Shown one piece after another: positions 1 through 64,000 of a stretch of 64,000 nucleotides of DNA. Every line of letters begins with the position of its first letter. The first letter of the stretch is position 1. This stretch comes from Muricea muricata. Taxonomy: Eukaryota > Cnidaria > Anthozoa > Malacalcyonacea > Plexauridae. The stretch spans positions 4,402,001 through 4,466,000 of the forward strand of contig OY979721.1 of assembly GCA_963855995.1 (NCBI GenBank), in the 5' to 3' direction. A program made the translations under genes and the position numbers. Below the pieces are notes generated by a model, which was given only the letters and a program-made list of their open reading frames with translations, ran no database searches and had not been told where the DNA came from.

Positions 1-3000
1 GTTCCTCGCACGAAATTACATTAGCAACAGCTTTGAGCCCTCGATTTGACCTGTCAGAAAAAAAGTTCAAACCGAAATAGCACTCGAAAAAAATACTAAA
101 ATATATATGGGAAAAAGTCCGTCGACAAAAATAAGTTTTTCTAAGAAGATTCTAAAAGATTTATTGGAAAAAATACGTTCAATCAATAATAAGTCTTTCT
201 AGGAAGATTCTAAACGATTTATAGAAAATTTTAGAAGATTTTTTAGAAATTCGCCCTGCAAAAAAAGTGCAGACAAGTCATTAGGAGAATGTCAATGTGA
301 TATCCGATCACATTACTCACCAGGTGGCATTTACGAGCGAGTATTGCTTGTCGAATATTTTACTCAGACACTGAGGACAGACCAGAAGATCATTGATATT
401 AACAACATCACAAGACGAGTGGGAACATTTCAACTAAAACATAAGCAAGATTACGAAATTATTCAGAGCTGTACTGCCTGTACAAGAGTATAAACTAAGG
501 ATGTGCGCAAAAAGTATACCTGTTTCACATCATTTGAATGCCTGGGTCCGGTTGTATAAAACTCTTAATCACTTTTTAATCACTGTTTTGTAGTTAAATA
601 GTGATTAAGTACAAAATACGTTGTTCTGATTGGTCGACGTTTCCACTAATCATAGTTAACTTTAATCACTTTTTTATACAACCGGCCCCTGAGCATTATA
701 TTGAACGCATGCAAGTCTAAAATGCGGGGTGTAGTTTTAAGATATTCAAATTCTGACGAGCCTTAATTTCAAAAGATGCTTTCTCCGTATTTGTGGGACT
801 ATTGCATTAGGAACAAGGCATTCAAATTCTGACGAAGCTTCATTGTCCCGAATGGACAGTAGGGCCATTCGGCAGTGTAGTGAGCCGCCCAATTTTTATG
901 CAGTTTACTGGCTGAGACCATGCAGCTAGTTCTTATTGGTCAGACAATGCAATTGACTGGCAGGGGTAATGGTAGACTTGCCCCCCCCCCCCAGTCCCTC
1001 ACTTGTTTTTCAATCAAGCCTTTTTTGCTTCGTACAATAGGCAAGCAAGATTTGGGGGCAAGTTTTCACTTACCAGCTTTTGAAGTTTGTGGGAGTAAAG
1101 TTTTGTGTGAGTTGGAAAGTTTAGCAAATGATCAATTAAATGGCCACGACCGTCACAGAGGGTACGTCTACAAGATAAAATCAACGGAACGAAATAGGTT
1201 TTCGTTGCGTCGGAAAAAAACAATGCGTACACATTGAGAGTCCACGCCTGTTAAACCTCAAATGGAAACGCTTACCCACACTCAAAACAAAATGCCAAAT
1301 TTGATGTGTTTCCGCAGTCGTTGCAACTAACATTCTTTGAATGCTTCAACTTTCGACATCTGAAATTAGACGATATTGACAGATTCACCAGTTACAGCAG
1401 TGTTATCTTACAGTAATAAATTGTTAACGCTAGCTTAAAACAGTTCAATTTTTCTATCACAAATTAGGGGTATACGAGAAAATCGTCATCTTAAATTAAA
1501 ACACTTTTTTGAAAGAAGTTTAACAATAAATAATGTGTTGTATTACGAGTGATTTTAAAGGCTTACCTCACTCGTGACGTCACGAAGACTAAGTTATAAT
1601 TTAATGAGCTTGGTAAAAGTCACCCATTTTCAAACGCTGTTGTCAACCCTGGAGTGGCGCCCTTTTGACCTTGTTTAGTCAAATATCTTAAAACAGGGTA
1701 AAAACAGATTGAAAACATCGTGTCAGAAAATAGGTGACTGGCGACTCGTGGTTATCAATGGCGGTCTTCAATTTGGCTTCAAAGATGGCGTTACCGTTCC
1801 ATGTATAATTGTATAGAGTTTACTGGCATTACATAATTTTAATTTATCAGAATATGTCGAGTATTAAGCCTAATATGAAAAGTTTACGAAAGCCTTTTTA
1901 AAGTTCTTTCAAATGAATCAAATTATTTTAGTGGCAATATTGCAATAATACTTACTGCAGAAACAAGTCCTGGACATCAGAGTTTCTCTGACTGACGTTC
2001 TAGGAAAAAAAACAAACGAATAAAAAAACTCTTTTGCACTAAAAAAATCAATTACGATGGCTTAGTGCAAGCAATCTTCTTTGTACTTGCAGTTCAGAGC
2101 TTAGCTGAATAACGAAGGATGCATCACAATCTGATCATTGGCGATGTTTGTTACCGTCAATTACTGCGGAAGGTTTACATTAAGGTTCTGACCCACCCTG
2201 TTAATAGTGGGAGGAAATTGAAGTACCCGCAAATTGTGACATGATAAAAGTTATATGACATAATTGTCATGAGCTCAAACTTGTTGAGAGAAGTGAGGAT
2301 CAAACTCGTCAGTCATAAGATTTCTCGGAGTATGCTAGCCCTAAGGATTTCCCACCAACGTTTGCTTACGCTGAGGCAACGTTGAAACTTACTCGACTGT
2401 GACTTCTCGTTTCAGTTTGTGGCATGGTGCAATGTTCTGTTAAATGACCACGTCTATTACACCTCGCGCTACAGAAAAGTTAGAAGGTAAGAAAGTAATT
2501 AAAAGTGTCAAGGAGCACCTTCACCTCTGATGAAGATACAAGACCGGAGTGTTAAGTTTGCAATAATTAACCCCTCTCTCTCCCAAATAAAAATCAGGAC
2601 CCAGTCTACTGCCCTACCTGGTTTCCATGAACAGACAAGCTTCATCATTTTATTTATTAACTAAAATAACCCTTTTATTAATTAAGTTAACCATCTAACC
2701 GAAGTAATCTTTTTTATGTAGTCATTTTTTATGTATATACCATGAATATGTGGTGAGTGAGTGTGTTCTAGTACCACAAACTCCCGCTGACTCTGGTTCA
2801 TAACTACTTTCTTTCTGAAACGATCTTTTTGACAAGTTTCTGAAATAAAGAAGCTCAATGAAAAATATTGAAACGATAATATAAGATTATGCTAAAATGT
2901 AGACCTTTTAAAGTCAAATGATCTGTAATGAAAAAAGTACCTTGTTAAAGTTTCTGTGCCGATCTTTGTGTTGTCATCTTCTGACGAACTCTAATGAATA

Positions 3001-3094
3001 TATAAACAACTAAATGCAAAATATTTAGGTAGTATAATTTGATCTGTAGAATTTTATCAGGAGGAGAGCACTGCAGCTCAATGACATAAAAAAC
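1..3094. other. Non-coding flank, mostly unremarkable
   Basis: I see no convincing exon here. Short ORFs, such as those around 920-1237, lack flanking splice sites with coding character and have no recognisable family. The stretch holds one palindromic MITE (542-691), a C-homopolymer near 979-990 and an eroded CTGATGA-type retroelement relic near 2531. It may still contain the 3' exons of the minus-strand gene that begins to its right, because that gene's last visible exon ends in a donor site at 3094. Confidence 0.5.
542..691. mobile_element. Palindromic MITE, copy 1
   Basis: About 150 bp. The left end reads CTGGGTCCGGTTGTATAAAA and the right end is close to its reverse complement (TTTTATACAACCGGCCCCTG). 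The inverted arms continue inwards with TTAATCAC motifs. A second copy sits at about 45496-45634 with the same internal order. No coding capacity. I could not find a convincing target-site duplication, so the superfamily is not assigned. Confidence 0.8.
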
Positions 3095-5088
3095 CTGTCA
3101 GAACATGCCTCATCATCTTTTCTGCTTGCCAAACCAAAGAAATCCACTGTTTCATCATCAGAACTGCCACTGATCTCTTCTTTCGAGGAACTGCTGCTCT
3201 CATCTTCATTTAATGAATAAAAGTAAGTAAGTTGCCATTAATTTCTTTCCTCAACTCATTACCACAAAATACTTTTTCACTCCTTGGCTCTTCCTCTTTT
3301 GGAAAAAAAAGATGTTTATGAATTATAAATCAAATATTGATGTTTGTGGTATTACTCTGTGTTTTCTTCTGAAAAATATGCCTGACCATTGTGGAAATTG
3401 AACCTATGACCTTTGGAGTGCTTGCTCAATGCTCTGCATACTGAGCTAGCAGTCAGGTTGGTTTAAAATGTGATATTAATACATTAATATATGAAACATA
3501 CTTGAACTGACTCGACTGCATGGCTCAGTTAGCAGAACATTAAGCTAGCATGAAGCAAAGGTCATAGGTTCGATTCCTGCTGTGGTCAGACATATTTTTC
3601 AACTTGCCCAGAGTGAATATAACTCAGATTATCACCACAACCATCATTTTCATCGGAATGCATAACACCAACATACATAAAATCATGAGCTTGTTACACT
3701 GAGTTAAATTAGAGGCTCTAAAAGTTAAGTGTACAGTCTACTAAAATAATTTCATGATTTTATTGATAGCAACCTTTTTGTAAACATTCTGGTAAAGGAA
3801 GGGGTTCATGAAGATCTTTTAATGTCACAGTTGGCACAGGATGTTGCCCTTCACTGTCTCTCTTTTTCTTTTGTTTGGACTGTTTTCTTCTCTTTCTCTT
3901 TCTTGATGCCTGGCCACCTTCATCTTTAATTAAAATAATGTTGTGTGGGTTTGATGTGGATTGAAACGAATGAAATTTTCAGATTGTTTTGTAATAACGG
4001 AAGGTTACTGAAAAAAAGTTGATTGATTTAAAAAGGATTATTGGAAAAATTATTTTGTTAATGGATTTTTTGTGGGTACAACCACTAATTTAGCACTAAT
4101 TCAGCAGCATTTGCAAGTGTCAACCTGTCAATTTTTTTCTCTGTTGTCAGGAATAAATGTTAAATCATGGGCATTGATAGGGCATATTTTTAAAAAGGGG
4201 TGGGGGCATACCTCTTTCCAAACTATGCATATACCAAATGAAATAACACTGACAGTGTAAGAAGATGAAAGAAGCTCACCATCACTTTCTTTATCATGTT
4301 CAGTTGTCAGAGAAGCTTTTGTAATTAGATCACCATACAATGCACCTAGGTTATTGCCTGTGAATTATTAAAAACATTGAGGCTTCATATATTAGTAGCT
4401 CTATTTGCTCACAAAACAATAATGGACATATGGTAAGGATAGCCACTTCTGTAACATATAGTTGTACTCCATATCTATTTTTATATTTTTTGTATGTATA
4501 TATAGTTGCATAATATTGTAATCTTACTTAAAGGCTTTAGTAGTGAAAATGAGATTTTCTGTATAATTAATTATCAGTATTACATTAATTATAGTTACAG
4601 ACTAACTTGTTTACACTATGTAAAAATTATTTCTACCTTGCAGGGAATCTTGACAAAATGTAGTTTTATTAGTACATATTTATAGTGCCTCTTACTAACC
4701 TAAAATACCGTAACTGTGCTGGAGTGTAACATGGATCAGAGGTACTTAGGTCTTAATTACCACTATGAACCTTAATATTTTTGCAATACACCATTTCTAG
4801 TTCAGCTAAAGTTCTCTGTAAGATAAACTACTCCTTTCCCCAGTGTTAAAACCTCCTATATATATATATATATATGTTTTTACCATGTTTTCTTGATGCT
4901 TTGTCTTGTTCAGTTTGGCCAACATCACCAGTAGCTAGTTTGTATGCCTGTTATAAGTAATAATTTAGGTCTATAGCATATAATTGTTGTGTGGTTGATT
5001 TTATACAACTTGCCACTGATCCACTGCCTGACATAACATATTACCTGTAAGTTTCCAAGTACTTTTGACAGCTTAAACTCTTTGGCAT
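3095..5088 (-). CDS. Unidentified gene, five internal exons, acidic/lysine-rich protein
   Basis: Five consecutive minus-strand exons are bounded by AG/GT sites and keep one reading frame: 5045-5088 (DAKEFKLSKVLGNLQ), 4884-4947 (AYKLATGDVGQTEQDKASRK), 4280-4357 (contains LGALYGDLITKASLTTEH), about 3775-3923 (a basic RKRKRRKQSKQKKK run, then LKDLHEPLPLPECLQ) and about 3095-3203 (serine/acid-rich, ending DDETVDFFGLASRKDDEA). The boundaries of the last two are uncertain by a few bases. The first exon is entered in phase 1, so 5' coding sequence is missing; the 3' end is also missing. The basic tract could be a nuclear localisation signal (inference). The mix of charged, low-complexity stretches suggests a nuclear or RNA-processing protein, but I do not recognise the family. 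It is head-to-head with TYMP across about 1.2 kb. Confidence 0.55.
3325..3460 (-). mobile_element. tRNA-derived SINE, minus copy
   Basis: Read on the minus strand there is a box A-like TAGCTCAGTATGCAGA (about 3434-3450) and a box B-like GGTTCAATTTC (3393-3403), followed by a tail beginning GTCAGGCATATTTTTCA. The same tRNA-like head and tail are seen in the plus-strand copy just downstream. It lies in an intron of the unidentified minus-strand gene. Confidence 0.7.
3505..3645 (+). mobile_element. tRNA-derived SINE, plus copy
   Basis: Box A-like TGGCTCAGTTAGCAGA begins at 3521 and box B GGTTCGATTCC at 3568. The tail starts with GTCAGACATATTTTTCA. Spacing of the boxes is as in a tRNA gene, but the arms do not fold into a clean cloverleaf and the tRNA-unrelated tail is shared with the inverted copy at 3325-3460, so this is a SINE and not a functional tRNA. 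Confidence 0.75.
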
Positions 5089-6259
5089 CTGCAAAATAAG
5101 CAATGACTTCCAGCTACCTTTAACATGCAATACTTTTCCTATTATAAATAGAATTATGGTGAATTCTAGTAAAACAATAAATTGTAATAATAAATGTATT
5201 ATGTTACAATTTTTGTCTAATGTTCTGGCACCATAGGCATTTAGAAGATTGTACAAATCAAATTTAATGAACAAACAAACAGTAAATTTGAAATATAAAC
5301 AGCATGCAAACTTGCAAGGAACTTATTAATAATAGCAAATTAAAAGCCAAATATAACAATGTAGGCAAGACGGCCAAGACCTACATACATACATATGAAT
5401 GCTGGTGTTTTCTTGTTTATTTCTGAGTTCATTTTTCACAGATTTAACAAACGCACGATCGATTCTAGAAATTTGTAAAAAATTTCTCATAAAATGTTTA
5501 CAATTTTTGAATTTTGAATATAGGTACTTCCCCCTCGAACCCAGACCTCAGAACCGGATATGAAAGTCGAGATTACACGTGTAGTTAGTTTGTTTGTTTT
5601 GTCAGGTGGTTTTGATAATTTGATTAAGTGATAAAATATTGTGATTTTTTTCAGCGATCGACGGTTGATTGTTTGGGAAACTTTCAAATATGCAAATATG
5701 CAATGTTTGATATGCATCGCTGCGCGATTCTACGTTGAACTATTTGTGTAAACGGCTATTAAAATTTGTTTACGAATACTGTAATAGTGTTATTTTGGGA
5801 GTTTTCTGCCGTTAAAGCAACGTGATCTGAGTTTATTGAAACCGCTCACCGTTGCACAAAGACACTGCAAGACACGTTAGTGTACTGGCTTTTGTCAAAA
5901 GGTTATAGTCTGTGTCATGCTGCACACTGGTACGATATTTCAAGGTGATTTTTGTACGGTAAACATTGTGCTTTTACTTTCACCGGTTTCACAGAATACA
6001 AGACAATAGATCTTGTATAAATTCTTACAGGAACTTGAAGTTACTTTCATTTTGCGTACAGAACAAAGAGCCGTTGAAGGCTTTTATGTAAATCGCATTT
6101 GCTGAGGTAGATTACAGAACAGATACCATTGTACTGTGTTAAAGAGCAAAGTGCGTGTGTTAAGTGAAACATTGACTTGACAACACAGAAGTTTCAATAC
6201 TTTCATGCTCACAAACCATAACTATTTATCAAGGAGGATAAGCTTGTTTAAAACTCGAC
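5089..6259. promoter_or_regulatory. Divergent promoter region (unidentified gene / TYMP)
   Basis: This 1.2-kb interval separates the first visible minus-strand exon of the unidentified gene from the TYMP start codon. No coding exon was recognised, although the first exon of the minus-strand gene must lie here or be non-contiguous. I see no clear TATA box or CpG-dense core. The promoter assignment rests only on the head-to-head arrangement. Confidence 0.35.
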
Positions 6260-9200
6260 ATGGCATTCAATACACCAAGGATTATCGAAACTAAACGCGA
6301 TGGTGAAAAACTAACCAGCGACCAAATCAGCTACATAGTCAAAAACATTGCCGAGGAGAAATTGCCCCCTGTCCAGCTCGGAGCATTTTTGATGGCAATT
6401 TATCTCAAAGGCATGAGTACAGATGAGACCATTAGCCTCACTGAAGCAATGATAAGGCATGGCGAAACTTTAGAGTGGCCAGACGAGTGGAAGGATTTGG
6501 TGGTTGATAAGCATTCTACGGGTGGGGTTGGTGATAAAGTTAGCCTACCATTGGCTCCAGTGTTGGCTGCATTGGGGTTGAAAGTCCCCATGATTTCTGG
6601 TCGAGGACTGGGATTTACAGGTACGATTTAGCCATGTAACTAATAGATGATTAATCTAGACTATTAATAAGCCCTTAAGTGAGTTCTGAGAATCTCTTTA
6701 GTTTAAGATGTTAACCCATCTTGTACTATTTACTAGCAAACAGGCTCTCAAAGCTAGGTTTCACAACTATTATTGTACAGCAAATAAGTCATTTTCAAAG
6801 ATGCAATGTAATTTTATACTGTGGTAGTTAATGTAGTGTTAATGTACTCTGGATCTATATTTTGTCAGCTGCATTCAAATCAGTCCTTATTGATTGTAGA
6901 TTAGTGCATGGTAGATACATTGCTTCAGATACATGACTGTTGCAACCAAACAGCAGTGGCTAAATGATTCACTGGTTAATGAAAGTAAAAGTTTACAATT
7001 TGAAAGGAGCAATTGAACAAAAAGGAAAGTATACGCATGCAATATGCCTGGGCTTGCATGGTGCATGCCAGCACATGTTTCTAAGATGTAACACACCTAC
7101 TCTTAATAGGCTAAAAGTTATTTTAAAATTGGCACAGTTGTGGTTATTTGGACTTTACTGTATCATCTACACGATTGTGTAACTGATATGGTGTATAATT
7201 AATGTAGACACTTTCAAATTCAAATTAGCTGCTAACTATTGTGTTAATTTGATAGCCTGTCACAGTGCTTCAAATTGACGATTCGCAGAAACACAAGGTC
7301 TTGTACATGTAGATCTTGTACATTCATTTGTCATTTATGTTACAAAGCATTGAGAGCTGTCCAAATTACTGCAACAAGTTGTGGCTTATTAGAATTTTAG
7401 TGGGTCTACTTTTTTAGGCAGGAATAACAAAGAAAAATACTGACTGAGATGTAATGATTTTATAGTATTGACAATAAAATACTATTCTTTAGGTGGTACG
7501 TTGGATAAACTAGAGTCCATCCCTGGGTTCAACGTGAGCTTGACAACATCTGAAATCTGTGAAGCGGTAAAGAAGGTTGGCTGCTGTATTGTTGGACAAA
7601 CAAAGGAAATTGCGCCAGCCGACAAAGAGATGTATAAAGCACGGGATGTGACGGCGACTATCAGCTGCATTCCCTTGATTGTTGCCTCTATAATAGCCAA
7701 GAAGGCTGCTGGTAAGTTTGTGGCTTAGTAGTACACTACCCACAGGGTAGTATAGCATTTTGGTGTCAACTATTTATTTCAAAAGGGTAGCCAGAAGAAC
7801 TGGTATCTGTGAGGCCTGAAATAACTTAATTAATTTCAATATAGCTTGGTCGTTTGGTTATTTGATGAAGTGTTGTACGGCTTTCATGCTAAAGTTCATG
7901 AAAACATTAATTTTCATAATGGCTAATAGCAGACTGTATGTAGACGTGTGGATATTTATATGACAAAAAGCCTTCACCTCAAAATACCAGGCTAACATTA
8001 GGAGTAACACACTCATGTTCACATTTCCTCATTACCCTACTAGAATTTGATAGATGAATACAATTTTGTAGGTTCACTCCTGTGTGGGGTGTGACTCCCC
8101 CATCTTAACAGGATTGATATGGTGAGAATATGTACACTGTCCTGTAACTAAATATGAAGTACTTTTTTCTTGCAGAGAATCCAACAGCCTTAGTTCTTGA
8201 TGTAAAATGTGGCAGTGCAGCTTTTATGAAAAATGAAAAAGATGCCCGAAATCTAGCTCAAGGTTTGGCCAATACAGCAAGTGGTCTTGAAATTGCAACA
8301 ACTGCAGTGTTGACAAGGATGAGTGAGCCAATAGGAATGATGATAGGCAACTCTGTGGAGGTGATTGAGTCTATTCAATGTTTGCAGGGCAAAGCACCGA
8401 AAGATTTGGAAGAATTGATCTGTACCCAAGGTAATGGGCTGTGAGAAATGTTGTGAGAACTTACTGTATTCATGGTTTTGTCAGTAAGATACAGTCTGGG
8501 CCCAGGCACCATGTAGATTGGGGGAGGAGTAATCACGCACTTTAACTGGGAGCCAAACTGACAAGCTAATTAATAAAGCTTCACATTTACAGTAACTGGG
8601 AAATATTTCATTTTTAGCCCTTCCCCCTCTTCCATGCCCTCTCTTCTCTTCTCTATATAATATGCTTCAGGGGCCCAACTCTCTTTGAAGTCTTAGCCAG
8701 GTTTTCCAGGTAAAGCCAATATTAGGTGAGTTCTATCATAATATTTTGGTCATTAGTGATCAAAGGTAGCATACACTTGACATCATTGATTTCATATCAA
8801 GTGCATGTCTAATAAATAAACAGGTTGTTTTGTTGTGTTGCTAGACTAAGTGAGTCTACTGTAAATCAATACCCTGGGTTAGCACTAGATCTTTTCAAGC
8901 TTTCTAAAAAAATCTGTTGATAGGTATTTTGGATCAAACTTTAATATTTCTTTAAGTTGAACTTGTCCATATCTGTGATTTTATAGCTTGTAATGAGCAC
9001 TATTAAAAACCCAGTGGCTAGCAGGTAGCACTATTGAACCTTTGAACAACCTGCCTCAGATGATTTTGCTCTACACTGGGAAGGTTAGTTGTATATTATA
9101 TCAACACTCAGCTTGCATTTAAAACTAGCAATGTTCTTGATTATACAGGAGGAAATCTGCTGGCCTCGAAGGGCAAAGCAGCAAGCCCAGAAGAAGGCTA

Positions 9201-9657
9201 CAATATGGTGAAACAATCATTAGCCAATGGCACAGCTTTGAAGAAATTCCAAGAAATGTTGTTAGCCCAAAATGTTGCCCCAGACATTGCTGAAAAACTG
9301 TGCAACCCTGACACCAACCTCTGGGAGGTACTGCCTATTGGGAAGCTCAAAACAGAACTAACTGCAGATAGAGATGGTTCTGTTTCATCCATAAATGCTT
9401 TGGGAATTGCAAACGTGCTCACAGAACTTGGAGCAGGACGGTTAAAACCAGAGGATAAGATTAACCATGGGGTGGGGATGATTCTCGAAACCCGTAAAGG
9501 TGGGTGCTTAAAAAAGGGCCAGGTATGGGCAGTAGTTTACCATGCAGAAAAATTGAGCGACAGTCATTTGGCCATTTTAAATGGTGCATTAAAGATTGAA
9601 GATGGTGATGAAAAGCCAATTGAGTCAAGAATTATTGGTATAATTAAACCCAATTGA
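6260..9657 (+). CDS. TYMP: Thymidine phosphorylase
   Basis: Four exons (6260-6620, 7493-7711, 8176-8430, 9149-9657) join with GT/AG sites, all introns in phase 1, to a 447-aa protein, the usual length for the bacterial-type DeoA/TYMP family. The enzyme cleaves thymidine with phosphate to thymine and 2-deoxyribose-1-phosphate in pyrimidine salvage. Visible family features are an N-terminal helical domain, the phosphate-binding KHSTGGVGDKVSLPLAP (about residues 85-101) and the pyrimidine-nucleoside phosphorylase signature SGRGLGFTGGTLDKLE split by intron 1. Later blocks include LDVKCGSAAFMK and an active-site-like VLTRMSEPIG. The ATG at 6260 is the first in frame and gives a typical N-terminus, with no targeting peptide, so a cytosolic location is likely. 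A polyadenylation signal AATAAA is at 9821-9826. No frameshift or missing core motif. Confidence 0.97.
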
Positions 9658-9820
9658 ACACAAAAATTTTATATGTTTGAAGAATGAATCACATTGTTTA
9701 AAAAATATTCATAGGAATTGTACTTTTTTAAAAGTAAATGCCAATTAATTTCAATAATTAAAATTATGGTAATTCAAATAGTATACATAGTATATGCACT
9801 CTTGTAATTTTCTTTGTAGT

Positions 9821-9864
9821 AATAAAAACACCAATCAAACATTGTTAACTTAATTATTTTTATT
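9821..9864. terminator. Convergent polyadenylation signals of TYMP and ATP5PB
   Basis: AATAAA on the plus strand at 9821-9826 serves TYMP. AATAAA on the minus strand (TTTATT at 9859-9864) serves ATP5PB. They lie in the 271-bp gap between the two stop codons, so the transcripts should end within or across each other's 3' UTR. Confidence 0.65.
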
Positions 9865-9928
9865 TATAAAATCAAAGATTTAACTTTGTATCTACCAACA
9901 CTTTGTTCAGCAATACTGAAAAGTTCAT

Positions 9929-12900
9929 TTATGCTGGTGCTAGAGTCTTTAGTTCTTTAATACACTGGGTGATAGTTTGTTTCTCCTAAAACATGAACAA
10001 AAGAAAGGTCACTTTTCTTTCCTGAAAACAGTAAAATTGTCTAGTATTATAGTGTGAGTAAATTAGTAAGGTAAGGTTCAAACAAGGCTTTCAAGACCAT
10101 ACAAACAAACTATGAACACACATACATGTACAAGTGACAGTATTGATACAATAGCTCAAGTCAAGCCCTTGCATCCAGCTAATACAATTTTGGTGGCCAA
10201 TTTGCTGATTTGTTCTAATCAGTTCGCTGACAAGACATAATATGATTTATTAATCTCATTGGTGCAAAGTTGCTCTGGTCATTACCTGTTGTGGTGTAAT
10301 ACTCTTGATAACAGCATCCCTCACCCAGCTTATTATGTGTTCTTGTTCTAGTCTTTTCTTAAGGTCTTCTAACTCTACCTGATAATCCTGCACAGTCAAC
10401 AAAAACACTTGTTAATAATACTGCTACTCAATTCACAATGTATTATATAGTAGTACATTTACAAGAGTAACAAGTCAATGCTCTGCCTGCAAGCATGGGT
10501 TTTCCTGCCACATGGAAGTTTGACAGACTAGGCCCAGAGTAATTGGCATATGCTGATGTGGTGACCCTGCCCTTGTGGCAAAGCTCAATAAAAAACATAA
10601 AATAAAACAAATATTACTGTATAGATTGTCTGATGTTTGATAGAACAAAAGTACTAAAGTACAGGCCTTTCAAACATTTGGAAACACCAAATACATGGCT
10701 ACATAAATTGGTCTAACTTATTATCTTGTTACAGATGCTCACTCTCACTACAAAGCAATTCTATATTACACAAAGTAAAAATGAAGAAAGGTGTTCAGCA
10801 GAGAAAGACAACTTTACAAATGAATGAACACCCACTGAAGATCCAGTTCTATTCTTTGATATTAAAATGTCTGGCATTAGACAAAGACAAGGTGGTCATT
10901 TTTGGCACATTGCTACTTAGGGTTTAGCCTGTGCACAGACCTAAATCGGAATGATTTTAAAATATTTAGTTTGTAGACGTCTCCATACCAAGCGTTTCTT
11001 GACTTCGTTATGCACATGATGAATTCTACTGCGGTATTCATGCTCTATTTCCATGACATTATTTTCCTGTAAAAACAACCAATGAAATTTAATCAAACAG
11101 GAAAACTCTTATTCAGAAGCCTCATTCAAATATATGTGTTCTTTTAGCATTGCACAAGTGTGGGAAGGATTGCTGGGAAGATGTGAAAAACATGGCATCT
11201 GTAGTTCAAAATCCTTGTACCTTTACTTTACTTTAGACTGTGAGATGCCTGGGTAAGAGGCTATAGAAATACAGAAACTAAAACTGTGGACATTAACCCA
11301 GGGTTAGTGCTAACCCAGCTTTGAACAACTGGCCCCAGAATCATATAATAAACAATTATTGAATGAGGTCGAGCAGGATATCAGGAATTATAACACAAAA
11401 CAAGGCCTTAATAATTCCTCATATCCTGCAAGAACTGAATTGAATAATTAATTGTTTTAATTGAAATTAATTGAAAATATTTTAAACACAGTTTAAATGC
11501 TTGCTTTGTAAGTAAGAAGACACAAGCTGCTAATAATGGATCAGCATAAAATTGTTGGAAAACTTTAATAAGCCAATCAGACTACAAAAAAATTCTTAAA
11601 ACAATTGTCAGATTACAAGGTCAGTCAAAAGCTGCATAAATTAGAGCATGACATCATATCTTGTTTCAATATACGACGAAATGAGTCATAATGTTGTATA
11701 TATATTTTCAACCCCAAATTTAGGCAACTACGAAGCGGATATGACGATTTCACCTTTAGCTCTTAACCAATCAAAATAAAACACCTAAAATACTTTCAAT
11801 AAATAAATAATAAGATGATTTAATTTATAGCTATTGGACCTCAGAGCTGGTATTACTGTAACATAGTGATTTGGTGGATGGAATTGTCTATGGTTTTAAC
11901 TTACTAGAAAGATGGGCCTGGATGAAAAATTAATATAATATACTTCAAATCTAAGACTTGAAAAAGTAAGACTTTCATTATAGTCCCTATTCTGTGATTA
12001 TAGCAGCCCTCATATTTCAGTCATGGTCATCACAAAAGTACAAACCCTGAGTATCTCAAAGACATCTTTTCCAACTTTCAGCATGGGTTCAACACTTTCT
12101 TGTAATTTTATCTCCTCTTCTAATTGAGCCATCTTAGCAACACGACCTTGGTTTAACTGATCTAGAATTTCCTTAAAAATAGAAAATGATAAAGGTTGTG
12201 AGATCATATGCGGATTTAAACTAGGAGTGCACCAGATATAGTATCCGGTCGGATAGTGGCAAAATCACACTATCCGGTATCTGGCCGGATATTTACTATT
12301 ATCCGGCGGGATACCGGATAATTTGTTTTTCCTGAAGTGTACTAAATTTCCATCAATTGGTATAAAAAATAATAAAAAATAGAAACCAAAAATCTGATAT
12401 AATCTCAAATCTGTTTGAAACGTTGTGAAAAGCAGCAAGAGCGAATCCTGCATCGTCCCATGAAAAAATTTAACAAATATACAGACGTTTTTCGTTTTTT
12501 TTTGTTTTACAAACTTGTTTCACAAGTTAAAATACATGCAGTACATTTAAAAAATATTGAAAAAAATAATTTCTGTCATTATTTTAGCGTATAGTTGTAA
12601 AAACATGCGAAGTATTTTCGAATTATTTACGGGTCTATGTATCATTAGTTTGTGTGAAGTTAGGCTACCGATGTAAAAACTGTATTAAAAACGCTAGAGT
12701 CAAAAAAGGAAAACGTTTCTAGGTCCCAGTCCTCCATATAAGCAATTTTTTGCAATTTTCCATCATTTACAAGGTGAATTTTAACTATGTGTCTAATATA
12801 TGTCCATGTAGAAATTATTTAAACATATGCCAATAAGGTTTTCGGGTTTTGAAGTTTGAACCTTTTATTTATCCGTGCATCTAATTCTTTATATAGAGTA

Positions 12901-14791
12901 TACTGTATATTATTATATGGCTGCTTTCACAAATAACTTCACATATGGCCAATATATGATGCGGGCGAAAGGAATACATTTGATCCTTTTTTGCAGACAT
13001 TCTAGTATTAAAAATTTCAAATTGAATAAAATAATAATTTTTTTCAGATATCCGGCAAATCCAGTATCCGGCCGGATAGAAAAAAACACTATGCGGTACA
13101 CCTCTAATTTAAACCCTTGCCCTAAAAAGAGGGTAATATTATAGTTTTTACTTGAACTTTTATCCCAGCGACCAGGCCAAGCTGCTTGTGTTGTGAGTGT
13201 TTACATATTTTTATCCTGGCAAGCAAAATCTTGCCAACCAGGCAACCATACCATACCATGCTGTCTCACTAAGTGTACAAGCACCAGCTTTCATATAAAC
13301 ACTTCCTAATTTAATTTTTATACCTGTGCATAGTCGTCCAACATTTGACTTATGGTAGGACCAACTTTCTTGTACAACCAAGCCATGGTTGAGAACATAA
13401 CAGCAGCAACAAGAGTCTGCAACGAAAAGTATACCAGTAACTGTAAATCTAAAAATTATTTTTGGGTTCAAATTACAGTCAGAAAATCTATTTACTAATT
13501 TCCTTTTTAAAAATGTGAGGAAAATTTCAGTTTTGAAAAGTGGAAACACAGCATTAAAAAGTGATTAGGTGTGGAACAATAAACTCAGTACACCACAAAT
13601 ACCTCTTCATGAATGATAAGGTACTCTTTAGATATGATATAAGCACCCAGCCCAATTCCAAGACACCAGGTGCCTGATTCTCCTGTTTTCTTGAAAAGTT
13701 CTGCTCTAACTTGCGAGAAAAAGTCTGTCGGCAAAACCTTGATACCTGGCAAATGAAAATCAGTGTACATAATCACTTTCTGGTACAAATCAAAACCGCA
13801 AATCTTGAATTTTACTGATATTAGGAAACCTACCAGTTGGATCAATACCAAAACGATTTCGGGAATCACTTGTTGAGAAATATCTTGACAGGGAAATCGA
13901 ACTGACAAAATCAAATTACAAGAATAGTTTAAATGCTGCTTTTGCATTTTTGCATGGCAAAAGTATTGGAGTTTAGTTTTTGTTTCTGAAGTTTTAAAAT
14001 AAACAGACCAGTGTGGGATTGTTGCCATTTCTTCCCACATTGCAGAATTGCTCTGCTTTAGGTCTAAGATCAGAAGACATGAAATAGTCAAAATACTTTG
14101 TCAGTTAGCATGTAGATATTACTGATGTATTCTCTATTTACTTGTGCCATGAAATAATTTTTAGAAATTTCAGATCATGTTCTTAGCAAATTTTGTATCA
14201 GAGAAAGTGGTCTGTGATGGGGTAGGGGTATAAACAATTGTGAAGCAAGTTGGCAATGTGGGACAAAATCTATTTGTCAATGATCCCTAAAGACAAACCC
14301 TTAGGCCCCAGCAATCAAATCCTGACAGGTGGCAACAGTATAAAACATAGAGTCAAACAGCTGCAAAATGAGATATTTTTCACAAGCTTGTGTCTTTCTC
14401 GGTCTACAACTGTTTAACACATGCACCTAATATCATATTTGCATGACAATATTTGCATCTCAGGCACAACTGCCGAAACGAATTATTACCCATAGAAAAA
14501 TGCTTACCCAGGTCTTGCAAGACATTTTAATGCGACTGTAGCTTGATTGCCTTTAAATAAAGCAAATTTCCTGAATTATTTGGTGAAAAATAAGCATTCA
14601 ACTTGCATTTAAAACAACATTTATACAACCAAGTCTGGCACTTAATTACAAAAATTTGTACTTGTTCAAAGTTGCACAATCGTTTTCTACAACGTTTCCC
14701 GCTAAAAGGAAACGCGAAATACTATTCTAGGAATAGTTTCAGTGATGCAAAACATACCTTTGGGCAAAAGACAGCTCACTCGAGAAAGCAT
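9929..14791 (-). CDS. ATP5PB: ATP synthase F(o) subunit b, mitochondrial
   Basis: Nine exons on the minus strand: 14758-14791, 14508-14550, 13834-13901, 13603-13745, 13324-13416, 12046-12171, 10989-11066, 10286-10387, 9929-9985. Phases agree throughout and give 247 aa, close to the 256 aa of the human precursor. It is the peripheral-stalk subunit b of F1Fo-ATP synthase in the inner mitochondrial membrane, linking the membrane sector to F1. The N-terminus (MLSRVSCLLPKG...LSRYFSTSD) is rich in Arg/Ser and lacks acids, as in a mitochondrial presequence. Exon 4 carries the family block LFKKTGESG...LGIGLGAYIISKE and exon 5 continues a hydrophobic hairpin (LVAAVMFSTMAWLYKKVGP). The rest is a long charged helix ending QQEKQTITQCIKELKTLAPA, matching the family's QQEKETIAKCI end. 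The start is the first ATG of the short presequence exon. Introns hold a hAT MITE. Confidence 0.96.
12222..13106. mobile_element. Non-autonomous hAT transposon (885 bp)
   Basis: Terminal inverted repeats TAGGAGTGCACC (left) and TAGAGGTGTACC (right end, reverse complement) match at 9 of 12 bases. The element is flanked by an exact 8-bp target-site duplication ATTTAAAC at 12214-12221 and 13107-13114, the hallmark length for hAT. Subterminal TATCCGG/CCGGATA motifs are repeated near both ends (about 12240-12320 and 13048-13080). No transposase ORF; the interior is AT-rich. It lies in the ATP5PB intron between exons 5 and 6. Confidence 0.92.
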
Positions 14792-14960
14792 TGTGATTTC
14801 AAAAAAAGAAAAATATCTTTTTCTTTCCCAAAATCTTCAAAATGGCCGACGAAGACCGCATAGATTTGTGGGTGGAAAATTGTCAAGTATCACTCCAGTG
14901 TTCATCTGCAGATCAGTGCACGATATCAGCCGTCGTTAGCATTTAACAATGAACACTTTG

Positions 14961-15736
14961 CTATTGGGTGTATCAAAAAAAAGTTTACAGTTGGAAAAAG
15001 TCTGTAATGCAAAGAGAGCTAAATTTTTAAATGAACTTTAGTGATCTTAAGCAGTACAGCTTCATTTGGAACACCTAGCAATATCTTTTTTACAACACTA
15101 GTGTTTTTTGACTTAAGGTGGTTGGCTATAAAAAGCCACTTTTTAAAGTCTTTGCGCACAAAGACTTTTTGTTTAAAACAGGTTTTAAACAGATGGTGTT
15201 AAAATATGAAGTATCTTTTATAAGGTTGCCAAGTTTTAGACATTTTGGTGCAAGTACAATCAAGCGGTGGGCACTCAAAAATCACTTTACACGCTAAATT
15301 AACACATGCGGTACTTTAATTTATGCAAAATGTTAATTATGCATAAAATGAATTTATAATAAGACATAAAATCAACCATGTGTAATAAAATGTGCAAAAA
15401 TGGCGGAAAGTCTATTTTTTAAACTGCGCGTGCTCGCATTCGCACGAACCAAATTGTATAAAACTTTGCGGGTGTGTTCAACATATTCCATACTTTTGTC
15501 GTACTAACTTGAAATTGCTTTTCAGTGATCCATCTTTGTGCGCAAGGCATTTTAAAGTGGCTTTTGATAATAAACCACCTTAAGTCAAAAATTTAATTTT
15601 GCAGAAAAAAAAATCTTCAGGTGCTCCGGATGGAGCTAAACTACTCAGAATTACAATATTTTATTAAAAGCATTGAACGCTTTCGGCATTAGCTGGCTTT
15701 TTCCAACTGTAAACTTTTTTTTGATACACCCTGTAG
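14961..15736. mobile_element. Inverted-repeat transposon (outer) with nested insertion
   Basis: The left end GGGTGTATCAAAAAAAAGTT, continuing to GTTTACAGTTGGAAAAAG, recurs as its reverse complement at the right end (CTTTTTCCAACTGTAAAC... then GATACACCCTGTAG). A terminal ACAGGGTGTATC-type repeat is also seen singly near 20643 and 22771, so the family is dispersed. No transposase ORF survives. Confidence 0.8.
15104..15590. mobile_element. Inner MITE nested in the 14961-15736 element
   Basis: A second, independent pair of inverted repeats: TTTTTGACTTAAGGTGG on the left and CCACCTTAAGTCAAAAA on the right. The arms continue inwards with AAAAGCCACTTT...TTGCGCACAAAG and its reverse complement. The outer element's arms lie outside both ends, so this one inserted later. 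Confidence 0.75.
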
Positions 15737-16128
15737 TTTTAACACAGTTTTGTCCTGTCTTTTTCTGAAAATATCAATCTTTAGAGGCAAACACGGAAGA
15801 GGAAATAAAAAACTGTAACCCAGATTTTATTACAGTAAAATAGTATTCGCACCACTTTATCCAGCAGAAAGTGATTTTTTTAAAACCCTGTAAAGCTATG
15901 ATGTTACGTATATAGACCAAACAATTCATAAAAAGAAAGTTGAATTCATAAGTGCTAATGTTTTATGTAGGACAGGCAGACCAGTTAGTTCCAGCCTTTA
16001 AAAATAGCTATCTGGTGGATTATTAATGGTAATTAATATCGCCGTAGGTACAGAAATGAGGGGATGCTGAATTCCGGATTCCCACTAGTGGATACTGGAT
16101 TCCCACTAGTGGATGCCGAGTTCGTACC

Positions 16129-16288
16129 CAGGGCCGCCAAAGGGGGCGGGCGCTTGTGAGGCCCCCAAAAGCACCATAGAAACGAAAAGTAACATAACAT
16201 CATTGACGTTGTACGTTGCATGGGAGATAGGTTGGGGCCCCAACTTAACATTTTGCCCCGGGACCCTAAAATTATCTGGGCGGCCCTG
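16129..16288. mobile_element. Short hAT-like MITE
   Basis: 160 bp bounded by CAGGGCCGCC and GGGCGGCCCTG, the terminal sequence typical of one hAT lineage. The flanking octamers TTCGTACC and TTCCTGCC match at 6 of 8 bases, compatible with a decayed 8-bp target duplication. No coding capacity. Confidence 0.65.
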
Positions 16289-16642
16289 TTCCTGCCAGTA
16301 AACAGTTTTGCCGGATTAAATTCCATTACACATCCAATCTATGCCTGTCACCATATATAATACCTTATTCTCCACCACAAACAGTACTCAGTGCCTGTCA
16401 GTTGCAGCGTAGCAATCCCGACTATTTACTCCAACCATGTGCACTATGCTAAATTTTCGTGTTAACTGACTACGAAAGATGATAATTTGACATTCGAATA
16501 GCGGAACCAAATGGTCGGGCTGGTTTCGCCACTATTGCTCAGTGCATTTATACAATATTAGATTCAACCTTTTTGTTATAGGCTGCAGTTTATATGATAA
16601 TATGTACACGTGTTTGCTCATTTTGAGTCTGTATAAAAGTAT

Positions 16643-19600
16643 TTAAAAGTCATCTTCACGCGTCACTTCTAAGAATACATCATATGCTTCTCTGTTGCAG
16701 CTGCCATCCGGAGTAAAAATGTACTTGAGAAAAGTACCATCGACACAAATCGCTGAAAACACAAAGTTAAAATGGTGAGTCTGTATGTCTATATATCAAG
16801 CGCAACTGCATGAACCATGACGGTGAACGATTTAGAACTGATACAGCTATTTACAACGAGTGATGATCCTTACTGCACCTTTTGAAAAGAATAAATAAAT
16901 GAAGTTAATTTAGTTCAGGTTTCCTCCTAAAGTAACACTAGATCAATAAGAGATTATCCTTACTGGACCTCTAGGAAGAACAGTTTAGAACTGATGGAGC
17001 TATCTAGTATAAATAAAGTTAGTTTAGTTTAGGGTTTCTCCTGTAGTGACACTGGATCAATAAGAGATAATCCTTACTGGATCTCTAGGAAGAACAGCTT
17101 AGAACTGATGGAGCTGTCCAGTATAAATGAAATTTAGTTTAATTTAGGTCTATTCAAGTTTAAGCGGGAAAGATTTCCCGCAAAACAACGCTAGCCATTA
17201 CGTACCTGTAACAGAATTGCTAGGACCAAATGCACATATACACGGACATTCTGACGGTACAGTAAAGTTAGCCAAAGCCCACTGTGACTCTACATATTGA
17301 CCAAGGAAACTCATCTTTGATAATCTAAGGAAAGTAAGAATGTGGAATATAATTTGGTTTGTTAGCAAATCATACCACACTATACTACCGTATACCATAC
17401 CACACCATACTATATCACAACATACTATACCACACCATACTACAAAATACCACAACAACACCATTAAAACCTTACCAAACCACATCACATCATACTATAC
17501 CATACCAAGCCTATCCAGTAGATCATACTATAGCATACCACACCATAGCTATACCATACTATACCATACTAATGACAGCACACCCAAACTATACCACACT
17601 ATGACAAACCACACCACACCTCCACCGTACCATACTACACAACAGCATACTGTACCACTTCATACCATATACCATATCATTCCTATACCATACCACATCA
17701 CATCACACAACACCCATCATACCACACTACACCATATCATAGCATACCACACCCTAGCATATTATAATATACGTACGTGGATCGTTTATTGAGAGATGTA
17801 TCCCTCAGTGCAAATATATGCACGGTTCCCTTGTCACTTGACGCGCACAGATACGATGAATCATGACTAAAGTTAATACTGAAAAAAAGGCAAAAATCAA
17901 TATATCACACGCCAATTTCCGAGTTATGTAACGCCTAATCGTCATTAGATTACTGCCGAAGGACCTAGTTGATAATAATTTTTTCTCAACTGTTCCCGGC
18001 TTGAATTTCACGATGTGTATGATATCCACCCTTTAGAACTCTTTAGATGTCATTCAACTTCGTGTGAAGTGCTACAATTCATTTACTGAGCTCTTACCAG
18101 TATAGCGTTGCATGATCAGCTCCTCTCCTTAGCTCTACAACTAACTGCTTACTCTGCGTGTCAAACACGCGAATCAGTGTGCCCTACCACAAAACGGAAA
18201 TTATTTTGTCACTTATTAAATAAATGAAGTACACAAGAAGATACAGATAAAAACTTTATACTGGACAGCTCTATCAGTTCTAAACTGTTCTTTCTAGAGG
18301 TCCAGTAAGAATCATCTCTTGTTGATCCATAGGCGGCCCAATTCAGTGTGTAGTTTCATATAGAGATCAGTAGCGAGCGGTAGCGTATCTTATATATGTA
18401 AATAATACGGGTTATATCGTTTTGTCACGCGCACGAAATGTATATATACGTCATTTATAATATAGATCAATGACGTCATTTGTACAGCATATATGCCATA
18501 CGTGTTATAGACGTATTGGTGTTATAGACGTTGTGGCGTTATTGGTGTTATGGGCGTTATTGGTGTTATGGACGTTATTGGTGTTATTGGTGTTATAGAC
18601 GTTATGGCGTTATTGGTGTTATAGACGTTATTGTGTTATAGACTTTATGGCGTTATTGGTGTTATAGACGTTACAGGTGTTATAGGCGTTATGGCATTAT
18701 TGGTGTTATGGACGTTATTGGTGTTATAGACGTTATTGGTGTTATAGACGTTATTGGTGTTATAGACGTTATGGCGTTATTGGTGTTATAGACGTTATGG
18801 CGTTATTGGTGTTATAGACGTTATGGCGTTATTGGTGTTATAGACGTTATGGCGTTATTAGTGTTATGGACGTTATGGCGTTATAGACGTTATGGCGTTT
18901 TTGGTGTTATGGACGTTATTGGTGTTATAGACGTTATTGCTGTTATAGACGTTATGGCGTTATTGGTGTTATAGACGTTATTGGTGTTATGGACGTTATG
19001 GCGCTATAGACGTTATGGCATTTTTGGTGTTATGGACGTTATTGGTGTTATAGACGTTATTAGTGTTATGGACGTTATGGCGTTATAGACCTTATGGCGT
19101 TATTGGTGTTATGGACGTTATTGGTGTTACAGACGTTATGGCGTTATAGACGTTATGGCGTTATTAGTGTTATAGACGTTATATGGCGTTATAGACGTTA
19201 TTGGTGTTATAAACGTTATGGCGTTATTGGTGTTATGGACGTTATTGGTGTTATAGACGTTATAGCGTTATTAGTGTTATGGACGTTATGGCGTTATAGA
19301 CGTTATTGATGTTATAGTTATATTGGTGTTAGAACTAGATGCAGCAAAGAACGCCGACGCCTTTGCCGAAATGGTCCAGTGTTTGGACGACCGAAGCCTG
19401 TCTCCGATTATTCGAGAAGCGAAAGATAAGGGGCGAAAAGCGTTGAAAGTACTTCGAGAGCATTATCAAGGAAATAGTAAAAAGTGACTTTCTTCGAAAA
19501 GGCGAAAACGAGACCACAACGGACTATATTATAAGAGCTGAAACTGCTGCAACAGCCCTCAAAACCGCCGAGGAAGTAATAAGTGATGGGTTGCTGATTG

Positions 19601-22600
19601 CTATGGTTCTGAAGGGTTTGCCACGAAATTATAAAACATTTTCAACCGTTGTTATACAAAGAGCAAATGACCTTCAGTGAATTCAAGACCGCTCTTCGAA
19701 ACTACGAAGAGAATGAAAAGAGCTGTAACCCACGCGACAATCAAGATAATGTGATGTTCTCAAAGCAAAGATTCACTGGGAAATGTTTCAAATGCGACAA
19801 GCAAGGACACGAAAGTTCTGAATGCCGGATGAAGACAGAAAAATGGTGTGTAAAATGTAGAAGCAAGACACACAATACGAAGGACTGCAGGGCCAACAAG
19901 AAAGCTTTTGAGGTTTTGAGGGCTGTTGCAGCAGTTTCAGCTCTTATAATATAGTCCGTTGTGGTCTCGTTTTCGCCTTTTCGCAGCAACGTGAATTCGG
20001 TGTAAAGCGCAATCACTCTCCTTTTTACAATTTCCTTGATAATGCTCTCGAAGTAATTTCAACGCCTTTCACCCCTTATTTTTCGCTTGTCGAATAATCA
20101 GAGACAGGCTTCGGTCGTCCAAACACTAGACCAATTCGGCAAAGCGGCGTTCTTTGCCGCATCTAGCTCTAACACCAGTATAACTATAACACCAATAACG
20201 TCTATAACACCAATAACGTCCATAACACTAATAATGCCATAACGTCTATAACACCAATAACGTCCATAACACCAATAACGTCATAACGTTTATAACACCA
20301 ATAACGTCTATAACGCCATAACGCCTATAACACTAATAACGCTATAACGTCTATAACGCCATAACGTCTATAACACCAATAACGTCCATAACATGTACAC
20401 CAATAACGCCTATAACACCTAAAACGCCATAACGTCTATATAACGCTATAACACCAATAACGTCTATAACACCAATAACGTCTATAACACCAATAACGTC
20501 TATAACACCAATAACGTCTATAACACCAATAACGTCCATAACGTCTATAACACCAATAACGTCCATAACACCAATAACGCCATAGCTATGAGCTTCAGTA
20601 ATTAAGAAATAATTTGACACAAAATATGGGCTACGTTTTTTTTTATACACCCTGTATACTATATACCTCAGTTCTGAATTATAGCGTTTCTATTGTGTCC
20701 GTGGAATTAGTTCTGCCTGAGTGTTCACGAAATAATGATAAAAAAACAATATATTTGAATTGGAGAACAGGCACATAAAGGTTCAGTAAGGGTCATCTCT
20801 TATTGATCCAGCAGCACTTGAGTTTCAGAAAGAACCGAAATATGTTGCAATAATGTAAATATCGATTTCTAAATGTGTCTGATGATTTATACACTTGCCG
20901 TAATTCAGCCTCCTGACTGCCATGTGGAGCCTTAGTAAATCTATCTACAATTATCTATTATTCCAAACCCTAAACATGATTTACAAACAATTGCTGTACA
21001 TCAAATAAAAAAATATTTAAATCAGTCACCTTATCAGAGGCTGTAGCAACCATAGTGCCTTGCTGATTCATAGCAAGACAAGCTATTTCACCTTGATGTG
21101 CACTTATCATGACAGGTGATGATGAAACACCAGGCTGCACAACTGAAAGATCCTAAATAAGAATGAAAAATTGTGATGGAGTTGTAGTACTTTGGAAGTT
21201 TGAACATGTTGTAATATCTTGCGTTAGAAAAAAGGTAATATTGGCACCCTATTGTTTTACCCTATTCAGACTAGCGCTTTCAAATGCAAGTTGCACACCA
21301 AGTGTTTCCAAAGTGTCTCTTGTATAAAGTGTAGTTAAATAGTCAAATGTTGGTTAAAAATAGGGGGTGATCACCTTCAATAACAGTAAAAATTAGGCTG
21401 ATTGAATTGTGAAACAGTTGAACCCCAGATGATCTAGTCTTTTTAAGAGCACCTTTGGTCAACATGAATTACCTACTGACGCACCCTACAGTAGCTATGC
21501 ACACTAAAATTTAATATTGTTTCATTTGTAATAGACTGTATATAGTCATGAAAGCATTAAGCTCAGTTTTCTACCATAATACACAAAAATCAAAATGCAA
21601 TATTCCTAAGAAATGTTTAGGTGATGACATACACTGATTTCAATTGCCCCACATTTCTTTGCAGGAAATACAATCAATGATTTATCTTGATTTGGACAAA
21701 CTTCACCCAAGCCTAGTAATATAAAAAGTACACATTTACACAACATTATCTTCTTGATGTACAAACTGCTTAAGTTTTCAGTGCATTTTAACTGCAGAAA
21801 ATCTTCAATACCTTTTGGATTTTCTCGTGTATCAAAGAACAAAATTGTTTCCGGATTATTTGGAAATGAGCAAATATAAATTCTTGTTCTTAGGATGAAA
21901 AATATCCTTTGAAAAATATGAAATACCAATGATTATGAAACATAATACTACTTGGGGCAAAAAACACAGAATTGAAAGCATAAATAATCAATGACAAATC
22001 TTTTTTACATACATATCTTTGCGTAGTCTCACACCAAGTACTGGTATATTGAACTTAAACTCTAGTACAAACTTGCTGAGTTTATCATCCCAAATAAAAA
22101 CTATAAAAGTTACAAATATATTAGGTAAGTTTTCTATAATTATATTTTAATCACCTCGTATTACCATTATTCACTTAAGACATAAAACTTCAGATTGTGT
22201 CTTAAGGTAGTGATTGACTTATAGTTTCGACTTCAGATTATATTTAAACTGTAGATGACACAAATTTTTTGGTTGTTCAGGTTGTTGGGCAGGAAATTTT
22301 GCAAGCCCTGTCTGTGACACTGGCCTGCAGATCAACATCTGCAACATATCCAGTTAATAACATAACTGGAAAGCAAAATCATACTAAATTGTTACCTTTA
22401 TTGTTTGAATATGTTCCCATGCCATTTCCTATAATTGCTACCAAATTACTTCGATGTAACATTTCAACATGAGACACACCACCACTGCCATCTAACTCTA
22501 TTTAGATTAAAAACAAGCAATTTCATATATTTGCTCACTGCAGTACAGTTACATGCATTATTCATAGCACTGGCTTCCCAAGTTTGATTTGGAAAATTGG

Positions 22601-23941
22601 TGTTTAACTTCATGCCAATTGGTGCCAAAAGTTGTTTGACGTAGTAATCAGGCTGCCACAGAAAAATGTGGACAAACAGCTGCTTACTTATTGTGCGCAG
22701 CAAAAAAGGCATGCTTGAGTACATTTTCTTTGCTGCATACAGTAAAGCAGTAAGCTTCATTACAAATATACAGGGTGTATCAGTAAAAAGTAAGCTCATT
22801 CAAATTAGCTTCAATCTGTTCAATTAATTTGACAGCTCTCAATGCTTTGAATGAAAAACACAAAGTTTTGTACACAAGTAAATACAAGCATGGCATCTTA
22901 TTTTTAGGGAGACAAAATTAGGTCAATGCAAAACTATGTTAACTTTGCAGGTTTCATTGCCATTTGCCACAAAATTGTAAGAACTGTGCATTATTGAATA
23001 CCTTTGCTTAATTTTTCAGACAATGGTTCTGTGTTGTAGATCTTGAAACCATTTTGCATTGCACTTGCAAAACATCCTAAAACATGATTATGTTGACAAA
23101 CTCAAATTTTTTAACTTGCATGATGAAAAATCTCATTAAATAGCCAGTAATCAATCAATGATTCAGTCATTTAGACAATTAATCTGATAGACAATCTCAA
23201 CTTAATGCACCCATTAAATTTTGACCCTCGGGGAAAGGGGTGGCTGTCATCAAATATGCAAAAATCCTAAAAATGTAAACTACAAAATACAAAACCATAC
23301 TTCTTTGTTTATGAACATGCTTTCTTGTTACATTGTCAAATACCCCCACCCTCAGTCTTAAAGGTCAAATTTCTTATTCTCCACCTATTTGAAGCATGTG
23401 CCAGAGGTATGCCTTGTCCCCTCCCCTGAGACCAAACACTAACAAATGCATATAATACATTTACTTTTGCATACAATACAGACAAGACTGTATTCATTTT
23501 CTTGAGTTCAGCCCATAGCAACATAAAAGTTTGGACCAATAAACATAAAGTTCCATGATACAAAACAAACACGTAAAAAATGCACGGTGCATGCTCAATT
23601 GCAAATTGAATAGAAAATCACAATAGTAAATGCAGTAAATATTGGGATATGGGTTTACATGCAATGCATGCTGGTATCTAGATCCTCTTTTCCCTGCCCC
23701 TACCTCATTGCACAACAAATCCACGATTGTCACACACAATAATTAGCAAATCAGCCCAATCTATCTAAATCTATTGATCATACAATCAAGAATTCACTGA
23801 TGCTATATTACGTCATTGGCACACTCATACTGGGTTTTATATTAGTCTATTTAAAACGCGATTAAAACACGTTTTATAACCAAAAACGACAAAATACAAA
23901 CCATGATCCTGGTTAAAGCTGATCGACACTACTTTCTCCAT
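16643..23941 (-). CDS. WDR45: WD-repeat PROPPIN WIPI4 (WDR45)
   Basis: Eleven minus-strand exons: 23902-23941, 23002-23076, 22396-22491, 22013-22100, 21812-21888, 21633-21712, 21030-21152, 18098-18183, 17777-17878, 17206-17324, 16643-16752. Phases close to give 331 aa (human WIPI4 about 360). PROPPINs are seven-bladed beta-propellers that bind PI3P and PI(3,5)P2 at autophagosome-forming membranes. The diagnostic lipid-binding L-R-R-G motif is in exon 8 ([13 protein letters not shown]). Blocks [32 protein letters not shown] and [12 protein letters not shown] are typical. The C-terminus ([16 protein letters not shown], then [17 protein letters not shown] and EDDF at the end) fits WIPI4 better than WDR45B. 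An in-frame TGA three codons before the ATG supports the start. The 2.8-kb intron 7 holds a large fold-back repeat. Confidence 0.97.
16830..17150. repeat. Dispersed ~112-bp tandem repeat, array 1
   Basis: About three units share GATCAATAAGAGAT...CC, then a GAAGAACAGTTTAGAACTGA block, then AGTATAAAT and AGTTTAGTTTAGG, with a period near 112 bp. Related copies occur at 18250-18330 (inverted), 20780-20815 (partial) and 41925-42200. Intronic in WDR45. No coding potential. Confidence 0.8.
17370..17770. repeat. Low-complexity (ATACC/ACACC)-rich tract
   Basis: About 400 bp made almost entirely of variants of CATACCATAC / CACACCATA pentamers with strong strand asymmetry (very little G on the plus strand). 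It lies in the WDR45 intron between exons 9 and 10. The open frames across it are products of low complexity. Confidence 0.85.
18500..20590. mobile_element. Large fold-back repeat: inverted minisatellite arms around copia-like Gag
   Basis: The left arm (about 18500-19568) is an array of 18-bp units, GTTATTGGTGTTATAGAC with GGC/GAC variants, followed by about 235 bp of Gag coding sequence. The right arm (about 19912-20590) is the reverse complement: the same Gag piece, then a shorter array. The 343-bp loop continues the Gag frame and carries two CX2CX4HX4C zinc knuckles ([14 protein letters not shown] and [14 protein letters not shown]). The Gag segment ([27 protein letters not shown]) resembles the Ty1/copia Gag domain. 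No protease, integrase or RT is present and the left copy has a frame-disrupting deletion, so it is not an intact element. Located in WDR45 intron 7. Confidence 0.85.
19335..19954 (+). pseudogene. Copia-type Gag fragment with two zinc knuckles
   Basis: The frame is open from about 19649 to 19954 and is preceded by homologous but interrupted Gag sequence from 19335. The C-terminal part holds two CCHC knuckles suited to nucleic-acid binding by a retrotransposon capsid protein. After the knuckles the frame runs into the inverted right arm, so the last residues (about 19912 onward) are antisense Gag and not genuine coding. A partial relic; there is no pol region. Confidence 0.75.
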
Positions 23942-25892
23942 AGACTTTCACCAAGCTGACAACAGATTTATTCTTTTGCAAACATTGTTATTTCATGACG
24001 CAGCAATGTCAGCCAACTATTTCGTGGGACTAATAGATTGTAATATTTTGTTCAATCCCAACGCTTTCTCTAAATACAACGAAAAACTGCCCGTTGACAG
24101 GTATGATTATAAACAAAATATAATACTCCCAACCGGATTTTTGCCCAGTGAATCGTTCAAATAAGAAACAAAGTTGCGGCCATATTTGTTGTTAATATCA
24201 ATTATATGAATTAATTCATATGCAAAAATAACAAACAAGAAGTAAGAGAAGCTACCTGATTCGATATCGATTGTTCGTATCATTCTGTCAAGCATTTTGA
24301 TTGGCTCTTCTCTTGCTGGCTCATTTACTCACTCGGAAATCGAAATTCTCACTCGGTGCGTTTGCGAACTGAGCATGCTAGTTTTACAAGGAGTTTTAAA
24401 CTTTCGAATTCCATTGCATTCTGTTTATTAATGCTTTCGCAATCTTTTTAAAAGAAAGCTGGTGAATTCAGACTGGTATTATATTGGTATATTGGTGAGT
24501 TACAGCGGTAATACTTTGACGTTGAACCAGTTTATAGAATCAATGCTGATTGCTGAGTAAATTTGCTCGAGTAGACCCTTCCAAAAAGTAGTTTTTCTCT
24601 AGGTAAACGCAAAACTTTCGATTCCTAGTTTGGATTTTCATTAGTTCTCACTAGTGCATTCTTTTATTGCATTGATCACTGATGAGAAAGATCCGAGCGT
24701 AAGCAAGGCGCTGGCCATGTTTTTTACACCCCCTTCAAGGTGTTTTGTACATTGGTAATAAAAAATTCAAGTTTGTGGTATTCCCTCTCAAAAAACTTGA
24801 ATTTGCCAGAAATGTTAATTTATGGGCATTTATTACCATGGTGTCAAGACAACAATATGGTGGTCATTTCTTCTGTGTTTTAATCATGAATTATTAATTA
24901 CACTTTTTAGTTAATGATATAATGATGGAATGTCATTATAGTAATATAAATTCTTATTCATTTGTATGCACTCAAACCAAATTTTGAGAAGTTTTGAAAA
25001 TTTAACCTAGTATGGTACAAGTACATCAACTGACACAATTTAAGTTCGTAAAATTGAACCAAATACTATGGTCATCATCAAAATGTTTTTAATCAAGGAA
25101 CACTTATTTAGTCATAGGAAATTGCAAGGGATTTTGAGATCGTGTCACAATCATCATGTCACAGTAAATAAATTGAAAATGAGAAAAATTTGGTATTATA
25201 TAAATTCACATATGGTATTACCAGAAATATGATATTATGAAAGTTATTATTACATAGTTGCACCATATGAAACTGAAAGGAACATGATTTTTGTGGTGTT
25301 GCTCTACACGGGGATGGTCGTCATGACGGATGTTGTATTGGGTGGTTTGGAGTGAGCATTTATTTCATTGAAAAATGGGCGTAGTCATTGTGCATGTTCA
25401 ATCAATTATCAGTGGCATAGCCAGCCTGACAATTTAGTCCTGCTATGCAAATTTTAAATTATTAATTTCTTTAGAAATTTTTTTTTTTCACAGTCAGTCA
25501 ACGTGAAAATATTTGCATAGCGGCACTAAATCTTCGGGCTGGCTATGCTACTGCTAATTATCAAAGACTTGTGAAAGCCAATGATCTATCTTGGTTGTCA
25601 TTGTCAATAATATATAACTGTATGTACAATAAAGTATATAGAGGAGCATTTCACACATTAAAATGTAAATGTATTTACTGTTCTGAAGTAAGACATGCGA
25701 CAGTAGACAACAGCAGTTTTATAGGGGGTCTGATACCCTGACACCCCACCCTTGTGATGGCCCTGACTAGCAAGCTGAAAGTACTTGATACCAACTAGGC
25801 ACAAGGAAAATCATTAAGACTCATATTATTGTTGTCTTCATGCAGATTTTTATTGGTTCTATTCCATGATGTGAGCACAGTTTTAGAAAGCA
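23942..25892. promoter_or_regulatory. Divergent interval WDR45 / membrane-protein gene
   Basis: Both genes start outwards from this 1.95-kb stretch. Around 24300-24420 there is a GC-richer segment that could be the shared core promoter. A splice-donor-like GGTGAGT at about 24493 and an acceptor-like ...GAGCACAG at 25880 suggest a 5'-UTR intron for the plus-strand gene. A relic at 24672-24710 (CTGATGA followed by GATCCGAGCG) is an eroded retroelement end. No further coding exon seen. Confidence 0.4.
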
Positions 25893-28397
25893 ATGTCTTC
25901 ATTCATTACAACAATTGGACATAATTCTAGTGATGTGCCTCCAGACATTCCCATTGCATTTACTGGATGTTTTGACGATTACAATGTTACGTCATGTGTA
26001 AGGTTAGTATCTAAATGTTAAAAATATTAAAATGTGTTTCATTTCAAGACACTATAATTGAAAATTTTAATTGCCCTCTACTTTTATCCTTCAGAGATTC
26101 TGTTTTGAGTGCTTTTGCCATTATTACTGCACTTGTCTGTGCTGTCAAGGTGATTGGATAACAAATATATACAACTGAGTTGTAGAAATGTTGTACATAA
26201 TGTTGCATAATTTAGCATTTATAGGTACAGTAAAGTGACCAGCATCATTGAGCAAAATATAAAAATTCCATTGAAAGTTTTGTCTGGTGGCCATAATTTT
26301 ATTGGGCCATTTACAAAATATGTGATGCTATGATGGGTGTCACATAAAATACCCAGGTCAACCACTTGTATTTTAATTAGTACTTAAATTTGTGTTGTGT
26401 ATGCACTGAAGGGAGGGAATATATTTTTTGAAGGGGTTACTCAAACCATCGCATACTGTCACACTGGGGAGAGGGAGTCCAAAATTGGAAAAAAGTGTCA
26501 AATATTTTGTCAATGGCTCCTACTCTGAATTTAATCAACAAAGGTTTTTTTTTAACCTTTTATCCTAAAATATTTCTCATTCTTCTTCTAAAACTTTCAT
26601 TTGGTGTTTCCAACAATTTGTTGTGAAGAATGAATATATTTACAAATGCTGTACAAATTGCCTGACATAGCTTCTGTAAGAAGGAAGTTGCCTGAAAACT
26701 GCTTGCACTGTAGACCCTCAAGTATATCTCCTGTTATTAAATAATATCAATTCTAAATTTGGTTTATTTTAATTTAACAGCTATACCATCTGTTCAGAAA
26801 TCAACATTCTTTACCTAACCAATACATTGTATTTTTCTGTGGATTGGTTGAGTGCATTCTTTGGTGCGTAAGATTTAAACCCATTAAACTGACATTACCA
26901 GAGCTGTGTCCAGGTAGAGAAATTTATTTTAAAAAATTGATTACATCAATTTTATATTTTCAGCACTGTTAATTGGATCTACCTCTGGAAGTATTCAGTG
27001 CTCTATGTCATTGAATTTCTCAAACTTCTTCAGGTACTTGATGAGCTCTTTTTAGATTTGCTACACCAGAGAGCTGAATGCACATTAAGGAGCAATTTCA
27101 GCTGACAAGTGGTGTATGCTCTTACATTTATGCTTGCACATGCAGTTATCAAACATGTCATGGGTTGATTTTCTGAGGATGTTGTGCAACCCCTTTGCAG
27201 GGATTTCAGTAATGAACTTACCACCCCCATCCCATTTACAAACACGCATTATTGTTAAAGCTTTTTGGCAAAATTACCACATAGTGCAGCTATCAACCCT
27301 TTTCAATATGACACACCAAAAATTTTTAACAGCCCTCCCCCCTCCCCCCACTCCAAGTACAAAATCTGACATGAGTTGTTTTACAGTGTGTGGTGGTATG
27401 CAGGTTCTACTGTGCCTTAGCAGCTCAGATCTACAGAAAGGATGAACTTGCTAGGTATGACAACATCATAACATAACCTGGCTTCAAATTAGCATGAGAA
27501 ATTCATTTGCAAATTTCCTTTTGTTAAATGTACCAAAAATTTCAGTTTTGAAAAGTAAAAACACAGCTTGAAGAAACACAAAATTAAGTCAATCTTTTAA
27601 CTATTCTCGATGTATCAACAACCAAAAACTGAAATAATTTCAATAGTACCCATCCCTACCATTTTACTTACTAGGGAAGGTTAAGGAAGGCTAGGGAAAA
27701 CTAGGGAAGGCTAGGGAAAGTCAGGAAGGCTAGGGAAAAGTAGGGAAGGTTAAGGAAGGCTAGGGATAACTAGCTAAGTCTAGGGAAAGTGTAGGGAAAT
27801 TGTAAGAAATGCTAGGGTTGGGTACTATTAAAATTATTGCAGTTCTCGGTTGTTGATATATCAAGAATGGCCAATTTCTGGATGTTGCTATTCATGAAAT
27901 TTTGTTTCACTTTTAAATCTTGAAGATGTGTCATTCCTGTGTCTGCTGTTGGTTTTGTCATTGCCATATTTGGAATCTGCATCAGTGGTTGGGCAACCCT
28001 GAAGAGTGACAAAGTTGACTGTGTAGGTAAGTCCTCAGCCTTTCTTGTCTTATCTGGGGATATGGATACCTATAATAATAATATTAATAAAGACTAAGTT
28101 TAGGTTATTGAATGTGCATCTCAGAGAGTTTAATTCAGATGAAATTGCTTGAAACTTTACACAAATGACCGAATCATGCTACGGTGATGAAGAAAAAACT
28201 TAGTTCGAAGCCCCAAACAATGGCGTGCACCGAATGAAGCTGGGTGATTTCCTGTATAGAAAGCATTGACTTTTGTAACGTTCTGTTTGAATTATTTTTC
28301 GTAAATGTGTTTTCCCAGCAAACCAGTGGATTCTGTTAACAATGGCTGAATTTGTGAATGCACAATTTTTCCTGGTCGCTGGATTCTTTGTAACAAG
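25893..28397 (+). CDS. Multi-pass membrane protein, 5' seven exons
   Basis: Seven exons with consistent phases: 25893-26002, 26095-26149, 26781-26863, 26964-27033, 27387-27454, 27926-28026, 28319-28397. The N-terminus (MSSFITTIGHNSSDVPPDIP) has NSS and NVT glycosylation sequons and no signal peptide. Hydrophobic segments follow: SVLSAFAIITALVCAV, IVFFCGLVECIL through NWIYLW, VLYVIEFLKLLQCVVVCRF, CVIPVSAVGFVIAIFGICIS, and WILLTMAEFVNAQFFLVAGF. That makes about five membrane spans, so a seven-span protein is likely once the 3' exons are added. The layout resembles the THH1/TOM1 (GPR137-like) family only loosely; I do not recognise the family. The last exon ends in a donor in phase 2, so the gene continues. 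Three exons at 41.6-42.5 kb on the same strand are the best candidates for its end. Confidence 0.75.
27665..27815. repeat. CTAGGGAAGG minisatellite
   Basis: About 150 bp of 10-12-bp units around CTAGGGAAGG / CTAGGGAAAA, with TTAAGGAAGG variants. It is purine-rich on the plus strand and lies in the intron between exons 5 and 6 of the membrane-protein gene. Confidence 0.85.
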
Positions 28398-31300
28398 GTA
28401 AGAATTTCATTAGAAGAAGAAGATAGGGTGAGCGCTGGCGTGGATGCTCCGCCTATTGCGTCATTTTTTATACGTGTAGCGGCGGAAGTGTACAGAAATG
28501 ACGTCGTAAAATATGCGCAAGGTGGCGTGCGCACTATGGCATAGAATACTGAAATCTGATTGGTTTTCAAAGTTGTGAGTCGTGCGCACAGAGTGATTTT
28601 TGTGCACGCATTTGTGCGCTTTTCCGCAGACATCGCACACGCAGGGCATCTCTCCACCATTTTATAGTGAGCTTTTTTTATTTGAAAACTTTCTTTCGCA
28701 GATATCGCATTCATACGATTTTTCTCCTGTATGTGTTCTAAGGTAATTTGCACGGTTACTTCAGTCTGGGAATTCTCTAGCACAAATATGACATTCGACT
28801 GGATCTTCTTATTTATAATATTTCCCTTAAACATTAGGACAAAAGCAACCGGGCATACGAATGATGAATACGAGTTATTCACTCATATCCATGCTTCTAA
28901 ATGTGTGATTAGTTTTGTTCTCTGTTACGCCGCCGCAAGCAAAATTTATAAGCGATGGGATAAAATTAAAAACTTCAGTTCGTACTGTCGTATTTTAGTT
29001 CAGACTATCATGCTGTGCTTCACTCGCTGACTTCTGACATTGGCTTTGATTTTCCATATTATAAATTTGGTAATTGTAATTAGGTAATTAAAAATGTAAT
29101 TAGGATAATCAAAACACGGGAATCGCGCTTTGAAAAGTGATCTCAAATCGACTGTAGAGTCGGAGATATTATGCCAAGACTCGGGTCTCTTTAGTTATGA
29201 CTTCGTGGGCCGGCTGAAATATAACAAGATAAACATAAATAATGTTACAGGAAATTTGATTGGCTGTACCAATTTTATGTCAGATTAATTTTTTAGCGTT
29301 AAACGTCATTATAGCAGATGTCTGTATTGGCTGTTTGATGTGCAGTATCTGATTTTATAATAAACTGTCTTGCAAAAACTGTGTTCACATTCCCACACAT
29401 TTACAAGCATTTATTAATGTCTTGTTAACAAGCTTGCAGGAGCTTTATAAAATAACAGTATTTTGCAACATTTGTGGATTAAACAAATATTTCACAATAT
29501 TTGTTTTCATCTTTGCAACACATTTGTCACAGGCATATTTCAATATTGTAATTGATTTGAGTAAAATCAGAATCACATTGGCAACCAGCAATTTGTATTT
29601 TGAACTTTATTAAGCTGTACATCTATAATTTATAATAACAGACATTTTCTGAGTTTTGATTACACAAAACCTGGTCATTTTAACAGATCTTTGCTTCAAG
29701 TATATTAAATGTTAATTTGATTCATGCATGTTATCAAGTCCCATGCATGTACACCTACACTTTAATAATATTATGAGTCTCTAAAACTATGCTTAGCTTC
29801 TCAGATTTACACAAATTATATGTATTGATATCAATAATCATAAATCAATAGAAACCAATTGGAAACATGGGTTTCTTTTATACTTATTTAAATAATTTGT
29901 TGTTACATTTGTGCTACTTTGTCAGCAGATTCTACGCAAACAATCATTTCTCATAAATTTATAAAAACCATAATCAACAAACAAACAAACTAAATTCTAC
30001 CTTCTAGCTGGGGTGGATGTGCAGTCATAATAGCTGCTGATACTGAGGAAATTAACCCACGATATTTTTCATAAAATTCGGGAAACGCTTTCCTGTTCAC
30101 AACTAAAACATCGATAATAAACATCGTTTCCTAAATATACACGATCGATCGTGATTCGAAGTGTTAAAAGTCCAATAATCCACGCAAACTAACGGAACCG
30201 GTCAAAACGTCCACTCCTTGGAATCTTCAGCGAACGATAATTTTGCAAGTATCTAGCCCACTCGTCTCATTTCAGGTTCAAAACCTCGGCAATAGTGATT
30301 TATTTTCAAAAACGTCCAGTTAAACGTGATTCGCAGCAATTAAACGATCAAAAAAGCCCAAAAACCTGTTTTTCGTAATACTATTCCTAATTTTTTTGCC
30401 CGATTGCGACGCCATCTTGGATTCTTCTATTGGGGGCATAGACCCCAAGCACCCCCGCGCGCTCGCTAATTTATTGACTGATCTCTATATATATAACTGT
30501 ATTATAAGCACATAAAGCGCCTGGGTACGAGGCTGCTAAGTATACGTCAGCAATCTAGGTCTCCTATATCTATGGTCTTGATAGATGCATCGCCGTTCAA
30601 GTGCTACAACCAATGCATGTTATAGGAGGAAAAACGTTCACAAGTTATGTACTTGAGCGTCATTTACACAAAAAGTAATAACGAAAGAAAGGCACACAAT
30701 TCTCAAATATCGTTGAATAGACTGCGGCTTCATCGGTTGAGTCGTTCTAGTTGTTACATCATCGATGATTAACAGTTTGCAACGCATCTTTTTCTGCACA
30801 AAGTTGTTAATCTGCGTGTCTCTATTTTTACAGTAAATATTCAATGATTGGTTTGTGTTATCAACGTTTCTGTGAAATTTCGGAGAATTTATAAGTTTTG
30901 ATAAATCTCTTCGAAAAGTTTTAGAGTTTTGAAGAATTTGTGCGAGGAAATGTTTGTAGCCAAATTGCACAGCCAGGAAGGCACAAGCTGCAGCAAGTCT
31001 GCTGTAAGAGTGTGCCAAGCTGTTAGCGGGATGTGTTCGCATAATTTGTTCTGGCTTGATGACAACAAGTCTGCTGCAAGTTGTCAACCGGTTTGATGTA
31101 AGTTGAGTCTCTCAAGACAAAAAATATCCGCAAACTTGATATTCAAATATTGATATTCACAAGTTGTATCAAGTCTGATTTTCACAGACCTGCTTCAACT
31201 AAAACTGGCCATGCAATAGACCAAATCGGTTTACAAATGCTCCTACCAATTTTATATGCTCGGTCATATTTGCCATTTCCACGCACACATTATTCGAACA

Positions 31301-32017
31301 ATAGGCACAGACAGTAATCGTTTCAAAGGCAAAATAGAGTCTTGAAGAATAAACTAAAAGCAGTATGTCCTTCGCTGTGGTAAAATTTAACGTTATATAG
31401 TGTTTTTCTAGTGAATTCTAGTCTTACTCCATGTCTAAAAAGTAAAAACGGGGAAGACTGCATGGGTCTTATCACCAAACAATCCAATAAACTGGAGTGA
31501 ACGTTTACATGCATGACACAATATGGACTGGATATTTGTTGAATTAGTCGTGTAAGTGTCTAGATTTTGTATATGGATTTTTATAATTATGGCCAGTGTG
31601 GCTTTTCGTGGAATTTCATTTTGTTATTTTAGCACTACAGTATGGAACACAAATACGGATTTTTCTAAACCCGATGCCTAACTCTACAAAGGCATTGCTT
31701 TAATGACCAAATCCACATCACATCTCTTACAATTTGAAAAACATAAACAAACTAGCGTGAAAACAAGCCTGCTGATGTTAAGAATGGGCTTGTATTGTTT
31801 GAGCCATTCCTTGCATGCCAGGTCAACTCGGGCATGCAAAACTTGCAACATCGTAAAAACGTAAATGACATGTGACAAAGTCATCGTAATCTATTTCAAA
31901 ATCATATGTTGTAGCATTCTATCGATATTCTGAGATGCTCAAATTTTAGATTATCGTTTTAAAGATGACGGTTTTCAAAGTGAAAGCACCCCCCATGGAA
32001 ACTCATTCAAACTGATC
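28398..32017. other. Intronic/intergenic stretch with zinc-finger relic and repeats
   Basis: Contains the C2H2 zinc-finger fragment at 28440-28905 (-) and, at about 30955-31195, a degenerate repeat of the CAAGTTG-rich family. The ORF at 30638-31087 (-) overlaps that repeat and has no recognisable domain, so I do not call it a gene. A CCATCTTGG motif is at 30410. I found no exon that would continue the membrane-protein gene. Confidence 0.5.
28440..28905 (-). pseudogene. Eroded C2H2 zinc-finger gene fragment
   Basis: Across minus-strand frames one can read VECHICAREF, then a THTGEKSYECDICERKFS linker-plus-finger, then a degraded finger CVCDVCGKAHKCVHKNH. The TGEK linker and CX2C...H spacing are those of Krueppel-type fingers, but stops and frameshifts interrupt them. 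A related fragment in the opposite orientation is at 38440-38885. Probably a decayed gene copy or part of a dispersed element. Confidence 0.6.
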
Positions 32018-34579
32018 ATGCAAATTTTACCCGACTTCTATAGTTCTTTAAAATATATTTTACAATCGCATTCTTTCAAGTACGTATACACGGATCGAAA
32101 TGGCTCCGAAGACAAAAAAAAGAACCAAACAACATCTTCTCAATCGCAAAAAAACAAATTCTCAATCGCAAAAAACATCTTCTCAATCGCAATGCTGTCG
32201 CTTGTTGTGTGTGGGGTTATTGCAGTATTTGCCAATCAACTGCTAGACGAAGGAAAACAAAGATTGGTAAATTATGTGTTTGACAAACTGTATCCAGGTT
32301 TTTTGAACATGATGAAAGGCTCGGGCTGTGCAATGCACTTGAGAGAAAGACCACATGGAAAGTACATAGCGTGGCGAGAAGAAGATATAGAAAAATTAAA
32401 AAAAGAGTTTGACAGTTTTGAAGAGTCTGAAGAGGTTGTAAACGTCGTGTACCTAGTCGGGGTGCCTGGTTCTGGAAAGACAGAGCTGGCTAGACAATTC
32501 GGAAAGTCCATGTATTGCAAACGAAATGGGGCTCCTGTTGTCGTGACACTGAATATTGAGAATCTACATCAGCTTAAAATGACTTTAGGCTGGTCTATAT
32601 GGCATATAGAAGAAGCATCACAACAACATAGCAAAGATATCGAGAGTCTGCTAAATACCGAAGTTGATGTTCTCTTTCATCAGCTTAAAGAATTACTGAA
32701 GAAACGGCCTCGGTGGCTGCTTATCATAGATAACGTCAGAGTTCCAAACGTTATACAGAAAGACATGTACCAGCAACTTCCAATCCCAGGACCAAATGAG
32801 CGATGGGGAACCGGAAAGATGCTTATAACAGCCCAAAGCTCTCTAGTCCGAGATAGAAGTTATGGCAGGTATTTTAGAACCTTACAAAATACAGGACTAA
32901 CCCTTCCCGACGCCACGAACTTCCTGCGTGAACTGGTAAATGAAAGCAGCCGCTGTGATGCAACTGTTATCAACAAAATTGTCGAGAAGCTGGAGCTTTT
33001 ACCTCTATCTATCGTGGCAGCTAGCGAGAGCATTCGAAGCGAGATGAAAACCAGCACAACTTACCGTTGTGGAAACTGCTTATCAGAGTATTCTGCAGCG
33101 TTTAGCATTTTATCTGCGCAAAATAGAACTGTAGCTGGTTATAACCTCTCCCTGTTGGCTGCTTTGAATTTAACTATTATGAATACGCTGGAAGTACATT
33201 CAAAGGTCTATCACGATTTTATTGCTTTGATTGGGTTTACTACGGTCGACCGAAGAACTATAAGAGTAGAGCACGTTAAAGGATACCTAACGAAGATGGG
33301 TCACACTCGTGAACAGTGTGAGAAAATATTGGACTTTCCGTTAGTTTATTTCTCGGAAACGAAGCAAGTTTTTCGCGTTCATCAAGTTGTCAGTCACGCA
33401 TTCAGGGAAGCAGTAAACCAAATCAACACTGACGAGGCATTGCAACGGACTCTGCAGAGTATATCCCATTACTTTGCTGTCCACCACAAGTCAGATTTCC
33501 GTTCTAGCTATGAAATTGAACATCATTACGTAGACTTATTGCAAAGCTTGCCAACTCGCTGTACATACCTAGATACTTGTCTAATTGCACCTTATTCTGA
33601 AGACCTCGGTAGTGTTATTACTGTTCTTTTTTCGGCATATCCTCACTATTCGCGATACCATGAGAAACCCGACTGCTCTAAATTAGATACGTTTTTGGAC
33701 CGGCTTCGTTCTGCACCAGTGTATCGTAATCGGATATTAGTGCAGTTGGAATTTCGTGGCTACCAAGCTTTGTCTATATGCTATAGTAAATCAGACAGAG
33801 TAGATGGATCTTATTTGGCAGCCACAATTGCTTTACGCTTAATTAAAGAAGTCGCACCAGCCGAATTGCACACAATACCCGCGTCCTGGTTTCTATTAAA
33901 CCTAAACAGTTTCCCCGGCGGAGAATCACTTTATAATCATGTCACCTTCTTTCTACTATTTCCACATTATTTGAAATTTCCTTATAATACTGACGAGATT
34001 CGCCGTAAGCTGTGCTTATCGTTAAATGAAATCGCCCGTATTCTATTTCCAAGACAAGCAGAAAGCGTACGACAGTATTGCAATCCAGATTTCAACGACG
34101 TCGAACGAAACAGGGAATTAATTGATCAAGATTCAAGTTATAGAGATTTTTTCTATAGTAAGATTAATCGCTATAGACCGTTCATAAGGAAGCGCCATAC
34201 CTCGTTGACAACAAATATTTGGTTTGCTTCAGAGAACGTTACTCCGTATGGTAAATGTACTGCTGAAAATAAGGTGTCGTTCTCAGGCAGTTTGTACATA
34301 GGAGCTCTTAAATTTTGTGTTGGTTACGGTGAGCGTGTCGACAGAAAAACACTTGACATGACAGTACACAAGTATAGATCAGCCTTGGTTTTCTTTGAGT
34401 GGGTAGACAAAAAGCATATGCAATTGAATTGGCGAAATAGCAGTATGAATTGTCAATCCATAAAAGATGAGTTGATGACTGAACTGCAAAAACCAAGTGT
34501 AATGAAAACGAGCATGAAATCTTTTCATGAGAAACTTTTGTTGTTTGCTGACAATTACTGTGCTTCCTTCACAAAATAA
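32018..34579 (+). CDS. Intronless STAND/NB-ARC-type P-loop ATPase with N-terminal membrane segment
   Basis: An uninterrupted 853-codon ORF in a region with no other long ORFs. Order of features: a polar Ser/Gln/Lys-rich N-terminus with repeated SQSQKN/FSIAKN blocks, a hydrophobic span (about residues 54-72, IAMLSLVVCGVIAVFA), Walker A GVPGSGKT (about 148-155), Walker B/kinase-2 RWLLIIDNV (about 232-240), a RNBS-B-like MLITAQS (about 268) and a GLPL-like LELLPLSIVAAS (about 324-335). Then come a winged-helix-like stretch and about 450 helical residues without LRR, WD40 or obvious TPR repeats. These motifs in this order define the NB-ARC/AP-ATPase group of STAND NTPases, which switch by nucleotide-driven oligomerisation in innate immunity and cell death. 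Function here is inferred. The start is the first ATG; the membrane anchor is unusual for the group. It lies in the gap between two exon blocks of the membrane-protein gene. It could be an intron-less cnidarian NLR-like gene or a retrocopy. Confidence 0.8.
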   Translation: MQILPDFYSSLKYILQSHSFKYVYTDRNGSEDKKKNQTTSSQSQKNKFSIAKNIFSIAMLSLVVCGVIAVFANQLLDEGKQRLVNYVFDKLYPGFLNMMKGSGCAMHLRERPHGKYIAWREEDIEKLKKEFDSFEESEEVVNVVYLVGVPGSGKTELARQFGKSMYCKRNGAPVVVTLNIENLHQLKMTLGWSIWHIEEASQQHSKDIESLLNTEVDVLFHQLKELLKKRPRWLLIIDNVRVPNVIQKDMYQQLPIPGPNERWGTGKMLITAQSSLVRDRSYGRYFRTLQNTGLTLPDATNFLRELVNESSRCDATVINKIVEKLELLPLSIVAASESIRSEMKTSTTYRCGNCLSEYSAAFSILSAQNRTVAGYNLSLLAALNLTIMNTLEVHSKVYHDFIALIGFTTVDRRTIRVEHVKGYLTKMGHTREQCEKILDFPLVYFSETKQVFRVHQVVSHAFREAVNQINTDEALQRTLQSISHYFAVHHKSDFRSSYEIEHHYVDLLQSLPTRCTYLDTCLIAPYSEDLGSVITVLFSAYPHYSRYHEKPDCSKLDTFLDRLRSAPVYRNRILVQLEFRGYQALSICYSKSDRVDGSYLAATIALRLIKEVAPAELHTIPASWFLLNLNSFPGGESLYNHVTFFLLFPHYLKFPYNTDEIRRKLCLSLNEIARILFPRQAESVRQYCNPDFNDVERNRELIDQDSSYRDFFYSKINRYRPFIRKRHTSLTTNIWFASENVTPYGKCTAENKVSFSGSLYIGALKFCVGYGERVDRKTLDMTVHKYRSALVFFEWVDKKHMQLNWRNSSMNCQSIKDELMTELQKPSVMKTSMKSFHEKLLLFADNYCASFTK

Positions 34580-34941
34580 ACGTGACGGAACTTCATATAA
34601 TATTTCACAAGTGGTATATAAGTATAATGAACTTGTATCGCACGGGATCGTACTCCTCTAGTACTAAAGTATTAATCGACGAGGTTCTCCAAGCTACAGG
34701 TCTACAAAGCGAAGAGACAAAAGAAGTAACAGAGATTCTAAAAGAAATTATAGATGCCACCATACAGGATGAAAGAAAAGGCGCATATTCTTTTTTTGAT
34801 AACATTTCCCTTCTTTTTATATGATTAAAAATTACGCGAAAACTTTTATGGTCTCCTTTGAAAGAGACTCCAAAACATTATATAGAAGTTTATTACAGAA
34901 TTTTTATATCTGCCTTATTTCGGGAAATATTTTCATATGGA

Positions 34942-35231
34942 ATCTTAAGTTGTCCGCCATCTTGGATATTTGTGGATATGCGCGATACGTCACAACTGGG
35001 ATCACGCGATTTTTTTTTCTTACGACACAATGGCTAATATGCTCTCATAACCGCATGTACGGCAAGTGTTTCGCATTTTAGCACGGACAGACGGACTGAG
35101 AAGATTTCAGATAATATTTGATTGTTGGTAGGTGTTGAGGAGAAGCTTTGAATGGCTTATCCCTGTTGTAACGTCACCAAAACATTGTTAATAAGTTTAA
35201 AAATTAATCCAAGATGGCGGACAGTTGGTTT
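34942..35231. mobile_element. MITE with CCGCCATCTTGG termini
   Basis: The left end AAGTTGTCCGCCATCTTGGA is answered at the right by TCCAAGATGGCGGACAGTT, about 290 bp across. The interior has no coding potential. The terminal CCGCCATCTTGG equals a YY1-type motif, which is probably coincidental to its being a transposon end. Confidence 0.65.
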
Positions 35232-35349
35232 ATGTGAGAATATCTCCCAAAGTAAAAATGCTATAAAAATTTTGGGAAAGACTTCTATTTATTGTTTTAG
35301 TGTCTCATTCAAATGAGCCAATAAAATTTTTTGTTGCCATTTCCTTTTA

Positions 35350-35812
35350 AGCCGGTTTTCCACTTGGCGACTTTGTTCGGGTGACGCGAAGCGAACACAA
35401 GAATTCGGCAACATGATTGGTTAAAATTGGTTGGCGAAAAAATTCGCCGCGAACAAGCACCCGATTCGAACGTTATAACCAATTATTGTATCCAATGAAT
35501 TATTGGGATTATCACGGTTAGGGTTTGGGTCAGGGTTCATTTTATATGCATGAAATGACAATTCTAATAACCAATGGAATTATCAAACGTTGTAACCAGT
35601 AATTTTATTGGGATACAACGTTTGGATTGGCTGGACAGAATAAGTAGGAACCGTTCCCACTTTTTTTCGGTTCGCGCGAGCAAATTCGCGGTAATTAGGC
35701 CATGTTTCGCTAAATGTCGGTGTTGAGCCCTTAACAATACCATAAACTTAAGTAAACCGCTGACTAGAATTGAAAGGAACGAGATTCGCCAAGTGGAACA
35801 CAGACTTTAGTT
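35350..35812. mobile_element. MITE with TTAAGCCGGTTTTCCACTT ends
   Basis: Left end TTAAGCCGGTTTTCCACTTG..., right end CGCCAAGTGGAACACAGACTTTA, imperfect inverted repeats bounding about 460 bp. The ends resemble those of the shorter element at 38282-38429, indicating one family. No ORF. Confidence 0.65.
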
Positions 35813-35882
35813 AGCATGTGCTTACGTTTTCACGTGTATTCTCGTCAATAATCTGGCCTAACCAGTGACGGAATTAATTAAT

Positions 35883-35916
35883 CTTGTAATGTAATGTAAT
35901 GTAATGTAATGTAAAA
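35883..35916. repeat. (TAATG)n microsatellite
   Basis: Six to seven uninterrupted copies of the pentamer TAATG. Confidence 0.9.
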
Positions 35917-36159
35917 CTTTATTTAAGGACGCTGGCTCTGTCAGCAATTTGCTGGTTTGCACAGAGGGCGTCAACCAATTTAATTATTTACATCAAAGGG
36001 AAAGAAACGAGAGGCTATTTCCCGTAATATTTCTTACATATTTCTGGTATGACCAATAGCAATTATCATTAGCTATCGTTGCGTTTAATTATATTTTTAG
36101 TGCAAAGTTTCAAAGAAACTTTGCAGTATTGTGATGAGTGGCGAAAATTCAAATCAGTC

Positions 36160-36192
36160 AGGCAGTCAGTCAGTCAGTCAGTCAGTCAGTCA
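36160..36192. repeat. (CAGT)n microsatellite
   Basis: About eight copies of the tetramer CAGT, followed at 36204-36211 by a G-rich run. Confidence 0.9.
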
Positions 36193-37299
36193 TAGTGTAA
36201 ACTCCGGGGGGTGGTGCAAATTTTGAATATGCCACCTGATTACTTGAATGTTACTATTGCAATGTTTTAGTTAAAATTATAAGTATTATTTATAAACCAT
36301 TTTGTGCTGTTATTCATACAAATGAAAAAGATAGGTAAATGAGCCATATGGCAACTAATGAGCGTAGTAATTTTATTGCAGACATGTATATACAGTGCTC
36401 TCAAACTCCCCCGGAATTTAAAATATTCAACTAAGCACGTGTATATTGCGTAGCGCCCGCTTCCGTTGCTATGCAGAGGTCTAGGAGTGGGATAATAAAC
36501 ATGAGTTAAACATGTATTTCCACGGCTTAAAAGCACCATTTTAACTGGCAGGACAAGATTTTTTAATCTTCAGACTATTATGCTTTCGTTTATTATGCAT
36601 AAAGAGCGATTTTTCGCCTTAAAACGAGCTCAAATGGACAGCATAAGTTGACCTATATGGTATGAATATAAATGGCTAACAAGAGATATGAGCTATAGTT
36701 TGAATACATAGCAATAAATACACCGCAATATTTTCGCTATTCTACGTCTTATATTCCTAAATATACACCACATGAATTGCAGGAGTTTTGTTCTACATTT
36801 CGGCCAGGCTTCATCAAAAAATGATGAAAAACAAGCGAGATAAAGCGAAATCGGCATATTTGATAATGTTGCGTGCGTGCGAGATCAGTTTCTGCAAGGT
36901 TGTGATGTGATGACTGATGATTGTGTACATAAAATTTCCAATAATACTAGTAGACCTAAAGTAAACCGTACATAAGTATACTAAGTAAAGATATTGGCCT
37001 AATATTGTGACAGTTTTTTATTAACACACAGAAGAGCGCACAGTTTGTATGTTTGCAATCTTAGTTCACGTTCAATATTAATTGCGCGTTCATTCCGTTT
37101 TGTTTATATGAGTCTAAGGTCAGAGGTCAGAGATTCAGCAAACGTGAAACCGAATATGCTCGCTAAACATGAAAATTATAAAATTATCAGAGTGTCTAAA
37201 AACGTCCCACGTAAACAAAACGCTTTTAGACCACATCATTTTAACATTTTATTTCCAAAGCTATCATTAAATTTTTCTTAGTTTTTCGAGTTTAAGTGT

Positions 37300-38100
37300 G
37301 TAAGTCTTTTCAGAAACTTTGCACTATCCTTGGATCCCTAGTTCAATATTTTAACTGATTTCGCTAGAGGAAGACTCTTCCATAATTTAGCCACACTATA
37401 GTTCAAGCTCTTTTTAAGGAACTCTCTTGGGGTTAGGAAGGGTCAAATCTATGTGACTATTACTAAGATCATAGTTAGTTTGCCTGACATTTATCCATAT
37501 CAAAGATTCTTTAAGATTAGATCCGGTATATCCGTATTTTGTACAATAAGTTCGATTTTATTGTGCGACGTCTTGTCTCCAAATCGTCCCAACCAGGGGA
37601 GCGAAGAACATTAGCAGATCACCAGTAATTGTTCTCGCTGCTCGGTTTTTAAGTTTCTGAAGTTTATCTTTATGTTGTTTGTTACAAACCCCCATAAGAG
37701 AGAACAGTAATCGAAATAAGGCTGTATTAACGCACAATAAACTGTTTGCAATTTACAGGCAGGGATGAATGATTTAATCCGCTTTAGCGTGAGCTGTATC
37801 GTGCCAATACCTGCCGCGACCTTTTTAAAGATCATTTCAATGTGTTCACTCCACTCCAGAGTTTCATCTAGATTTACCCCAAGACAAGTAAATGATTTGA
37901 CAAGAGGAACCAGTTGATTGTTTATCATTATTATATGATCACAAATCAAGGTTTTAGGATAATGCTTTGAACCTATATACATTACTTTAGTTTTTGTCGG
38001 ATGGTGTTGTAATTTATTTCTAATTAGCCAGTCACTGAGTTTATCCAAACCATGATTTAAATTTTCCGAGAGTTGTGTTACATTTTTCACCTTGCCAAGA
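37300..38100 (-). pseudogene. Non-LTR retrotransposon (LINE) reverse transcriptase, 3' fragment
   Basis: The minus-strand ORF at 37611-38090 encodes about 159 aa typical of the C-terminal part of a LINE RT: a thumb-like LNHGLDKLSDWLIRNKLQHH, then KTKVMYIGS, FTCLGVNLDETLEWSEHIE and YCALIQPYFDYCSLLWG. The catalytic palm (the YxDD box) would lie upstream and is absent. Downstream to about 37300 the frame is broken but still reads like the usual LINE tail (NYDLSNSHIDLTLPNPKR). A 5'-truncated, dead insertion, the usual outcome for LINEs. Confidence 0.85.
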
Positions 38101-38281
38101 ACTTTCTTATTCGTTATTAGGCTCTGATGTGGCTGGTCTTGTGCTAACTCTTTAAGTGTCGAATAAATTTTGGTCTTCTAACATATCTTGATAAACATCA
38201 TCTTGCTTGATCTCGTAACCAATCTGTTCGTGCCTTTAAGGCACAACTTCTCGTTGTACGCGTACTTTGGTTTCATATACT

Positions 38282-38429
38282 CTAAAGCCCGTTTTCCACT
38301 TCAACTGTATCGTAGCGAAACGTAGCGTATTCTATTGTGTCCATATCAATTTGTTCTGCCTGACTGTTCCTTTCTACACGAAAGAATGAAATACGCTACG
38401 TTTCGCTTAAAGTGGAAACAGGCTTTAAT
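38282..38429. mobile_element. MITE, ~148 bp
   Basis: Left TAAAGCCCGTTTTCCACTT and right AAGTGGAAACAGGCTTTA are inverted repeats. Inside, a second inverted pair CGAAACGTAGCGTA / TACGCTACGTTTCG makes the element strongly palindromic. Part of the interior (TCTATTGTGTCC...GTTCTGCCTGA) recurs near 20688-20725. Ends with TAA/TTA would fit a PIF/Harbinger type; not proven. Confidence 0.75.
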
Positions 38430-38439
38430 GGTTACTCGC

Positions 38440-38885
38440 ACATGGGGACTTGGAGAGATCTAAAATGGTGACTCACGCAAGTGGGATGGCTTCTGTAGAG
38501 CATCGTGTCCTTCAATTTCACAGCGGATCTACGAGAATTTCAAATAAAATAGCTCCTTGCACCGTAATGCACGAATATTTGAGGTCGAACCACTCCGTTT
38601 ATGGGAAGTATCATAAACAAAAGATCACATCGAATGTCATATTTGTTGCAACATACTTAAAACACATACATCTGGAAGAAAGTTTTCAGATAAAGCTGCT
38701 ACAACGTTCACTATGAGATGAGAGCGAAGTTTTCTATACGATTGCAATTCCTGCGAAAAAAGCGTTCCGTCAGTTGAAAAACTCAACAGGTCATAAACGT
38801 TATGCATACCGGAGGAAAGCCATAAAATTGTGACGTGTTTGAAAACGCATAGGTGGAAAGTTCATTGTAGGAAAAGGCCAACCTG
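38440..38885 (+). pseudogene. Eroded C2H2 zinc-finger fragment, second copy
   Basis: Plus-strand frames contain IECHICCN, a THTSGRKFS linker-like piece and YDCNSCEKSVPSVEKL, with stops between them. The stretch TCGAATGTCATATTTGT is shared exactly with the opposite-strand fragment at 28440-28905, so both derive from one finger gene or element. Confidence 0.5.
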
Positions 38886-41600
38886 TCGAAATTCTAATTT
38901 TCTAGGAAATTGAATGATGTTAGGACACTGGATGACATGAGAAATTCGAAGAAACGCGAGCTTTGGGGGTAAGTAATGTGTCTTTGAAAGCTGGCATCTA
39001 AAGATATATACGTAACTTTCGAATTGTCAGGAGCAGCAAAATAATATACTGTGAATCACTGGTTATAAACCTTGGGCTTTTATAAGTTCGTAAGCGTTTT
39101 TTGATGGCTGTACTTCACGGGGGTCTTATAAACGAGCAACGTTTTGTGTTAAATCAGGGTTGGCGTACAAAACTTGAATGTCTTTATATAAATATATCCT
39201 TGCATGAATTTGAAAACAAAAATTCAATGTCCTCAAATTCAAAGTCATTGAATTTGTCTTGCTTTTAATATATATTTAATTTTAAATTCATTTAAGTTAT
39301 AATTATAGAGTATTAACTAACAAATCTTAACGTTGAGAACGCAAACACCGCTTCTTTAACATAAAAATTTTCTTATGTTTTCTGTAGAAGTATCACCGTT
39401 TTTGAAATTTCCGCCATTGCAAGTGTTATTCACGATGCCATATTTAAAGCTCGTAAGTTGAATTGTCCTGACATTAGTTTTAAGAGCAGAGACAACCTTG
39501 TAGTAACGTAGTAAAATATTAACTTTGTTACAACTTGTTGACAAAGCAGTTGTAAGCATAAGATCTCTAAGCGTGTGCTTGCATGTTATTGGTCTAAAAT
39601 TATCTTCTTTAATACTTGCTTTTCCACTGAAAGTATTTTACAATAATTATTTGTGTTATTCTTTCTTTTAAGTTGGGGATAATGGCTGCCACGGAATTCT
39701 TGTAAGTATTTTTGTGGTGTTTTGTAGCATAATCTCTGTATTTATGGCTGTTTTGTTTTTGCTCACTTAAAAATCTCACCACAGTTAACAAATTGGGTTG
39801 GCATTTGTGGTTCCAAGTTGTCAACTGGTTTGGAATACGTTGTTGACAACTTGTAACATGCAACTGGATTCGTGCACGTACTTGAAAGTCCTTGAATGCA
39901 TAAAGAAGTGCTTAAAAGTTCTCGAATTCGTCTTGCTATAGTTTTTGGACATTTTACATTTGATGGTGCTGGTTTATGGCTTCCAAATCAGTTTCAAATT
40001 CATTTAGAGTGTCATTTCACAAATTGTTTCAGTCCTTGAATTTCCTCACACATGCATGGGCCTTCAACGTCCTTGAATTGTACGAGCCCTGTAACAAGCT
40101 TGGCGGAGATGTCAAATTTGTTACAAGATTATCGTGAAAACTCTGATGCGGACTTGTTCTATCACGTGTTGTTAAAAGATTGTCACGCAAAGTTGACAAC
40201 ACAGTTCTGTGACAGTGTTGTTATATCTTGATTGTATCAATGTAACATTTTTTCTGACCAAATAAGTCTTGTTGGGGCGAGTTCGTGTAATATGCAAGTC
40301 GCGAGTCTGAAATTGAACATTTAAACAAACAAATATACATTTTTGTCGGTATTTTCTAAAAAGACATATTCCTTCAAAGAGCAAAATAGATTTTTTGTTT
40401 CTTATAAATTAATATCAGCTTAACCGGGCGAGTATTGAGACCTCGGATGACAGAATCGGTTGACAAATCTACCGACGATTTCCATCCCACCCCACCCCAC
40501 CCCAGGTGAGTACGCCCCTGCAGCTAATTACGTTTCAGTGTAACGGCATGTTTGTCATTTAATGTGATGTACAACAGTCAAACCAAGATGCAAAAAAAAA
40601 TTCCTCATTTAGTCAGTGAAACTACTAGCTCCCAATAATTTATATTGTTCTTTGTATATATGTATATAGTATGTTTTGCATATATATCTTTTTATCATAA
40701 TTCATTTATTTACTAAAATAGGACCCACCCCCCTTCTGTAAAATAGCATTTATTTGTGAGGGTAGCGCGTTGAAATAAAATGAATGGTATGTATGTATGT
40801 ATGTATGTCCCCCTTTCTAAACTTCCCGAACTTAAGGGATGACGCCCATGGGTAAATGACAATTATATGTAGCGAGAAGACCTGCCTCAATATTTTATTT
40901 TCTGAATTGTATTCCACGCGACCAAAATTCGACTTATAAGCGGGGTTAATAAATGATTTATACGTTTCTCGCATGTCGTACTTAATTCTTGTATGTTTAA
41001 GGTTCGGTGCATGAAAAGTTCGAAGAATAGGCTGGACCTAACTAACTGAAGTCATTTAACTAATTAAGTAATGTTTTTGCATCTTGGTTTGACTGTTATA
41101 CATCACGTCAAAGGACAAACATGCCGTTACGCTGAAATGTTTGCTGCAGGGACGTGGAAATCGTCGGTAAATTTGTCAACCGATTTAGATCCAAAAGTCT
41201 ATACAGGACCACTCTCCCCCAAACCGGGGATCTCATTAATTCCCGGTTAAGCTGATATTAATTTATATTAAACAAAAATCTACTTTGCTCTTTGAAGGAA
41301 TATGTCTTGGTAGAGAATACTAACAAAAATTTATATTTGTTTAATAAAATGTTCAATTTCAGACTCGCAACTTGCAGACTCGCAACTTGCAGACTCGCAA
41401 CTTGCAAAATAGCCGCCCCCTTGTTGGAGCAACTTTGTAACAGACAGCAAGCCTGATTTCCTACTAAGCTTATTACTAGTTTTGAAGAGCATTTTGAACT
41501 CAACTTTTCAAGATCTTGTAAACAGATTTGCCACAATTTGTTTGTAATGACCCGTGCGTTTTGCATGTGTAGTTGACGTTGGCCACCGATTTCTTTTTAG
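38886..41600. other. Non-coding stretch dominated by an inverted repeat
   Basis: 38886-40290 shows no exon or defined repeat beyond scattered CTTGTTGACAA-like words. 40290-41380 is a fold-back element (separate entry). Short ORFs here overlap the repeat arms. (CACCC)n and (GTAT)n tracts are at 40486-40504 and 40788-40808. Confidence 0.5.
40290..41380. repeat. Fold-back element with ~330-bp arms
   Basis: The left arm (about 40290-40620) and right arm (about 41050-41380) are imperfect reverse complements. Examples are TTCCTTCAAAGAGCAAA against TTTGCTCTTTGAAGGAA, CAGTCAAACCAAGATGCAAA against TTTGCATCTTGGTTTGACTG, and AACGGCATGTTTGTC against GACAAACATGCCGTT. The roughly 430-bp spacer carries a (GTAT)n tract. 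No ORF with a known domain. Confidence 0.85.
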
Positions 41601-42469
41601 TCGACGTCTGCTTCTGGATACACGGCTGTGTACATCGCATTTAAGGTAATTACGTTTAGATCGAGCACCTGTCGTACAGAAAGTCAGAAATAGATGATGC
41701 TATCTTTAAGTTAAAAATTAAATGCAACTAATTTGGTATTTTACGTTTAGGTAACTCGTTGGCTGCTGCCAATATGGGCAATGGCAGCCTTATTTGCGAT
41801 CGAAGACAACAGTTTTTCACACGAAACTCTCGCGTCTCTTGCTGTTAGAACTCCTTCGGTACGTTCATGTTTACTTTCGTTTTAAATCGTTTTAATTCAG
41901 TCTCTTGATATGTATGGTCCTTTCTGGACCTCCACTCTATCCAGCATATATAAAGTTACTGTAGTTTTATAAATGAAGTTAAATAAGGTTTCTTTTTGTA
42001 TCAATAAGAGATTATCGTAACTAGGCATCTAGAAAAACACTTAAGTATTTACTCAATAAGAGATGATAGAACTGATAAGGACTGGCCAGTATAAAAAAAG
42101 TTAGTTTAGTTTAGGTTTCCTCCTGTATTAATACTGGATCAATAAGAGATGATCCTTACTAGACCTTTAGGAAGAACAGTTTAGAATTGACACAGTCAAC
42201 AAGAACGTAGACACGAGTTATATTATAAATCAAGTTTGGATTTTTTTAATTCAAAATTTCTAATTCAGGGCTTGAGATCACGCTTCCATCCTTACACCAG
42301 CGATAACAGGAGATTTGACCCATCAGGAGAGACCGCAACGAACAGTGGCCAATCAAAACGACTCATGTTGCCACCATTTCTTAGAACTGGTGGGAAATAT
42401 GGCTCCGTAAACCAAACAGCAGCACCTTTTGTGAACTCTGGACAGTTCGATGAAGTACCGACGTCGTAG
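41601..42469 (+). CDS. Three 3'-terminal exons, possibly the end of the membrane-protein gene
   Basis: Exons 41601-41645 (STSASGYTAVYIAFK), 41751-41858 (VTRWLLPIWAMAALFAIEDN..., a probable membrane span) and 42269-42469 (ending FVNSGQFDEVPTS then TAG) have clean AG/GT borders and stay in phase 0 for 117 codons. The first exon has no ATG, so coding sequence must precede it. The nearest same-strand partial gene is at 25893-28397, but that block ends in phase 2 and this one starts in phase 0, so at least one undetected exon would have to lie between them. The tail is Gly/Ser/Pro-rich and polar, as in a cytosolic tail. It could instead belong to an independent gene. Confidence 0.6.
41925..42200. 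repeat. Dispersed ~112-bp tandem repeat, array 2
   Basis: About two to three diverged units with ATCAATAAGAGAT, GAAGAACAGTTTAGAA and AGTTAGTTTAGTTTAGG, the same family as 16830-17150. It sits immediately upstream of the last exon at 42269. Confidence 0.8.
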
Positions 42470-43089
42470 ATGGTGAAAGAACTGGGAAGAAAGGTACGCT
42501 TTAATGACATTTATCATAATGGTGGATCGTATATTGGTGTCTCCAGAATACCATATATATATGGTTGTCATATATATGACTCTGTATGGATGTACTTGTG
42601 ATTTGATGACCTACACACAACGCGCATGTTGCAGGCAGTAAGAAACGCGAATTCTTATTCCATTCTACGGCAAGTGATTTGATGTGGTCAAATAATAGGA
42701 CAAAAAAAAACAGGATCTTTCTATACCCAAACGATGCAAGCAGAGTACGATGCTTCGAGCGCAGGTCCTTCGTCGGGAAGTTAGTACTAGTGAGGTTCAG
42801 ATTTCATGGACTTCAACTACCCTTGCCTCAATGACATGTGTTGCATCCTTCCGATTAGCCGGCTAATCAGGTTCCATGTAAGTCAAGAAAAGGTTGCGGA
42901 AGTGTAGTGAAAGTTAAATCTGGAAGTTGCTACCAGCTTCCCTATGACCATGAAGTTCTTCGCTTGAAACATCGAATTCTGCTTGACTCGTATCAGGTAG
43001 CGAAAGATCGTATGTTTTTGTGTGCTTTTGATTGCACTCCTGACATTGGCAATGTTGGGGTTTGTTGATCGCACGATAGACATGGTATT

Positions 43090-44560
43090 GTTCACAAATA
43101 AGTTATAACAATGAAAAACTCCATGGATATATATGGTTCTATTTTATGGCAGTGATTATGGTTGAAATGTTGACATTCTAAAGCCACGTATAATTCTTTT
43201 TGGGTGTGGTCAAATGGTTGGTTGGCCATGACTGAGCTGGCCAAGATACTGCTCACAGAACAGACAAGTTTCAGCTAAATATAATATGCCTGCATGGCTC
43301 CATTTTTGGCCATGATTGTGGTTGAAATGTTGAACATTCTGTTAAGCTACATAGAGTCAAATGATTAGTTGGCCAAGCTAGAACTGGGAAAGATATTGCT
43401 TACAGAAGCACAAGTAAAACTTAGTAGGAAACCGTGGATATATGGTTCTATTCTATGGCTATGATGATGATTGAAATGTTAAAAAATACTCTATGAAATG
43501 ATTAAATGCAGAGTTAGGGAAAATATTGCTTACAACACACAAGTTAAAACTATGTAAAAACCATATGTAGGTATATAAGCCACCTACATAATTATCCTTG
43601 GATGAAGTCAAATGATTGGTTGGCCTTGCCAGAACTGGGAAAGTTATTGTACAAAACACACAAGTTAAAACCAATTAATAAACTGTGGATACGTGGTTCT
43701 ATTAATCATGGGTCAAATGTAGAATACTCCGTGAAATGACGGAGCTAGGCAAAATATTGCTTACAAAACACACAAGTTAAAACTAAGTAAAAACTTTCTT
43801 TATATGGTTCTGTTTCATGGGAATGGTTATAGTTTAAATGTTTAATACTCTATCGCGTGATCCTCATTAGATGTGCACGTGGTCAAGTGATTGGCTGGTC
43901 CTGAATTGGGCAAGATAATGCTTAGAGAACACACAAGTATAAAATAAATAAAAGTTGGGGTCGTCACCAAAGGGGCACCAGGTCGTCGTACTATTAACAG
44001 GCTTTGTGTGTGGATGGTTACAACAATGAAAGACGATAAACTGTATAGAAATTAGTTTTCTAAAGAACAAATTGCAAACAACGATGAGTTTTGTTTTCAA
44101 AAGCCAATCACAAACACAAAGCCTGGTCATAGTCAGACATTGGAATTTTTCTTAAACACTCTATATTAACTACAGATCTGCTCCTATGACTATATATTGT
44201 TATTAGCATATAAAAAGACAAGTTATAAGTAAGTAAAAGCAATGGACAAAAGAGTAAAAGCAATTGTGATCAAAGACTGTGTTTGACAGCTGAAATCACA
44301 TAAGTTGTAGTGAAGTAAAACTCCTTGGATAACTGGGACAAATGTGACTAAATGTCCTAGAAGTAGCTAATTGTTTAGCTAGACAAGCTAGTTGCTATTT
44401 TATTATGAGCACATGAAAACGCATGCATAAGCTGAATACATGCATAAGTAAAAACGGTGTAGATATGCGTGGTTTTATTTAATGGCAGTATAATTGTAGT
44501 TCACGATCCTTAGCAAGCTACTTTACAGGCGAAAATCCACAAGTTATTATCAAGTAAAAC
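43090..44560. repeat. Degenerate tandem satellite, ~120-170-bp units
   Basis: Roughly nine to ten diverged units recur with the order GGATATATGGTTCTATT, ATGGTTGAAATGTT, an optional GTCAAATGATTGGTTGGCC, GAACTGGGAAAGATATTGCT and ACACAAGTTAAAACTAAGTA. Units vary by deletion of the middle block. It is non-coding, and lacks a recognisable RNA or protein motif. Confidence 0.8.
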
Positions 44561-44689
44561 TCGTCCTGGTTCGCTTTAAAAAGATTTGAGAGTATGGGTA
44601 TAGCTAAACTTGTTGTCCAAGTCTTAAACAATCCAGTGCGACTTGCAATGAAAGTCAGCTCATGTTACTGGAAGATTACAAGTGTAAAC

Positions 44690-45235
44690 GCACAAGTTAT
44701 AGCAACTCTGTTCAGATGCTGTTGACAAGTTCCATTCGCACTGCTTGTCTCCAATTTGTTGGGACAAGTACGAAACAAGCTGTTAACACTTGTAATAAGC
44801 TTGATGGTACTATCAGATTTGTTACAAGACTGATAAAACCACGATATATGACATGTAATATTGTTACAGCCTTGTTAACACTCTTGTTGCTAACACTCGC
44901 AACTTTGCAGCCATTACTCATGTAAAAATTTCGTAGCAAGTCTGTCAACAAGACATCAACAAGTTGTGTTCGCACCGCTTGTCCTATGCGAGTCGGTAAC
45001 AAGTTTGGAACAACTTGCTGTCGATTTGTAACAAGCTCGAGGGAAATATCAAAGTGGTTATGAGGTTGTTCTAACAGGTCTGATTGGCAAGATTTTCACA
45101 ATGTTGACAACACAAGGTTGTTACAATATTGGTATAACCTTGGAACAACCTTGTATCATAGTTGTTACAGCTTGTTGGAAACTTGTTCGAAAACTTAGAA
45201 CAAGCCGTTTAAACACAATTTGTGAACGGACTTGT
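44690..45235. repeat. CAAGTTGT-rich degenerate repeat, block 1
   Basis: Dense in ACAAGTTGT/ACAACTTG words. The part 44900-45045 recurs as its reverse complement at 51893-52034 (for example ATTTCGTAGCAAGTCTGTC against GACAGACTTGCTACGAAAT). Confidence 0.7.
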
Positions 45236-45495
45236 ATACGAGGCTAAAAGTGCAACGCCCACCTACATGTCGGAATTTCAGACTGTGCAAGTTTGAAAAA
45301 AGATTTGCCCTGTGTGACAAAACTTTAGGCTGTATTTATTAAATGAAACAAAACTTCAAATCATGATTTTATTGTAATAATTTTATTTAAGTACACATTT
45401 ATAATTTTTAAATCCACTGCAATGAAAAATATCAAGTAATGTATCCTCCATTCTTATTGTTTATGTGCGTTGTGCGAATAAAGTTTAAACACGAT

Positions 45496-45634
45496 CAGGG
45501 GCCGGTTGTACAAAACTCTTAATCACTTTTTTGTAGTTAAATAGCGATTAAGTACGAAATACTTGGTTCTGATTGCTTGACGTTTCTACTAATCATAGTT
45601 AACTTTAATAATTTTTTTTATACAACTGGTCTAG
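45496..45634. mobile_element. Palindromic MITE, copy 2
   Basis: Same family as 542-691. It begins CAGGGGCCGGTTGTACAAAA and ends TTTTATACAACTGGTCTAG. The right end is more decayed than in copy 1. Confidence 0.8.
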
Positions 45635-45699
45635 CTACGATGGGTGAATAAATGTGAAATAGGTGACGCCCTTTAGAGAACGGTGCTTAGTGTCTAGTG

Positions 45700-46215
45700 A
45701 GTAGTACAGGAAAGTTGTTTCACTACCTAAAACGATAAAGTAAAAATCGCCGTGTCGAACAAAGGCCCTTCACTACACAGCTAGAAAAGCGCAAGTTACA
45801 TCAGGTCTACTGCAGTCTTGTTACCTTGCAGTCATCAAGCCAATATCAGGATGCGTTCACATCGCTTGCTCCGGCTTGTTGATGACAAGTCTGCTGCAAG
45901 TTGTCAACCGGCTTGATGCAAGTTGATCGTCAATAAGTCTTTTTATTCACAAGCTTGATGCGAGTTGTTTCATAACCACTTGCAGCAAGTCTGGAAATGT
46001 GAAGTTGCATCAAGTCGGATTTTCACTGACGCGGTGCATCTTGATGAAACCAACAGGTTTGGCACAGCTTGATGAAAAACTTCCCGCAAGCCGATAAATC
46101 CACAACTGGCCACTTGCATCAAGTCTGTGAAGAGTCTTCTCGAAACGCGGACTTTTACTTTATCGTTTCAGGTAGTGATAGAACCTATATCTTTTCAACT
46201 TCACTATCCTACACT
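45700..46215. mobile_element. Inverted-repeat element carrying CAAGTTG repeats
   Basis: The left end TTTCACTACCTAAAACGATA and right end ATCGTTTCAGGTAGTGATAG are inverted repeats that extend about 45 bp inwards. Between them lies a block of GACAAGTCTGCTGCAAGTTG-type repeat (45840-46145). The same end sequence occurs alone at about 55475-55520, and the internal repeat occurs alone at 30955-31195. Confidence 0.65.
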
Positions 46216-46271
46216 AAATATAAATATTTTCATTTTCAGTACTAGTTTGTTATATACGCCAACTTAAGGTG

Positions 46272-46299
<28 letters not shown>

Positions 46300-46306
<7 letters not shown>

Positions 46307-47769
46307 GTGCAAAATACCTCAAAAACTTACCACTACAGTCTGTTTCATCCAAAGGGAATCTTCAGGTGGTAGACAAATTTCGAAAATGTGCGAGCTTCTT
46401 TTATGCTCAAGGCGGAAACGTGGGCGCGTGGGTGGTTGAATAGCATGCATTCCTTTCTTTGTTTAGGTTGTTTACCTGAAATCTGCTTTTGTGTTGGCAG
46501 GCCGAAACTATTTCCGATCTTTTGTTGAGCAAGCAATTGTTTTTTTCTTTCAAAATACTGATTTTTTCCTCCAAACATAAATTACATCTTTTGGATCCTC
46601 CCGTGTAAGAAATAGACTTTTTTATTATGGACCATTTTATGGTGAAATCTGTTTTCTTTTGCTTTAAGTGCCAAACGTGTTTCGAAAGTTCCGTCTCATT
46701 CGAATATTTTTTGTGTGTGAAAGATTTGATATGATTCCTGTATCGCTCTTTGAATGTGTTTGAGGTCATGCCAATGTAGTGCTTTGTGTCCTGTGTGTTG
46801 CCTGTCAAAATTGTTGCTTTGTATACAGTGTCCTTACTCATGCACTTGTTCTGCAATGGGCATGTGTGCTTGTTCCTACAGTTACAGTTCTCTGTGCTAA
46901 TGTCTTGTGGTTGGCTTTTCCTAATTATGCGTGTGTTGTGACTTGTGATAATTGACTTAACGTTGTTCATGCAGCTGTAACTGACCTTAATTGTGTTCCT
47001 ATTGAAAATCTTGTGTAACTTGTTGCCTATTGGAAAGTGCGTGTCTACAAGCTTGAGGAAACTGCGTGCGATGTTTGTCTTGACATTTTTGCTAAATGGA
47101 GGGTTAAACCAAATGATGTTGCGTTGCCTGTTCCTGCGTGGTTGCTGTGTTACATGTGGCATGTATTCCAGCTTGTGGCTGAAGTTGCTATGTCCTAGTG
47201 CGTTTTGATATGTTTGTACTGCATCGTCAAATACTTGTTTGTCAGATGACAGCGTTGAAATGCGCTTGTTGATAGATGCTGGAAGTTGCCTTAAGATGCT
47301 GGGTGGGTGGTTAGAGTGCTTGTGTATGTATAACGGATCGTCATTGGGCTTCCTATAAGGTTTATATTTTCCGGTAGAAAGGTCGAATGTTACGTCTAGA
47401 AATTTTACCACGTGTAAATTTGATTCTGCTGTTATTTTTAGACCAAAAAAGTCTATTTCTTACACGGGAGGATCCAAAAGATGTAATTTATGTTTGGAGG
47501 AAAAAATCAGTATTTTGAAAGAAAAAAACAATTGCTTGCTCAACAAAAGATCGGAAATAGTTTCGGCCTGCCAACACAAAAGCAGATTTCAGGTAAACAA
47601 CCTAAACAAAGAAAGGAATGCATGCTATTCAACCACCCACGCGCCCACGTTTCCGCCTTGAGCATAAAAGAAGCTCGCACATTTTCGAAATTTGTCTACC
47701 ACCTGAAGATTCCCTTTGGATGAAACAGACTGTAGTGGTAAGTTTTTGAGGTATTTTGCACAATTATAC
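46300..47769 (-). mobile_element. Penelope-like element fragment with inverted 3' duplication
   Basis: A minus-strand ORF (46407-47411, 334 aa as read) matches the C-terminal half of Penelope-like retroelement polyproteins: LDVTFDLSTGKYKPYRKPND, SNHPPSILRQLPASI, RQRNIIWFNPPFS, a Cys-rich NCNCRNKHTCPLQNKC, and a GIY-YIG endonuclease part (HYIGMTSNTFKERYRNHIK ... LCLEEKISILKEKNN). The RT core is missing. The last ~315 bp (46300-46620) reappear as an almost identical reverse complement at 47447-47769, so the same 77-aa frame is readable on both strands. Tandem and inverted partial copies are a known habit of this class. Confidence 0.88.
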
Positions 47770-47830
47770 ATTTCGCTCTGTCTACATGTCATTGAGCACT
47801 CTTTTGTATTTCGCTAACCAAAACTAGCAC

Positions 47831-47979
<149 letters not shown>

Positions 47980-48460
47980 GTTTTAAAGCGATACGCATCT
48001 TCAAAGTTTAGGATATTTTAGATAATTGCACTATATTTGGTCATTGAAAAATATCATCTTGATGGATTTATTAGCTTGTTTTTAAAGTTACCGGACTCGA
48101 GGTCAAAAGGAGAATTACAAAAATATTCATTTAGCGTCATGTCCGGTAAGTTTCACAAGCAATAAGTTTATCAAGATGACACTTTTCAACAGAAAAATAT
48201 ATTGTAAATTTCTTCATATACCCAAACTCTCGAAGTATAAATGAAGCTGGTGTATTGATCTAGTGTTCAGGTTAATGTAAAAATCGACCTATAATACATA
48301 AATAAATTTCGCAGTTTCAATCACCAGTACGTTTATATACATAAAATATACGAAATCTGAACGATAGTAGATTTATCGAACGGATATAGTTTTGTGGAAA
48401 CACCGCGTAACTTTATCACTGCAATCCCATGCCATAACCAATAATGCGCTGATGAAGTTC

Positions 48461-48512
48461 ATTATCACTGATGAAGATCCGAGCTTACGGATCGAAAGCT
48501 TTGCGATGATAA
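48461..48512 (+). ncRNA. Hammerhead-ribozyme-like motif (probably degenerate)
   Basis: The order matches a type I hammerhead: stem I 5' strand TTATCA (48462-48467), core CTGATGA (48468-48474), stem II GATCCG/CGGATC with a 6-nt loop (48476-48493), GAAA (48494-48497), a 2-bp stem III with TTT loop, and stem I 3' strand TGATAA (48507-48512). Two departures: an extra A between the core and stem II, and G (48505) where the conserved U before the cleavage nucleotide is expected. Such ribozymes occur in the terminal repeats of Penelope-like elements, remains of which lie just upstream. Confidence 0.5.
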
Positions 48513-48924
48513 ATAAATATACGTGGTGTTTTCACAAAATTATAGTAATATTGATCTTCACCATGTAAGGTTAAAAGGAACTTATTAATATATTGGATTT
48601 TTTAAAGCACTGAAAATGTATTGAACTGGCTATGTAAGAAATCTAAAAAGACCTATCTACATATCTGTGTACAGGCTTGAATCATGAAAAAAAATTCGCG
48701 TTTGTCCACGTTTCAAACGTGATGTTCCAACTTCAATACTCTTGACAATTGCGATTTAATATAATAAAAGATATAACGGCAGATCGCTCTTAAGAGCGAT
48801 TTTTTTGCTAATTTAAATTTTAAAATGCAAAATTTGTTTAGTTATAGCATATTCTGGCCTATTTAAATACGTTTAGTAATTAATTTATATTACCATCAGA
48901 ATCTCGTGCAAACGAACGTACGAC

Positions 48925-49275
48925 CCTAGCAACCTCGATCCCAGGGCCTTTTCTGGGAGGGAGGGAAAAGGCTCTGGTACCAGCTGCTATCTTCTGCAAT
49001 TTCATTGGTCTATTACCTCACACGGTTAATTTATTCGAATCTGTATATTCGCGGAGAAAAAATTACGAGTAAAATTTCCAACATTTAACGCCTTACTAAG
49101 ACGCTGCGTTACGTTTTTTTTTCCTAAACACTTCGATGTATCGGTCATTTTGGAAAAATATTTCGAATATATAGTTATCAAAAACCACGATTCGTGGTTT
49201 TAAAAGCCAGCCAGTGCCAGGGCCTTTTCCCTCCCTCGAAAAGGCCCTGGGAACGAGGTTGCGATTCTAGGTGAG
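48925..49275. mobile_element. MITE with CCCAGGGCCTTTTC arms
   Basis: The left CTAGCAACCTCGATCCCAGG...CCTTTTCTGGGAGGGAGGG and right CCCTCCCTCGAAAAGGCC...GGAACGAGGTTGCGATTCTAG are inverted repeats about 350 bp apart end to end. The arms also contain a self-complementary CAGGGCCTTTTC/GAAAAGGCCCTG hairpin. It ends within a few bases of the stop codon of the synaptotagmin gene, so it is probably part of that 3' UTR. Confidence 0.75.
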
Positions 49276-49278
49276 TAC

Positions 49279-52200
49279 CTAAACGTCTTGTATTTTATGC
49301 CACTTCGCAATGGGCCGGCGGGGATTGTTCATCATCTCCGTCCAGTGATGGAGTGACGCTCCAGTAGACCTATAGCTCAAAGTCACTTGTCCAATCGGTT
49401 CATTCTGCGTGATCCTATCGTAATCCATAACGATGAAATTAAAACTGGTGTCTCGAAGTTTCTCTACCGTGACGTTGAAAATGAACGATTCGTTCCATAC
49501 CGGGTCTCTGTTTCGCTTCTTGATCGTTGTCTTCTTCTTTTCAATGCGTTTATTTGCTTGCATAAAGTAAATTTTCACGTACGGATCTGGAGGAGTAAGT
49601 TTATATCAGTTTCAAAACGTACAATCATTACTCTGTACAGCCAGAAACTCCACAGACTTTGATGCAACTGTAAGTTGTGGATTTTACAGGCTTGATGCAA
49701 GTTTATCACCAAGTTCATACCAGCTTGGCTTCATCTGACTTGATGTAAGTTGATGCTTGCAGACGTGCCGCATTGTTGAAACGACTTGCATAAAAAGTCT
49801 TGACAAACAACTTGCATCAGACCTGCTGTCATCAAGTTAGAGCTAGCGATGCCAATGCACACTGATACCGGCTTGATGACTGCAAGGCGTCATGCCTGCA
49901 GCAGACTTGCTGCATCTTTCAAAGACTTCGTGTCACATCAGGAAGGTTGCGTTGTAATTTAGAGACCTTAAAATTGACGTTTAAAATTTTGCTTCAAACC
50001 TCAAGTGGTCACGTATCTGTCGTTTAAGTCATGTGAAAAAATACTTTAATCTTAAAAGCTCTTGAGGTCTGTATATTAGAGCGTTCTTTATATTGATGTT
50101 TACAGGCTAACCGTAGGCACTTTCTTTGTAATAATGGTAATAATATCATCAATTATAAAATATTTGAAAGATAGAGTAATCAAAAGGATTTAAAATGCTA
50201 TCCTAAGGCACTTTGTATGGTCTGAGACCACTGTCAGTATATGTTTAGTCGCAAAAAACACACAACCAGTTCAAAGGAGATAAAAACAGCAATGCTTTGC
50301 TGCCAACATATTGTTCAGTGTTGTCAGCATCGGCAGTGTGAATAATATAGAATTACATGAGATTATGAATATATATAAGCTAGTTAGTATGTAGTACACA
50401 ACAGGACGATACAAACAGCGGGACAAAACAGACACAAAAAAAAACCCAGCAAATTATAGAAGGTTGAGCGGAATTGAGCTTCCCTGCACGTTAAGAGAGG
50501 GTTTGAGCTTGAATATGAGAAGGCTTTCGTAAATCATTAATTCACAAGTGTCGAAGCAAGAAGAGAGAATTTCGAAATCGTCAAAGTTGCCAGAGTGACA
50601 TGTAGACTCCTCTACACGCATCTTCTCTTTCTTTCCTTTTAAGGATAAACTGCCCAAGTTTATGAGAACTGGTGTTGTATAGTTATTTAAGTATCGATGC
50701 TGTTCCGCGTCGTATGTGGGGCAAACCACGCGCCATTTACACACCAGAGTATCAGAACCCCTGTTTGTATCGTCCTGTTGTGTACTATTCTTTACTCTCT
50801 TATCCTTCGTCATCCTTAACGCATTTTGATATGGCGAGTAAATGGTAGTAACACAATTAAAGGAAGTTAATTCTGCCGCTTGAATGGCGATAACAATATT
50901 TCGTCAAGGTTTTTAATTATGGTATTGGATGACCCGTTCCACCCTTGCGCTGCCCAAGTGGCACTTGCTGTTTCCCGTAACCGTTAATGTAAATATCTTT
51001 ATTGTAAGTGCTTTGACGTACGTTTGATAAAGACCTTTCAAAAGCTCTCGTAACTTCTGTACTTTAATAAGCATTTCGAATATTTAGCATATGTCACTTG
51101 ACTTAAGCAACGGCCTGGCAAATTTAACTGGGATTGCTGTTTACAACTTGGTGTATTCGCGGTTTAGTCTAGAAATTGTTTTTTTTTTAATTTTGTGGCA
51201 ATCGATGTCGGCTAATTTCTAGAGTGTAAATGTGTAGTAATGACAGTGACGATTTTCAATATGTGACCGTGTTATAAGAATCCTAATTAAATCTTACCAG
51301 TTTTTCCAGTGATATCCATTGCTTTAAGTCTAGCTGCTTTCATGACTAGAATATTAATTCTGTTCTTGGTTGGTTGATAACACATTGATAACAATAAGTC
51401 GCCAAGGTATTCCTAAAGAAAATATAAAAAAAATATTCTAGTGTATACATGTGTACTGTGAATGTATAATTCACCTGACATAATTGTGTGATTGGATTAA
51501 CCTTGATTCCTGATTAAATTGACTACAATCATGGGCAGAATATATGATTAAATCGCAAGTCTTTGTAGTAATCCGCCCAAAGTGGATTAGTTAAATCAGC
51601 CATACAAGATTGAGCTTAAACTTGGCAGGAACGGCCGCATATATTAAAATTTAACCCATAGTTTATGATCCTGCCAAAATCCAATGCACAAATCCCATTG
51701 TTCTAGTGGTGACTAGCTCGAATCTTAATCCCATTTTCTATATTTTTTTTCTGATAAATTCCTGCTCCAGTGAATAAAATCCCATCCAAAGATAGCAACT
51801 TTTAGCTTCCATTTTACCTGGGTTTCTGGCAAAGTTTTTTCCTCGAATCAGTTTTTTTTTGTAAAGATGATTGACTTTAGGTGAACTGATTTACCTCGAG
51901 CTTGTTACAAATCGACAGCAAGTTGTTCCAAACTTGCTGGCGACTCGCACGGGACAAGCGTTGCGAACACAACTTGTTGATGTCTTGTTGACAGACTTGC
52001 TACGAAATTTTTACGTGTGTAATGGCTGCAAATGATTAAACCGCTGATTGGCTTTAAGAAGATTACGTTCCAAACTATTTAATTCAAGATCGATTTTTTG
52101 GTGGCCGTTTTATGGTCCCAAAAAGTCTCTGAAAAGCGCTGCATTTTATCCTCGTTCGATTAATTACAAATTCAACTTTTTTGCAACCCTCGTGACTGGT

Positions 52201-53118
52201 GAAACGAGAAAAAAACTCATCAACTTCCATCAACGATCACGGAGTCGATAAGATTACGTGATCTATGCGGGTGAGGACTACTGCCCTCGCTAATTTCCAC
52301 CATCCTCGTTTGACTAGAGCTTTAGGTGAATTTACTTACCGTTTTAGAAGAAGGCTGCAATTCCTTGCTCAAAACAATGGGTTCAGGTCCCAAATTCAGG
52401 TTCTCCAAAGACAACCTCACATCGCCAATAGGATCATTTCTTGAAAACCTATCATAATCCAACACTTGTAGGCATAACGTCCTTTGCATCAGCTTATTAT
52501 AGGGGAAACCTTCGAACATAAAATACTCATTCCAAACTGGATTTAAATTCTTTCTCTTAACTCTCGTCTCCATTTTGTGTTTCTTGTCCGGTAACAAGCA
52601 TATCTTCACAAACGGGTCGCTTGTACCGCTAAAGTCCTTGGCGGGTAGCTTGGTAGCTTTCATAATCTTCAGTCCTAGCGTCATAGATTGTGAATCGTAC
52701 TTCAACGAAAAAAATATTTGCCCCAAATACTCCTTGCGGGTTGGGTCTGGCAATGCGGGTTCGGGCGGAATGATAACGTCACTTGAAGAGTGTTTCTCAG
52801 GTTGAATCGCCAATACATCCACTCCAACTTCCGGAGGACTTGGAAATCGAATCGTCCTTCTTCCATGCCCGGGGGAGGCCATGTGTGAAAGGCTGTCATC
52901 GGAGGATGAACGACTCGCAGATGATAGGTGGGAACCAATCTGGCGTTTGGGTGTGTCGTATTTGAGGCTGTCTACCACGCTTTCCTCGTAACCTTCGTTG
53001 TTTCCACTTGATTTTCCAAAAAGTTTCCGACACCAGCCACATAGTGTTAGGACGCTCACTAACGAGACAGCACTTGCAAACAGAACGATAACATGTTCCG
53101 CTTCAAGCACTCCATTGC
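49279..53118 (-). CDS. SYT7: Synaptotagmin-7-like protein, 3' three exons (5' incomplete)
   Basis: Minus-strand exons 52340-53118, 51298-51412 and 49279-49586 join in phase (1, 0, 1) to about 399 aa ending ...AKWHKIQDV. Order: a transmembrane span ([20 protein letters not shown]), a Ser-rich linker, C2A and C2B. C2A ([48 protein letters not shown]) is the synaptotagmin-7 type. C2B has [28 protein letters not shown] and [13 protein letters not shown]. Ca2+-binding aspartates are present in both loops of each domain; in C2B loop 3 the last ligand is Glu (NEP) in place of Asp. Synaptotagmin-7 is a high-affinity Ca2+ sensor for exocytosis and lysosome fusion. The first exon here starts at an AG acceptor (GCTAG before 53118) in phase 1 with no ATG, so at least one 5' exon lies upstream and was not found. 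Confidence 0.94.
49665..49935. repeat. CAAGTTGATG-type degenerate repeat in SYT7 intron
   Basis: Repeated words such as GGCTTGATGCAAGTTTATCA, CTTGATGTAAGTTGATGC and CTGCAGCAGACTTGCTGCAT, the same family as 30955-31195 and 45840-46145. Confidence 0.6.
50454..50813 (-). pseudogene. Penelope-like/GIY-YIG retroelement C-terminal fragment
   Basis: A minus-strand ORF of 119 codons ends [10 protein letters not shown]...[20 protein letters not shown] and SSIPLNLL, the conserved end of the GIY-YIG domain of Penelope-like elements (ESLxIxKLKPSLN, then SSIPL). It lies in the intron between the two C2B exons of the synaptotagmin gene. The start is arbitrary and the RT is absent, so it is a dead fragment. 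Confidence 0.7.
51893..52034 (-). repeat. CAAGTTGT-rich repeat, inverted copy
   Basis: Reverse complement of about 44900-45045 with few differences over some 140 bp, in the SYT7 intron. Confidence 0.75.
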
Positions 53119-53399
53119 CTAGCAATTATACAAGAATACATTTTAGGGTATCAAATTAAACTCACTACTCTGGTTAGGGTTGTACCATTGCTCTCGCATC
53201 TTAGTAAAACGAGCTCAATTTGCTGCTAGCGGCCATTTTGTCTAGGACATCATGATAATTTTTTTTGAAAAAGGAATCCTTGATACTTTACTTTGACTAT
53301 TATGTCTTTGTTATTGTTCACAATCTGTCTTATTTTGTCATCTGCTAAAAATAATGGCAATGCTTTGTTTGCTTCAATTACACCGCGATACCATACATA

Positions 53400-54115
53400 G
53401 TGTGACAGCCATCCTTTACAAGAATACTAAATTCCATCGAATTTGCATGCACGACCCAGCGTTTCGACGTTCCAGTCTTCATCAGAGGTGTTCTGATATT
53501 GCAACGCTACTACTTATGTACTCGAGCTATTCACGCGGGAAAAAGAAACAGCTATTTTTTTCGGGCACATCAGCGTTGGCATAGCATGCGTGTGATGCTA
53601 AACGTGCATGATTTTAAAGTCAATACCAGGATCCTAGTTCCTGAGAAAAATTTGCTTTAGTAAAGTTTTGAGGATCATTTGAAAAAAAAAACATTTACGA
53701 TGTGGAGCATCGCAACAGCATTTTGAACATTAACCTTCAATTGGAATTATAAAAATTAGTTTGACAGCACTTATTTGAGTTGTTTTTTATGTATTTGTCG
53801 TTTGTGCAAAGTAAGATATCAGTTTCCACACGCTGCGGAACATTTGGAATGAGAAAACTCAGGATATGAAGGACATTGGGCATTTTTCCTGTCCAGTTAG
53901 TACTAGCAATGACGGCCAAATGGCCAAAGACGCGGTCTAGAAGCGTGACATGATTAGACGTAACGATTCCTGCCTGTCAGAAGAATACCTCAGCCTTCTT
54001 GCAAATATCATTCCGGGAATGTATAAGGAGCAGTGTTGCAGCAGCAGATCACCCCTGATGAAGACACTAGAACGGGTTGTGAATGCAATTCGATCGGGTT
54101 TTGCATTCATGTAAA
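53400..54115. mobile_element. Two inverted retroelement termini with CTGATGA motif
   Basis: On the minus strand at 53462-53490 the order is CTGATGA (53479-53485), then GAC...GTC, then GAAA (53462-53465), then GGGTC. A related sequence on the plus strand starts CTGATGA at 54055-54061 and shares flanking words (TGCAATTCGAT against TGCAAATTCGAT). They resemble the hammerhead-like motif at 48461-48512 but are more eroded, and the second has lost GAAA. Confidence 0.45.
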
Positions 54116-54399
54116 CATGATCAGAGTGGCGAAACATCAATTCTGTACAAAACACCTCGTTCTGAGCTGCAAGCAAGCAGTTCTTAATGGCAAGCTAGTT
54201 CACCGCCCGATCGCTATGTACGTTGACAGGGTTCGATTACTGCTGGGAACTTATTTATTGCTTAAACTTCTCAATTCTTTCTAACTTTTTTTACTAAGCT
54301 TAAGACTTCATTTTTCGAGGCAGCCCTATTAAAGCCTTTTTAATTTAGGTTTTACGTTAGAATTAGGGGGTGGGGATGGAAAGTTACACGGATGCTTTG

Positions 54400-54475
54400 A
54401 GTGAATAGCCTGCGCGGAGGCCATAGGTGAAGGCTCTCTGAAAATTAGGGCAATTTAGCCCGCTTGCAGGCTATT
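54400..54475. repeat. Short inverted repeat (~75 bp)
   Basis: AATAGCCTGC near 54401 and GCAGGCTATT near 54465 bound a small hairpin-forming segment; it may be a minimal MITE. Confidence 0.45.
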
Positions 54476-56548
54476 GATATAGCTTCATTGTTCTTGAAGT
54501 GACTGGGAGGGGAAGGCAGCTTGACTGAGTTCTTGAATTGTGAGTTGAAATGCGGCTCGTGCATTGAATAGAAGCCATCACAAAGTTGCACTTAATAGAA
54601 GCACTTCAAGACTTTCTAAAATAAATAGAAAATACTTAAACCTTGAGGCCATATTTTCACAATTGCGGTTGTTGTAGTATTTCCTTTTTGCCTAAATCTT
54701 GACGTTTTTATATATTGAATAAAACTTTTTACTAGCTTTAATAGAGCTCAATCTTTGGCGTTAGCGTTTCCAGTTAGTATTATAGTTCAATGAAGAACTC
54801 CCACATTTGCCGCAATTTCCTCAATCCGATTGGGGGAGGAGGAAATGTCAAAAATCTTATGAGAAAACCTGAAAGTAAAGTGGCTGTTTTTTTATAGTTG
54901 GTTTTTTGAAGAGATACACTAATAACGTATTTGGAAACCTACGTGACAAGATTTAGTTGATGTACACTAAAGTGAAGTTCATTAATATTTAATTTTTTAA
55001 AACATTGAAGAACAGAAGCTCGAATCGTAGTTAAACTTGAGTTCCTGATAAAGAAAATTCGATTGTGTTTACAGAGGATCACGTGATGTGCATCAACGCG
55101 TGCGTATGCAATGACGGAAAGCAAAAGAAAAATATGCATTATAAGTAAAAGCGTGGGTTTGAAAATGACATATTTGCACAGTATATCTTCTTCGTCGCGG
55201 ATACGTCTGTCACGAGACGTCATATTACCGACATCTCGTTACACAGGGCAGCTGTGTAAAATATGAGAGATATTGATCTGAGATTATTAAATTATGCTAA
55301 ACTTTCGCATCTTTCCGACAAACACGATATTATATTAGTTTTTTTGAAACAAAATTTTGAGCAGAACTTACGTTATTACACCATTTCAAGATAATATCTC
55401 GAACTAACGTTGCTAGTGTAGGCATAGTGCAGTCAATAGCACTCGAAAGGTATAGACTATAGGTTTTTTTACTACTTCAAACGATAAAGTGAAAAGTCAC
55501 GTTTTGAGAGAAGGCCCTTTGTCGGAAAGTTAATAGTGTAGGATCTTCGCAACAGATGGTAAGAACCTCTACCTTTCGTGTACATTTCAATATAATGCAA
55601 ACAGGTACATCTCCAGGCAAATCTATATGTTCTGGCTAGTACGTGTAAAATATGAGTGACATAGATCTGAGATTGCTAGTGAGATTGCAAATTATGCTCA
55701 ATTTTCACGTCTTTCCGACAAGCAAGTTTTTGTTGAAATAAAATCTTGAGTAAAAGCTCATATATACCATTACGAAATACTCCAAAAATACACGCCAAGA
55801 CATGTACCTTGCAACACCGATCTGCATGCTAATTGTTCAGGGATATTGATGTGTTGTCGAGCAACGGTTATGTTCTATTTCGATCATTATAGTGCTGTTA
55901 TTTTTTAATCAACCGCAATTGGGAAAACAGTGCAATATGTTGAATTTTATTTGCCTGTTTGTAGCTATTGAACTGGTAGTAACTGAAATGAAACGATAAC
56001 CTGGGGAGGGGATTGAAGCCATGCTTGGTTCAGTTCCTTCCAAATACTTATTGCCAAAGATTAGGCTAAATCGAAGCTATTAAAAGTTAGCTTCACATTG
56101 TACTATACCCCCCCCCCCCTCTTAACTCAATATTGGAAAGTGGAAAATTCGTTAGCAGCGGCGAAATACGACACAAGCATCTTCAGTTCAACAACATTGA
56201 ACAGGGGGGGGGGTGAGATTAGTTTGCCAGATTCATGAATTCTTTCAGATCATATGTATGTTTTCGTTTTAGACTGCCGTTTGGAGCGACAAATTAAAAC
56301 TAATACAAAAAAACAGAAGGTTTAAAACCAATCCATCATTGAACAAACGACTTTTATTCATTGTATGACGATTTTTCAGTCGTAAAAATTGTTTAGTCAA
56401 TTATTGGATTGTTTTAGTAAGCTTAAAAACCTTCGATCATCCCCCTCCCCTGTATATATTCTAAATCTAGACCACTTCTGTGCAATATAATTAACAACTG
56501 ACAGTGAAGTCGCGGGCGCAACCTCTGACCTCCTGCCATAAGAAAAAA

Positions 56549-56796
56549 TTTATTTGACATCCGTAGGTGTTTGAGTGTGGGCAGTATTCTACATAAGCTG
56601 CAGGTAGTCCAGACACAAACCATAACAGCTTATTATAGAATTGTACTTATTACACTTAAAAAACTGAGTTCCGGCACATTAATAGCAAGTTGAAATAATG
56701 TTATTTGACATCTGTAGGTGTTTGAGTGTGGGCAGTATTCTACATAAGCTGCAGGTAGTCCACACAAACCATAACAGCTTATTATACTTAACCATC
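56549..56796. repeat. Direct duplication, ~90-bp copies 150 bp apart
   Basis: The stretch TATTTGACATCCGTAGGTGT through CATAACAGCTTATTATA occurs at about 56548-56636 and again at about 56701-56787 with only a few differences. Shorter words (GTATTCTACATAAGCTG variants) recur to about 56930, indicating an older local repeat. Confidence 0.8.
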
Positions 56797-59700
56797 ACGT
56801 ATCGTGGTGGTCCAGTTTAGGTAGTATTCTACAATAAGCTGTCGTCGTTTGTGTATAAACTGCCCGAAAAAAAGATGTCTTTAATAACGTTGAGATCCAG
56901 TGTAGGTGGTATTCTACAATAAAACGCGGTAGCTTGTGTCTGAAAACTTGCTGCGTCAAGAGTTTGAAGTGTATTTGTACATTGGCAAGCGCAGCTGGAA
57001 GTCTGCGTCCTACAGTCTGCAATAAATCTATGACTGGTATCTTCCACTCCATCGGGCTTGTGTAATCAGCCAAGTAGAAAATATTGTTTTTAACGCGTCC
57101 TATAGCTTAGAAAAACTTAATTAAAAGAAAGTGCCGACCTTCAAATTTTAATCAAATGTTAATGAGAAGCATTTCAAAGACGTCAATTAATACATGAATA
57201 ATGTCAAATTCTGGTTCAGAAATAAGTTGTTAAAGGGACAACTGTCTGGCTGGCACATTGTAAGGAAAGTAGAAAGCTGCTCACGTTTGTGTGCGTAAAC
57301 GAGTCTTCGTCATTGTTACTATATGTACGAATTATATTTACATAAACACTGTGTGATTGTCTGCTTATTGGATTTAATCGTATATCTTTCATAAGTCTTC
57401 GCTGGGAAAATTATATGTGAATTTATGAGAAGACAATTGCGACAGAATCAAAGTTTAAGGGTCGATTTAAGTGTATACTTGTACATTGTTATCAAACTTG
57501 AGCCGCAATCTAATTTTCATATTTCCTTTTTTTTCTGCTTAATGGCAGCATTTTGACAAAATATCGATGAGGGAAAGCGGTGTATGTTTTCAGTGATAAG
57601 TATCAAGTCCTATACCGACAGCGTGAACATTTTTTTCAGTTTTTGAGAGCACATAAAACTTCCAAAGGAAAGGAATTTGGCGACCCATTTTATCTAAGGA
57701 ATGTTATATCAGGATCCGCAATTATACTTGTTTTTCTGAAGGATAATTGCTCCTGTACCGTGTCCAGTGTGTACTGTGTGTTCAATATGTTACTGAAAAT
57801 ATTTCTGGTTGTATTGCATTTGATTTCTGCCTGTTCAGATATGAAGATTAATTCGATTTATTGAAATTACTCAACTGAACCGAAACGTTCCCAAAAATAA
57901 TGCCGCCAACCGCCAGGAATACAAAGAGTTTTTCACTGTGCAAAACTTCTACTTCCTGCGTTAACTGACATTAGAAATAGCTTCATTTTTATGCAAAATG
58001 TATCGATGCTATGCCTATGACCGTATATAAGCCCCTCTGCCAGTGGGAAGCGTTTTCCAACGATTTCTGGCGTTTGATATTGGATTTACATAAATTTTCT
58101 GCTTTTGTTGAAACGAAGAATGACAGAAAAGCAGCTGTTTCGACAAAACTGTTACAGTGAATTATCATTTCGCAGCGAAAATACTGCAGGAAAGCGAAAT
58201 TGGACCTTTTTACAACCTTGTGGAACTTTAAAAAGGCTGCGAGTATTTTTTACTTCAACTGTGAGCCAAATGGAAAGAAAATAAAAAATTAACTATTTAC
58301 TACAAATATATACGTGTTTTGCAATCTGAAATACTGTAGAAAGTCTAGGCTGGTTCGCGCAGCGAGCCTTGCGAGTTCCCATGTACGGCACATCTATTTT
58401 ACCTTAGACAGTCAAACATGAATAAATTGCAAAATAAATTCACGCGTTGTTAGCGCAACATCAGCGGCACAAATTATGCCTAGATTTAGCCAGGAAACAG
58501 TTGAAACCTGGAGGGATTTTGAAGCTTACTACAGTCTTATAGCAATAGCCCGAGTGTGAAATCCTAAAATTGTATCTTGTAAAGCTTGCACGAGCTCACG
58601 TACATGTAAATATAATCACTGATACAAACCGATAGGTCAAATTTCAAGTAGTTCGTGTCGTGCTGTGCTTTAAACTTGTCTTTAGTGTGTACTATAGTAC
58701 TGTATGGCTATGTAGACAGCAGTTCGCACACTGAAGTACATTTGGCTTTTGGAATTCGCGTTTAGTATAGCGTAAACGTATGGAGTGTTAGCAACGTATG
58801 AACCTTGCCATAGATAATTCGCTACAGATCAATATATAACAACAATATAATGTCGTTATCGGTTTTGGTTTTCGAGCCAAACAACATGGCAGAGCTAAAG
58901 TGATAGCTGATCACAATCAAAGCAAAAGATCGAGCTGGAAGAGTACTTCGTGTGCTTCCCACATAGCGAATTTCTTAACGATGGAGTTTGTTTATATTTT
59001 GCTGGTAATATATTATGTGATTAAATCAATCGCTTTGAATTTGTGGTCAAAATATGGCACAAGCAACTTTGAGCCAGTAGCCTAAACAGGATCGAATGTA
59101 GGGTGTACTAAACTAAAATTCGTTTACTGCTCAATGTCAACGTCGTGGCAAGAGTATGGCCGAGTAATTAATAAGACTTGATATGTCTCCTATTAATTCG
59201 AAGACTTGAGAAATACAAGCACCCGAATACACAAATATATAACACGATCTCGTACCTCTGTTTGTTTCCGGACCCAAATCTACAGTGGCTAAGAACATCA
59301 CTCTTGGTCATTGCCGCTTATTCCACTTCGTGTCAAAATCATACCATCCTAACGTCTTCCACAACAGCCTTCGTTACGCATCAGTAATGTCACTCGTTAA
59401 ACCTTCGTCCTTTGTCTCCGCTATGTCGTTATGCTGTTTGATATGAGAGGCGGTTGACTCATTTACATATGTATGTGCGCAGAACACCGAGCATATGTGA
59501 CCGTCTAGCCGTAGAAAGCAACGGATTTTGGTGTTTGCGGCTTATATAATGCGTTTGTCAGTTGGTTTTGAATGCTTGGACGTATTTCATTCACGATTTG
59601 CAAGCTCGAAACCTTTGGTGAACTTTAAACTTCATTTGAATATCTTTTCGGACTGCGATTGGTCGTTGTTGAAATTTGAAACTTTGAAAGCTATAATTTT

Positions 59701-60614
59701 AGAATCTTTGTGAGTTTTTGTGAATATTTGGTGATATTAGCATACATTGCATCACTTATATTTGGTATAATTACAATTCAAATGGCTGAAAATTTTTCTT
59801 ACAGTTCATCAATTTGGGATGTATGTTATCTTTCAGGAATCATAATTCGAGCAGTTTTGCGTATGTAGTAAAGATCAGAATGGGCCAGTTCTAAACTGGT
59901 CAGTAAGCTGGCCCATAGAGGGTAACGAATACATACTTTTTTGAATATATCTTTTCCAACAGACTTTACATTTAATGTGCATGCATGGCAAACATTTTTA
60001 TATATGTATGCAGTAGTGACAGTGATGTAACTGCTGCAAGTTAGTTTTAGCTTGGGGGAAACTTTTTGAACAGCAGCAAGTTGACCTTTTATTTACAGCA
60101 ACTAAACTTTTGACTTGCGACAAGTTAGCTTTTTGCCTGCAGCAGGGTACTGACGTATAAATAAAGCGTTTGATTATAAGGCTTTAAATATAAGTCTGTT
60201 GTCTTTTAAATGCAGAAGTTGCATATAAGAACGTATATTATATGCCTACAAGTACAAGAGATTCTATGTGTGGACCACTTTTATAGGTGTAGCTCCACGC
60301 ATGGCGACAAATCCAAGGTAAATTTCCAGCAGTTATAAATATTTCTTTACAAAATTTGCCTGAATCCAAAGAGTTTTATTTTCTACGGTTTTGACATGAA
60401 CCGGCATGTAGAAATACGTAAACAAATTATTAATGTTTAATCTTGTCTTAACTTTGAGTTCTGATGCTAAAACTGCCCTGGAGAAGCCTTGACGATGTTT
60501 TCAGTTTCTTAGGGCAATTCATTTCTAAGAGATCTCTTTACATCCAATGGGCAACTTGCGCTAAAGACTAATTATTGTTGAGTGTAAAAGGAAGGAAATC
60601 AATCACCCTAGCTA

Positions 60615-61165
60615 GAAAGAGAATATTGAAATTAGTAAAACTGCGAAGTTTGATTGCGAAATGTTGTAAAATACGGCAAAATATAGCCCTGCGAAGTTGG
60701 CAAATTTTGTATACTTTTGTATTACGTGCGCGTAAATCGGTAACTTAATATAGTAAATTATTACAAATTCTCGCACTAAATACAAATGAGTACAAATTTG
60801 CCAAAACTCGCAGGGCAATAACGAAGATCAGCCGACAATTTAAGAAAATATAAAAAGAAACAAATTCTGGCAAAAAATAAAGTCATCTTGCAATTCAAGA
60901 TATGAATAAAAACAAGACAAACAATTGAAACTGTAAATTTTCGACTTTATATCAAAGTCATCGTCAGACAGAATATGACTTTGAAATAAAGTCAGACGAT
61001 GACTTCGAAATAAAGTCGAAAATTTACAGTTTCAATTGTTTGTCTTGTTTTTATTCATGTCTTGAATTGCAAGATGACTTTATTTTTCGGAATTTGTTTC
61101 TTTCGTGTTACAACGTTTTCCGTGTTACAACGTTTCGCGGCCAACTTCGCAGTTTTTTTAATTTT
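60615..61165. mobile_element. Fold-back element with near-perfect ~125-bp inner arms
   Basis: Inner arms at about 60850-60975 and 60995-61110 are reverse complements with few differences: CAAGACAAACAATTGAAACT against AGTTTCAATTGTTTGTCTTG, then AATAAAGTCATCTTGCAATT against AATTGCAAGATGACTTTATT. The loop is about 30 bp. Outer ends (AAAACTGCGAAGTT near 60636 and AACTTCGCAGTTTTTT near 61143) suggest transposon termini. No ORF. Confidence 0.85.
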
Positions 61166-64000
61166 GATAAATTCGATAAATTAGTTTTTCTAATTTTTTT
61201 CCGCAAATTTCGTTCTTTATTCCTAAACCAAAAACGTCGTCCATTACTACAAACGAAATCCTAAACTAAATTTACTCCATTTATGGCAGACAGAGGTGGT
61301 TGGGCAAAGCTGATTCAACCCTACCCGTGTAAAATTTTACCTGTTATATTTTCTGAAATTAAAAACACGTTACTTGGAAATTTCCTGTGAGCTTTAGCTA
61401 AGTGAGTTTACTCCAAAGTTTACTCCAATTATATAGAATTATACTATCGATCAAGTTACATAACTTTAAATTGCCAAACTTTTTTAAAACTATAGTATTA
61501 GGGTTCGGATTCGGAACAAGAAAAATGTACATATTTTCGTAGGCGTGAATGATGAGTTGTTAAAAGAGTTATTTATTGCAAAATTTGTATTTCACAGGGA
61601 ATTTTTAATGTTCTGGTAGGATCAATGTTAGATTTGAGAGTATGACTATGTGCTTTAGCAGACAATTGACAGCTTTCTCGCTCCAGGGTTCGAAAGATAA
61701 CTAGACAAAGAAAACCACATATATACGTGCATGCGTATTTAATTTTTTGTCAAGGTGGCAAAAAACCGTTGTTATGATGATTGTGTATACGAAAAATTTA
61801 AAATATATATGTACACACCTTGGCGTATATTCTCTTTTTTAGATTCACCAAAGAATGAAACATTTCACCTTTGCGTTTGTTATTATCAACAAATTTCTAC
61901 GACTACGTGCTAGCCTGTGTCACGGAGTTCGCATCCGCATCATGAAAAATCTCGAAGAAAACTAACCGACCATGTTTTTTCGAAGACTTTTTACAAATTA
62001 TGAAAATTTATAATTTACTACCTAAAAATCCTAAAATCTGATGACAGGAAACTTAGACAGTGTAACCGGCTTAGATTTGACGTCTCTTAAGGAACTTCCA
62101 AATCAAAACCCGTTTCAGAGACAACCCTTGGCTACCATTCATAACCATGGGGCGTAATTAATTGAGGGGGGGGGGTGTTGAAGCGAAGTTGTGAAAGCGC
62201 GAGCCGGGGGGTGTTCCCCGGGAAATTTTGAAATGATTAGAAGTTCGGCTAGGTTATTTTCTGCCATTTGGGCATCGGGTATATAGCTGCAGTTTTGGTA
62301 TCCTTGCGGGTTTGGTAACCCTACGTACCATCAGCGGCCAAAATTAGGAAGCCCATGCCCCCCTTTGATCACTGGGAGGTATATATGTTACAATCTTTTA
62401 ACCGGTTTTTGTCTTAAAATCTTTTAACCTCTATGAAGACAGCCTTACGCAAATAGGTCGTGGAAACGCTGAGAAAGACGCTTTGAAAGGACGGTATACC
62501 TTTTTCAATCTCCTCTGTAAGCAAACGTTTGCTTTCAGCTACTGACCAACCGTTTTGAGCGCAAGAATGTGTGAAATTTTTGTACTGATCTCCTATGAAT
62601 ACAACCCACTCACCAAAAAATGTGCTATGTCTTATCGACCTATATTTATTCATTATTTAGACTCATTAAAGACCGCATTCTTTTGAGACAAAAATAATCT
62701 CAACAAGAAGCAACACGCCTGAACATATGCTGCAAAGTGAATTTGATATTATTACTAAAGTGACGAATTAATCCCTTTGTCAACGAATGGAAATAAGTTA
62801 TGCATAATTAAAACGTGTTCCAAAACTCGTCAATTATTGATTGAAATGAAGGAAAATCAACACCGTCTCTTATGTCTTGATACAAAGGCGATAAAAAACA
62901 AAATATTGACTCAGCTGTGGCATTAAATTTTCAGCGTTTACCCGTTTGAGTAGTATCATGAAAAACTCGAAAGCTTTTCAGTATGTACCCAAAAGACCTA
63001 ATTTACACGACGCCATTTGAGGAATACACTGGGATTGTTTTACAGCGCTTTTTGTAATAATAATATTTTTAAAATCATCATGAATTTATTGATAATAAAA
63101 AAATATTTCAAAAATTGTTTTCACATCACTTCAGTTTTTTCATCTCTACTAAAGTACTCTAAAAATGTCGAAGTTGGCAATTGCTGATGTGGTTGTGTAA
63201 ATCAAGTGGTCATCTGATGTGGTCATCTGTAAATTTTCATTAAATCACACATCAATACATGAAATGAATAAATGAAATATAAAAGTACGTAGGCCACCTA
63301 AACTAATCAACAGAATTACAAATAACATTTTAATATGTGTACAACTTCTAGTGACAACAAATTACAATGTACATAATTGTTTCCTTGACTATGATAAAAT
63401 ATTTATTTAGATATTTCTATCTTTGCTACCAGGTAACAAATTGTGGCAAGCTACAAAAATGTTAACACTTAATTTTTTTAGCCATCCTAGATGAAACGAA
63501 TTTAGCACACGTTACTAGGCAGAAAAAATTTACTATCTTAATTTTTGTCTTCTCTTAAAAACAGTGCAGCTGATGAAAATAAAAGTGGTTTATAAAGTTC
63601 AGTGTTTCATAAGGATTTCGGGCCCTGACAAAACTGATAATCTAGCATGTAAAAATATGATGTAATTTCACTTGTGAAAATTATCGCTTTTTAATCAGTC
63701 ATTGCTTATGGGTGCTTAGAAATAGAAGATTTATTACTCGTGCTAAACATAATACATCTCACTTGTTCGCTGCGCTCACTCGTGGCCGGTGGGATATCAT
63801 GTTCAACACTCGAAATAAATCTTGTATTTCATTTTCCAAGTACCCATTTTCGCGTATAATATACATGATTACTATACATGATATTATTCTCTAATTCTTC
63901 GACGACATTAAAATAATCACCCCTTACAGTTTAACCCAGAATAAATTTTGCTGTAAAAATCGCCTGTTGATGTCTTCTAAAGCCAACTCAAAGTTCCATC

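Follow-up and report, generated by a model that had tools for sequence, protein, structure and literature searches.

The usual picture of NLR-like proteins in animals is a cytosolic one. Among the closest described systems, anthozoan NB-ARC/TPR proteins form a known and expanded group (Acropora, Porites; PMC10236652, PMC4083563), with coral NB-ARC proteins carrying mostly TPRs (PMC10236652); the available portions of both papers place these receptors in the cytosol or inside the cell and do not mention a membrane span beside the NB-ARC domain. Excerpts of work on sea cucumber report the membrane-spanning NACHT receptors AjNLRC4 and AjNLR-new (PMC13133943; PMC8699970), and the available part of a Crassostrea virginica study describes an expansion of proteins with an extracellular domain, a transmembrane helix, DED and TRADD-N domains, and then variable domains that include STAND NTPases (PMC8195603).

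Here we analyse a gene in the 453-Mb genome of the octocoral Muricea muricata, within a 64,000-nucleotide stretch of contig OY979721.1 (the window), whose product, the window protein, combines a predicted NB-ARC ATPase with a putative N-terminal transmembrane span. It has the same NB-ARC core as the anthozoan NB-ARC/TPR NLR-like proteins, and its TPR- and HEPN-like-containing relatives in this genome look like the same expanded kind, but the window protein adds a hydrophobic span and lacks a recognisable effector or TPR. With AjNLRC4 and AjNLR-new it would have in common a nucleotide-binding domain and a transmembrane span, whereas those receptors have NACHT rather than NB-ARC, contain Ig domains, belong to another phylum and have a demonstrated function, while the window protein is known from sequence; Pfam detected no Ig domain in it, and its NACHT score (14.9 bits) falls under the cut-off of 26.7. 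As in the Crassostrea virginica proteins, a STAND NTPase would occur in an animal membrane protein, although neither DED nor TRADD-N was found in the window protein. APAF-1 and the plant NRC and MLA receptors belong to the same NB-ARC ATPase family by profile comparison, but no CARD, coiled-coil, WD40 or LRR was found in the window protein with Pfam, and its hydrophobic span is an extra.

Results

An uninterrupted reading frame on the forward strand runs from an ATG at 32018 to a TAA ending at 34579 and encodes 853 aa, as originally predicted; its stop-to-stop open range is 31934–34579. At the stop frequency of the window, the chance expectation for 881 open codons is about 2e-24, and the mean codon score of the ORF exceeds the maximum among 237 (overlapping) background windows. 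Within the ORF, several 150-nt stretches score near zero, N-terminal coding scores are low (0.06–0.13 bits per codon), and the 150-nt window overlying 31934..32017 scores −0.01. The features of the locus are as follows.

31934..32017, + strand: open in-frame stretch 5′ of the first ATG, probable 5′ UTR, possible splice acceptor (stop-to-stop ORF)
32018..34579, + strand: 853-codon NB-ARC coding sequence, stop included (ORF, Pfam, codon score)
32127..32192, + strand: three copies of a 21-bp tandem repeat, in two reading frames (score 104, Tandem Repeats Finder)
32177..32233, + strand: putative transmembrane span, residues 54–72, IFSIAMLSLVVCGVIAVFA (Kyte-Doolittle 2.70)
32378..33058, + strand: NB-ARC domain, residues 121–347 (Pfam PF00931, 8.3e-11)
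32459..32482, + strand: Walker A GVPGSGKT, residues 148–155 (sequence)
32714..32734, + strand: Walker B WLLIIDN, residues 233–239 (sequence)
32816..32839, + strand: sensor-1/RNBS-B-like KMLITAQS, residues 267–274 (sequence)
32996..33016, + strand: GLPL-like LLPLSIV, residues 327–333 (sequence)
33371..33391, + strand: MHD-like FRVHQVV, residues 452–458 (sequence)
33458..34576, + strand: C-terminal region, residues 481–853, no recognised domain by Pfam, phmmer or hhalign; helical solely in an unreliable model
34552..34824, + strand: 90-codon frame that overlaps and follows the NB-ARC stop in a different frame (weakly coding-like score)

The last of these frames has no Pfam match and might conceivably belong to the NB-ARC gene by read-on. 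The lack of introns had been proposed as an unusual trait, but long single frames are frequent among relatives in this genome, where 30 of 38 family ORFs reach at least 700 codons.

The NB-ARC/STAND identity of the protein, a sequence-based assignment, is well supported. The Pfam NB-ARC match scores 42.1 bits against a cut-off of 23.5, and the predicted NB-ARC order of motifs holds, with residues 148, 233, 267 and 327, followed by 452, starting what we take to be Walker A, Walker B, sensor-1/RNBS-B-like, GLPL-like and MHD-like motifs; the last three are variant forms. The MHD-like motif aligns with HQVV, HQVI or HRVV in relatives. The ATPase part of a profile built from the window protein and seven relatives matches APAF-1 (3sfz; 5.6e-6), NRC1 (7.6e-5), NRC3 (8.1e-5) and MLA13 (6.2e-4); kinesin light chains, aligned to the TPR columns, rank first among the matches of the same profile, which further include general AAA proteins (ClpC and NSF, for example). 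The best NCBIfam match is NF040586, a bacterial FxSxx-COOH system TPR protein (best stretch residues 223–481, E 2e-10), yet TPRs are undetected in the window protein, which is not a member, its 39.8 bits falling below the cut-off of 300. A single-sequence structure model (mean pLDDT 37.3) is too low in confidence for use of its fold, and the best match in an anti-phage defence library (AbiO, 0.002, residues 142–228) is uninformative. Scans of virus contigs and of bacterial and archaeal genomes with one short P-loop pattern confirmed no relatives, a negative that carries little weight.

Pfam found no LRR, WD40, TPR, ANK or other repeat family in the C-terminal half, and phmmer returned no match between this region and the C-terminal parts of six relatives, in agreement with the earlier view that it lacks sensor repeats. 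With hhalign the alignment spans 16 columns where the region borders the MHD-like motif (E 0.18), and a diverged TPR at the C-terminus is thus unsupported. For the last 374 residues the genome yielded no relative (next best E 0.077). By eye there is a faint TPR-like likeness in the window protein, which we did not count.

The predicted N-terminal hydrophobic span was recovered 76 residues ahead of the P-loop, and none of 5000 shuffles of residues 1–141 reached its hydropathy, against 18 of 5000 when the whole protein was shuffled. A membrane anchor is supported by this hydropathy and by the like layout of diverged relatives. The "repeated SQSQKN-type residues" of the original prediction are in fact one occurrence: the 21-bp repeat copies encode SQSQKNK, FSIAKNI and FSIAM, the second and third being read in another frame than SQSQKN. 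Pfam identified no N-terminal effector domain, and no HEPN exon was found upstream: when the genome was searched with the HEPN-like stretch of relative L016, the window locus matched over the ATPase only.

Both flanking genes that Pfam recognised are in pieces, consistent with the description of intron-split neighbours. Their recognised coding pieces nearest to the ORF, which belong to two different genes, end near 9654 and begin near 49282, and none of the 15 ORFs scanned with Pfam, out of 254 of at least 48 codons between them, has a match, so exons of a gene spanning the ORF were not seen in this sample. The NB-ARC gene therefore sits between two multi-exon genes, and not demonstrably between the exons of one, as had been claimed.

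Relatives of the window protein in this genome carry TPRs. A 19-mer hydropathy of at least 1.71 within 25–130 residues ahead of the P-loop occurs in 7 of 39 P-loop ORFs examined, the window ORF included; the highest 19-mer among the other 32 is 1.32, and the span-to-P-loop gap is 53–64 residues in five relatives measured. Of these seven, two exceed the Pfam cut-off for NB-ARC: the window protein and L001:2103-3047. L001:3875-4963 scores 20.0 against 23.5, no NB-ARC match is listed for L014, L016 or L022, and none for L043 in the best 25 of 32 matches, so the assignment of these five as STAND ATPases akin to the window protein rests on sequence matches. HEPN-like regions, with matches below their cut-offs, precede the span in three of the seven and TPRs end three of the seven; L016 and L022 have a HEPN-like region, span, ATPase and TPR layout.

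In a 37-row tree, all seven span-bearing ORFs fall among the 20 rows on one side and none among the 17 on the other (Fisher p 0.009, a test that ignores relatedness; the midpoint root serves for drawing only). This 20-row side places the window protein with HEPN/TPR relatives (98/98; in a second tree an 18-row side, 100/100), and within it the protein clusters with a tandem pair on C12 that is likewise N-terminally hydrophobic (99/91; 99/99 without three rows). Its end branch is 1.44–1.48 changes per site, and the intact frame and motifs despite this length argue for constraint. Monophyly of the span-bearing rows fails the AU test (p 0.0014). For six rows the tree model rejects the idea that the span arose once, although long branches may affect this result; they come together in both trees.

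Discussion

Several alternatives bear on the anchor. It is unlikely, though less so than the other alternatives, that this is an ordinary cytosolic NB-ARC protein without an anchor, in which translation starts at Met98/99 or the hydrophobic stretch packs inside the folded protein: in-frame methionines lie downstream at 59, 98 and 99, the N-terminal coding score is weak, the repeat is read in two frames and most P-loop ORFs have no span, but N-terminal shuffles never matched the hydropathy and a like-placed span occurs in six other diverged ORFs, the nearest C12 pair included. An ATPase of an organelle membrane, for example mitochondrial, that serves housekeeping or cell death and is not an immune receptor, is slightly less probable. 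APAF-1 is itself a STAND ATPase, acting downstream of mitochondria, and relative L042 has by eye a presequence-like N-terminus followed by a weak span (0.85); L042, however, lies far off in the tree, and by eye no presequence is evident in the window protein. Under the positive-inside rule the more positive flank marks the cytosolic side, so the flank charges before and after the span (+3/0) would place the ATPase on the non-cytosolic side, as would those of L016 (+2/−1), L022 (+2/0) and L043 (+2/+1). We consider an extracellular ATPase improbable nonetheless: L014 (+1/+2) and L001:2103-3047 (+1/+1) disagree, and the window protein shows no enrichment of glycosylation sequons beyond the span (6 observed, 5.3 expected), only L016 of eight proteins tested exceeding z 2. 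The two sequons in the window protein's short N-terminal tail (0.6 expected) point the opposite way, and the tails of L014 and L016 have none. The sea cucumber receptors offer a published precedent, as far as the available part of that paper goes (PMC13133943).

The gene might instead be a former NB-ARC/TPR gene that, stripped of TPRs and effector, is heading to a pseudogene, as the C-terminus without relatives found in the genome, the weakly coding-like out-of-phase frame after the stop and the long end branch would allow; retention of 853 stop-free codons over about 1.4–1.5 changes per site, of the nucleotide-binding motifs and of a mean codon score above all background windows makes this more improbable still. 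A transposon-borne ORF has next to no standing: repeats and, by eye, a gag-like fragment lie elsewhere in the window, but the gene is single-copy, a DNA search of the genome returning one match, itself, which rules out a repeat element; the next-best protein match is 36% identical, and Pfam found no transposon domain. The near-identical copies that the original prediction had named as evidence of a transposon are thus absent.

We lean, by a little over even chances, towards a STAND ATPase that resembles NLRs, belongs with the anthozoan NB-ARC/TPR proteins, is tethered to a membrane and shows neither a recognisable effector nor recognisable sensor repeats. A 53-residue N-terminal tail with no recognised effector would lead into one transmembrane span and a linker, then into the NB-ARC and a putative winged-helix switch closed by the MHD-like motif; a C-terminal region that is peculiar to this protein and probably helical may be the sensor or regulatory part. 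The ADP-bound resting state would be inactive, and a signal sensed at the C-terminal region would trigger nucleotide exchange and oligomerisation. Because no effector domain is seen, output would come from clustering of spans and tails, through partner recruitment or membrane perturbation, possibly in defence or cell death. Membrane insertion, compartment, topology and expression are what we infer for this protein, and an immune function may be suggested by its family membership. As a variant, the "little-described animal immune ATPase" of the original prediction is plausible; the anthozoan NB-ARC/TPR group and membrane-spanning NACHT receptors were already known.

More tentatively, this octocoral may possess a repertoire of membrane-tethered NB-ARC-like STAND receptors, with a transmembrane span ~50–75 residues ahead of the ATPase, an animal receptor class that would signal by membrane clustering. 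In L016 and L022 a candidate RNase would be linked to a nucleotide switch at, or through, the same membrane, a loose likeness to IRE1, and the window gene would be a stripped member that retains the span and the switch and has its own C-terminus. We lowered this possibility slightly because five of the seven span-bearing ORFs do not reach the NB-ARC cut-off and the HEPN matches fall under theirs. Within the STAND family of one octocoral the hydrophobic span turns up in at least two branches, and one cluster also has HEPN-like regions. A recurrent span ahead of the ATPase would offer a membrane-localised output without a death-fold effector, which is testable; if this is true, sessile marine animals also put STAND switches at membranes.

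An open frame encoding a predicted NB-ARC ATPase

The window ORF is the sole stop-to-stop frame of more than 350 codons in the whole window; at the window's own stop-codon frequency, 881 codons would stay open by chance with a probability of ~2e-24. A codon model built from 37 further P-loop ORFs of the assembly gives it 0.090 bits per codon in frame, where the background averages -0.037 (s.d. 0.029, maximum 0.065; 237 overlapping windows). In this model, coding signal is absent 5′ of the ATG, weak (0.06-0.13) over the first ~hundred codons, and about zero in several later 150-nt stretches (e.g., 33001-33150, 33901-34050, and 34101-34250). Directly 3′ of the stop, an out-of-frame open stretch (34552-34824) shows weakly coding-like codon use, and is perhaps a shifted or spliced tail, or chance.

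Window ORF and motifs of its product
32018 (ATG) to 34579 (stop end), +: window ORF, 853 codons, open from 31934
Residue 148: Walker A
Residue 233: Walker B
Residue 267: sensor-1/RNBS-B-like stretch
Residue 327: GLPL-like stretch
Residue 452: MHD-like stretch

By sequence, the window protein is an NB-ARC ATPase, as originally predicted: all five motifs, from Walker A to the MHD-like stretch, keep the canonical order, and the Pfam NB-ARC profile matches residues 121-347 (8.3e-11; 42.1 bits vs. a cut-off of 23.5), with NACHT (14.9 bits) and AAA_16 (26.7 bits) both under their own cut-offs. An alignment with seven relatives has 23 invariant columns, among them G148, G153, K154, and D238. Over the ATPase part, the resulting eight-sequence profile hits APAF-1 (3sfz, 5.6e-6), NRC1, NRC3, and MLA13. 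It also hits ClpC and NSF, and matches 44 distinct sequences in all with E no higher than 0.01; its top matches are kinesin light chains over TPR columns, presumably because the relatives bring such columns into the profile. An AlphaFold model from single-sequence input was unusable (mean pLDDT 37.3).

Two other features singled out originally look different here. The uninterrupted frame is unremarkable, as long single coding exons are frequent among P-loop ORFs of this genome: 30 of 38 (the window's included, L015 excluded) have at least 700 codons in a single frame, a share possibly inflated because the six-frame search favours long frames. A 5′ intron may also be present in the window gene. 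The supposed repeated SQSQKN-type residues are a DNA tandem repeat at the span edge (21-bp unit, three copies, 32127-32192) with no repeated peptide motif; owing to a frame shift along the repeat, the first copy reads SQSQKNK, the second FSIAKNI, and the third FSIAM.

Genomic surroundings and copy number

Features around the window ORF (gene names are our reading of the Pfam matches)
6242-6628 (Glycos_trans_3N) and 9064-9654 (PYNP_C), +: thymidine-phosphorylase-like gene
18500-20590: pair of minisatellite arrays in opposed orientation, units GTTATAGACGTTATTGGT-like by eye, around a zinc-knuckle-like fragment
19613-19951: fragment with two CCHC zinc-knuckle-like motifs, no Pfam match
46407-47459, -: 350-codon frame, no Pfam match; by eye, resembles part of a retroelement
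49282-49605 and 52325-53125 (C2 domains), -: synaptotagmin-like gene

The ORF had been described as nested between gene exons. Recognised gene pieces do lie on either side, but the nearest belong to two converging genes, thymidine-phosphorylase-like and synaptotagmin-like, ~40 kb apart, and the window gene is intergenic as far as tested. That interval has 254 ORFs of 48 codons or more; 15 of them (5 + 10) were scanned, and none has a Pfam match. The DNA at 31934-34850 matches only itself in the assembly, with none of the widespread near-identical copies expected of a transposon-borne ORF, and its closest protein match shares 36% identity across residues 110-340; the window ORF is therefore no repeat element.

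Hydrophobic spans ahead of the P-loop

Residues 54-72 of the window protein average 2.70 on the Kyte-Doolittle scale. Shuffling the first 141 residues 5000 times never gives so high a value, and shuffling the whole protein 5000 times gives it 18 times. Relatives were collected by four genome searches, each list being a lower bound; 39 loci were fetched (17 + 20 + 2), with 16 of the 41 NB-ARC matches of one search left out, and yielded 38 ORFs that carry a P-loop pattern and have 180 codons or more, or 39 with the window's. The best 19-mer located 25-130 residues ahead of the P-loop scores at least 1.71 in seven of these 39, and 1.32 in the next.

Span-bearing ORFs
Window protein: residues 54-72
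L001, both tandem ORFs: contig C12
L014, L016, and L022: one cluster on contig C2
L043: contig C3

The span precedes the P-loop by 76 residues in the window protein and by 53-64 in L001 (first ORF), L014, L016, L022, and L043. The 19-mer scored in the second C12 ORF sits right at the N-terminus and resembles a signal peptide; a further hydrophobic stretch (51-69) of this ORF scores 1.52. L042 has a weaker span (0.85), 48 residues from the P-loop; this 258-codon ATPase frame (L042:854-1630), with a presequence-like N-terminus by eye, is possibly a mitochondrial relative. L002, L003, L004, and L011 are counted as span-less, a count that may be wrong, with the P-loop at residue 44-58 of the open frame and N-termini that may lie in other exons. 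Two NB-ARC/TPR ORFs (L003:2053-4425 and L004:2635-5115) have hydrophobic C-terminal ends, possible tail anchors.

Kinship and domain layout of the span-bearing ORFs

Just two of the seven pass the Pfam NB-ARC cut-off, namely the window protein and the first C12 ORF; the second on C12 scores 20.0 vs. 23.5, L014, L016, and L022 have AAA-type matches under cut-off and no NB-ARC match listed, and NB-ARC is not among the best 25 of 32 Pfam matches of L043. We call the span-bearing relatives NB-ARC-like from their protein matches to the window protein (C12 ORFs, 1.5e-22 and 8.5e-22; L014, 2.9e-7; L016, 1.1e-5), with L022 and L043 tied in through matches to L001 or L016.

A first tree took in 37 ATPase regions, with L015 and L024 set aside. 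In it, span-bearing ORFs make up 7 of 20 rows on one side of a split supported at 98/98 and 0 of 17 on the other (Fisher p 0.009, a test that ignores relatedness). The window protein groups with the C12 pair at 99/91, and at 99/99 in a second tree that also leaves out L023, L042, and L043; both trees carry the tool's long-branch warning. Holding the six span-bearing rows of the second tree together as one clade costs 24.1 log-likelihood units (AU p 0.0014) and is rejected; therefore, there was more than one gain or loss of the layout.

The C2 cluster (48.95-49.03 Mb; L014, L016, L022) combines a HEPN-like N-terminus, a hydrophobic span, and an NB-ARC-like ATPase, with TPRs in two, and a broken extra copy lies beyond it at 49.031 Mb. 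Its HEPN-like status comes from weak Pfam matches for L016 and L022 and from homology for L014. HEPN_Swt1 matches the L016 N-terminus at 5.5e-5 (23.9 bits, under the cut-off of 27.5), L022 at 0.04, and L013 at 0.0082; for L014 itself, Pfam shows no HEPN match. Identity to L016 is 58% for L014 (residues 37-534) and 73% for L022 (residues 44-534). Pfam places TPRs after the ATPase in L002, L003, L004, L011, L013, L016, L022, and L043. Published work describes HEPN-NACHT proteins in cnidarians (PMC8260672) and HEPN domains among coral NACHT/NB-ARC proteins (PMC10236652).

The window protein has neither a HEPN match nor a TPR in Pfam. Its last 374 residues match only themselves in the assembly (next match, E 0.077), and its C-terminus has no significant similarity to the C-terminal parts of six relatives.

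Mitochondrial DNA of the genome

The assembly comprises 453 Mb in 74 contigs, window included. Contig C74 (19,292 bases) carries cox1, other mitochondrial frames (by eye), a single tRNA, Met (ARAGORN), and a 987-codon frame with MutS I, III, V, and HNH matches, a mitochondrial mutS gene being described as a mark of Octocorallia (PMC3166940). A second cox1-like match with one stop (L019, C1:38414782-38416095, on a 124-Mb contig) is probably a nuclear copy of mitochondrial DNA.

Discussion

NB-ARC modules are switches under nucleotide control that form oligomers when activated, as established for APAF-1 and plant resistosomes. In the window protein, we infer that a single span would tether this switch, the C-terminal part would serve as the sensor, and the output would come from the clustering of spans or of tails, the last because the protein has no recognised effector. 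The charge flanking the span (+3 on the N-terminal side vs. 0) favours an N-terminus in the cytosol and an ATPase on the other side of the membrane. Glycosylation sequons favour the opposite, a non-cytosolic N-terminus and a cytosolic ATPase, being not enriched after the span (6 vs. 5.3 expected) and in excess in the short N-terminal tail (2 vs. 0.6 expected). Both orientations are claimed for the sea cucumber membrane NACHT receptors AjNLRC4 and AjNLR-new (PMC13133943).

Within the literature searched, as far as its excerpts extend, no description was found of a transmembrane span beside NB-ARC in cnidarians. The methods excerpt of PMC8260672 applies TMHMM to TLRs and C-type lectins, so NLR spans may have gone unlooked for there. 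A plant paper matches the phrase 'NLRs with transmembrane' (PMC8463517). Membrane STAND proteins are also known from sea cucumber (PMC13133943), an oyster (PMC8195603), and bacteria, bNACHT42 among them (as told in PMC13133943), and any claim of newness for the window protein is therefore modest.

A likeness to IRE1 is drawn because PMC3710099 treats the Ire1 KEN domain alongside HEPN proteins and describes C6orf70 as an ER-membrane HEPN protein. We consider it possible, if rather doubtful, the more so because five of the seven span-bearing ORFs miss the Pfam NB-ARC cut-off and the HEPN matches fall under theirs, that Muricea muricata has a repertoire of membrane-tethered NB-ARC-like STAND receptors, some of which would join a HEPN-like region, a transmembrane span, an ATPase, and TPRs in an arrangement loosely like that of IRE1.
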